From a virus, in the IMG/VR virus record IMGVR_UViG_3300025086_000123, positions 1 to 32,647 of that record: a stretch of DNA of 32,647 nucleotides; one strand, given 5' to 3'. Position numbers and translations under genes: made by a program. The stretch's first letter is position 1. The number at the start of each line of letters is the position of its first letter. Under the pieces are notes generated by a model. It was given only the letters and a program-made list of their open reading frames with translations, had not been told where the DNA came from and did not search any database. Positions 1 through 32,647 of this stretch are shown piece by piece.

Positions 1-280
1 GTTGTGGCTGTGGTTGTGGGGGCTGCGCTGCCACATTCATCTGTGGTTGTGGCATTGCGTCTGCAATTGCACTCAATGCACCCATATCACCAGCGCCCAT
101 CCTCTCGCGGATCTCTGCGACTTTGTTCATCAGATATTTATTCATATCCATTGGAGGGTTACCTTGTGGTCCACCCTGCGCGGGAGAAGGCACAGGGGGA
201 CCACCTTGTGGACCCTGCTGTGGTGGCAATCCACCAAAAGCAGCAGGATTAATTGGAGGGAGCCTATACTGGGGGTACAT
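1..280 (-). CDS. Pro/Gln-rich small protein after the portal, 3' end cut off
   Basis: This reading frame runs off the left edge, so only the N-terminal 93 or so residues are visible. It starts at an ATG that overlaps the end of the portal gene by 17 nt, which suggests translational coupling. The protein is rich in Pro, Gln and Gly at both ends (PPQQGPQGGPP near residues 19-29; alternating PQ at the cut end) around a short helical stretch, NKYLMNKVAEIRERMG. I recognise no domain. Its place immediately after the portal is where P22-like phages carry head-assembly genes, so a role in head morphogenesis is possible, but the visible part does not show one. The G/T-rich opening of the window is simply the complement of the PQ codons. 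Confidence 0.7.
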   Translation of the reverse strand, partial: MYPQYRLPPINPAAFGGLPPQQGPQGGPPVPSPAQGGPQGNPPMDMNKYLMNKVAEIRERMGAGDMGALSAIADAMPQPQMNVAAQPPQPQPQ

Positions 281-2732
281 TGTTTTTAATTGCCTCCATT
301 TGGATTTTAGCTGCGTTCTTTTCTCGCTCAAGCTGCAATTCTGCCTCTAGCTTGGTGACCTTGGCCTGCAAATCGGCTTGCGCCTTGGCCATGTCGATCT
401 CCATATCCTGACGCGCCTCTGCCTCTTTGATCTGAATATTTGACTGAGCCTTGGCCTGATCTGCTTCGATCTGGGCTTGGGTTCTCGCCTTCAGAGCTTC
501 TGTCTCCAACTTGGCCAGCTCTTGTGCGTATTGCAACGGATTTCCTTGCTGCCCCTGTTGAGCACCTATGCCTCGGATTGCCTCGATTTGCTTCATCTGA
601 GGTGACGCAGCCACAACTTGCGCTGCGCGTTGGCTGATCAGTCGATCTTGCTCTGGATCTACATCCTCGAACTTGATCATCTTTTCTTTGAAATCGGGCA
701 GTGGAGGCATTGGCATATTGACACTTGCTGCCATGCGTTGGCGATACAGCAGCGCGATATGCTCTGCGATGTGTGCGATCAACACAGGCTGCATTGCCTT
801 CGCGCCGGGGTTGCCTGCCAGTGATGGATCTTGCAGGAACTGCATGTGAACCGCAATGTGCGCGTCATGGTCTTGCTCTGGGAATGCGCGGATTGGCTTG
901 CCGTACATCACGCTCATGTTCTCATCAATTGGGTCCATCTGAACAGCGTCTTCTGGCTTCTTCAGTATCTCATCGATGTTTGGTATGCGGATTGCTTCGT
1001 ACATCCGCTTATATGCTGAATACAAATCATGGAGCTGGGGAGCAGATCGCGCCATTTCCAAGACAGCTTGTGCCTGTGCGATGCGCTGGGCTGTAGAAAA
1101 GATATTCGGGTCCGACACTGGCACGATGTCAATGCGATCATCAAAGTCGCTGCGATAGATAACATCTGCCGCTCCAACCTTTGCAAAGCTGAACTCATCA
1201 GGCAAATTCTCTGCGTTCAATTCAGCCAGCAGCTTGAACTCTTGACCTTGCGCGTAGTGCAACCGTTTGTGGATTGCGCTGAATGCCTTGGACCCCTGCT
1301 CAATCAAAGCGACTGTAGATCCAACTGGGGCGTTGGGGTTCACGTCACCGACATTGAGATCTGCCGTACTAGCAAATCGCTGACCAGCATCAACCATGTA
1401 GCCAAGCAGATTGAACAGAGAGCCCGAAGGCTCCTTGAACGGCAGCGGCATGATCGCCTTGTTGACATCATCAACTGTACTGTCGAGATCCACAAATTCA
1501 CCGGGGCTGATCTGCATATCGCCGCCATTGACACGGCCACGCAATTTGAATCCACCCTGCATGTTTGCAAATGCGGCACTGTCGAGTAGGGCGCGGAGCG
1601 ATCCAGTCGCTGCTTTGCCCAAGCCACCGATCATGTGGTACAGTCCAAAGCCATAGAACCCTAGACCGGGCAAGAACTTGTAGCTCACAAACCAGTCACG
1701 GCGCTTCTTCATCTCATCGTCTTGCTTCCAGTTGCGTCTAACACTGACAACGCGCTGGTTTTCATAGTCGATGGTTATGACATATGGGATGGCGACAGCA
1801 TTTTCGTCTGCCTCATCGCTATCCATTTCTTTGCCATCGATGCCCTCGAACAAATCATAGACGTGCATTTCGAGCAGCGTCATCACATCGTCTTGGCTGT
1901 TGTCGCTGTATTCATCGACGCCTTCGATCTCTCCGATCACGTCATCAATAGGATCGATGCTATCACCAATGTAGGCTGTCGGGAGATAGTAACCGTTCTG
2001 GACGTAGCGATTGAAATCATTTTTCGGCATACGGATGACGTGAGTGTAGCGTGGGCTGGTGTAGAGATCCTTGCTCTCTGGAGCCACAACAAAATCTTCA
2101 GCCTTTACGAACTGGCTGCACTGCCGATCCATGTTGGCATCCCACCAGACCTTCTTGAAAGTGTGGCCGATCAGCGGAAGGTGGAACAGCATTTGGTCCA
2201 GATCAGGGAAATACTCAGGCATTTCCTGCGTGATCTGGTAATTCATAAACTCGCGCACCCTGCGAGCTTGCTCTTCCATTTTTTCGTCTGGCTCACCAAC
2301 AATGACAGATTTGACTGGACCACCTGATGGGTACAGCTCCGCGACAGCGCGAGCGTTAAACTGGGTTGCTGCTTCTGCGATTAGTGGGTGGATAACGATG
2401 GACAGACCGCGAGTTGCGCGTTCATCCTCGCTTTCATCAAGGCCACCGTCTGGGTCTAGCGTCTTTAGACCCTGCTTGTAGCGATGCTCCCACTCAGATC
2501 TGGCTTCCTTATCGTTCTCAAAGAACTCGATCAGCTCTTGCGCCTTGCGCTCCAGCTCTCGTTCATCGATTGCTTCTGCAAGGTTTTGATCAAACTCTGC
2601 GTCCTCGACTTCCTGCATCATGTCTAATTCTGGATCACCAATCAGGACATCGCCGTCTGGCAGCTCTTCGATCATTAGATTGTCGGCGGGAGCGCCTTCA
2701 GCAAATGGGATAATGTTTTCTGGTTCAGCCAT
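264..2732 (-). CDS. P22-type portal protein
   Basis: Encodes an 822-residue protein that would form the dodecameric portal ring at the head vertex, through which DNA is packaged and ejected. It lies directly downstream of the large terminase (8-nt overlap) and its length fits the large P22-like portal family. An acidic N-terminus precedes a core with typical portal segments, for example FYGFGLYHMIGGLGKAATG and a stretch around MLEQ-free DVNPNAPVGSTVALIEQGSK. The last 100 or so residues are a long Ala/Glu/Gln/Lys-rich helix (QAQIEADQAKAQ, AKAQADLQAKVTKLEAELQ), matching the C-terminal barrel or coiled coil of P22-like portals. The start ATG sits inside the terminase stop region, consistent with coupled translation. 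The family call rests on size, context and these segments; no structural comparison was possible. Confidence 0.88.
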   Translation of the reverse strand: MAEPENIIPFAEGAPADNLMIEELPDGDVLIGDPELDMMQEVEDAEFDQNLAEAIDERELERKAQELIEFFENDKEARSEWEHRYKQGLKTLDPDGGLDESEDERATRGLSIVIHPLIAEAATQFNARAVAELYPSGGPVKSVIVGEPDEKMEEQARRVREFMNYQITQEMPEYFPDLDQMLFHLPLIGHTFKKVWWDANMDRQCSQFVKAEDFVVAPESKDLYTSPRYTHVIRMPKNDFNRYVQNGYYLPTAYIGDSIDPIDDVIGEIEGVDEYSDNSQDDVMTLLEMHVYDLFEGIDGKEMDSDEADENAVAIPYVITIDYENQRVVSVRRNWKQDDEMKKRRDWFVSYKFLPGLGFYGFGLYHMIGGLGKAATGSLRALLDSAAFANMQGGFKLRGRVNGGDMQISPGEFVDLDSTVDDVNKAIMPLPFKEPSGSLFNLLGYMVDAGQRFASTADLNVGDVNPNAPVGSTVALIEQGSKAFSAIHKRLHYAQGQEFKLLAELNAENLPDEFSFAKVGAADVIYRSDFDDRIDIVPVSDPNIFSTAQRIAQAQAVLEMARSAPQLHDLYSAYKRMYEAIRIPNIDEILKKPEDAVQMDPIDENMSVMYGKPIRAFPEQDHDAHIAVHMQFLQDPSLAGNPGAKAMQPVLIAHIAEHIALLYRQRMAASVNMPMPPLPDFKEKMIKFEDVDPEQDRLISQRAAQVVAASPQMKQIEAIRGIGAQQGQQGNPLQYAQELAKLETEALKARTQAQIEADQAKAQSNIQIKEAEARQDMEIDMAKAQADLQAKVTKLEAELQLEREKNAAKIQMEAIKNNVPPV

Positions 2733-4233
2733 ACATCGTCATCCTTCTAGTCTCTACAAAATCGTCATCATCGGGATCTTCGCTATGCCCAACAAACCAT
2801 CCTCTGCGTAAGCGTAACCAAGCCTGTGTGCATGTATCAACAACATCATCATTCGGATGTGCTGGAAACGCCGCGCATATATCAATTAAATCTTTAGCCC
2901 ACTTTCGATTGGAAGGGAAGAAAATCCTGCCATCTTCCAAAAGTGCGCTCGAAGCATGGGCGCGAGCTTCCTTGTCTCGGTCTGGGCTGTAGGCCAGAAC
3001 TGGTACGCCTGCCATGCGTAAATCTTGCAGGAGCGACTGGCCTGACGCTTTCTTCTCAATCAGCACTGCGTCGGGCTCCCAGTCATCGTATGCCTCTTGA
3101 GCCAAGCGCCGTAGGTCAGGATAGCTGACTTTGTCATACCAACACTCAAGCACAATAGCGCAATCGTGGCCATTGTGTTTAAACACGCCCCACGTTGTTC
3201 GTGCGCTGAAGCTCGAACTTTCCTTGGCCTCGAATGCTGTGTCATACGACTGCAAGACGTAATCGATTTCGGGCAGATCTTCCTTCTCCCACGGAACCCA
3301 CCAGCTCGCCTTTAGGATTCCACCACCCTTTGGCGATGGGCGCTGCTGGAGCTGCCCAGCCGCTGCGTAAGTGCCAAGGCTGCGCTCTAGGTTTGATAGT
3401 GTCCTGTCATCGATACGTTCAGGCCAGAGCAGCTCACCCTCCTCTGTGCGTGGATCTGAGAACCCCAGCATTGACTGGCTTGGAGTTGGGTGACCAATTT
3501 CGTATCTGGCAGGCAGGCATAGGTGATCCCACTCATCACCAAGCTGATTTGAGAGGATATGCCCGGTCAGATCTTGCTCATGGACGCGCTGCATTATGAT
3601 AACGAATGCGCCAGTGCGGGGATCGTTGAGCCGCGTCTGCATCGCCTGATCCCACCACTCCAGAACGCCCTCACGCACCTTGGAGCTGTCGCTGTCCACT
3701 ACGTTGTGCGGATCATCGATGCAGATGATGTCACCGCCATCACCAGTCAGAGCGCCACCCACAGACGTTGCTATGCGGTATCCTGTCCTGTCGTTCTCGA
3801 ACCTTTGCTTCTGGTTTTGATCACCAGTCAGCGCGAACCTGTCACTGAAGTGCGACTGATACCAAGGGCTATCGATTAGTCGGCGGCACTTGGTGCTATC
3901 TCTGATCGACAGAGAGCTTGCGTAAGAGGCATACAGGAACTTCTTGTGTGGCTGATGGGTCCACGTCCACGCTGGCAGCGCAACGGCCACGCTGATCGAC
4001 TTCATGTGGCGTGGCGGCACGTTGATGATCAGTCGTTTGATGTCTCCCTCGACAACAGCCTGAAGGTGATCGCTGATTGCATCGACATGCCAATTGTTCT
4101 GGAACTCCACGCCCGGTTCAATCGTCGGCCATGCGTTCCTCGTAAACTCCCTCAATGATCTGCGGTACTTCTCCGCTCTGACTTGCTCCAGAGTTAGATT
4201 GCTCAAAAGCTCTTTCAATTGCGCTGAGTTCAT
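2725..4233 (-). CDS. terL: Terminase large subunit
   Basis: ATPase-nuclease motor that pumps DNA into the prohead. Counting from the chosen ATG (502 aa), the ATPase domain has a Walker A-type loop NVPPRHMKS at 71-79 and Walker B IICIDDPH at 169-176. The RNase H-like nuclease domain has its first acidic residue in QSYDTAFE (Asp331), then VLIEKKASGQSL near 390 and NDDVVDT near 462. The frame extends upstream to a TTG, but the ATG at 4233 has AAGGA nine bases before it, whereas the TTG sits one base after that AAGGA, so the ATG is preferred. The first 116 nt overlap the small-terminase gene in another frame. The gene ends 8 nt inside the portal gene. Ends cannot be classed as headful or cos from the sequence alone. 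Confidence 0.93.
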   Translation of the reverse strand: MNSAQLKELLSNLTLEQVRAEKYRRSLREFTRNAWPTIEPGVEFQNNWHVDAISDHLQAVVEGDIKRLIINVPPRHMKSISVAVALPAWTWTHQPHKKFLYASYASSLSIRDSTKCRRLIDSPWYQSHFSDRFALTGDQNQKQRFENDRTGYRIATSVGGALTGDGGDIICIDDPHNVVDSDSSKVREGVLEWWDQAMQTRLNDPRTGAFVIIMQRVHEQDLTGHILSNQLGDEWDHLCLPARYEIGHPTPSQSMLGFSDPRTEEGELLWPERIDDRTLSNLERSLGTYAAAGQLQQRPSPKGGGILKASWWVPWEKEDLPEIDYVLQSYDTAFEAKESSSFSARTTWGVFKHNGHDCAIVLECWYDKVSYPDLRRLAQEAYDDWEPDAVLIEKKASGQSLLQDLRMAGVPVLAYSPDRDKEARAHASSALLEDGRIFFPSNRKWAKDLIDICAAFPAHPNDDVVDTCTQAWLRLRRGWFVGHSEDPDDDDFVETRRMTMYG

Positions 4234-4606
4234 TGATGCCAATCCTTGTGAGATCTAATGTTATTGTTTTTTCCTCGTGAACCTTTGTCTCGGTCTTATC
4301 CACCCAGCCCGCGCGGTTCTTGAGGTAGAAGATCATCGCGGTGTTATCACGATCTATCGTGGCCTTTTCATAGAGAGCATTGGTTACTTGCTGTACGCCC
4401 TCGGCCTCGCCACCTTTTATGGATTCCGAAAATTCCGAATTTTCAGCCTGATGAAGCATAAAGGTTGAGACTGATATACCCAGTGCGCCAGCACACTGTT
4501 CCTTGGTCAAACCCTGCGCCATGAATCGTCTGGTGTTTGCCAGAACTTCCTCTGTGACCTCGAACTTCGGCCTACCGACAGGGTTCTTTGATTTTTTCTT
4601 TGCCAT
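4118..4606 (-). CDS. terS: Terminase small subunit
   Basis: DNA-recognition subunit of the packaging terminase, 162 aa. A basic start (MAKKKSKNPVGRPKF) is followed by a helix-turn-helix near residues 27-55 (LTKEQCAGALGISVSTFM) and then a central oligomerisation segment with NTAMIFYLKNRAGW, a pattern typical of phage small terminases. The acidic C-terminal tail overlaps the start of the large terminase by 116 nt. It is the first gene after the terminator and inverted repeats at 4646-4736, so it probably opens the late operon. A TATAAA-like box occurs in the A/T-rich stretch just upstream but lacks a convincing -35 partner, so the late promoter is not defined. Confidence 0.88.
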   Translation of the reverse strand: MAKKKSKNPVGRPKFEVTEEVLANTRRFMAQGLTKEQCAGALGISVSTFMLHQAENSEFSESIKGGEAEGVQQVTNALYEKATIDRDNTAMIFYLKNRAGWVDKTETKVHEEKTITLDLTRIGINELSAIERAFEQSNSGASQSGEVPQIIEGVYEERMADD

Positions 4607-4645
4607 GTGAGTACCTTTCTCAGTTAGAGCTTATTTTATAATTTC

Positions 4646-4674
4646 AGAAAAAGAAAGACCCGCCGAAGCGGGTC
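4646..4674 (-). terminator. Rho-independent terminator between early-left and late genes
   Basis: On the minus strand a 7-bp stem GACCCGC/GCGGGTC with a UUCG tetraloop is followed by TTTCTTTTTCT. This is a classical intrinsic terminator placed after the last gene of the early-left cluster (ends at 4737) and before the small terminase, so early transcripts should stop here unless antitermination or a separate late promoter is used. Confidence 0.8.
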
Positions 4675-4736
4675 AGTTGACCAATCTGTCACAGGCATGA
4701 TGATTGGTGGGTAGAATACAAAATAATATATTTTGT
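4671..4736. promoter_or_regulatory. Cluster of inverted repeats before the late operon
   Basis: Three further inverted repeats sit beside the terminator: GGTCA-GT-TGACC at 4671-4682, ACCAATC (4680-4686) paired with GATTGGT (4702-4708), and the 19-bp near-palindrome ACAAAATA-ATA-TATTTTGT at 4718-4736, which abuts the stop codon of the 94-aa gene. Together they look like protein-binding sites or alternative RNA structures controlling the switch into the late genes. No binding protein is identified; the assignment as regulatory is inference. Confidence 0.5.
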
Positions 4737-5021
4737 TTACCACAGCGAAACCGCTGTAACAAGCAAAACAAGAACTATGATTGCAAACGCTGATCCTGCC
4801 ATCATTTTCTTTGACCATCCTTCCCTTGGTTTGTCTGAGTGAATATCGACATGTCCTCGCAGATTGATTGAGATCCACTCACCAACTCTTGCTGGCGCTT
4901 CGCCATATTGCGTGTGAACCCAGAGCTTCTTAGATCCAGCGCGTTTGCTGGTGTTGTCTTGAACCCAATCTGGGAATGTAGATTTAAAGCCAGTGAACTT
5001 CCAAGATTTAATGATCATCAT
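4737..5021 (-). CDS. Small C-terminally anchored membrane protein
   Basis: A 94-aa protein of unknown function, last gene of the early-left cluster. The N-terminal 70 residues are polar and basic (PREGWSKK just before the membrane), followed by one hydrophobic segment at about 72-93 (AFAIIVLVLLVTAVSLW), so it is probably a tail-anchored inner-membrane protein with its N-terminus in the cytoplasm. Its ATG overlaps the stop of the upstream HTH gene (ATGA), so the two are translationally coupled. A role in modifying host membrane functions or in exclusion is possible but not shown. There is no lysis-gene context here. Confidence 0.7.
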   Translation of the reverse strand: MMIIKSWKFTGFKSTFPDWVQDNTSKRAGSKKLWVHTQYGEAPARVGEWISINLRGHVDIHSDKPREGWSKKMMAGSAFAIIVLVLLVTAVSLW

Positions 5022-5596
5022 TTACCTCTTCTATGGATTGAACAATATTTTTTTTGTTGTGAAGTTAGCGGCTCTCCACAAAGTTTACCCATGAATGCTC
5101 TGCCTTCGCCTATGACATATTGCTGGCATGTTTCAAATTTTTCTTCTGGCCCTCTTTTTTCCCCTTTATCAGATCTGTTCTTTTTTACTTTTTTTACTTT
5201 TTTAAATTCTACATTTAGCCAGTCTTGGATTATTTTTTCTGATACGTTTTTTTTACGCAGTTCGTAGATTATTTCTTTAACAGCTACTTTTCCAACATGT
5301 ATTGTTTCCAAAAGTTTTTGTTGTGATACATTTTCAAGAAACTCTGTGAAGGTCATATTTTCTGCCCCCAGATATCTTATTGCATAGTAAGGCTTATATG
5401 ACATAAATAGGTCACCCATTGTTGTGGCATTTTCCCCCCGCTCAAACACCTTTTCTTGTCTGGTTCCCATTATAATACGGCTTCTTGCTCGCTCTCTGCT
5501 TACTCCCAGCTCATTGCCTACTTCTCGGAGAGTTTTACCAGACCGACTGAGTTTAAGTGCGCGTTGATTAATTTCGTAAGTTCCAATGACCATCAT
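5018..5596 (-). CDS. HTH protein with C-terminal Cys/His zinc cluster
   Basis: A 192-aa predicted DNA-binding protein. Residues 8-42 resemble a sigma-region-4 or resolvase-type helix-turn-helix (LREVGNELGVSRERARSRI). A Lys-rich linker (KKVKKVKKN) leads to a C-terminal Cys157, Cys173, Cys185, His188 set (last part YCSIHRR), which looks like a zinc site. The combination suggests a phage transcriptional regulator that may contact DNA through both ends. It starts with an ATGA overlap on the stop of the MarR-like gene and ends with an ATGA overlap on the next gene. The specific regulatory target is unknown; proximity to the late operon makes a late activator one possibility. Confidence 0.72.
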   Translation of the reverse strand: MMVIGTYEINQRALKLSRSGKTLREVGNELGVSRERARSRIIMGTRQEKVFERGENATTMGDLFMSYKPYYAIRYLGAENMTFTEFLENVSQQKLLETIHVGKVAVKEIIYELRKKNVSEKIIQDWLNVEFKKVKKVKKNRSDKGEKRGPEEKFETCQQYVIGEGRAFMGKLCGEPLTSQQKKYCSIHRRGK

Positions 5597-5910
5597 TTAT
5601 CTCCAAACATTTTATTCATCAGGCTCTCACCCTTGGGCGTGAGACTAATGCTTCGGTGACGCCTATCATCATGCATCATTTCTATTTCGATCAGCTCTGC
5701 CGCCTTGACTTTGCCTCTGCTATTACTGGAGAGCGAGTGCAGCAATCTATTGAGAGTAGATTTCTTCATACCTATTCTCTCGGACAGATCTGCGCTGGTG
5801 ATTGGCTGCTTCTGGCAGATGATTGAGAACACTAACATGTGATTGATTGATGTCTGAGTTGAATCTAGTACACCCAGAAACTCTTGAATTTGATTTTCCA
5901 TTCTATTCAT
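5593..5910 (-). CDS. MarR-like winged-helix regulator
   Basis: A 105-aa protein with a winged-helix fold pattern: a helix-turn-helix around residues 36-62 (PITSADLSERIGMKKSTLNR) and a wing containing DDRRHRSISLTPKGESL, the usual MarR D-R-x-x-x-S/L-T-x-x-G signature. The frame extends 16 codons further upstream to an ATG at 5958, but the ATG at 5910 overlaps the stop of a 44-codon gene as ATGA, the coupling used throughout this cluster, so I take 5910 as the start. It is slightly shorter than typical MarR proteins (about 140 aa) because the first dimerisation helices are reduced. Ligand and operator are unknown. Confidence 0.72.
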   Translation of the reverse strand: MNRMENQIQEFLGVLDSTQTSINHMLVFSIICQKQPITSADLSERIGMKKSTLNRLLHSLSSNSRGKVKAAELIEIEMMHDDRRHRSISLTPKGESLMNKMFGDK

Positions 5911-6041
5911 AGCACCACCGAAAATATTAATATTATATAGAGGGTCAGCATTAAGCATAACCCTCCAAATATATCTCCTAAGACGCCAAGCGCGTCCTCC
6001 ATTTCACGCAAAATATCGCGCAATTCTTTTATCTTATCCAT
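5907..6041 (-). CDS. 44-aa membrane microprotein
   Basis: Short gene coding for MDKIKELRDILREMEDALGV followed by a hydrophobic C-terminal half (residues 28-44, Leu/Ile/Val-rich), which would be a single membrane span behind an amphipathic helix. It starts 8 nt inside the upstream 129-aa gene and its TGA overlaps the ATG of the MarR-like gene. These two overlaps, in an operon where every junction is of this type, are the main support. Function is unknown. Confidence 0.6.
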   Translation of the reverse strand: MDKIKELRDILREMEDALGVLGDIFGGLCLMLTLYIILIFSVVL

Positions 6042-6423
6042 TCTTCAACTCCTCATTTGCGTGGGCATCTCTCACAAGTTCCAAAATAAATTCAGCAATA
6101 CTATCACATTCCAGTTGACGAGTTTGAGTAGCCAGCCAATCAACTTGTTCGTTTGTTAGTGCGTCCAAGACAGTAGATACCGACCCCAGCCTGATGTAGT
6201 TTTTGTGGTGACGAGCGTGTGAGATTGCCTTTTTAAATATTGGAGGCAATTCGTTTGCTTCACGACCACGTCGGAGTGCAGAGTTTACCTTATTGAACTT
6301 GAACCCCAGCTTTGCTGAGATTTCTCTGGCAGACAAACCCTCCCTAGATAGCTGCCATATTTTCAAGGTGTCTGGCTTCCTCGAATAGCTCCGCAACAAT
6401 TCATTAATGGATGTCTTGATCAT
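6034..6423 (-). CDS. Helix-turn-helix protein
   Basis: A 129-aa protein with a helix-turn-helix near residues 20-52 (LSAREISAKLGFKFNKVNSA), similar in pattern to sigma-4 or GcrA/terminase-like HTH domains that recognise DNA through a short three-helix unit. A basic middle (KKAISHARHHKN) precedes an acidic helical C-terminus (DSIAEFILELVRDAH). Coupled by ATGA to the 48-aa gene upstream and by an 8-nt overlap to the membrane microprotein downstream. It is one of three putative DNA-binding proteins in this cluster; targets are not evident. Confidence 0.7.
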   Translation of the reverse strand: MIKTSINELLRSYSRKPDTLKIWQLSREGLSAREISAKLGFKFNKVNSALRRGREANELPPIFKKAISHARHHKNYIRLGSVSTVLDALTNEQVDWLATQTRQLECDSIAEFILELVRDAHANEELKNG

Positions 6424-6566
6424 ACCGTAACCTCAACATCGATATCACACTCATCGCCTTCCTGTTCATTCAATTCCAATGCCCTTTCGAGAGCAGACTC
6501 ATACGTGGGGAAAGTTTCGATAACTTCCTCACCATCCTCATAGGTTTTTCTGATGATCACCTTCAT
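6420..6566 (-). CDS. 48-aa acidic protein
   Basis: Small acidic protein beginning MKVIIRKTYEDGEEVIETFP and ending with DECDIDVEVTV. The pattern of two short strands, a helix (YESALERALELNEQE) and a final strand looks like a compact folded domain. It starts with an ATGA overlap on the 63-aa gene and its own stop overlaps the ATG of the HTH gene, which supports real translation although it is very short. No family recognised. Confidence 0.68.
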   Translation of the reverse strand: MKVIIRKTYEDGEEVIETFPTYESALERALELNEQEGDECDIDVEVTV

Positions 6567-6754
6567 TCCGCTTCCCCCTCGATTTCACGAAGCGCACGTT
6601 TCAAGGATCTCTTGATGCGCTTCGCACGATCTGGAAGGACAAGACCGTCCAACCCTTCGATCAGCCATTCGAGTTCTTGCTCTGTGGCTGACACTTGGAC
6701 GGCAGGGAGTAAGCACACCCCACCATCGATATTTGTTTGCTGAATAAAATTCAT
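6563..6754 (-). CDS. 63-aa hypothetical protein
   Basis: Encodes 63 residues with a short N-terminal part (MNFIQQTNIDGGVCLLPAVQ) and a charged C-terminal helix rich in Arg, Lys and Glu (RAKRIKRSLKRALREIEGE). Joined to both neighbours by ATGA overlaps. An alternative longer frame covers the same bases but breaks the coupled arrangement. The basic helix could bind nucleic acid or a protein partner; function unknown. Confidence 0.68.
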   Translation of the reverse strand: MNFIQQTNIDGGVCLLPAVQVSATEQELEWLIEGLDGLVLPDRAKRIKRSLKRALREIEGEAE

Positions 6755-7038
6755 GCCGCCGCCTCCTTTTTTGAGAAGGCAGCATAAAGATCTCTGGCCG
6801 CTTCATGCCAAGACTTTTTGGTTATTGGGCTTTCGCCTCTGACGTGATGCCAAGTTGAGGTATCGCGTGTTGTGCCACATGGAGCTGTTGTGGTCTTATA
6901 GATCTTGCCGATCACGATATATTTATCGTCGCCGTAACGCTTCCAGAGGATAATCCCTTCTGCGTATTCTCCAGATCCCTCGACGCGGCATCTGATGTCG
7001 AAGCCATTCTTTTTGTATTCCATTCTGCGTATAGACAT
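6751..7038 (-). CDS. 95-aa hypothetical protein
   Basis: Predicted small soluble protein. The first half alternates short strands (GEYAEGIILWKRYGDDKYIV), the second half contains TTAPCGTTRDTSTWHHV and a helix KKSWHEAARDLYAAF. It begins at a TAATG junction with the 69-aa gene and ends in an ATGA overlap. No family recognised. Its position as second gene of the early-left transcript suggests early expression. Confidence 0.68.
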   Translation of the reverse strand: MSIRRMEYKKNGFDIRCRVEGSGEYAEGIILWKRYGDDKYIVIGKIYKTTTAPCGTTRDTSTWHHVRGESPITKKSWHEAARDLYAAFSKKEAAA

Positions 7039-7247
7039 TACACGATCTCCTTTGATGGAATTGATTTTACGAGTGCTTCTATGCCGCCTTTGGCATACTG
7101 GTATGCATCCATTGATGAAAAGCTGTTGTCATAACCCTGTGGGTTATCCATGTTAAACTTGTCACGCGCTGCTTCGAAGCCCATGCCTTGGATGTCTTTG
7201 CGAACCGCGTAAAACCCAGCAAGGTAATGTTTGTTTGTTGTGGTCAT
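7038..7247 (-). CDS. 69-aa hypothetical protein, first gene of early-left operon
   Basis: Encodes a 69-aa protein (MTTTNKHYLAGFYAVRKDIQ at the start). It is preceded by an A/G-rich leader (AGAGAGAGGGAGAGGAG) giving a GGAG ribosome site, and by the promoter at 7279-7306. The same type of leader precedes the plus-strand genes at 17609, 18258 and 19086. The stop and the next start share TAATG. Function unknown; being first behind a repressible promoter it should be among the earliest proteins made. Confidence 0.75.
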   Translation of the reverse strand: MTTTNKHYLAGFYAVRKDIQGMGFEAARDKFNMDNPQGYDNSFSSMDAYQYAKGGIEALVKSIPSKEIV

Positions 7248-7278
7248 TAGAAACTCCTCTCCCTCTCTCTATAAAACA

Positions 7279-7306
7279 TACATAAGACATCTGTCATAGA
7301 TTGCAA
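7279..7306 (-). promoter_or_regulatory. Early leftward promoter with TGACA-GA-TGTCT operator
   Basis: Minus-strand sigma70-like promoter: -35 TTGCAA (7301-7306), 16-bp spacer, -10 TATGTA (7279-7284). The spacer carries TGACA-GA-TGTCT (7285-7296), one mismatch from the inverted repeat found in three plus-strand promoters, and the whole block aligns base for base with them (CCCCTTG..AATCT.TGACA..TGTC). Confidence 0.75.
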
Positions 7307-7636
7307 GGGGTCATCGAAAGTTTTTTAATGTATTTAATGCTTATTTATTGCAGTCTAGCTGACTGCACTTATTCACCGAGCCCAAACCCCTTATTCTTAT
7401 AGTATATATAATAGATATATTATTTATTACATTACTACATACTACCTACCCTACCCCTCTCTCTGATACATATGGGGGGGTATTAGGCACTACAGGTGAC
7501 TGCATTATTGCAATAAATGCAATTAATACTAAGACATTGTTTTAAATAGAGAATACACCGTTATTTAAAAAAGCACTAAATACTGCAATAAATAAAGGCA
7601 CGAAAAAAATAATTTAAAATAATTTTCACATAGCCC
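7307..7636. other. AT-rich repeat region, candidate origin or control region
   Basis: No gene is supportable here. The region is strikingly A/T-rich and carries related repeats: TTATTTATTGCAG at 7341-7353, its exact inverse complement CTGCAATAAATAA at 7583-7595, and TGCAATAAAT at 7509-7518, the last inside a near-palindrome TGCATTATTGCAATAAATGCA (7501-7521). TGACTGCA occurs at 7360-7367 and 7497-7504, and GCAGTC-TAGCT-GACTGC forms an inverted repeat at 7350-7366. A pyrimidine tract and a run of seven G follow near 7450-7480. Inverted iteron-like copies in the only long non-coding gap, between divergent early operons, fit a replication origin; this is inference. Confidence 0.5.
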
Positions 7637-7665
7637 TTGAACATGAGGGCCAGATGTCCTATGTT
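7637..7665 (+). promoter_or_regulatory. Early rightward promoter, operator degenerate
   Basis: TTGAAC (7637-7642), 17-bp spacer, TATGTT (7660-7665). It aligns with the other members of the promoter family and keeps the right operator arm (ATGTC) but has lost the left TGACA arm, so it may escape the common repressor. Drives the 7707-8403 gene set. Confidence 0.65.
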
Positions 7666-7674
7666 ACTTGTATA

Positions 7675-7692
7675 GGGCAATGAAGCCCACTA
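7675..7692 (+). repeat. Leader hairpin repeat, copy 1
   Basis: GGGCAATGAAGCCCACTA, identical at 7920-7937. GGGC and GCCC can pair around AATGAA. This copy begins close to the expected transcription start and lies just before the ribosome site TTAGGAGA of the 60-aa gene. Confidence 0.7.
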
Positions 7693-7706
7693 CTTAGGAG
7701 AGAAAA

Positions 7707-7889
7707 ATGCAAGGCTTTAAGATCACTTACCAAATCGGCTCAGATGACGAAATTGAAAGCCACACAAACATTATCAATGCCGCAGATGCAGATATGGCAG
7801 TGACTTATTTGCTAGAACAGAAAGACGAAAATGGTTTTCCACTATCGTCAATTATCATGCTGAAAATCACAAAAGTTGAACGCGTATAA
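7707..7889 (+). CDS. 60-aa hypothetical early protein
   Basis: First gene of the rightward early set. It has a clear ribosome site (TTAGGAGAG) six bases before the ATG. The product is acidic, with a strand-rich start (FKITYQIGSDDEIESHTNII), a central helix (AADADMAVTYLLEQKDE) and a final strand pair ending KITKVERV, which suggests a compact alpha/beta fold. No family recognised. A UUCG hairpin follows six bases after the stop. Confidence 0.72.
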   Translation: MQGFKITYQIGSDDEIESHTNIINAADADMAVTYLLEQKDENGFPLSSIIMLKITKVERV

Positions 7890-7894
7890 CAACA

Positions 7895-7908
7895 GGGGCT
7901 TCGGCCCC
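7895..7908 (+). terminator. UUCG hairpin, no U-tract
   Basis: GGGGCTTCGGCCCC: a perfect 5-bp GC stem with a UUCG loop right after the stop codon. It lacks a T-run, so it is more likely a partial attenuator or a 3'-end stabiliser than a full terminator. The same hairpin recurs after three other early genes. Confidence 0.55.
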
Positions 7909-7919
7909 ACCCACCCATC

Positions 7920-7937
7920 GGGCAATGAAGCCCACTA
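7920..7937 (+). repeat. Leader hairpin repeat, copy 2
   Basis: Exact 18-nt copy of 7675-7692, again followed by TTAGGAGA and a start codon. Its recurrence before two neighbouring genes suggests a duplicated leader with a role in translation or RNA processing. Confidence 0.7.
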
Positions 7938-7953
7938 TTTTAGGAGAACAAAA

Positions 7954-8178
7954 ATGACAAAACTTACAGCACTTATCAACCGCGCAGCAGCAAGCCACAC
8001 AAAGTTTTATGCAGTGCAAGCGGGTATATTTTTTGACGGCATGGATGACTTGATCACCGCTGTGGAGGCCGAGGGCTTCAGCACACAACAAAACGATGGT
8101 GAGCGCGTACTTGTCGGCCACAAGGTGTGGATGACGGCACACGGCGTTATCACGCCTGTCAACACATCTAACCTCTAA
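7954..8178 (+). CDS. 74-aa hypothetical early protein
   Basis: The start is the ATG at 7954, placed by the ribosome site TTAGGAGA and by the repeated leader in front of it; a longer frame from 7876 would overlap the hairpin and leader and is rejected. The product has an Ala-rich helix (TKLTALINRAAASHTKFYAV) and a C-terminal strand region (GERVLVGHKVWMTAHGVITP). No family recognised. It lies between two UUCG hairpins. Confidence 0.72.
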   Translation: MTKLTALINRAAASHTKFYAVQAGIFFDGMDDLITAVEAEGFSTQQNDGERVLVGHKVWMTAHGVITPVNTSNL

Positions 8179-8183
8179 TCATC

Positions 8184-8208
8184 GGGGCTTCGGCCCCTTC
8201 ACTTTTTC
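8184..8208 (+). terminator. UUCG hairpin with short T-rich tail
   Basis: GGGGCTTCGGCCCC at 8184-8197 followed by TTCACTTTTT. The imperfect T-run suggests partial termination, lowering expression of the XRE-type gene that starts 12 bases later. Confidence 0.55.
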
Positions 8209-8220
8209 AAGGAGTAAAAT

Positions 8221-8403
8221 ATGACACCAGAGCAATTCAAAGACGCACGACGTGCGCTTGGATACAGCCAGCAATCTCTGGCAGATGAGTGGGGCATGGG
8301 ACAGAACGGTAACCGCACCATACGCCGCTGGGAGAGTGGCGAGAGGCCGCTGAACCCGGTGGCCAGTTACGCTATAAAATTAATGTATGATAATATGGAA
8401 TAA
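8221..8403 (+). CDS. XRE/Cro-type helix-turn-helix regulator
   Basis: A 60-aa protein that is almost entirely one Cro/C1-like DNA-binding domain: FKDARRALGYSQQSLADEWG forms helices 1 and 2, and TIRRWESGERPLNP is the recognition-helix and following-turn signature of XRE proteins. It has an AAGGAG ribosome site. As a last gene of the early-right set, behind a possible attenuator, it is a good candidate for the repressor that reads the TGACA-NN-TGTCA operators, by position and size only. No effector domain is present, so it would act as a Cro-like protein. Confidence 0.8.
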   Translation: MTPEQFKDARRALGYSQQSLADEWGMGQNGNRTIRRWESGERPLNPVASYAIKLMYDNME

Positions 8404-8406
8404 TCG

Positions 8407-8458
8407 TGTGGGTTTCACGGCTGCGTTTGAAAACGAATGCCCAGCGGTGTCACCCACA
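8407..8458. terminator. Imperfect hairpin between convergent genes
   Basis: TGTGGGT (8407-8413) pairs with ACCCACA (8452-8458), and the flanking CAC.GCTG / CAGC.GTG bases extend the stem with mismatches around a loop near 8425-8440. It fills the 61-base gap between the XRE-type gene and the methyltransferase gene that converge here. There is no T-run, so bidirectional termination is only probable. Confidence 0.45.
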
Positions 8459-8464
8459 GCGATC

Positions 8465-9046
8465 TTAAATCACATCAGATTGTGGTGGTAAAGTCGGTTT
8501 ACTAGCCAAAATATAATTTGTTTTGAGTGATGGTTTTTTGCTCCAGACGGTCCAAATGAAATCCATTGTGGCGCTCTTTCCACGCTCTGGTGACATCGCT
8601 GGACGCCACGTCAGAGCAATCACAGCCAGTGGCTTTGTCTGCCAGAACAGTCTCTGCCGCTTCTTAGCGTGCCAGAATGTGGACTTGGTGAGCATCGCAA
8701 ACGGAACTTCTTTTTGGGCGCATCTCTCAATGAACTCAGCGGCCAGATTAAATGGTGGATTTGTGATGATACCATCGCAGGAACAATCAGCAGTCAGGAA
8801 GTTCATGTTACTATGGCCATAGCCACGGTCATGCAGATCCGTTGAGATCACTCTGAAGTTGCGTTCTTCCAGAACTTTTGAGATCGCCCCATCGCCGCAA
8901 GCTGGCTCCCAAATACGCCCACCCCGAAACAGCCAATCAAATCTATCGATCAGTGCGATAGTGCATTCAGGTGGGGTTGCGTAGAAGTCAGCAGCGTTGC
9001 GGCTGTTTTTGGGCGACTTTCCCCCGATGACTGTTGATGACTTCAT
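8465..9046 (-). CDS. N6-type DNA methyltransferase
   Basis: A 193-aa Rossmann-fold methyltransferase that would methylate adenine in DNA using S-adenosylmethionine. Motif I is WEPACGDGAISKVL near residue 46 and motif IV is TNPPFNLA (NPPF catalytic loop) near 94; DVIS-like acidic strand ISTDLHDRGYG lies between. The order I then IV fits gamma/beta-type small phage enzymes. The ATG at 9046 overlaps the stop of the DUF6378 gene as ATGA; a 16-codon upstream extension is rejected for that reason. A separate target-recognition domain is not evident. It could protect phage DNA from host restriction or mark DNA for packaging or transcription. No partner restriction enzyme is present. Confidence 0.85.
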   Translation of the reverse strand: MKSSTVIGGKSPKNSRNAADFYATPPECTIALIDRFDWLFRGGRIWEPACGDGAISKVLEERNFRVISTDLHDRGYGHSNMNFLTADCSCDGIITNPPFNLAAEFIERCAQKEVPFAMLTKSTFWHAKKRQRLFWQTKPLAVIALTWRPAMSPERGKSATMDFIWTVWSKKPSLKTNYILASKPTLPPQSDVI

Positions 9047-9303
9047 CCCGACAACTCCCCGCCACACGCCATGTATCCACAAGAGTCCTGCCAATGATCA
9101 GCATTTTCGGGGGTTGACTTGATTCTGGCGATTTTCAGGAGCGCCATGCAGACGCCAATATCGTGCGGCTTGACCTCCACACCCAGATAGACTGACCAGA
9201 GATCAGCTATCATTGTAAAGTTACTTTCCATATCGCCGTGCTGGTCTGCACGATCCTTGGTCACATATTTTTTGGCGGTATCTAAAATTTCTGCTCTATC
9301 CAT
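9043..9303 (-). CDS. DUF6378 domain protein
   Basis: An 86-aa protein matching the DUF6378 pattern common in phages: an N-terminal helix with KKYVTKDRADQHGDMESNF, then MIADLWSVYLGV, then VCMALLKIARI and a final HWQDSCGYMACGGE. The conserved Asp, His and Glu in D-R-A-D-Q-H-G-D and D-S-C-G-Y recall all-alpha MazG/dUTPase-like nucleotide pyrophosphatases, which would place it in nucleotide pool control, but this function is inference. A GAGGATAG ribosome site lies at the end of the helicase gene, nine bases away. Confidence 0.75.
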   Translation of the reverse strand: MDRAEILDTAKKYVTKDRADQHGDMESNFTMIADLWSVYLGVEVKPHDIGVCMALLKIARIKSTPENADHWQDSCGYMACGGELSG

Positions 9304-9312
9304 TTTCTATCC

Positions 9313-11604
9313 TCAATGTTGTGGTGGGGCGAAATAAGCAAACCTTGGCTTGCCCCTCTGACCCTCGTTTGTCTGGCGGTATTCAATACCGCGATCCTCT
9401 TGCAGTGCCGCGAAAACTTCTTTGCGCCGTCTGGGTTCCATATTTGCGAAGGCCGACACTGTGCGTGATATCTGACTTTCGGTAATGCCACCCAGACCAG
9501 ATTTTTCGATCTTGGCGTAGACGGCTTTACACGCTGCATCAAATGGACCCTCTGCCATGTTTGACCTAAACATCTCAATGGTCTGCTTGGCGTAGTGATC
9601 GACATAATCGATTGACCACTGCATTGCGTCTGGACCGATTTCATCTTGGCCCATTGATCTGGATATGATCAAAGACAGGCGCATGGCGATCTCTCTGGAT
9701 CGATTGTACATGGCCTCCAAGCCAGTGCCAGTCTCTCGCCTAATGGCATCCACCAGTCGCTCCTCATAAGATCTGAGCAGTGTCTCAGCCTCAAACGTGA
9801 ACGGAACCTCAATTGGGTTTGGTGGCATGTCATGTGCATTGCCCAAATCTAAATCACCAATCTGCGCGTGGGCGTGATCCTTTGACCATGTTGCCAGACG
9901 TTCTGAGATATTTGATCTGCGTTTTTTCTGGGATAGCTGCACCCCGATCTCAGACTTTACGATAACGAATCGGTTCAGCAGACCAGACGCTACGTCACCA
10001 CCACCAATTGCCTGCATAAATTCAGACGGCGTTGACATGCCGACTAAGGTCAGGCTGGGGCGCTTTACCACCTTCTCTAGTTTCTCAGCATCTGCCGATT
10101 TCATGGTATTGGTTGCGTAGCCTTGCTGTCGGAGCGTGCCATCCTGTCGGCCAAAACATTCCATGATGGATGTTAGTGCATCTGCCTTGTGTTGGTTTCC
10201 CTTGGCAGCGGCTGACTTCAGTTGTCGTCCAAGCTCGTCCACTACCGAAACGTGTGTAGGTTTTTTGGTGAGCGTTGAAATCACCCCAGCAGCAGACGTG
10301 TAACCAGCGGGTCCGATCAACTCATCAAGCCCGGCCTCTTCGAGCAGCTCTTCGAGGACAGTCTTGGAATGCTCTTTGCCTGATCCTGTCTCGCCAATGT
10401 TGAGGAAATATAAAGAAGAGAAGTTTCTCTGATCTGTCACCCAACGTCTACCCATCACCACAGATCCGAAAGCTATAGCTGCTTGGACTGCAAACTGTGG
10501 CTGTGGTTTGATTGCTGTGACCGTGTAGTAGTTGACAACATCTTGCAACACGCCCGGTACACTTAAAAGATTTTCTGGTACGCTATCCAGAGGATTGTCG
10601 GATGACTTGGCTGGCTTTGATAAAATTTGGTCTGCAATTTTTGCGCCGTGATCGATGGCCTCTTTGTCATATTCATAATCTGGATCATTAGTGACGTTTA
10701 AAACTTGGGCGGCTTCTTTGACTGCGTTGCTGACATTGCCCTGATGCTCGTACTGGAGATACAGCTCGAAGGCATCGAAGGTGTGTGCGCTGTCAAAGGG
10801 ATCGCTGGCATGGTGCGAGTAGGCACGGCCATCATCAAACAATTTTACTCCAGCCAGTTTAGATGTGGAGTTAGGCGACAGGTATCTGCTGCGCGATGTT
10901 GGCTTGTAGCCATACTGCACCAGAAGTGTGTGCATGTCGTTGGCCTCATTATAGGCGTCGATCACACTGGTGCTGTCACCTTTTGGCCTTGGCTTCTTGG
11001 TGGGCTGAAACTGCGACTTCTTTTTCCAAGGACATATGTCTTGGAGCTGGGTTCTAAATTTATCCCAATCCTTCCAGAGCGTCAGGAGCTGTGTCGGCAG
11101 CTCTGGTAGTCCATCCCAGATTGGCATGCCTGACCACTCATACGGACGCCCAGTATCTGGGTGGATCGATGGTGGCAGAACATCTTGCACTGACCCAGCT
11201 CTAAGCTCGAAGACCACTTCGGTCTTGCGTGGATCTTTCTCAGTCGGCCACGATATTTTGTGTGTCACAAGATCTGGTGGAGCCTTGAAGATCAGCTTGC
11301 CACGATTTTCACGCCCAATGATTTGTGGTGCGGAGTTCATCAGTAAGCTGAAGTCGATGCCCAGCTCCTCAAAAATCAGCTTGGTATTCTCGACGTGATC
11401 GATATCAACAGCGCACGTTCCTGATGCGCCATGTAGCAAACCAACATTATGTGTGGGGTTTTTCTCATAGTATGCGCGAGCGGCTTCTGGATCTGACAGT
11501 GCCTTTTCTGGCTGCTGCCATCCAAAGCTCGTTGGCCCCTTTGATCCTGCTGGGATCGTGACTAAATACCAGCCCAGTTTTGAGCAATATTCTTCTATCT
11601 TCAT
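9313..11604 (-). CDS. PrimPol-DUF3987 primase-helicase
   Basis: A 763-aa replication protein. The N-terminal 180 residues form a PrimPol (bifunctional primase-polymerase) domain: NVGLLHG at 53-59, metal-binding CAVDIDH at 64-70, RENRGKLIFKAP at 98-109 and LPPSIHPDTGRPYEW at 143-157. The usual S-x-H motif is replaced by the ENRGK form seen in phage relatives. The C-terminal half is a DUF3987/D5-like ATPase with Walker A GETGSGKEHS (404-413), Walker B HVSVVDE (451-457) and a sensor region TLVGMSTPSEF. It would prime and unwind DNA at the phage origin. It follows the 59-aa XRE-like gene with an ATGA overlap and leads the DUF6378 and methyltransferase genes. No separate DNA polymerase gene exists in the window. 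Confidence 0.9.
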   Translation of the reverse strand: MKIEEYCSKLGWYLVTIPAGSKGPTSFGWQQPEKALSDPEAARAYYEKNPTHNVGLLHGASGTCAVDIDHVENTKLIFEELGIDFSLLMNSAPQIIGRENRGKLIFKAPPDLVTHKISWPTEKDPRKTEVVFELRAGSVQDVLPPSIHPDTGRPYEWSGMPIWDGLPELPTQLLTLWKDWDKFRTQLQDICPWKKKSQFQPTKKPRPKGDSTSVIDAYNEANDMHTLLVQYGYKPTSRSRYLSPNSTSKLAGVKLFDDGRAYSHHASDPFDSAHTFDAFELYLQYEHQGNVSNAVKEAAQVLNVTNDPDYEYDKEAIDHGAKIADQILSKPAKSSDNPLDSVPENLLSVPGVLQDVVNYYTVTAIKPQPQFAVQAAIAFGSVVMGRRWVTDQRNFSSLYFLNIGETGSGKEHSKTVLEELLEEAGLDELIGPAGYTSAAGVISTLTKKPTHVSVVDELGRQLKSAAAKGNQHKADALTSIMECFGRQDGTLRQQGYATNTMKSADAEKLEKVVKRPSLTLVGMSTPSEFMQAIGGGDVASGLLNRFVIVKSEIGVQLSQKKRRSNISERLATWSKDHAHAQIGDLDLGNAHDMPPNPIEVPFTFEAETLLRSYEERLVDAIRRETGTGLEAMYNRSREIAMRLSLIISRSMGQDEIGPDAMQWSIDYVDHYAKQTIEMFRSNMAEGPFDAACKAVYAKIEKSGLGGITESQISRTVSAFANMEPRRRKEVFAALQEDRGIEYRQTNEGQRGKPRFAYFAPPQH

Positions 11605-11780
11605 TTCGAATCACTCAGGTATTCAGAGAGTTTTTTCCATGTGTTCAGGCTGATTTGTTCGTTGCCGTCAGCGACTGCTTTTACCGTTGGGTGGGACAAT
11701 CCAGATTTCTCTGCAACAACAGTTAAACGCCTGTCGGATAAAGATTTTCGGATGTCATCGATAGGGATCAATGTGGTCAT
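11601..11780 (-). CDS. 59-aa XRE-like DNA-binding protein
   Basis: Too short for most gene finders but well supported: the product contains a helix-turn-helix LTVVAEKSGLSHPTVKAVAD at about 19-38 followed by ISLNTWKKLSEYL, the standard XRE fold. Its TGA overlaps the ATG of the primase-helicase gene as ATGA. It is the first gene after the divergent promoter region 11781-11880, so it may autoregulate the leftward replication operon. Confidence 0.75.
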   Translation of the reverse strand: MTTLIPIDDIRKSLSDRRLTVVAEKSGLSHPTVKAVADGNEQISLNTWKKLSEYLSDSK

Positions 11781-11813
11781 TTTCTGTCCTTTTTTTCAAA
11801 ATGTGTAAAAATA

Positions 11814-11842
11814 TCTTTACTCTCTGCAAATCTTTCTGTAAA
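11814..11842 (-). promoter_or_regulatory. Candidate leftward promoter for the replication operon
   Basis: Minus strand TTTACA (11837-11842), 17-bp spacer, TAAAGA (11814-11819). The -35 is one base from consensus; the -10 is weak. It lies in the 100-base gap between divergent operons, where a promoter is needed. No TGACA-NN-TGTCA site is visible here. Confidence 0.4.
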
Positions 11843-11857
11843 CCGATTTTTGTAGAG

Positions 11858-11875
11858 AGAGTAAGAAAAGGAAAA
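11858..11875 (+). repeat. A/G-rich leader repeat, copy 1
   Basis: AGAGTAAGAAAAGGAAAA, identical to 13473-13490. It supplies the ribosome site (AAAAGGA) of the first gene in the rightward recombination operon and resembles the GTAGAGAGAGAGGAAA leaders elsewhere. Confidence 0.65.
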
Positions 11876-11880
11876 TTGCG

Positions 11881-12258
11881 ATGAGCAATATTGATGGATT
11901 GGCCTCCGAGTGGCTAGAAGTGAAGGCGCAAGAAAAAGAAATTATCGCGAAACGCCGTGCGATAGAAGAGCAAATCACAAAGGCATTAGATGTCAAAGAT
12001 GAAGGCTCAATTTCCCACAAACTGGAACAACACAAAGTCACGCTGACACAGCCTGTATCACGCAAGGTTGATCCGATTGTCTGGGATAAAATCAAAGATA
12101 AAATTCCTGAAAATATGCACCCGATAAAGCAGACTATTTCTGCCGACGCGGCGGGTTGTCGTTATCTGTTGGAGAAAGAGCCACGGCTTTGGGCGAAAGT
12201 CTCGAAGGCTTTTGAATCCAAGCAAGGCAAGATTGGCGTTAAAGTCGAGCATCTGTAA
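11881..12258 (+). CDS. DUF7173-like early protein
   Basis: A 125-aa protein opening the recombination operon. The N-terminal 40 residues are a charged coiled helix (WLEVKAQEKEIIAKRRAIEE), followed by strands (KVTLTQPVSRKVDPIVWDKI) and a helical C-terminus (WAKVSKAFESK). Helix followed by a G-S-x-x-x-K-V-T-L segment and a V-D-P-x-x-W motif is the layout I recall for small phage proteins called DUF7173 that sit beside Sak4/RecT-type genes. The family name is given from memory and is uncertain. Its stop and the next start share TAATG. Confidence 0.6.
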   Translation: MSNIDGLASEWLEVKAQEKEIIAKRRAIEEQITKALDVKDEGSISHKLEQHKVTLTQPVSRKVDPIVWDKIKDKIPENMHPIKQTISADAAGCRYLLEKEPRLWAKVSKAFESKQGKIGVKVEHL

Positions 12259-12656
12259 TGCTGGCCGCAACATGTCTGGCTCTGAATGTGTACTTTGAGG
12301 CGCGTTCAGAGGCCAGTGTTCTCAGCCAATTTGCAGTCGCGCAAGTCACTATGAACCGAGTTCAGTCGGACAAATACCCTGACACTTTGTGTGGCGTTGT
12401 CTGGCAAAAGCGACAATTCAGTTGGACGCACGACGGCAAGAGCGACAAGCCATACGAAAAAGAGGCTTGGGTTCGCGCACAGTGGGTGGCCAAGGTGACA
12501 CTAGATAACCCCGAAAAAAACGTGGGGTTACTGCCAACAAACGCGCTGCACTATCACGCAGACTATGTCCAGCCAGCTTGGTCAAAGTCAAAATCTCTAA
12601 CGAGAATAACTAAAATTGGTAAACATTATTTTTACAAAAGTGGAGAAGTAAAATGA
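12258..12656 (+). CDS. SleB-like cell wall hydrolase
   Basis: A 132-aa enzyme of the SleB/Hydrolase_2 family, which cleaves glycan strands of peptidoglycan. The hallmark is LALNVYFEARSE near residues 7-18 with the catalytic Glu, followed by VAQVTMNRVQSDKYPDTLCGVVWQ and QFSWTHDG. The C-terminus has ALHYHADYVQPAW. The protein begins directly with the catalytic domain; there is no signal peptide or membrane anchor, so export would need a holin or host route. Unusually it sits inside the early replication operon, coupled by TAATG upstream and ATGA downstream, far from the GH19 endolysin at 29751-30365. It may act late despite its position, or have a non-lytic role. Confidence 0.85.
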   Translation: MLAATCLALNVYFEARSEASVLSQFAVAQVTMNRVQSDKYPDTLCGVVWQKRQFSWTHDGKSDKPYEKEAWVRAQWVAKVTLDNPEKNVGLLPTNALHYHADYVQPAWSKSKSLTRITKIGKHYFYKSGEVK

Positions 12657-12724
12657 AGACTGAAATGGAAATGGAAAAAATGCTGGATGAGATATTCAGC
12701 AAAATATTCGGGGGTCTATTCTAA
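12653..12724 (+). CDS. 23-aa linker microprotein
   Basis: A 23-codon frame between the hydrolase and Sak4-like genes, rich in Met, Glu and Lys (MKTEMEMEKMLDEIFSKIFG). It overlaps the upstream stop by ATGA and shares TAATG with the downstream start. Either it makes a small amphipathic helix or its only role is to carry ribosomes to the ATPase gene. Confidence 0.45.
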   Translation: MKTEMEMEKMLDEIFSKIFGGLF

Positions 12725-13479
12725 TGGCCATTAATTTAAAATCACTGTCGAAACCCACCGGGCAACGGCCAGTCATAGCGACCCTCTTCGGGGAGGGCGG
12801 GATGGGAAAGACGACATTGGCTGCAATGTTTCCAAATCCTGTGTTTATTCGAACTGAGGATGGCACAGCCAGCCTACAGGGGAATGAGAACGTCAGCCTG
12901 TTTCCGCTCGCTACGTCCACGCAGGACGTGCTGGATGCCATTGAAGTTTTGGCGACAGAGAAACATGAGTTTAAGACAGTTGTGATCGACAGCATTACGC
13001 AGTTGGCCACTTTAGTTGAGGCAGAAATTGTCGCTGCCGATCCAAAGGCAAAATCAATAAACCAAGCTGGTGGCGGCTATGGCGCAGGCTATGGCACTGC
13101 ATCTGAGGTGCATCGTCAAATCCGTGAGTGGGCTGGTAGCCTCGCCTATGAGACTGGCATGAATGTCGTGTTTATTGGCCACGCCGATACTGAAACTTTG
13201 GATCTGCCTGATATGGACCCATACGCAAGGTACTGTGTGCGGATGCATAAGAAGTCTATCCCGCACTATACGGATAATGTCGATCTGGTTGGGTTGATCC
13301 GACTGAAGACATTTACACGCGGAGATGGCGATAAAAAACGCGCCATTTCCACAGGTGAACGTGAGATCCTGTGCTTTCCACAGGCATCAAGCGTCACCAA
13401 AAATCGGTTCAATATCACTGAACCACTGCCATTCACTTTTGATGGCGGCAACCCATTTGCAAAATTTGTAGCAGAGTAA
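12724..13479 (+). CDS. Sak4-like RecA-fold ATPase
   Basis: A 251-aa single-strand annealing/recombination ATPase of the Sak4 (AAA_24) type, related to the RecA/RadB core. Walker A is LFGEGGMGKTTLA (residues 21-33) and Walker B is TVVIDSITQLA (85-95). Further conserved elements are GGGYGAGYG near 117-124 and FIGHADTE near 152, typical of this family. It would assist strand annealing or pairing with the DUF669 protein encoded just downstream, which is the usual partner. Length is normal. The stop codon lies inside the A/G-rich repeat at 13473-13490. Confidence 0.88.
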   Translation: MAINLKSLSKPTGQRPVIATLFGEGGMGKTTLAAMFPNPVFIRTEDGTASLQGNENVSLFPLATSTQDVLDAIEVLATEKHEFKTVVIDSITQLATLVEAEIVAADPKAKSINQAGGGYGAGYGTASEVHRQIREWAGSLAYETGMNVVFIGHADTETLDLPDMDPYARYCVRMHKKSIPHYTDNVDLVGLIRLKTFTRGDGDKKRAISTGEREILCFPQASSVTKNRFNITEPLPFTFDGGNPFAKFVAE

Positions 13480-13490
13480 GAAAAGGAAAA
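13473..13490 (+). repeat. A/G-rich leader repeat, copy 2
   Basis: Exact 18-nt copy of 11858-11875. Here it includes the TAA of the Sak4-like gene and the AAAAGGA ribosome site of the DUF669 gene, so the same leader initiates the two genes. Confidence 0.65.
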
Positions 13491-13495
13491 CTCTA

Positions 13496-13972
13496 ATGGA
13501 TCTCAATGGATTTAACGCGCTGGAAATTCAGCCACAGTCAACATACGAACCACTCCCAGCCGATTGGTATAAGTGTGTGATTGCCAATGCTGAAGAAAAA
13601 CCGAACTCAAAAAGAACTGGCTCATACCTCGAACTGAGGATTGAGGTTATAGATGGTCAATATCAAGGGCGTTTAGTCTTTGATCGACTAAACCTAAAGA
13701 ACCCAAATTCTGTTGCTGTAGAAATAGCACAGAGATCTCTATCATCGATATGCCGTGCGATTGATGTTCCAAGCCCAAAAGACAGCGCAGATTTGCTAGA
13801 CAAACCAATGATGGTTAAATTGGCTGTGCGTCCAGCAGAAAATGGCTACGAGGCATCAAACGAAGTGAAGGGCTATGAGGCTGCGGGTGCGGTCAAATCT
13901 GTTGGTGAGGGACTGGGGGCTGTGGCTCCTGCCGCATCAAACGGATCTGCCACACCACCTTGGAAACGATAG
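13496..13972 (+). CDS. DUF669 single-strand-binding-like protein
   Basis: A 158-aa protein of the DUF669 family, which accompanies phage recombinases and is regarded as an OB-fold ssDNA-binding protein. Typical elements are the N-terminal PLPADWYKCVIANAEEKPN, the GSYLELRIEVIDGQYQGRLV strand pair and the LNLKNPNSVAVEIAQRSLS segment. The C-terminus is Ala/Gly/Ser-rich and ends TPPWKR; unlike bacterial SSB it lacks an acidic tip. Adjacent to the Sak4-like ATPase, it would coat single strands during recombination-linked replication. Confidence 0.85.
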   Translation: MDLNGFNALEIQPQSTYEPLPADWYKCVIANAEEKPNSKRTGSYLELRIEVIDGQYQGRLVFDRLNLKNPNSVAVEIAQRSLSSICRAIDVPSPKDSADLLDKPMMVKLAVRPAENGYEASNEVKGYEAAGAVKSVGEGLGAVAPAASNGSATPPWKR

Positions 13973-13984
13973 TTCTATTCTATG

Positions 13985-14010
13985 ATGGGGCGGCTGGTCT
14001 GCCCCATTTT
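13985..14010 (+). terminator. Hairpin with T-run inside the operon
   Basis: ATGGGGC (13985-13991) pairs with GCCCCAT (14001-14007), then TTTT. It separates the DUF669 gene from the Cas4-like gene and could act as an attenuator, lowering nuclease and helicase expression relative to Sak4 and DUF669. A leader similar to the other early genes (GAGTAGAAAGAGAGCAGAAA) follows. Confidence 0.6.
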
Positions 14011-14032
14011 ATGAGTAGAAAGAGAGCAGAAA

Positions 14033-14980
14033 ATGAACTTAGAGCCCTACGCCACGCCCAAAACAATTGAGGCGATTTACCAACACTACAAAGACAAACG
14101 CAAGAACGAGCATCGTCCTCATCTTGGCGGCAGTCAGATTGGCAATCCATGCAGCCGCGCATTGTGGTATCAGTTTAGACACGCTTGGACGCCTAACTTT
14201 GATGGGCGTCTTTTGCGTTTATTCGAGACTGGTGATCGAGAAGAGGATCGCGTTGTGTCGAACCTTCGAGCGGTTGGTGTGACGGTCTGGGAGCGAGATC
14301 CAGACACTGGCAAACAGGTCAGGTTCGAGGCCTGTGGTGGACATTTTGCTCTATCATTGGATGGCGTTGGGGAGGGCTTTGCGGAAAGCAAAAAAGCTCA
14401 CACTCTTGAGTTCAAAACGATGAACGACAAAAATTTCAAGGCCACCAAAAATATGGGCGTCCAGAAATCCAAGCCAATTTACTGGGCACAATGCCAGATT
14501 GGTATGCATCTCGCTGAAATGGATCGCTGTTATTTTATAGCTGTCAACAAAAACACAGATGAGATCTATGGTGAGAGGATCAAGCTCGACAGGGCAGAAG
14601 CAAAAGCGCTGATTAGCAAAGCTGAAAACATTGTATTCTCTGCCCTACCGCCAGATAAACTGCACGATGATCCGAGTAATTGGCAGTGCAAGTTTTGCCC
14701 TTACTGGGCTGTGTGCCACGGCTGCAAGATTCCAGAGGTTAGCTGTCGGACGTGCAGCCATGTGACGCCAGAGCAAGACGGCACTTGGAGCTGCTCAAAG
14801 GGTAAGCCTACTGTCACTTGTGATGAGCATTTGTACATCCCACAGATCATGCCGCCAGACCTAGAGGTGTCAGACGCTGGTGATGATTTTGTTGAGTATG
14901 AGGATCTGGACAGCGGAGAAATAATCCGAAATCAAAACAACAGCCGCGAGATATTTGAGTCGAGGATGCGTGATGAGTGA
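14033..14980 (+). CDS. Cas4-like PD-(D/E)XK nuclease
   Basis: A 315-aa exonuclease of the PD-(D/E)XK superfamily, related to Cas4/RecB-type phage nucleases. Active-site residues are Asp110 in LSLDGVGEG, Glu126 and Lys128 in LEFKTMN, and Gln155 in YWAQCQIGMHL. Cys40 in GNPCSRALWYQF with Cys219, 222, 228 and 231 (CKFCPYWAVCHGCK) is the usual Cas4-like iron-sulphur or zinc set. A second cluster follows at Cys238, 241, 254, 263 and His266, forming an extra zinc-ribbon-like module. It would resect DNA ends to feed the Sak4/DUF669 annealing pair. The last 8 nt overlap the next gene. Confidence 0.87.
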   Translation: MNLEPYATPKTIEAIYQHYKDKRKNEHRPHLGGSQIGNPCSRALWYQFRHAWTPNFDGRLLRLFETGDREEDRVVSNLRAVGVTVWERDPDTGKQVRFEACGGHFALSLDGVGEGFAESKKAHTLEFKTMNDKNFKATKNMGVQKSKPIYWAQCQIGMHLAEMDRCYFIAVNKNTDEIYGERIKLDRAEAKALISKAENIVFSALPPDKLHDDPSNWQCKFCPYWAVCHGCKIPEVSCRTCSHVTPEQDGTWSCSKGKPTVTCDEHLYIPQIMPPDLEVSDAGDDFVEYEDLDSGEIIRNQNNSREIFESRMRDE

Positions 14981-15227
14981 TAACAGGAACCTTCAAAAGT
15001 TGGTGCGGAAAATTATCAATGTGATGCCAGATGAAATCAGCGATGACCAATTGGTGTGTATAATACTGAATTTGGTGATGTTATATTCGCGCCACGAAAA
15101 TTGGCCAAAAATTCAAAATGACGTTGGAATTAATATTGTCATGGAGGTGATGGGTAAAAAAAATGATGTCAGACGCGCCGTCCAAGATGCGGATGATTTT
15201 TTAGGGAGGATTGTTAATGACATTTGA
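14973..15227 (+). CDS. 84-aa helical hypothetical protein
   Basis: The ATG at 14973 lies 8 nt inside the nuclease gene; an upstream TTG in frame is less likely. The product is largely helical with an N-terminal part NLQKLVRKIINVMPDEISDD, a hydrophobic centre (LVCIILNLVMLYSR) and a C-terminus RRAVQDADDFLGRIVNDI. The centre is probably a buried helix rather than a membrane span. The final codons overlap the helicase start. No family recognised; it may be a helper of the flanking nuclease and helicase. Confidence 0.68.
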   Translation: MSDNRNLQKLVRKIINVMPDEISDDQLVCIILNLVMLYSRHENWPKIQNDVGINIVMEVMGKKNDVRRAVQDADDFLGRIVNDI

Positions 15228-16872
15228 ACTTCGAGATTATCAGAAAGAGGCTGTCGATGGCCTGTACAATTACTGGGCTGGAAAGGCTGGTGATAACCCT
15301 CTGATTGTTGCGCCGACTGGATCTGGCAAAACGGCTATTATCGCGCAGTTGATCAAGGATGCCATGAGCTATCCTGACACCAGAGTTCTGGTTGTAACGC
15401 ATGTGAAAGAGCTTCTGGAGCAAGGCGCAAGTGGGCTGCTAAAACTCTACCCAGAGGCTGATTTTGGCGTATACAGCGCAGGGTTAAGGCAGAAGGTTCT
15501 AGACCGCCCAATCACGTTTGCAGGCATCCAGAGCGTCTGGGAGAGGGCGTATGACATTGTGCCAGCTCCTGACTTGGTTTTGATCGATGAGGCACACCTA
15601 TTGCCCAAAAATACTGAGACACGATACAATCGATTTATTGCCGATCTGAAGGTTTGCAATCCACTGGTGAAAGTAGTTGGGCTTACAGCCACGCCGTACC
15701 GATTAGACACAGGATATTTGCATCAAGGAAAGGGCAGAATCTTTGATGGCATTGCCCATGACATACCTGTGGGGATGCTGATGGAGCAGGGGTATCTCTC
15801 CCCGGTCATCTCGAAGGGTGGTGTTAAGCAGATTGATTTGACAGGTGTTGGAAAACGAGGCGGTGAGTTTATCGAAAGCCAGCTTGCCACGGCTGCGTCT
15901 GATCCAGAATTGGTCAAATCAACTGTCGAAGAAATTGTAGATCTGGGGTCTGATCGAAAAAGCTGGCTGGTGTTTAGCAGTGGAATAAATCATGCAAATA
16001 TGCTGGCTGATGAGTTCGAGGGGCAGGGGATAGACGTTGGTGTGGTGACAGGTGGCGACAGTAGTGCAGTGCGCGAGAGGACCATTGCTGATTTCAAGAG
16101 CGGTCAACTGCGATGCCTGATTAATGTGAACGTGCTGACCACAGGATTCGATCATCCAGAAGTGGATCTGGTTGCGCTTGTTAGAGCGACAGCTTCGACT
16201 GGCTTGTATGTTCAGATGGTTGGGCGCGGGACGCGGATTGCTGACGGCAAGGAAAATTGCCTGATTTTAGACTACGGCCAGAATGTCGAGCGGCATGGCT
16301 TCATCGATAAGGTAAAGCCAAAGGACAAATCGGCAGGCGCGGGGGATGGCGAAGCCCCTGCAAAACAATGCGAGAGCTGCCAGACGATGGTTCACGCAGC
16401 CTGTCAGATCTGTCCATCGTGTGGGTTTGAGTTCCCTGCTCCGACACTCAACCACAGCGCAAGCAGCTATCGTGGGGCCATGCTATCGTCACAGGTGCAG
16501 TCTGAGTGGGTTGACGTTGATGACGTTAAATATCGTCGGCACAGCAAGGCTGGTAAACCTGACAGTGTGAAAGTCACTTACAAATATGGTTTTTTTGAAG
16601 AGGTCTCGGAATGGCTTTGCCCAGATCACGGCGGCTATGCGTCAGGCAAATATCAGCAGCGTAAGCGCCTATTAAATTCTGAGGCTGACACGACTGATGA
16701 CGCCCTAAACGAATGTCATTTTTGGACAACGCCCAGTCGAATAAAAATTAAACCATCCACCCACAATCCGAAATACAAAGAGGTTGTAGAGTTTGATTAT
16801 ACCCAAGTGGAGATAAAAAATGAGGCGCAAAGTAAGGACTTCAATCGTTTCGGTGACGAGATACCCTTCTGA
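15217..16872 (+). CDS. Superfamily 2 DEAH helicase with zinc finger
   Basis: A 551-aa helicase. Motifs in order: Q-like RDYQ at 6-9, motif I APTGSGKTA (32-40), motif II IDEAH (123-127), motif III GLTATPYR (155-162), motif V NVNVLTTGFDHP (303-314) and motif VI QMVGRGTR (333-340). After the core comes a zinc finger with Cys385, 388, 396, 399 and 402 (CESCQ and CPSCGFEFP). The start is the ATG at 15217, with GGGAGGA seven bases ahead; two upstream codons are excluded. It resembles RecG/UvsW-type or RAD25-like phage helicases that remodel forks and recombination intermediates, complementing the primase-helicase encoded to the left. Confidence 0.9.
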   Translation: MTFELRDYQKEAVDGLYNYWAGKAGDNPLIVAPTGSGKTAIIAQLIKDAMSYPDTRVLVVTHVKELLEQGASGLLKLYPEADFGVYSAGLRQKVLDRPITFAGIQSVWERAYDIVPAPDLVLIDEAHLLPKNTETRYNRFIADLKVCNPLVKVVGLTATPYRLDTGYLHQGKGRIFDGIAHDIPVGMLMEQGYLSPVISKGGVKQIDLTGVGKRGGEFIESQLATAASDPELVKSTVEEIVDLGSDRKSWLVFSSGINHANMLADEFEGQGIDVGVVTGGDSSAVRERTIADFKSGQLRCLINVNVLTTGFDHPEVDLVALVRATASTGLYVQMVGRGTRIADGKENCLILDYGQNVERHGFIDKVKPKDKSAGAGDGEAPAKQCESCQTMVHAACQICPSCGFEFPAPTLNHSASSYRGAMLSSQVQSEWVDVDDVKYRRHSKAGKPDSVKVTYKYGFFEEVSEWLCPDHGGYASGKYQQRKRLLNSEADTTDDALNECHFWTTPSRIKIKPSTHNPKYKEVVEFDYTQVEIKNEAQSKDFNRFGDEIPF

Positions 16873-17188
16873 ACACGATGAACAGGTTGGATTTGTTAAT
16901 TGGTTTCGAGCTAAGTTTCCAAGAGTTTTGATATTTGCCATTCCAAACGGCGGCAAGAGATCGATCTCTGCTGGCAAAAAGTTCAAGGCAGAGGGTGTTG
17001 TGGCTGGGGTTCCAGACCTGTTTATCCCTGAGTGGAACTTGTGGGTGGAGATGAAACGAGAACGCGGTGGGCGACTTTCCCCCGATCAAAAAGATATGAT
17101 CGCCTACCTTGAGGGGATTGGCCACTGCGTGGTTGTGGGCAAGGGCGCGAAGGATGCTTCGAAGCAGATTATGGATTTTAAAAAATGA
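16820..17188 (+). CDS. VRR-NUC nuclease
   Basis: A 122-aa minimal VRR-NUC domain, a PD-(D/E)XK nuclease often with Holliday-junction or flap activity. Active-site residues: Glu18 (SEHDEQVGFVNWF), Asp66 in VAGVPDLFIP, Glu77 and Lys79 in LWVEMKRE, plus Gln90 in RLSPDQKDM. The N-terminal FAIPNGGKRS loop is standard. It starts from a GGAGATAAAAA ribosome site and overlaps the helicase gene by 53 nt in another frame. As a junction-resolving nuclease it would finish recombination products or debranch DNA before packaging. Confidence 0.9.
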   Translation: MRRKVRTSIVSVTRYPSEHDEQVGFVNWFRAKFPRVLIFAIPNGGKRSISAGKKFKAEGVVAGVPDLFIPEWNLWVEMKRERGGRLSPDQKDMIAYLEGIGHCVVVGKGAKDASKQIMDFKK

Positions 17189-17337
17189 AATTAAAATATC
17201 ACTGGACAATTAAAGACGATGGACTGAATATTTATGAAGAGGGTGTGAGGGTTGCGAAAATCGATCCTGATCAATTCAAACATTTAGTTGCAGAATTAAC
17301 AGAGCATTTAAGGTGGCAAGAAACTATAGAAGGATAG
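17185..17337 (+). CDS. 50-aa hypothetical protein
   Basis: Short gene coupled to the VRR-NUC gene by ATGA. The product starts MKLKYHWTIKDDGLNIYEEG, a strand-rich segment, and ends with a helix DQFKHLVAELTEHLRWQE. It would be a small soluble protein. It is followed four bases later by the next ATG. Function unknown. Confidence 0.65.
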   Translation: MKLKYHWTIKDDGLNIYEEGVRVAKIDPDQFKHLVAELTEHLRWQETIEG

Positions 17338-17341
17338 AAAA

Positions 17342-17530
17342 ATGGGTGATGAATCTTTACGGCCAGAGCAGAAAGCGCACTTGAGATTTTTGAGACATCA
17401 GGTTGATACATGCCAAACCGAGGCTCTTCGAATTGTCGCTCACCCCAACGTCACGCAGGACATGTTCAGAGCATGTAATGAATTAAAAAAATACAGAAAA
17501 TCCTTACAGCGCGAAGGCGTTAAAATTTAA
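17342..17530 (+). CDS. 62-aa hypothetical protein, end of recombination operon
   Basis: A 62-aa all-helical protein (RPEQKAHLRFLRHQVDTCQT; ACNELKKYRKSLQREG) with a ribosome site at the end of the preceding gene (AGAAGGATAG). No family recognised. It is the last gene before the separate promoter at 17555; no clear hairpin terminator follows it, so transcription may continue into the next unit. Confidence 0.68.
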   Translation: MGDESLRPEQKAHLRFLRHQVDTCQTEALRIVAHPNVTQDMFRACNELKKYRKSLQREGVKI

Positions 17531-17554
17531 TTTAAAAAAAATGCACTTCCTCTA

Positions 17555-17582
17555 TTGTAATCTGTGACGGATGTCATATGTT
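17555..17582 (+). promoter_or_regulatory. Repressible early promoter 1
   Basis: TTGTAA (17555-17560), 16-bp spacer, TATGTT (17577-17582). The spacer holds TGACG-GA-TGTCA (17565-17576), one mismatch from a perfect inverted repeat. A GTGTAGAGAGAGAGGAAA leader follows and contains the ribosome site. Confidence 0.8.
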
Positions 17583-17608
17583 GGTTGTGTAGAGAGAGAG
17601 GAAATAAA

Positions 17609-18163
17609 ATGTTTACTAAATACGCAATCACCATAATCGACACAGTTAGCACGCGCGATGGATCACGCAGCCACACTGCTAAGAAAGCCTACTTCGAAAA
17701 ACTCAGCAGCTATAATGGTTACTTACATGCCAGCTCAACAGTCACGACTACCTTCGACAGCCAAGAAGCTGCTGAAAATTTCATCGAAGAGCTGCCTGTC
17801 AGCCACTGTGGTGAGTATAATAACAAATACGAATATGGTGTCGAAGCTATCGAATACACCCACGCAAACCACAGTGGATGGTCTGACGTACATCCATATG
17901 AGATCGTGCGCGTTGTATCCCCAAAGACAATTGAGATCCGCGTGATGGATGCGGAACTGGACAAAAATTGGAAGCCTGAGATCATTGCTGGTGGCTTTGC
18001 TGGTCACTGCACAAACCAAGGCGCTCAGAAGTGGGATTACAAATCAAATCCTGAATACACCGTGATCCGCGCTCGCCTTCGCAAAGATGGCTATTTTCAC
18101 TCAGCCAATGGACGCCACGTTTTGTCGAAGACGCCTCACAAATTTCACGATTATAATTTTTAA
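17609..18163 (+). CDS. Conserved early protein of unknown function
   Basis: The ATG at 17609 follows the shared leader GAGAGAGAGGAAATAAA; an upstream ATG at 17564 would begin inside the promoter and is rejected. The 184-aa product has an N-terminal domain with a strand and SQEAAENFIEELPVSHCGEY, and a C-terminal domain HPYEIVRVVSPKTIEIRVMD, ELDKNWKPEIIAGGFAGHCT and a closing KFHDYNF. I recall this C-terminal domain as widespread in phages and plasmids without assigned function. It is a single-gene transcription unit with promoter and strong terminator, typical of genes acting on the host soon after infection. Confidence 0.78.
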   Translation: MFTKYAITIIDTVSTRDGSRSHTAKKAYFEKLSSYNGYLHASSTVTTTFDSQEAAENFIEELPVSHCGEYNNKYEYGVEAIEYTHANHSGWSDVHPYEIVRVVSPKTIEIRVMDAELDKNWKPEIIAGGFAGHCTNQGAQKWDYKSNPEYTVIRARLRKDGYFHSANGRHVLSKTPHKFHDYNF

Positions 18164-18168
18164 TAAAT

Positions 18169-18191
18169 AGGGGCTTCGGCTCCTTTTTTTT
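18169..18191 (+). terminator. Strong rho-independent terminator
   Basis: AGGGGC-UUCG-GCUCCU stem-loop followed by eight T. It directly precedes promoter 2, so each gene in this block is transcribed separately. Confidence 0.88.
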
Positions 18192-18203
18192 GCCTACCCC
18201 CCC

Positions 18204-18231
18204 TTGTAATCTGTGACAAATGTCATATATT
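18204..18231 (+). promoter_or_regulatory. Repressible early promoter 2
   Basis: TTGTAA (18204-18209), 16-bp spacer, TATATT (18226-18231). The spacer contains a perfect TGACA-AA-TGTCA (18214-18225). It is followed by the GTAGAGAGAAAGGAAA leader. Confidence 0.82.
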
Positions 18232-18257
18232 AGTTATGTAGAGAGAAAGGAAACACT

Positions 18258-18989
18258 ATGAAAAATGTAAACATCAAACCAGTCAACAATGGCAAAAAAG
18301 CAGCAGACCGCAATCGCTACTGTGGCCCAGCCGTCATCAGCGCAGTCACTGGTATGACTACTGGAGAGGCTGCTCGACTGATTCGTCATGTTGGTGGACG
18401 CAAATCCATCAAAGGCTCAACTACACATGAAGTCATAAGATCTCTTGAGATGTGTGGCATTAGAGGTCAGCACAAAACATTTGGACTTGATCTTGATCGT
18501 AGCAGTGGAGTGACACTAGCTGGCTGGCTCAAGTCTACAGTCAAAGAACGCACAGCCAATCGTGTGTTTTTGATCGTTGCTGGTTGGCACTGGCAACTGG
18601 TTCAAGGACGCCGCTACGTTTGTGGGATTGTTGGTGATGTGGTCAGCATCAAAGACAAAAAGGTAAAACGCCGTGCGCGTGTAGCCGAAGTCTATGAGCT
18701 TACATCAATGGGCGCGATCACTACGCCCAGCGAGGCTATAAAGCCAAAGCGTGTGGCGTGTGGTGCAGACAGGGATCGTGGCAAAGCTCAACGCCTAGCA
18801 AAGAAGATGGGCATGGAGATCACCATTGAGCGTTCTGGGTATGGAGAGAATGCGTACTGGATCGATTACGAAAGTGAAGACGATTATGTAGATCTTGGCG
18901 TAATCGAAGGCCACTGCTCATACGACTGGCAAGAGGTGTTCTGGAAGCTCCAAGAAATCGAGCAGCACCAACAAAAAAAGGCAGCATAA
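18258..18989 (+). CDS. Papain-like (C39-like) cysteine peptidase, early
   Basis: A 243-aa protein with the hallmark of C39/papain-like peptidases: Cys22 in NRYCGPAVISAVTGM, a helical segment, then His111 in VAGWHWQLVQG and a likely third residue, Asp127, in CGIVGDVVS. Such folds cleave peptide or isopeptide bonds, often after double glycine, or act as amidases. The C-terminal third (KAQRLAKKMGMEITIERSGY, EDDYVDLGVIEGHCSYDW) is extra and may bind a substrate. There is no signal peptide, so it acts in the host cytoplasm. Placed alone between a repressible promoter and a strong terminator, it is a candidate host-takeover or anti-defence protein. Catalytic activity is inferred from the Cys/His pattern only. 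Confidence 0.72.
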   Translation: MKNVNIKPVNNGKKAADRNRYCGPAVISAVTGMTTGEAARLIRHVGGRKSIKGSTTHEVIRSLEMCGIRGQHKTFGLDLDRSSGVTLAGWLKSTVKERTANRVFLIVAGWHWQLVQGRRYVCGIVGDVVSIKDKKVKRRARVAEVYELTSMGAITTPSEAIKPKRVACGADRDRGKAQRLAKKMGMEITIERSGYGENAYWIDYESEDDYVDLGVIEGHCSYDWQEVFWKLQEIEQHQQKKAA

Positions 18990-18996
18990 ATTAATT

Positions 18997-19017
18997 GGGG
19001 CTTCGGCCCCTTTTTTT
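18997..19017 (+). terminator. Strong rho-independent terminator
   Basis: GGGGC-UUCG-GCCCC (18997-19010) followed by seven T. The bases after it (TGCCTACCCCCC) match those after the terminator at 18169, showing that terminator and promoter were copied as one block. Confidence 0.9.
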
Positions 19018-19029
19018 GCCTACCCCCCC

Positions 19030-19058
19030 TTGTAATCTGTGACAACTGTCACTATCTA
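19030..19058 (+). promoter_or_regulatory. Repressible early promoter 3
   Basis: TTGTAA (19030-19035), 17-bp spacer, TATCTA (19053-19058); an alternative -10, TATAAT, lies at 19057-19062. The spacer has a perfect TGACA-AC-TGTCA (19040-19051). An AGAGAGAGGAAA leader follows. Confidence 0.8.
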
Positions 19059-19085
19059 TAATGTATAGAGAGAGAGGAAATCAAA

Positions 19086-19937
19086 ATGACACGCATCGAC
19101 ACACACCGCCCAAGCGCCATAGAGCCCAGCGAATACGCATTTGTATCTTTCCACAGCCATCGCGCCGATGATGTATGGGAATCAATTTCAGAGCAGCAAG
19201 CGTTTCGCTCACACATGATATCGACTGGCGCAAAATTCTCCACCCATAGCCATGGTGGTTCGTGCCATGTGTGTGGCGCTCACGCTTATACCGTAGCACG
19301 TTTTCATCACGCGCCCACAAACACTTATGTCGAGGTTGGCGAAATCTGCGCCGAAAAATTGCACAGCGGCGAAGCGCTTAACTTTCGCTCTTTTCGCGCA
19401 AAGGCCAAGGCTGGAATGGAAGCTGCCGCTGGCAAGGCTAAGGCAGAGCGCTTTCTTAAAGACGCTGGCGTGACTTGCGCTTACGACATTTGGCTACAGA
19501 AAGACTACGATAATTGGGAATGGGAGGAAGCGACTATTTTCGATATCGTGAGCAAGCTAGTTCGCTATGGCAGTATCAGCGACAAGCAAGTAGCGTTTAT
19601 TTCCAAGCTGATGAAAAAGATTGATGACCGAGCGGAAATCGCAGCTCAAAGAGCCGCAGAAGCCGAAGCCGCTGCGCCAATTCCTTGCGACGGTGAGCGC
19701 ATTCACGTTCGCGGTGAGGTAATTACAACCAAGTATGTAGAAACCAATTTTGGCGAGATCCTTAAAATGCTTGTGCGCCACGCTGACGGTTGGAAGGTAT
19801 GGGGCAGCGTCCCTGCGAGTATAGATCCTTTGCGCGGTGACATCGTAACTTTCGACGCCAAGGTAAACGTCAGTAAGGATGACGAAAAATTCGGGTTCTT
19901 TAGCCGCCCGACTAAAGCAAAAATTTTGGGCGCATAA
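19086..19937 (+). CDS. Zinc-site early protein of unknown function
   Basis: A 283-aa cytoplasmic protein. A probable zinc site uses Cys60 and Cys63 (CHVCGAHAYTV), a His near 74-75 and Cys88 (VEVGEICAEKL). A helical Lys/Ala-rich middle (RAKAKAGMEAAAGKAKAERF) and an acidic stretch (NWEWEEATIFD) follow, then a C-terminal strand-rich domain (IHVRGEVITTKYVETNFGEI; DIVTFDAKVNVSKDDE; TKAKILGA) that looks like an OB fold and could bind single-stranded nucleic acid. Third of the individually controlled early genes. The family is one I have seen in phages and plasmids without function. Confidence 0.72.
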   Translation: MTRIDTHRPSAIEPSEYAFVSFHSHRADDVWESISEQQAFRSHMISTGAKFSTHSHGGSCHVCGAHAYTVARFHHAPTNTYVEVGEICAEKLHSGEALNFRSFRAKAKAGMEAAAGKAKAERFLKDAGVTCAYDIWLQKDYDNWEWEEATIFDIVSKLVRYGSISDKQVAFISKLMKKIDDRAEIAAQRAAEAEAAAPIPCDGERIHVRGEVITTKYVETNFGEILKMLVRHADGWKVWGSVPASIDPLRGDIVTFDAKVNVSKDDEKFGFFSRPTKAKILGA

Positions 19938-19943
19938 GCGCCC
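19928..19943 (+). terminator. Hairpin over the stop codon, weak terminator candidate
   Basis: GGGCGC-ATAA-GCGCCC surrounds the TAA of the preceding gene. There is no T-run, so it may rather affect termination of translation or mRNA stability. Confidence 0.35.
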
Positions 19944-19968
19944 ATACTAACCAAGAAGATTACTAATA

Positions 19969-20064
19969 ATGTACGGTAAAAATCTCCGCGAATTTATCTT
20001 GGCGCTACACGGTTTTGACATCGTGTGGCTTCCATCCGACAACAGCGAGCAGCCACCATTTTAG
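19969..20064 (+). CDS. 31-aa hypothetical peptide
   Basis: A short frame starting MYGKNLREFILALHGFDIVW and ending NSEQPPF, preceded by AAGAAG ten bases away, a weak ribosome site. Its stop TAG lies inside the leader of the 64-aa gene. The composition is protein-like, but at this length translation is uncertain. Confidence 0.4.
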   Translation: MYGKNLREFILALHGFDIVWLPSDNSEQPPF

Positions 20065-20076
20065 AGAGGAAATGAA

Positions 20077-20271
20077 ATGAAAGTAAATGAACATGGATCA
20101 CCCGCCGATAGAGGAAGTGCCGACGCTTACTATGGACGCAGAATGAACCCACACTGGTGGCCTAGCGGCTCCTACGAAGGCAAGCGCGTTGAAAGCAAGG
20201 ATATGTCCCAATCGCAGATAGATGCCTATGTAGAGGCTTATGAGGCGCAGGACAGCTTTAAGGACTGGTAG
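20077..20271 (+). CDS. 64-aa GS-DRGSAD-type phage protein
   Basis: Encodes a 64-aa protein with HGSPADRGSADAYYGRRMNP and a C-terminal acidic helix (IDAYVEAYEAQDSFKDW). I recognise the G-S-P-x-D-R-G-S-A-D-x-Y-Y-G-R block from many small phage proteins of unknown function. It has a good ribosome site (GAGAGGAAA). The gene ends two bases from the convergent end of the ejection-protein gene, so no terminator separates the two transcripts. Confidence 0.75.
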   Translation: MKVNEHGSPADRGSADAYYGRRMNPHWWPSGSYEGKRVESKDMSQSQIDAYVEAYEAQDSFKDW

Positions 20272-20273
20272 CC

Positions 20274-22523
20274 TTACTGGGCTGCGCTTTGTACTCTGGT
20301 TGACACATTCGGGTCCATGCTGTTGATCAGGCTTTGTAAGGCTGGAGAATCGTTAACTTCCTCAACAGGCTGTTCCATTGGGGGAGTGATTTGCCCATCA
20401 GCTCCTGCAACAACTGCTGTTTCCAGAAGTGCGCGTCCAGCTCCCGGCCCCATTTCAACACTCTTTAACCAGCGCTTGTAAGCTGGAGATCTCTCAAGTT
20501 TATCTAAAGCAGTTTGCAGAGCGACTTGATTAGCTGCAAAGTCTGCATCCACAAGGCTCTTGAATGCTGCGCTGTTGAGCAAGTTACCAGCAGAAGCTAC
20601 CCGATCAGTTTTACCTGAACTAAGCAATACATCAGTGATAAGATCGGCAGCAGCCCCTCCTGCTGGACCACCACTTACCACCCCACCGCCCGCAGCAGCT
20701 CCACGGACAACCCTTCGACCCAATGAGCTGTTCCAAACTCTCATCGCAATATTTTCTGCGGTTAAGCCTTCTAAGATCATAGCTTGGTTAGCCTTACCAG
20801 TCTGAGAGACACGGCCGCGAGCTTCAGTGATTCGCTGAGATACGTTTAACAGATCAGTAAGGAATTGATCACTGTCAGGACCAAGTATGCTGACAATTTT
20901 ATTATATATCGGCTTGTTCTGCTTTAGACCTTTTATGATCTTTGCATACTGAGCAAAACCAAACGGCAAGTCGCTTGCACCACCGGGAAGCGATAGAGAG
21001 TTAATTGCAGTTGCAATCGCTTCTTTTTGAAGATCTTTCGGTATAACTTTTAAAATTTTATTTAGGCCACCAACATCACCCCTAGTCCCTGCTGTAACGG
21101 CAGTTCTTAGCTTTGAAGCAATGCTACCCTCAAGCTCTTTTCCAAAAGCATTTACAATTCGGGTTTCAAGAGCTTTTTGTTTAGCTGTAGTCTGATTGGC
21201 TAAACGTAATTTTGCTCGAAGGTCTGCACCTCCAATTTCATCAACAGTTAAAAGCTGGTCTTCAGATAAAGCTGCATACATGCGTTTAAGCGCAGATTGG
21301 TTCACATCTCCGTATGGACCCTGACCTCTACCTATTCCACGGCCAATATCTTGCTTTAGACGAATCAAAGCAGCATATGTTAGTGGTGTATCTGGGTTCG
21401 TCAGTTTATCAAAAAGTAGCCTTTCTGTTGAGCTGAGATTGTCCAAACCTCCCAATTCATCAGTCAGCTCATCAAGCAAAATGACAGTGTTGTTCCCAGA
21501 AGCTAAAGTTGATTTTGGAACTTGAGCGTCAACATCGTTGTACAAATCTCCAGCAGCTTTTTTAAGAGCAGCTTGAGATGCTGTAATATTTCTAAAAACC
21601 TTATCTGAAACGGAAGCAAGATCTGGGCTTGCGTTGATTGCTGCCATCGCTTCGTCTGCGGCATTAGAAGCATTTATCACAATAGTCTCGAACTGTCCTG
21701 CTGCTTCAGATGCCTTTAAGTCACGAGTCATCGCGGCAGCATTCTTGAGCAAAGGATTATCACTAAGAACGTCAGGTGGTAAATCGATGCCTAGCCGTGC
21801 AGCGGCAGCGGCAGCTTCTGGGTTTGTCTTGGCCTCTTTTGCCAGCTTTTCAATTGCAGCTTGAGAACCAATCCCACCTTTAGATGCTTGCCGCAACAAT
21901 GTGCCAAGCTCTTTGGGCGTCAATTGAATTGTATCAATAGGGATTGACGTGTCAGGAAGAGCGTCTTCAAGAGCTTTCTTTTCAGCGTCTGTAAATTTAT
22001 CAATAGTTTTATTTATGCTTCCTCTAGAGCCTCTTGGCTTTGCAATAGTTCCAAGAGATCCAGCAAAAGCATCTGGCATTGCCATAATGTCTCTGGCTAG
22101 ACGTTTTGCACCACTTTCGCTCATGCCAGCTTTTACGGCAATATCAGCCATGCCGCCTACGATATAACCTAAAGAGCCAGAGGCCTTACCACCAGCAAAC
22201 GCTCCTACATCACCAGCAAATTCTAAGATATTTTGAATGACCTGTGGAATAGGGATTTGAAGACCGTCTTCAGAGTATAAGGCCATCTGATCTGGCACAT
22301 CGACAACGCCTTCAGTTTGCGCTTGAGCAGCCAAATCGAACCCCGGAGCTGAAAACTTACCGCGTAGGTTTGTTGGCCCTTGCTCTGTTTCTACTGAACT
22401 AAAATCGTCAGAATCAGCGGGTGGGGGAAGCATTGGGTCAATGTTTTCAGTACCCAGAGCGGCTTGCTGCCGTGCTTTTGCTTGGCGTCTTTTTGCTTCT
22501 CTGCGCTGTTCTTCTGTGGCCAT
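20274..22523 (-). CDS. Ejection/internal virion-type protein, 749 aa
   Basis: A large Ala/Gly/Leu-rich protein that ends the late transcript. The first 45 residues are charged and Pro-rich (QRREAKRRQAKARQQAALG). Hydrophobic Gly/Ala segments lie near 117-130 (GSLGYIVGGMADIA) and near 625-650 (GAAAGGGVVSGGPAGGAAAD), and much of the rest is helical. Size, composition and position in a three-gene block beside gp10-like and lysis genes fit P22 gp16/gp20-type ejection proteins that enter the host envelope with the DNA. No enzymatic motif is seen. It follows the 538-aa gene by two bases. Confidence 0.62.
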   Translation of the reverse strand: MATEEQRREAKRRQAKARQQAALGTENIDPMLPPPADSDDFSSVETEQGPTNLRGKFSAPGFDLAAQAQTEGVVDVPDQMALYSEDGLQIPIPQVIQNILEFAGDVGAFAGGKASGSLGYIVGGMADIAVKAGMSESGAKRLARDIMAMPDAFAGSLGTIAKPRGSRGSINKTIDKFTDAEKKALEDALPDTSIPIDTIQLTPKELGTLLRQASKGGIGSQAAIEKLAKEAKTNPEAAAAAARLGIDLPPDVLSDNPLLKNAAAMTRDLKASEAAGQFETIVINASNAADEAMAAINASPDLASVSDKVFRNITASQAALKKAAGDLYNDVDAQVPKSTLASGNNTVILLDELTDELGGLDNLSSTERLLFDKLTNPDTPLTYAALIRLKQDIGRGIGRGQGPYGDVNQSALKRMYAALSEDQLLTVDEIGGADLRAKLRLANQTTAKQKALETRIVNAFGKELEGSIASKLRTAVTAGTRGDVGGLNKILKVIPKDLQKEAIATAINSLSLPGGASDLPFGFAQYAKIIKGLKQNKPIYNKIVSILGPDSDQFLTDLLNVSQRITEARGRVSQTGKANQAMILEGLTAENIAMRVWNSSLGRRVVRGAAAGGGVVSGGPAGGAAADLITDVLLSSGKTDRVASAGNLLNSAAFKSLVDADFAANQVALQTALDKLERSPAYKRWLKSVEMGPGAGRALLETAVVAGADGQITPPMEQPVEEVNDSPALQSLINSMDPNVSTRVQSAAQ

Positions 22524-22525
22524 GA

Positions 22526-24142
22526 TTAAAACCCTAACTCAGTCATTCGTTTATCCCACGCATCAAATTCAGCATCGGTCAAAGAGTCTGTATCAATTTC
22601 TCGCAATTGTTGAATTGGCATAACAGAAAAATTGAAATTATTTTTTATTTTCCTGCGATTTGCGTCAATGCGTCTAGATTCTTCCTGATCAGCTTTCTTC
22701 TTGCGTAGCCAATCACCAATTGTCTTGTCACCATCAGATAAGAAAATTGCCTGCTCATTTAAATAAGCCATTAACTTATTCTGAGCATCAATTTTTTCTT
22801 GCAGCCAACCAATCAACTGTTTTTCTGGCATGTTTGTTGGCAATGCTGTATTAAGCGCCATGTTTAATTCGCTTTCGCTTAGTGCGCCGAAAGTAACAGA
22901 TCCGACAACATCTAAACCAAGACGATTTTTGACGTTTTCAAGAGCAATTGTTGAGGCTTTCCAATTGGGCAATAGATCAGCAAGCTGACCAGAGTTTGCA
23001 CCACCGCCGCCTTGATCTTCTGGGGTAAGAAGTCTTTTGGCTTCTTCTAAGTTCGAAATGTTTGTTCTAATTTCACCAACTTTTTCAAACGCAGCAAGTG
23101 CAGTATCTACGCCAACAGTGCCAGCACGTCTTGCACCTGATCGCTCACCTTGAATATCAATGCCACGATCTTCAGCTTCTTTGATAGCGACAGTACGAGC
23201 ATCTCCTTCTAATTCGTTTCCAGCACCGTCTAATACTTTAGTAGTGCCGTCTTTCATTACGGTAACAACAACACCGCCATCAAGTATTTTACTTGCTTGA
23301 ACTTCTGCTGCGTCTTCATTCGTATCGCCTTTACTATCAGTCCAACCTTCTGGTGGCACAGCAGCCCAACCTTGGCTTTCAAACTGTGCTGCATCAGTTT
23401 TATTTTTAACCACAACAGGATCAAAACCAGTTTTAAAGAACTTACGCTCTTTGAAGGTGGATGATGATGGATCTTTTGGAAGAGCGGAGGTTGGAAGGTG
23501 TAGGTTGGGGTCAAAAGAATTGCGAGGAATACTTGTGATGCTTTCATTAACAGATGTTTCAGGATCATCCGTAACCCCTTTAAGAACAACATCCATTCGG
23601 GTGTTGTCTTTAGAAGTCTTGTCAACGCTAGTAAATCTTGCACCTTGGTCCTTTAGTTCAGCAAACTGTTTAGCCGTCAAGTAATCTGTATATGCAGTTT
23701 CATAGCCAGTTATCTTACCGTCAGCATCTTTAATTGGCATAGAGATGCTGTATTCTTTTGGATCTTTATATGTGCCACCCTTTGGCTTCAGACTTGGAGC
23801 TAACTGCAACGCAGTCTGCATCCGCGCACGATCTGTTTCTGTCTTCTCTTTTTTCTTTGCATTTAGATAGTCAACTGGAGCCTGCATTGCCCCAACAGCA
23901 GAACCCAACACAGTCGCACCGGGCTGCGATGCACCGCGCCCCATTTCCAAAAAGAATTGCAATGCAGCTTCCCAAGGATTTGCCTCTGGTGCGTCAGGAT
24001 ACATTTGTCTGGCGTAATCCATAGCCAGCTTTCCACCTTTAGCACCACCCAACTGCGTCAAAATAGGGGCTAAAGCACCATTGCCGCCTAAGTCACTGAT
24101 CTGACTTCCTGTTACGCCAAGGCGTACTTTACTATCTATCAT
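22526..24142 (-). CDS. Ejection/internal virion-type protein, 538 aa
   Basis: Predicted virion protein. The N-terminal 90 residues carry Gly-rich and amphipathic helices (NPWEAALQFFLEMGRGASQ), the middle is charged and Asp/Lys-rich with repeated acidic turns, and the last 150 residues are helical (KQLIGWLQEKIDAQNKLMAY) and end DAEFDAWDKRMTELGF. Start supported by GAGGG nine bases upstream. The position between two other ejection-type genes suggests an internal head protein; the exact function is unknown. Confidence 0.58.
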   Translation of the reverse strand: MIDSKVRLGVTGSQISDLGGNGALAPILTQLGGAKGGKLAMDYARQMYPDAPEANPWEAALQFFLEMGRGASQPGATVLGSAVGAMQAPVDYLNAKKKEKTETDRARMQTALQLAPSLKPKGGTYKDPKEYSISMPIKDADGKITGYETAYTDYLTAKQFAELKDQGARFTSVDKTSKDNTRMDVVLKGVTDDPETSVNESITSIPRNSFDPNLHLPTSALPKDPSSSTFKERKFFKTGFDPVVVKNKTDAAQFESQGWAAVPPEGWTDSKGDTNEDAAEVQASKILDGGVVVTVMKDGTTKVLDGAGNELEGDARTVAIKEAEDRGIDIQGERSGARRAGTVGVDTALAAFEKVGEIRTNISNLEEAKRLLTPEDQGGGGANSGQLADLLPNWKASTIALENVKNRLGLDVVGSVTFGALSESELNMALNTALPTNMPEKQLIGWLQEKIDAQNKLMAYLNEQAIFLSDGDKTIGDWLRKKKADQEESRRIDANRRKIKNNFNFSVMPIQQLREIDTDSLTDAEFDAWDKRMTELGF

Positions 24143-24156
24143 TTGACCGACCCTCT

Positions 24157-25359
24157 TTAGCTATTCATCATCCTATAGCCGCTGTACAATGCACCAAGAC
24201 CAGCTATTCCCTGTCCATAAATCGATGGGTTTTGCTGATAATTTGTGCCTAAAGTGTATCCACGACTTATAGTATTGTATGGAGTACCAGACAGTGCGCC
24301 AAGTGCGAAGTTGACCATCTCTTGTGGGTATGCCTTCTGGTCTAGGTAATCAGCGTAAGCCAAATCTAGCGCACGTTGATCTAGTATCCGTTGAGCCTCA
24401 CCAGCAGATATCAATCCAGCAGCAGCTTGATTTTGTAGGCTCATTACATCAGAACTCATTCCTCTGTATGCATCCATTTGCGCGATGCGAGCCGCCTCAT
24501 CTGTCTCAAACCCAGACCGTAGTGCATCTTCTGCACCAAATCTTGCAGCGCGTTGATCCCCATAGCGCCCATACCGAGCATCTTCTAGGCCAAAACGACC
24601 CTGACGATCTTCCATAAATTGACCGCGCATAACATCCTCTGCGCCGAAGCGAGCCGCCCGATCACGTTCTGACTGGGCGACATCTTGGTCATATCTGCTT
24701 GCCGCAAATCCAAGACCCTCACGCGCTGCTTGTGCGCGGAGATTACCAGCAGCCTGTGCGCCTTCGCCAGCCGCTGTACCCTCTAGGATACCAAGTCTAG
24801 ACCCACCAAACGCTCCACTCCTAGCTGCACTTGCGCGAGCCTCATTTTGAGCGCGGGTAGTCTGCTCTTCAATCTCTCGAATAGCTGGGTCCATAGACTG
24901 TTGATAGATGTCCATATATGGTTGTGCGCTCTCCATTGAGAACGGATCTACGCCTTCGCCAAGAAGTTCTCTTCGCGATGCCCCCTGATAGTCACCCATC
25001 AATTCTCTATTTGTAGCAGCCTGAAAATCACCACCCATCAATTCAGAGCGACTAGCGGCATCGTAACCCTGACCTAAAGTGTCTGCGACTCCAGACGCTT
25101 TGTTCATATATGGGACATAATTCTGTGCGCCCTGTCTGAGAATATTCATTCCAGACTGTTCATCGGCTGTGAGCTTATTGCCACCGTAAGTTGCTACTCT
25201 CTCACCTGTGTAATTTGGGTAAGGAGATCCAGCTATACCTGTGGCTGAATTGAAGATCTCACGGCCAGCAGCAGCAACCCATGCTGGTATCTCTGTGCCT
25301 TCGACAGTTTCTCCTGCATCGGGTAACGCAGTGTATGATGGTGTGCAAAAACCGCCCAT
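24157..25359 (-). CDS. Ejection-type virion protein with internal repeats, 400 aa
   Basis: An Ala/Arg/Gly-rich helical protein. A block with R-x-x-R-F-G-x-E-D (RAARFGAEDVMRGQF, RQGRFGLEDARYGRY, RAARFGAEDALRSGF) repeats three times around residues 235-285, and SELMGG, RELMGD, RRELLGE repeat near 106-133. The C-terminal 60 residues are Gly/Tyr/Asn-rich. Repeats of this type suit a structural protein forming a tube or bundle during DNA transfer. The stop of the GNAT gene is directly followed by this ATG. Confidence 0.6.
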   Translation of the reverse strand: MGGFCTPSYTALPDAGETVEGTEIPAWVAAAGREIFNSATGIAGSPYPNYTGERVATYGGNKLTADEQSGMNILRQGAQNYVPYMNKASGVADTLGQGYDAASRSELMGGDFQAATNRELMGDYQGASRRELLGEGVDPFSMESAQPYMDIYQQSMDPAIREIEEQTTRAQNEARASAARSGAFGGSRLGILEGTAAGEGAQAAGNLRAQAAREGLGFAASRYDQDVAQSERDRAARFGAEDVMRGQFMEDRQGRFGLEDARYGRYGDQRAARFGAEDALRSGFETDEAARIAQMDAYRGMSSDVMSLQNQAAAGLISAGEAQRILDQRALDLAYADYLDQKAYPQEMVNFALGALSGTPYNTISRGYTLGTNYQQNPSIYGQGIAGLGALYSGYRMMNS

Positions 25360-25794
25360 TTAAGCCTCCATGTAGAGCGAACCAACCTTAGATAGTCCAA
25401 GTCGCTCATAAAATTTATCTTTACGCTCGCCATCCCCCGAATAGACATGGCCTAATTTAATTTTGATATTTGCTATCTGCGCCAATTGCATAAAGCTCTT
25501 TATCAGTTGTACAGCGATATTTGACTTTCTATGTTCTTTATAAACGAAAAACCACATATCAGCTAAGTATTTCTCTTTTGACCACCAATCAGAAGTTTCC
25601 ATGCCTGCGATTGATCCAGCTATTTTCCCATTTAACTCAAAAATTAATATAACGCCTTTATGCAAAGCATTTTTAATTGCTGATTTTAGTGTCTCAGGAT
25701 CGACTGGTGACGTGCCTCGAATAGTTCCTGAATGCATGACTTTCAACATCATGTAAATCTCAGAAAAATCTTCAGCTTTCGCCATTCTAATCAT
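25360..25794 (-). CDS. GNAT-family acetyltransferase
   Basis: A 144-aa acetyl-CoA-dependent acyltransferase of the GNAT superfamily. It has the expected order: IRMAKAEDFSEIYMML start, beta4 YLADMWFFVYKEHRKSNIAV with the R/K-x-x-N-I-A acetyl-CoA-binding turn (a variant of Q/R-x-x-G-x-G/A), and a C-terminal KFYERLGLSKVGSLYMEA. Embedded between virion genes (TAATG with the 122-aa gene; no gap to the next), it is expressed with structural proteins. It could acetylate a virion protein or a host target; substrate unknown. Confidence 0.8.
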   Translation of the reverse strand: MIRMAKAEDFSEIYMMLKVMHSGTIRGTSPVDPETLKSAIKNALHKGVILIFELNGKIAGSIAGMETSDWWSKEKYLADMWFFVYKEHRKSNIAVQLIKSFMQLAQIANIKIKLGHVYSGDGERKDKFYERLGLSKVGSLYMEA

Positions 25795-26162
25795 TAACCC
25801 ATACCACCTAACGCGCCCATCTGAGCCTCTGCTTGGGGGGCTTGTGCTCGCTGCTGGGACATTGCGCCATCAGAATCAATTGCTTGAATGAGAGAACGTA
25901 GTTCTGGCAGTAACATTATTAATGCCTCTGCTGCTTCTGGCGTTATGGCTCTGTCTAGCATAGCTAATTGCTCTTCTGTCATAGCACCAAGTCGAGCGAC
26001 TAGAACCGCCGCAATCTTTTCAGATGGCCTTTTGATGTTTTCTTGCGCCATTGCAACTGTTTCGTTGTCAATGTTAGGAGCCTCATCTTGGCCTTGGCGC
26101 ATGTTAGCCCCTTCCATGTCTGGCATGGGTGGGCGATCCATTCTATTCATTTCTTCTGCCAT
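25794..26162 (-). CDS. 122-aa Met/Gln-rich virion-block protein
   Basis: A small helical protein, rich in Met, Gln, Ala and Glu. The N-terminus is acidic (MDRPPMPDMEGANMRQGQDE), a central helix reads KIAAVLVARLGAMTEEQLAM and the C-terminal part has AEALIMLLPELRSLIQ and an AQAPQAEAQ tail. No domain recognised. Such proteins are common between ejection genes and may act as chaperones or assembly factors. Confidence 0.62.
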   Translation of the reverse strand: MAEEMNRMDRPPMPDMEGANMRQGQDEAPNIDNETVAMAQENIKRPSEKIAAVLVARLGAMTEEQLAMLDRAITPEAAEALIMLLPELRSLIQAIDSDGAMSQQRAQAPQAEAQMGALGGMG

Positions 26163-26174
26163 AATCTTTTCCCT

Positions 26175-27119
26175 CTAGAAAAATTTCGATAAGAACCTGA
26201 CGATGCCGCCAGATCCCGGTATAATTGCATTTGCCACATAACTCAGAACAGTAGTCTTTGCTGCGTCTTTAATTGCATCTATTGGATCTGCGCCCATTGC
26301 CACTTGCACAAATGTGTCTGCAATCATACCACCCGCTGCGGCTTTAGCACTGGAAGTAAGGCCACCACCTTCAGCAAAAGGATTTAATCTTTGACCAAAA
26401 GTTAAATCTTGATTGCTTGCCGCTAAGAAATCTTGGCCTTTTTTGAGTCCAGTTGGCTCTATTGGAGAGTATCTATTATCTGGATTTAATTCTAATTTTA
26501 CTTCTTCTTTTGGAGTTAAAAATATTTCTTTATCACCAACTGTATAATTAGGCGTTTTACCTCCAAGAAACTTATTTAATGGATTGACGGTTGCAAAAGA
26601 TTCTTTGAAGGCCGATCCGTAGTCGCTACCTAGTGGTCCTGCTACACCGTCAGTAACACCCTGACCAATCAAAGATGTAACAAAATTAGAACCGAATCCA
26701 GCCGCCGCTGCTCCTGCAAGTTTTTGAGATGCCCTTTCAGCTTCGAGCTGCATTGCTGCCTGCTGTGCGTTTATGCCATGCTTTTTTTCGAAATCATCGT
26801 TAATTCTATCAATTTCTTCTTGTAGTTTATCTTCATCTTCAGGGTTGTATGTATATGTCCCTGTTTGTTGTGCCTCTACCCAATTAAAGTATGGCATGAG
26901 ATCTGTGCCATATCTTTTCTGCAATTCACCTTGCTCAAGGTTTGGATCATTTGATTGAAGTTCAATTGTCGGTAGCGTGATTGTGCCATCTTCATTTGTG
27001 ATTGGATCATCAATAGTAGATCCAACAACATTAGCTAATGCACCAATATTTGGAGTTAATTGAGGGACCAAGTTGGCTCCAACTTTACCGACATCAAATG
27101 CATTTGTCATTATAGCCAT
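26175..27119 (-). CDS. Virion-block protein, 314 aa, ejection-like
   Basis: A 314-aa protein with an N-terminal segment (VGANLVPQLTPNIGALANVV), a strongly acidic coiled region (DEDKLQEEIDRINDDFEKKH), a Gly/Ala-rich helix (KLAGAAAAGFGSNFVTSLIG) and a C-terminal hydrophobic segment (TTVLSYVANAIIPGSGGIVR). The two hydrophobic helices suggest membrane interaction after ejection. Start chosen at the ATG that overlaps the upstream TGA (TGATG). Function unknown. Confidence 0.6.
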   Translation of the reverse strand: MAIMTNAFDVGKVGANLVPQLTPNIGALANVVGSTIDDPITNEDGTITLPTIELQSNDPNLEQGELQKRYGTDLMPYFNWVEAQQTGTYTYNPEDEDKLQEEIDRINDDFEKKHGINAQQAAMQLEAERASQKLAGAAAAGFGSNFVTSLIGQGVTDGVAGPLGSDYGSAFKESFATVNPLNKFLGGKTPNYTVGDKEIFLTPKEEVKLELNPDNRYSPIEPTGLKKGQDFLAASNQDLTFGQRLNPFAEGGGLTSSAKAAAGGMIADTFVQVAMGADPIDAIKDAAKTTVLSYVANAIIPGSGGIVRFLSKFF

Positions 27120-27442
27120 CAGCTAACCTCCAAAAAACTAGCTACAACATGTAAGCGATCCGCTGTCGCTGCCGTAACCTTAACAATTTCATTCTCTTGA
27201 ACCACAAGTGGCCCAGTTAATAGCTCTTCAGTAGAAGGGCCAGACACTGCCTTTACACTGTACACCGAAAAAACACTGCTGTCTGCATCTGTTATAGTAA
27301 CAGTAATTGTATCGTTATGAGAGCTATCATTACACACCAAAAAAGATTTAAAAATAGCAGTAGTCGCACCGGGGCAAGTATACAGCGTTGTTACGCTAGT
27401 GCTTGTTAGGTCAACTTTTGCATTTTTATAGTTGTTTGCCAT
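27119..27442 (-). CDS. 107-aa beta-rich structural protein
   Basis: The ATG at 27442 is preferred because it shares TAATG with the stop of the 61-aa gene; a start 5 codons upstream is possible. The product, beginning MANNYKNAKVDLTSTSVTTL, is strand-rich (TITVTITDADSSVFSVYSV; VVQENEIVKVTAATADRLHV), consistent with a beta-sandwich of a virion neck or decoration protein. No family recognised. Confidence 0.62.
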   Translation of the reverse strand: MANNYKNAKVDLTSTSVTTLYTCPGATTAIFKSFLVCNDSSHNDTITVTITDADSSVFSVYSVKAVSGPSTEELLTGPLVVQENEIVKVTAATADRLHVVASFLEVS

Positions 27443-27627
27443 TACGCCATAAACCACGCTGTGGCTTCAGCCTGATTTGTTGCTGCTGTTAAGCCAACTG
27501 AGGCAGCAAAATATGTGGCTTGTTTTTCAAGTTCTAACGTATTGGTAAGGCGAGCCATGTAGCCCTGACTATAATTGTCAGGTGGAGATGGTAGCCGTAA
27601 AACTGCTAAACCTGTTCCTGTACTCAT
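27442..27627 (-). CDS. 61-aa hypothetical protein
   Basis: A small protein (MSTGTGLAVLRLPSPPDNYS at the start) with an Ala-rich helix AASVGLTAATNQAEATAWF. Its ATG overlaps the stop of the gp10-like gene (ATGA) and its stop overlaps the next start. By position it may be a virion assembly factor; function unknown. Confidence 0.68.
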   Translation of the reverse strand: MSTGTGLAVLRLPSPPDNYSQGYMARLTNTLELEKQATYFAASVGLTAATNQAEATAWFMA

Positions 27628-29747
27628 CTCAATCCATCCACTCTTGTATTGATCCTAAAGTCTCCCAAAGACCAGTCATCTTCAGTTCCTGTCGTTTGGA
27701 ACTTTACACTCATTTGTCTACCTTTAGCTCGTACACTAACTTTTTCTGTCGATTGGGTCATCGCAAATGGACCCTTAGTTGTTTCAGGCGCAGATGGGTA
27801 TTTGCGCGTATTGAGGTAAAGATCCATAGACGTGCTAGTTGACATATCTACGTTTGGCACAATTTTATCCACCATGTAAAGGTTTTCACCTTCAGCCGTG
27901 ATTTCTCTTGGTGACGTTTCGATGTATGCGTTCATGGCCGCGCCATCTGCGCTTGTGCCTGTCTCTTGGTTGTACAGGTATCCATTATGGTCAAACGCAA
28001 ACGGAACTTCTCTAGCCCCAAAGCTGTCGTTCCAACAAGTTCTATCCATAGACCCAATAGACCATGATCCATCTTGGTAATTGTATGTCGCATAACTGTC
28101 AGGTTCTGGATTTACTGTCCCTGCTGTGTTGTCATTGCTGACATAGAACCAAGTAACTTCCTTGAACTTTTTGTTATGTCCAACCACAACCTTATCAATA
28201 TATCTCTCTTGCATCCTGTCATAGATAAAATATTTCACTGGGCAGGGCAGCTCTTTGACAATGCCGTCATAGGAAAAGAAGTTTCTCTTCCCCATCCAGA
28301 AGACGTTGCCATCAACGCCAATCATAGTGTTTAGCCCTGCCGCCCCAGCGTCTGTGGCAAGCAACCTAAATGAGAAAATGAATGGAGCGCCAACAAAGGT
28401 CATGCCGTAAATGGCTTCATCTGTAGATATGATGGTTTCTTCTCTTGCCGAAGCTATTGCGACAATCTCTGTGCCTATCTGGAGCCTCTGATCACCCGCT
28501 GTGTTCAAAGCAGTTGGCCCAAACTTTGTAAAATCTTCTTGCGTTGACCAGCGCACAAGCATGCTGTCAAAGTTACCGTTTCCATCAGCAGCATATGCCT
28601 GACAGCCACCAGCTATAAAGTGACGATCAGGAAATGATACTGTAGTGACACGCGCCAATGTTGGCACACTTTCAGCTCCAGCCAAAGATGAAACTAATAC
28701 CGCTCTATTGCCAATGCCGCCTGATGTATCCCAGTAATATATTGCACCATTTCTGACTGTAGCAATTAGATCTTCGCCCCATAAATTTAGGTTCCAAGAG
28801 CTGTTATCTAGAGAAATATCTGAATTGGAAGTCGATCTAGCAGTTCCCCACGCTTCAGCCCCCCAAGCGCCAATTCCCCAACCAAGTGCAGGATCAGAGC
28901 TTTGCGCTCCAAGTTTGTCCTGAAGACCAATTAAGTATTTAATTGCAACTGCATTTCCCCCACCCGCTGCAACTGTTGATGTTGCATTTGTTGGCAAAGT
29001 TATAGTGTATCTATTGGCATCTAGAACTGTAATTTGATATCCGTAGTAAGCGTTGATCTCATCAGCAGTGATGCCGCCAATTGCAGTAGCTCCACTGACC
29101 GCAACCCAATCACCTGTCTCGCCGCCATGAACAGCGTCTGTTATAGTTACAACCGCACTACCGTCAGTTGTAGCTAGTGGGTTTATAAGTGTCTGAGTTA
29201 CAGCAGACCCATCCACATGTGTAGCAGCGCTTGTGCTATGTGCGCCTCTTGTACAGCCTGTCAGGGTGAGTGTGCTAATGCCTGTGTATGTAATGATTTC
29301 ACTGTCGATCAGCACATTCCCAGTGGTTGTAAGCCCAGCAACGCTTGCCAAATCGATTTCTGTTTCGCTCGCGTCTAAAGCCTCAGTCGTAGTAGTTGCA
29401 TTGTTTGATACGTCACGCAGTGGTGTAATGTCGTATAGGTGGCCATTCTCAAGAATAAACAAGTGATTGTGTGTACCAATCGCCATGTAATCCTCACCGT
29501 TTGTGTTGGCTCTCCAAAATACAGATTTACGCGCAATGCCGATCAGAGGGACAGCCGTTGAACTCACTGATCCATCTGGGTTTAGACCAAGCATCTCATC
29601 GTTTTGCCAACCACCAATTTTAGTAGGATATCCATTACGAAAACGAACTAAATTACCATCGACCCAATATGGACCATTCTTACCAGCAGCATACTCTGTG
29701 ATATCTTTAACAATACCGGGGTCATATTTAAGAAGCTGTAAAGGCAT
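27624..29747 (-). CDS. gp10-like packaged-DNA stabilisation protein
   Basis: A 707-aa protein whose beginning, LKYDPGIVKDITEYAAGKNG and WVDGNLVRFRNGYPTKIGGW, is typical of P22 gp10-type hub proteins that close the portal channel and connect head to tail. Throughout, short strand repeats with W/G turns (AWGTARSTSNSD; WSIGSMDRTCWNDSFG) suggest a beta-propeller. The C-terminus is a further strand region. Size is greater than P22 gp10 (about 470 aa), partly because of Ser/Thr/Ala-rich inserts near 110-270 (SLTLTGCTRGAHSTSAATHV). The family assignment rests on the N-terminus and context. Confidence 0.68.
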   Translation of the reverse strand: MPLQLLKYDPGIVKDITEYAAGKNGPYWVDGNLVRFRNGYPTKIGGWQNDEMLGLNPDGSVSSTAVPLIGIARKSVFWRANTNGEDYMAIGTHNHLFILENGHLYDITPLRDVSNNATTTTEALDASETEIDLASVAGLTTTGNVLIDSEIITYTGISTLTLTGCTRGAHSTSAATHVDGSAVTQTLINPLATTDGSAVVTITDAVHGGETGDWVAVSGATAIGGITADEINAYYGYQITVLDANRYTITLPTNATSTVAAGGGNAVAIKYLIGLQDKLGAQSSDPALGWGIGAWGAEAWGTARSTSNSDISLDNSSWNLNLWGEDLIATVRNGAIYYWDTSGGIGNRAVLVSSLAGAESVPTLARVTTVSFPDRHFIAGGCQAYAADGNGNFDSMLVRWSTQEDFTKFGPTALNTAGDQRLQIGTEIVAIASAREETIISTDEAIYGMTFVGAPFIFSFRLLATDAGAAGLNTMIGVDGNVFWMGKRNFFSYDGIVKELPCPVKYFIYDRMQERYIDKVVVGHNKKFKEVTWFYVSNDNTAGTVNPEPDSYATYNYQDGSWSIGSMDRTCWNDSFGAREVPFAFDHNGYLYNQETGTSADGAAMNAYIETSPREITAEGENLYMVDKIVPNVDMSTSTSMDLYLNTRKYPSAPETTKGPFAMTQSTEKVSVRAKGRQMSVKFQTTGTEDDWSLGDFRINTRVDGLR

Positions 29748-29750
29748 GTT

Positions 29751-30365
29751 CTACTTCACCCACTCATATACTTTTTTAGTTTCTTTTATACGATGATCTA
29801 GACCTGTATAGCCGCCGTTAATCCGTTTGGTTAGACGTTTAATTGCACCATCATTAACACCCTCATCACATATTTTCCATAGGTTGTTTGCCTTGAAGAA
29901 CCAAATGGCTGTATCCATCGCGTAATCTTCTTCTAGAAGAGATGGATCTGTTAAAACTTCTGGCTTTCCCATATCACTAGAAAATGCTTTTACGTTGTTA
30001 TACCCTGTCAATTGGATAAAGCCTCGCCCTATGTATAGACTGGCTTTTTCTTTTGTGTCATTGCCCATTCTGCCAAAATATACGTTTTCAGCTAATGCCT
30101 TTGAGTTTCGGGCGTAAGGTTTTGCACTTTCTTTTGTGGGGAAGCGGCTAGGCCATACACGCATCATAGATTCTACAGAATAATTTAAGTTTTCTCTCAC
30201 AAAACGAAATGTACCTGATTCATGTATCACTTGCCCAAGCAAGTGTGCTCCACGCTCTGGAGACAGATCATAATGTTTTACAATACTCCGCGCTGTGTTG
30301 GGACCGAATGCTCCATCTGGGCTACACCCACACTTCTTTTGCAGTAGTTTTAATGCATTACTCAT
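29751..30365 (-). CDS. GH19-type endolysin
   Basis: A 204-aa peptidoglycan hydrolase of glycoside hydrolase family 19 (chitinase-like lysozyme). The catalytic Glu49 lies in QVIHESGTF and the second Glu58 in FVRENLNYS; the substrate-cleft signature YIGRGFIQLTGYNN is at 111-124, and KRINGGYTGLDHR follows near 180. The N-terminal 30 residues (LKLLQKKCGCSPDGAFGPNT) resemble a shortened peptidoglycan-binding repeat. There is no signal peptide, so release depends on a holin; candidate holin genes lie directly upstream. It would cause lysis at the end of infection. Confidence 0.9.
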   Translation of the reverse strand: MSNALKLLQKKCGCSPDGAFGPNTARSIVKHYDLSPERGAHLLGQVIHESGTFRFVRENLNYSVESMMRVWPSRFPTKESAKPYARNSKALAENVYFGRMGNDTKEKASLYIGRGFIQLTGYNNVKAFSSDMGKPEVLTDPSLLEEDYAMDTAIWFFKANNLWKICDEGVNDGAIKRLTKRINGGYTGLDHRIKETKKVYEWVK

Positions 30366-30377
30366 TTCTATTTACCC

Positions 30378-30665
30378 TTACTTTATGCCAGCCATATACA
30401 GCTTAACTTCAATCTCTTTCAGCCTGATTTCCATTGCTCTGACTCGGGCGATAGCATCAGCCACTTCCGGCGGCGGTTCAAAATCGTCAATCCAGTCATC
30501 GTTTTCCTCAACCTCAATAGCCAACATCTCTAAGTTGTGCTCCAAAAAACTTAACCGCTCACTAACCCCAAAATAAGCCCAGACACTTACCGCTGTAGCA
30601 GCAACCAACGCTAGTAGGTTTTTGAGAGGTATCGTAAACTCTGAGCTTTCGGAAAGTTTGGTCAT
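30378..30665 (-). CDS. Small membrane protein with coiled coil, possible spanin
   Basis: A 95-aa protein with one N-terminal membrane span (LLALVAATAVSVWAYFGVS, about 18-36) and a long acidic/charged helix afterwards (FLEHNLEMLAIEVEEND; ARVRAMEIRLKEIEVKLY). N-terminal anchor plus periplasmic coiled coil is the layout of inner-membrane spanins (Rz-like). No outer-membrane partner is found in or around the gene, so the spanin call is tentative. It lies between the holin-like gene (ATGA overlap) and the endolysin. Confidence 0.5.
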   Translation of the reverse strand: MTKLSESSEFTIPLKNLLALVAATAVSVWAYFGVSERLSFLEHNLEMLAIEVEENDDWIDDFEPPPEVADAIARVRAMEIRLKEIEVKLYMAGIK

Positions 30666-31048
30666 CGCTTCCTCTTAAAGAAGGCTTGCGCCCCTCTCAC
30701 ACCGAAACTCGCTGAAATTGCAATTCCAAGGCTGTAAAAATACCAGTCTGGCGCTTTGTTAAGCTGCTCAAATCCACGATCAACCCAGCCTTCTGCACCG
30801 GGTATCCAACATAAAATTAAGGGAATCGACAGGACAATTACGAAAAATTCGTCCTTCCAACTGGATTTTGCGCCTTCTGCCATAATGCGTTCCCAGTCGG
30901 CAACGCTTGTTTCTTTTGACATCAATATCTGAGCCTTGGCTTTGGCCTCGGTTAGCTTTAACTCTGCATTCGCGGCGTTCTTGTCCACTTTGCCTTGTAG
31001 CCAAGCGCCAGCGAGATTACTTACTGGGCCTATCAGTGCTTGTAGCAT
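30662..31048 (-). CDS. Three-TM holin-like protein
   Basis: The start is the ATG at 31048, preceded by GGAG seven bases away; an upstream in-frame ATG would overlap the previous gene more deeply without a ribosome site. The 128-aa product has an N-terminal amphipathic helix (LIGPVSNLAGAWLQGKVDKN), a charged helix rich in Ala/Lys/Glu, then SWKDEFFVIVLSIPLILCWI and a final hydrophobic segment (WYFYSLGIAISASFGVRGAQ). This is the pattern of the three-TM holins first described in gene-transfer agents. It would permeabilise the inner membrane for the endolysin. Confidence 0.68.
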   Translation of the reverse strand: MLQALIGPVSNLAGAWLQGKVDKNAANAELKLTEAKAKAQILMSKETSVADWERIMAEGAKSSWKDEFFVIVLSIPLILCWIPGAEGWVDRGFEQLNKAPDWYFYSLGIAISASFGVRGAQAFFKRKR

Positions 31049-31349
31049 TTTTGTTCTCCATTGCATTGAACCCGAAATATGCCGCAACAACTCCACTAGC
31101 TCCAATTACATAGACACTTGCTATATCCGTAATTAGCTCCGCAGCGCGTTCTAGCCCAGTCCACACGGCTATTACTATAATTATTGGGTAAAGCAGCATC
31201 CCAGCGGCACATGCTATTGTAAGCCGCCTCTGCGTGTCTCTCTTGGCGTTCTGATCGTCCATTCTCAGCCGACGATCTTCCATCATCAACGCACGCTCAT
31301 CCGCGTCGATCTTGCCGTTTGCGTTTAAGTCGTACTGTTCTTTTACCAT
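31017..31349 (-). CDS. Membrane protein with EF-hand loop
   Basis: A 110-aa membrane protein. Residues 7-18 (DLNANGKIDADE) match the 12-residue EF-hand calcium-binding loop: Asp1, Asn3, Asn5, Gly6, Ile8, Asp9 and Glu12. After a charged helix come two hydrophobic segments near 44-64 (AAGMLLYPIIIVIAVW) and 75-96 (ASVYVIGASGVVAAYFGF). The C-terminus is short and polar. It overlaps the holin-like gene by 32 nt and lies in the lysis cluster, so it may be a regulator or second holin controlled by calcium, an idea not tested. Confidence 0.72.
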   Translation of the reverse strand: MVKEQYDLNANGKIDADERALMMEDRRLRMDDQNAKRDTQRRLTIACAAGMLLYPIIIVIAVWTGLERAAELITDIASVYVIGASGVVAAYFGFNAMENKNATSTDRPSK

Positions 31350-31452
31350 CTAAGAAATACTCCGCTGCGCGTTTGTCTCGCGTTATTATAACAACTTTTT
31401 CTGATTTGTCATATACAACATATTTACCGCTTTTATTCTGGTGTAACCTCAA
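31297..31452 (-). CDS. 51-aa basic protein, TTG start, tentative
   Basis: A frame that fills the gap between two lysis-cluster genes and continues 53 nt into the EF-hand gene. Starting at TTG, it reads MRLHQNKSGKYVVYDKSEKV, then VIITRDKRAAEYFLDGK and a Lys/Arg-rich end. The pattern of two strands and a helix looks like a genuine small fold and similar little proteins occur in phages. There is no convincing ribosome site, and the ends overlap both neighbours, so this remains a tentative gene. Confidence 0.4.
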   Translation of the reverse strand: MRLHQNKSGKYVVYDKSEKVVIITRDKRAAEYFLDGKRTVRLKRKRQDRRG

Positions 31453-31597
31453 AACAATATGTCACTGTATTCTGATTAACGATTAAGACCTTGGCTTCAT
31501 TTTTAGCGCTAATGCACTCATTTCTGGAGCTAAATTGCCCCAACTCATAACTCGTTATGTTATTGTTAATTATGTGAAACCATACCAACACCCACAT
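31433..31597 (-). CDS. 54-aa small protein with N-terminal hydrophobic segment
   Basis: Begins MWVLVWFHIINNNITSYELG and ends with EAKVLIVNQNTVTYCFEVTP. It starts at the TGATG junction with the 156-aa gene, supporting translation. Two Cys residues (28 and 48) in a short domain behind a hydrophobic start suggest an exported or periplasmic protein with one disulphide. Function unknown; position makes a lysis-associated role conceivable. Confidence 0.6.
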   Translation of the reverse strand: MWVLVWFHIINNNITSYELGQFSSRNECISAKNEAKVLIVNQNTVTYCFEVTPE

Positions 31598-32067
31598 CAG
31601 TAGTTACCGTTCCGTTCATTATACAGGTACAATACGAAAACCAAAGACGCGATGCCGCCGAGGAGAAGAAGCCCAATGATAATTGTGTTTAAACAATTAT
31701 CTATGAACTCCTGCTTCTTGTACACTAGATCCTTCTGAATCTTTCGTTGCTCGGCTTCCATACGGAGAATTTCCTCCCAAGCAGACGGTCCATACGTCCA
31801 AGATATGTGACTTTTCAACTCCTCACGCATCTCTTTTGCTTTTTGCTTATGCGCCCAAAGCTCAATCGCGTCAGTTTCGGTGTTCGAAAACATCTTATAG
31901 GCGGGAGGTTTAAGCGCACGTTGCTCAAGATAATCAAGATCAGACATGGCCTTTGACCACTGGCCTACAGTCCCGGCCATGCCACTAATATCCCGGCCTA
32001 TGTCGATTGCTTGTTTAATCCCCTGAAAGCTAGCACTCAAAGCTGCCATTATTGTTACAGGGTCCAC
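31597..32067 (-). CDS. 156-aa helical protein with C-terminal membrane span
   Basis: GTG start giving MDPVTIMAALSASFQGIKQA, an N-terminus I recognise from many phage proteins of unknown function. The middle is helical and charged (HKQKAKEMREELKSHISWTY; EEILRMEAEQRKIQKDLVYK), and residues 131-149 form a membrane span (IIIGLLLLGGIASLVFVLY). It would be anchored with most of its mass in the cytoplasm. It follows the XhlA-like gene by a few bases, in a run of membrane proteins preceding the holin-like gene. Confidence 0.72.
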   Translation of the reverse strand: MDPVTIMAALSASFQGIKQAIDIGRDISGMAGTVGQWSKAMSDLDYLEQRALKPPAYKMFSNTETDAIELWAHKQKAKEMREELKSHISWTYGPSAWEEILRMEAEQRKIQKDLVYKKQEFIDNCLNTIIIGLLLLGGIASLVFVLYLYNERNGNY

Positions 32068-32071
32068 CTCA

Positions 32072-32266
32072 TCAACCCATCTTAGTTAATACAGCCACCA
32101 GTAGCGCAATGATAGAACCAGTAGCAGCCAACATAATGTGCTCCATCCTCTTGACACGACTGAACAAATCTTTGAACTGAATTTTTACTTCAGTCTTTAT
32201 GGCAATGACTTCTTTTTCCAAGCCATCAATCCTTTCATGTGCAGATGCTACTGTTCTTTTATCCAT
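32072..32266 (-). CDS. XhlA-like small membrane protein
   Basis: A 64-aa protein with a coiled-coil N-terminal half (AHERIDGLEKEVIAIKTEVK) and one C-terminal membrane span (IMLAATGSIIALLVAVL). This layout matches XhlA-family haemolysin-type proteins, which assist holins in some phages. Other small tail-anchored phage proteins look alike, so the family call is moderate. Start supported by AGGAATACCTACA-type spacing and by the absence of alternative ATGs. Confidence 0.58.
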   Translation of the reverse strand: MDKRTVASAHERIDGLEKEVIAIKTEVKIQFKDLFSRVKRMEHIMLAATGSIIALLVAVLTKMG

Positions 32267-32277
32267 TGTAGGTATTC

Positions 32278-32505
32278 CTAGTTTACGACTTCAGCCTCTT
32301 CGACTTCAACCTCAAGCGATTTAATTAGCATATCTGCAAAAGCCTGTTTGCCAACATGCAGTTGATCAAGATTGAACTGAGCAGATCCCACTTTACGATC
32401 AAGGTCTTTGATATGATTTACCATTACCTTTTGCTGATCTGTTAGCTCATCTTCAGTATAGTCTTTGTCGTTGATCGTAATGGTGTTTGTTTGTTTCTCA
32501 GCCAT
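32278..32505 (-). CDS. DUF6447-like small protein
   Basis: A 75-aa protein: NTITINDKDYTEDELTDQQK, then KDLDRKVGSAQFNLDQLHVG and an acidic C-terminus EVEVEEAEVVN. The I-N-D-K-x-Y-x-x-x-x-L-T-x-x-Q and L-D-R-K-x-x-x-A-Q-F-x-L-D-Q-L blocks are those I associate with DUF6447, common in marine phages. It has a strong ribosome site (AAAGGAG) before the ATG. Function unknown. Confidence 0.72.
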   Translation of the reverse strand: MAEKQTNTITINDKDYTEDELTDQQKVMVNHIKDLDRKVGSAQFNLDQLHVGKQAFADMLIKSLEVEVEEAEVVN

Positions 32506-32526
32506 TGTGATCTCCTTTCGGTTAAG

Positions 32527-32647
32527 TTAAGCAGCCCAAGGATTTCCAGAGGCTTCGGTGGGGTTAATTTGTTTATCGATAGCAGCGGCAATAGCCGCCT
32601 CAGTATCTTCTTGTGATACGTTCTCCCATACCCATGCCTGAGCTTGC
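32527..32647 (-). CDS. C-terminal end of a small phage protein, 5' end cut off
   Basis: Only the last 40 codons are visible: QAQAWVWENVSQEDTEAAIA and a tail INPTEASGNPWAA before the TAA. I recognise the tryptophan-rich W-x-W-x-N-V-x-x-x-D-x-E-A-A segment from short phage proteins of unknown function that lie near tail-fibre genes. The start lies beyond the right edge. Directly joining the two window ends would put it out of frame with the cut gene at the left edge. Confidence 0.72.
   Translation of the reverse strand, partial: QAQAWVWENVSQEDTEAAIAAAIDKQINPTEASGNPWAA

Follow-up and report, generated by a model that had tools for sequence, protein, structure and literature searches.

The locus at positions 17555 to 19937 is likely an array of accessory-gene modules in CRP-901-type roseophages, in which each module has a promoter/operator-like block, exchange probably takes place in the core of that block, and all modules may belong to one regulon. 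The window, which is the whole stretch of DNA analysed (32,647 nt), is an IMG/VR virus record (IMGVR_UViG_3300025086_000123) whose nearest isolates are the Roseobacter phages CRP-901 and CRP-902. These form a new abundant genus with hosts in the CHAB-I-5 lineage of Roseobacter (PMC10149686); the text of the paper, searched by term, gave no mention of promoters or terminators. The genome of a CRP-901-type phage is ~53 kb.

A conserved block precedes each of three single genes

The gene starts given by the original prediction, at 17609, 18258 and 19086, proved to be real, and each is preceded by a block laid out as a TTGTAATCTGTGAC-NNN-TGTCA core, ~12 nt, TAGAGAGAGAGGAAA and ATG. The array comprises the following features.

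16820 to 17188, + strand: VRR-NUC nuclease gene, backbone, left anchor (Pfam VRR_NUC, E 7e-5, just under the cut-off; phrog_824, E 5.5e-39)
17555 to 17608, + strand: control block 1 (core 17555-17576, leader with TAGAGAGAGAGGAAA)
17609 to 18163, + strand: cargo gene 1, family F2, 184 aa (four-fold-site identity; step at block 1)
18169 to 18190, + strand: UUCG-loop intrinsic terminator, GGGGCTTCGGCYCC plus T run, end of gene 1 (RNA fold -9.1 kcal/mol)
18204 to 18257, + strand: control block 2 (core 18204-18225 and leader)
18258 to 18989, + strand: cargo gene 2, family F1, 243 aa (homologue alignment, AF2 model, Foldseek)
18997 to 19017, + strand: UUCG-loop intrinsic terminator, GGGGCTTCGGCYCC plus T run, end of gene 2 (RNA fold -10.8 kcal/mol)
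19030 to 19085, + strand: control block 3 (core 19030-19051 and leader)
19086 to 19937, + strand: cargo gene 3, family F8, 283 aa (C-terminal domain common to F3 and many unrelated phages)
19927 to 19944, no strand assigned: terminal hairpin of gene 3 (-14.1 kcal/mol; no T run on the + strand)
19955 to 19966, + strand: remnant GAAGATTACTAA, 12 nt, last codons (E-D-Y-stop) of family F3 (alignment with L011)
20077 to 20271, + strand: small gene F6, 64 aa, right anchor, without its own block (comparison with relatives)

The exact 22-nt core, TTGTAATCTGTGACNNNTGTCA, occurs three times (at 17555, 18204 and 19030) and is followed each time by a short AT-rich stretch, TAGAGAGA(G/A)AGGAAA and ATG. When up to three mismatches were allowed, the window contained four matches against 0.01 expected from dinucleotide shuffles, and none of 100 shuffles reached four.

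The locus had been described beforehand as three terminator-promoter-leader units. Genes 1 and 2 do end in UUCG terminators, and the near identity from terminator to promoter was upheld, with 18162-18253 matching 18989-19080 at 85% identity across 93 nt. The unit structure holds for blocks 2 and 3 and fails for block 1, which has no terminator upstream (RNA fold 0 kcal/mol). A promoter of its own had also been claimed for each gene; a conserved block is indeed present ahead of each, while the promoter within it is a prediction with irregular hexamer spacing. In some blocks TTGTAA and a TATATT-like hexamer are 16 nt apart, but of the 77 unique blocks 27 have a perfect TATAAT at a distance of 19-23 nt, leaving the -35/-10 assignment of the putative promoter ambiguous. 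A MerR-type long-spacer promoter was rejected because the spacer to the best TATAAT varies from 19 to 23 nt. If the promoter model is true, transcription at the array blocks would start a few nucleotides upstream of, or within, TAGAGAGAG.

A variant of the block was also seen ahead of genes at L115:805-838 (+), L010:2076-2110 (-) and L121:7049-7082 (-), with TTGTAATTCGTGACACTTGTCA in L115 and L121; the genes behind it look structural in L010 and L115.

Cargo genes vary between conserved blocks among related phages

One exact scan of viral contigs found the core in 33 stretches, and further relatives were added by wider scans and by scans with the flanking genes. The resulting comparison set consisted of 41 records with 95 blocks, in which the genes behind every block were called and then clustered. 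Pattern matches L116-L126 in viral contigs (except L119, L121 and L124) and L208, L209 and L212-L215 in genome contigs were discarded as unrelated sequences; the block matches in genome contigs that resemble the block are all on phage-like contigs. Short contigs with the array were present inside bacterial assemblies, namely L211 (Rhodobacteraceae bacterium SB2) and L210 and L216 (MAG UBA12010), suggesting that a phage of the CRP-901 type was co-sequenced or carried.

Aligning the locus across these relatives bore out the predicted modular organization, with conserved control blocks and variable cargo between them. The three-gene set of the window, whose presence in the same order in all relatives would have spoken against such a locus, was found only in L031, a record 99.9% identical to the window. 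The array shows ~27 junction types (L026, from a truncated stretch, set aside) and ~17 small cargo families, which never all occur together. The VRR-NUC gene has the same position in CRP-901 and CRP-902, and 11 kinds of gene (F2, F1, F7, F13, F25, F5, F37, F51, F56, F8 and F58) come first after this anchor and its small ORFs.

Gene 1 has a four-fold-site identity of 91% between the window and CRP-901/CRP-902, compared with 26-66% for backbone genes (the helicase is at 45% with CRP-901 and 43% with CRP-902), and in each of the six relatives that were profiled identity steps up at block 1. By this measure, the cassette made up of gene 1 and its block, if no other, has moved recently between lineages. 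F1 gave no such sign of recent transfer between the window and CRP-901, its four-fold-site identity being 62% where the backbone is at 26-63%.

The arrangements themselves point the same way. In L046, block 1 on the left is fused to block 3 on the right, and genes 1 and 2 are missing; the backbone and flanks of this record are 88-93% identical to the window. L011 and L042 (98% identical) are without gene 1 and have F3 where the window has F8, and L040 has a different small gene in slot 1. The slot of the F3 remnant is occupied by F3 in relatives, and the last codons of F3 behind F8 indicate that F8 replaced F3. The records are mostly metagenome contigs, in which repeats of this kind could give misjoins, and the junctions in L046, L040 and L054 are each supported by one contig; the overall pattern is also supported by two cultured isolates, CRP-901 and CRP-902, and by arrangements seen in many contigs.

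A fixed ancestral gene set pared down by lineage-specific losses, with zero exchange, would fit the partly conserved order (F2 first, F3 or F8 usually last). This explanation is very improbable, since gene 1 has about twice the synonymous identity of most of the backbone, orders are permuted (F1-F7 in L050, F7-F1 in L062) and the ~17 families are never found together. Judged from these comparisons, the identity of gene 1, the L046 junction, the permuted orders and the F3 remnant demonstrate exchange, beyond loss alone.

Exchange probably occurs within the repeated core

Across the 95 blocks, the core is 91-96% identical in all classes of block pairs, whatever the neighbouring genes. In the left flank (45 nt), identity is 0.74-0.86 if the preceding gene is shared and 0.57-0.60 if not; in the right flank (70 nt), it is 0.89 if the following gene is shared and 0.70-0.72 if not. 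Functional constraint alone could explain the core identity. The blocks might be kept as promoters only, with illegitimate recombination and selection for a working promoter turning the cargo over, and the block not being the site of exchange. The right boundary of the F3-to-F8 replacement, which lies in the last F3 codons and outside any block, agrees with such a process and means that block-to-block recombination is only part of the story. We nevertheless consider it unlikely that the blocks serve as promoters only, as the change of parent in L046 and L011 falls inside the core, between flanks that are each 88-98% identical, and the high-identity segment of gene 1 starts at block 1 in six relatives. 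The phage also encodes an annealing system of the type that uses short, diverged homologies, in a recombination module (12724..14980) directly upstream of the array.

12724-13479, + strand: Sak4-like annealing ATPase (phrog_124, E 1.5e-47)
13496-13972, + strand: DUF669/SSB protein
14033-14980, + strand: Cas4/RecE-like exonuclease

In the available text of the sources, Sak4 is a single-strand annealing protein whose activity its cognate SSB stimulates (PMC5928155), and recombination between short, diverged sequences is carried out by phage annealing proteins (PMC8093625). With Sak4, SSB and exonuclease all encoded, core-mediated exchange is plausible, and these proteins are a plausible engine for it. 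In the modular array that we favour, a module would be one gene (sometimes two) with its own putative promoter/operator block and, often, a terminator of its own. Homologous recombination or annealing within the repeated core, probably by the phage Sak4/SSB/exonuclease, would exchange modules, and a gene that gains a block could be moved in or out with the transcription of its neighbours undisturbed.

A palindrome in the block and a candidate phage regulator

The block has a GTGACA-NN-TGTCAC palindrome, flanked by TTGTAA on one side and the AT-rich -10-like stretch on the other, a position expected of a repressor site. The palindrome could be the site of a host regulator, so that the cassettes would answer to host physiology: its TGTGAC-NNN-TGTCA half-site spacing is that of a CRP-type site (TGTGA-N6-TCA). 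Seven exact matches to the palindrome occur in two Rhodobacteraceae genomes (3.6 and 2.9 Mb), every one of them on a phage contig, making a phage regulator likelier than a host regulator; a CRP/FNR-type host operator was rejected for this reason. The inner TGACA-NN-TGTCA is conserved, whereas the outer TCACA half of a CRP-type site is not, and control by the host appears quite improbable.

A phage-encoded candidate is present in an operon that is itself headed by a block.

7285 to 7306, - strand: diverged fourth block, three mismatches, heading a leftward operon (ORF 7247..7038 and onward)
5593 to 5958, - strand: MarR-like winged-helix protein, candidate regulator, within this operon (gp02 in CRP-901)

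Matrix scans found four strong copies of the block in the same array of CRP-901 and CRP-902, plus one or two ahead of the leftward operon (1598 (-) in CRP-901; 1939 (-) and 2254 (-) in CRP-902). The MarR-like gene is present in 5/5 block-bearing genomes or records that reach the region and in 0/14 block-less relatives (four of them 44-53 kb), a co-occurrence that is confounded by phylogeny and drawn from a set in which several block-bearing contigs end before the operon. We infer from this correlation that the MarR-like protein is a candidate regulator of the blocks. More tentatively, the palindrome may be the operator of a phage-encoded regulator, most likely this protein. The MarR-like operon itself starts with a block variant, and under such a regulator all cassettes would belong to one regulon.

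Two ORFs in the same region, at 5018-5596 (-) and 6034-6423 (-), have weak similarity to sigma-70 region 4; they were rejected as block regulators because block-bearing CRP-901 and CRP-902 have no homologue of them. The XRE regulator at 11601 was rejected because it is found in block-less relatives too.

Properties of the cargo genes

Cargo genes 1-3 gave no functional match in PADLOC, Pfam or NCBIfam and belong to no known defence family in these searches; their PHROG matches are families without known function. In gene 2 (F1), C22, H111 and D133 are invariant in 32 homologues. The AF2 model of this protein has a pLDDT of 89.4, and its top Foldseek matches in the PDB are cysteine proteases, at weak significance (best E 0.007, with a target TM of 0.54 for the C39-type domain 6mpz); Pfam gave no protease match. 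Gene 2 probably has a C39/papain-like cysteine-protease fold, as predicted from the model. Such a fold is compatible with a role in host takeover or anti-defence and is not evidence for it. F1 was found only in phage sequence, and its single match among 101 host-family genomes searched was a phage contig itself. Profile comparison gave weak support for F1' (159 aa) as an F1 homologue (prob 48%, E 2e-4) and none for F13. The latter family (135 aa; L012, L049 and L216) carries a GDCGVRA...H motif, which hints at a second cargo of the cysteine-protease-like type.

The C-terminal domain of F2 also occurs in phages of Pseudomonas, Yersinia and Bacillus, and that of F8 in phages of Klebsiella, Microbacterium and Arthrobacter, among others; the fold prediction for F2 was too poor to use (pLDDT 62). 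F10, which is a cassette gene behind a block in CRP-901 and CRP-902, has a homologue elsewhere in the window.

7707 to 7889, + strand: F10 homologue (~51%), at another locus and behind a different promoter

The cargo genes are probably expressed early, with the host or its defences as their putative targets.

Relation to known systems

The closest known system to the array appears, by analogy, to be the PeSL (promoter-early stem-loop; Arbiol 2010, Comeau 2014), described in the available text of PMC4503421 as 'mobile regulatory cassettes' of T4-type phages. In both, a promoter and terminator stem-loop are repeated between small accessory genes and linked to shuffling between related phages. 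The composite of predicted promoter and stem-loop is present at blocks 2 and 3, with block 1 lacking the terminator, and cargo variation among related phages with exchange at the elements is found in the array. The array differs from the PeSL in the parts of that source available to us: its phages are CRP-901-type (~53 kb) rather than T4-type with host-like early promoters, its hexamers are irregular, its sequence is unrelated with a conserved palindrome in the promoter region, its terminator is not always present, and the accompanying recombination system is Sak4-type.

The SAS/ESAS of cluster K mycobacteriophages (Pope 2011, PMC3203893) likewise mark some of the gene starts with a conserved repeat; in the portion of that source available, about half have an inverted repeat just upstream, and a role in gene expression is proposed. 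SAS are RBS-centred, 13 bp long and found in 11-19 copies genome-wide, whereas the blocks occur in 1-4 copies concentrated in one array; the same portion describes neither a terminator unit nor cargo swapping at SAS. The 13-bp GGGATAGGAGCCC was not found at the start codons here, where the leader is TAGAGAGAGAGGAAA.

Single-gene units placed head-to-tail with a common short sequence also recall integron-like gene cassettes, in which case the cores would be recombinase attachment sites. This is scarcely credible: neither CRP-901 nor CRP-902 has an annotated integrase, and the core lies upstream of each start codon beside an RBS-like leader, not at gene ends as an attC would. Phage morons are autonomous promoter-gene-terminator insertions and resemble the array in adding a gene that has a promoter and terminator of its own; here, one lineage-wide block is instead reused for many tandem cargo genes at a single locus.

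Generality and significance

In other phage contigs (e.g. L048, L063, L292, L331 and L335), homologues of F1, F2, F10 and F25 follow repeated blocks of a different kind, and other homologues of the cargo families sit in plain operons. L335 is part of a contig of 168 kb that has TTGTATTTGATGCAACCCC...TATACT blocks. It is conceivable, though we hold it as doubtful, that the block is a lineage-specific 'address': a gene acquiring it would join a phage-encoded regulon (under a MarR-like repressor or activator) and become exchangeable, and unrelated lineages would share a cargo pool. Given the homologues in plain operons, lineage-specific blocks with a shared pool are a possibility and not a rule.

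The 22-nt core provides a searchable mark for the ~17 small gene families traded among these phages. Phage hot spots of this kind elsewhere are rich in host-takeover and anti-defence genes, and the locus is a good place to seek genes used against the host, as had been proposed. The block offers a means of listing such cargo in the uncultured phages that infect the abundant CHAB-I-5 lineage of Roseobacter, and the array offers a testable model of how a phage may keep exchanged genes under one control.

Follow-up and report, generated by a model that had tools for sequence, protein, structure and literature searches.

A free-standing family of predicted papain-like cysteine hydrolases in alphaproteobacterial phages, with an invariant second cysteine near the putative catalytic histidine

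What would a phage do with a papain-like enzyme that is encoded apart from the genes such enzymes commonly serve? The window analyzed here, a 32,647-base fragment from IMG/VR, belongs to a marine phage that is closely related to Roseobacter phage CRP-901. On its plus strand lies an open reading frame that carries the motifs NRYCGPAVIS (with Cys22) and AGWHWQLV (with His111), and which the first-pass annotation had read as a cytoplasmic, papain- or C39-like cysteine peptidase with an extra C-terminal domain. The coordinates of the frame and both residues were given correctly. We favor, at a probability of about 0.5, an accessory intracellular papain-like cysteine hydrolase, most likely a peptidase, that would act on a host protein, possibly one involved in defence. 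The gene and its two domains are as follows:

18258..18989, plus strand: coding sequence, 243 aa, ATG start; predicted cysteine hydrolase of papain-like (C39) fold, with an alpha-beta-beta-alpha domain at its C-terminus (open reading frame, relatives, model and structural matches)
18258..18722, plus strand: putative N-terminal catalytic domain, residues 1-155, strongly basic (model, PDB matches spanning 1-155, charge)
18738..18986, plus strand: predicted C-terminal domain, residues 161-243, acidic, alpha-beta-beta-alpha, missing in single-domain homologues (separate model, pLDDT 87.4)

The open reading frame is a real gene that is under purifying selection within its type. The whole-gene dN/dS, determined with relatives at a dS of about 0.7-1.2, is 0.11-0.16 and the product is therefore a functional protein. 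Relatives were recovered from IMG/VR at 71 loci with the single sequence as query and on 256 stretches with a profile. Outside IMG/VR, members were found in one Erythrobacter phage and several Brevundimonas jumbo phages, and a scan with the Brevundimonas homologue yielded no additional members. A profile scan of bacterial genome contigs (genome_contigs) returned three relatives, on contigs of 4.4 to 7.3 kb, two of which derive from Rhodobacteraceae assemblies. Since there are just three, at least one of them with phage neighbors, the family looks phage-borne within reach of the search patterns used. Searches of the protein against Pfam, NCBIfam and PADLOC gave no match of note. The orthologue in CRP-901, gp28, is 86% identical and annotated as a hypothetical protein; the CRP-901 paper makes no mention of a peptidase or protease (PMC10149686), and our literature searches found no description of this gene. 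The family is a conserved, unnamed one from alphaproteobacterial phages.

The structural evidence is in line with the papain-like reading. An AlphaFold2 model built on a 39-sequence alignment has a papain-like fold (pLDDT 89.6), in which helix 22-31 starts at Cys22 and strand 111-116 starts at His111, followed by a tight hairpin turn (117-118), strand 119-122, a coil and strand 141-150. Model and alignment together thus put a conserved Cys where the core helix begins and a conserved His on the core strand that follows, as in clan CA. In VIA-align the C39 peptidases lead with Z 9.0-9.8, headed by LahT (6mpz, Z 9.8, rmsd 3.1, 122 aligned) and followed by ComA (5xe8, Z 9.6), 3k8u (Z 9.4) and 3b79 (Z 9.0), with 8brf (YopQ) tying with 6mpz at Z 9.8. 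Deubiquitinase-like folds (Josephin, UfSP, M48) at Z 5.4-8.4, a resemblance of fold only, and staphopain folds at Z 5-8 rank lower. Foldseek found nothing in the PDB at E <= 0.001, the best match being a pseudomurein endoisopeptidase at 6e-3. In BFVD it found 11 viral proteins at E <= 1e-3, of which the named ones are phage proteins, uncharacterized except for one 'thioesterase domain' label and none with a tested function. When the family profile was compared with 177,635 PDB sequences, two ComA peptidase domains ranked first and their CGP motifs aligned with that of the target, at an E of 0.07 that is non-significant and suggestive only. Prediction and fold search returned no contrary fold, and a papain-like fold is well supported by the model, as is the Cys/His site by the invariance of both residues.

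The resemblance of the modeled fold to C39 is good, yet it falls short of establishing C39 membership. A Pfam scan of the protein that included C39 (PF03412) gave zero families at E <= 1, while the same model does detect host C39 genes in positive controls, and hhalign against six C39 sequences gave no significant match (the alignments were small). Like the C39 domains of ComA PEP, LahT and PCAT1, the target has a CG motif at the start of the core helix, a His on the core strand and, at His+16, a residue that is commonly D or E, in many cases with P after it. Unlike these domains it is free-standing, with no double-glycine substrate or ABC transporter nearby: there is no fusion to an ABC exporter, and none occurs in the annotated surroundings of CRP-901 or among the recurrent neighbor families. 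The oxyanion Gln expected at Cys-6 is absent as well, position 16 being A, G, S, R, T, P or a gap, and never Q, in the 81 N-domains considered. This absence, the lack of a significant C39 profile match and the weak Foldseek result for the PDB are counted against the reading that we prefer.

Conservation was counted over 81 distinct N-domains, 80 of which are complete at Cys22. The positions concerned are:

18321..18323, plus strand: codon of Cys22, putative nucleophile heading helix 22-31, motif NRYCGPAVIS (Cys in 80/80)
18588..18590, plus strand: codon of His111, at the start of strand 111-116, motif AGWHWQLV (His in 81/81)
18621..18623, plus strand: codon of Cys122, possible third member of the active site, at the position of the wider-family Asp (His+11; Cys in 81/81)
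18636..18638, plus strand: codon of Asp127, at His+16 as in C39, variable (81 N-domains; C39 spacing)
18645..18683, plus strand: basic conserved segment S130-V142, SIKDKKVKRRARV (R138 and R139 in 80/81, V142 in 81/81)

No homologue that covers the site lacks Cys22 or His111. Asp127, which had been put forward as the third member of the triad, fared differently: the position is D in 32, E in 31, S in 11, N, A and T in two each and K in one of the 81 N-domains (D/E/N in 65), and position 128 is P in 39. The C39 signature of Asp at His+16 followed by Pro is not kept in the family, and Asp127 as an invariant triad member is rejected by conservation despite its C39-like spacing and D/E-P motif. Asp133 was considered too; it is D in 68/81 and lost in the Brevundimonas phages. 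The residue near the His that never changes is Cys122, and Cys, His and Cys at 22, 111 and 122 occur jointly in all 80 complete sequences.

Such joint invariance would also be expected if the three residues bound a metal or formed a redox pair, with the protein a non-catalytic factor that uses its papain-like scaffold for binding or as a sponge. The missing oxyanion Gln, the variability of the acidic third residue and the very basic character of the domain would suit such a role. However, a Cys heading the core helix with a His on the next core strand is the catalytic arrangement of this fold, relatives that have Asp at His+11 retain the same Cys and His, and inactive C39-like domains can lose the Cys, HlyB being a case in point. 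Weighing these, we consider a non-catalytic factor unlikely.

The relatives just referred to form a wider family, which bears directly on the third residue of the hydrolase that we prefer. Gp28 of phage CRP-902 (L164, 4404-4883) shares 28% identity with the target across residues 14-121 (E 9e-5) and resembles a papain-like protein of the Cys-His-Asp kind with a single domain. It matches phrog_3754 (E 6.7e-8), as does the Kikimora homologue (E 0.009), whereas the target itself has no direct match to phrog_3754 at E <= 1. Wider-family members from alphaproteobacteria score 39-46 bits with the target profile; proteins related to CRP-902 gp28 are present in alphaproteobacterial genomes (L173-L179, L190). 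Phrog_3754 and CRP-902 gp28, which carry no functional name, share sequence homology and the same Cys and His with the target. In a comparison of the target with 13 wider-family proteins, which had been reached by way of CRP-902 gp28 and phrog_3754, Cys and His were present in all 13 and an Asp stood exactly at His+11 in all 13. In the ungapped register this Asp corresponds to the invariant Cys122, the point on which phrog_3754 and CRP-902 gp28 differ from the target. MAFFT opened a five-residue gap for most of the 13 and so aligned the Asp with position 127. We favor the ungapped register because the modeled turn (117-118) and the DG or NG turn found in most of the 13 relatives are equally far from the His, and because CRP-902 gp28 and the target have HxQLVxG in common without gaps. 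The C39-like register, which retains position 127 at His+16, is the less likely alternative.

A third polar residue beside the His is optional in the papain-like superfamily. By judgement rather than computation, Cys122 is probably the functional third residue, position 127 would take that role with a clearly smaller likelihood, and a plain Cys-His dyad accounts for the small remainder. The active site may thus be Cys-His-Cys. An arrangement of this kind has a precedent in the T6SS amidase Tse1, which has Cys110 at the third position and works with a Cys-His dyad (PMC3391265; PMC10318531). Tse1/Tae1 (4F0V) shares the papain-like Cys-His dyad and a Cys at the third position with the target. It differs in being an NlpC/P60-related peptidoglycan amidase, and among Tae1 relatives the third position varies between Cys, Ser and Trp (PMC9270033), whereas the Cys of the target family never varies.

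The predicted extra domain of the first-pass annotation is borne out by separate modeling: the C-terminal domain folds alone in prediction (pLDDT 87.4), and single-domain versions of 153-154 aa (L057, L063) and about 141-143 aa (L145, L163) occur naturally, so that the domain is optional. The two parts differ in charge, residues 1-155 carrying about +17 (against a family median of +18.6) and the acidic C-terminal part -3. In VIA the best match of the C-terminal model was T7 Gp1.2 (Z 6.5), followed by dsRBDs at Z 5.5 and below. T7 Gp1.2 binds the host dGTPase. These resemblances may reflect just a common fold and are too weak to name the domain. Against Pfam the window copy gave no match and its relatives chance-level ones only, and the domain was not found elsewhere in the phage collection.

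The genomic context of the family varies between lineages. In CRP-901-type phages the gene comes after the helicase and VRR-nuclease genes, in a second lineage it lies tail-to-tail with the gene for the terminase large subunit, and in a third it is upstream of that for the terminase small subunit. The first-pass statement that no virion gene adjoins the peptidase gene holds for the window but not for the family, which stands beside terminase genes in other phages; the gene was also taken to be early, and its terminase-adjacent position in some phages means that it may have a late role.

The slot of this gene can be compared in CRP-901 and CRP-902, which infect one Roseobacter strain, FZCC0083. 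The neighbors of the slot are nearly the same in both (c21 99%, c1 96%, c26 98% and the downstream gene 84% identical), whereas the slot holds a 243-aa Cys122-type protein in CRP-901 and a 159-aa Asp-type protein, without C-terminal domain, in CRP-902, with 22% identity over the aligned part. Both stand behind the same promoter type: the element is directly ahead of the CRP-902 gene and, in CRP-901, ahead of the 61-aa gp27, upstream of gp28. The start of CRP-901 gp28 overlaps the end of this 61-aa gene and it has no promoter of its own, unlike the gene in the window. In five of six IMG/VR contigs with a gene of the CRP-902 gp28 type, upstream neighbors and the same downstream gene are both present; the sixth carries the upstream neighbors. 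Slot turnover combined with purifying selection within a type is the pattern that we would expect of a host-directed accessory enzyme, and it suggests a tool against the host that changes fast. A homologue of gp27, a 60-aa gene (7707-7889, plus strand), lies 10 kb away from the peptidase gene in the window, and small genes thus appear to be shuffled between slots.

Another recurrent neighbor is c1 (MRLYxNxxGxWFGTQADAR..., about 106 aa; L072, 11411-11731; L164, 4001-4321), which is near the peptidase gene in 22 of 88 loci and directly upstream in about 12 (-3 to 40 nt); a distant copy occurs in Sphingobium phage Lacusarx. This proximity, together with the terminase genes near the family in two other lineages, would suit a peptidase that processes a phage protein, such as c1, for assembly or regulation. 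We give this only a small chance: no c1 homologue was found in the window (a fragment), the adjoining structural genes differ among lineages, and CRP-902 swaps the enzyme yet has a c1 that stays 96% identical. A host-directed role would agree with the fact that CRP-902 carries a diverged relative in this slot; the particular targets proposed earlier (a defence protein, a ubiquitin-like conjugate or a regulator) would be candidates at most.

The expression signals of the gene point to shared control:

18204..18231, plus strand: promoter-like element TTGTAA - 16 nt - TATATT, whose spacer holds TGAC-N4-GTCA at 18214-18225 (further copies elsewhere in the window and in CRP-901)
18246..18253, plus strand: ribosome-binding-site-like AAAGGAAA (sequence)
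18169..18184, plus strand: intrinsic-terminator-like hairpin with T-run, ending the upstream gene (sequence)
18997..19017, plus strand: intrinsic-terminator-like hairpin with T-run, ending the target gene (sequence)

The window has four nearly identical copies of the promoter, at 17555-17598, 18204-18231 and 19030-19061 on the plus strand and at 7263-7306 on the minus strand, where 100 shuffles gave an expectation of zero for the three on the plus strand. They precede the target, the genes before and after it and an opposite-strand gene starting at 7247; CRP-901 likewise carries four copies. The separate control that had been proposed is right in that a promoter and a terminator of its own flank the gene, and wrong in that the element recurs at 17555 and 19030 (plus) and 7305 (minus). 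Because the promoter is one of four nearly identical copies, the gene is, as far as its sequence signals tell, monocistronic but a regulon member and not individually controlled. The spacer palindrome TGAC-N4-GTCA resembles an operator.

The cassette as a whole, TTGYAATCTRTGAC-N4-GTCW with a -10-like box and a GAGAGAGGAAA-type leader, is found ahead of at least four transcription units. One of these is the next gene downstream (19086-19937, plus strand), which has a CxxC zinc-finger-like N-terminus and matches phrog_18425, phrog_4750 and phrog_4265, all of function unknown. By eye, a MarR-like open reading frame (5593-5958, minus strand) and an HTH-like one (8221-8403, plus strand) are regulator candidates. 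Also by eye, an open reading frame at 12258-12656 (plus strand), in the replication arm and apart from the late lysis genes, resembles one for a SleB-type cell-wall hydrolase.

A papain fold may also support chemistry other than proteolysis, namely that of an amidase, transglutaminase, deamidase or acyl transferase on a non-protein or modified substrate, including peptidoglycan. The best Foldseek match in the PDB, the pseudomurein endoisopeptidase, and the fact that Cys-His-Cys is best known from the amidase Tse1 speak for it. Nevertheless, the sequence has no evident signal peptide, a separate lysis-type gene is present in the late module (CRP-901 gp40, 'chitinase'; window counterpart 29751-30365 by position), and the promoter context is that of the replication arm, which together make this rather improbable. 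The proposed cytoplasmic location agrees with the sequence, in which neither a signal peptide nor neighboring transporter or maturation genes are apparent.

On the host-directed reading that we prefer, Cys22 would serve as nucleophile and His111 as base in a papain-like fold closest to C39, with Cys122 probably replacing the Asp at the third position, as in Tse1/Tae1, and an acidic residue 127 doing so less likely. The acidic C-terminal domain, variably present among relatives, probably steers the enzyme to its target. The enzyme would be made from its own transcript within a phage regulon and attack a host protein, possibly a defence component, and the slot would let sister phages exchange diverged versions of it. 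A more specific picture is tentative and, in our view, doubtful: a phage-specific papain-like lineage where a strictly invariant Cys took the place of the catalytic Asp, giving a Cys-His-Cys site that is maybe redox- or metal-gated, with a detachable targeting domain, and which is swapped with Cys-His-Asp relatives in one slot as a host-directed weapon.

In conclusion, we regard the family as one of free-standing phage papain-like cysteine hydrolases not assigned to C39. The invariant Cys near the putative catalytic His makes the question of the active site testable, and the pair of CRP-901 and CRP-902 on one host strain makes that of the host target directly so. CRP-901-type phages are reported to be abundant and widespread in the ocean (PMC10149686), and many of their genes still lack a name. 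A cysteine hydrolase that is encoded on its own and swapped in its slot would be a plausible cutter of host proteins, a counter-host strategy on which we found little literature.
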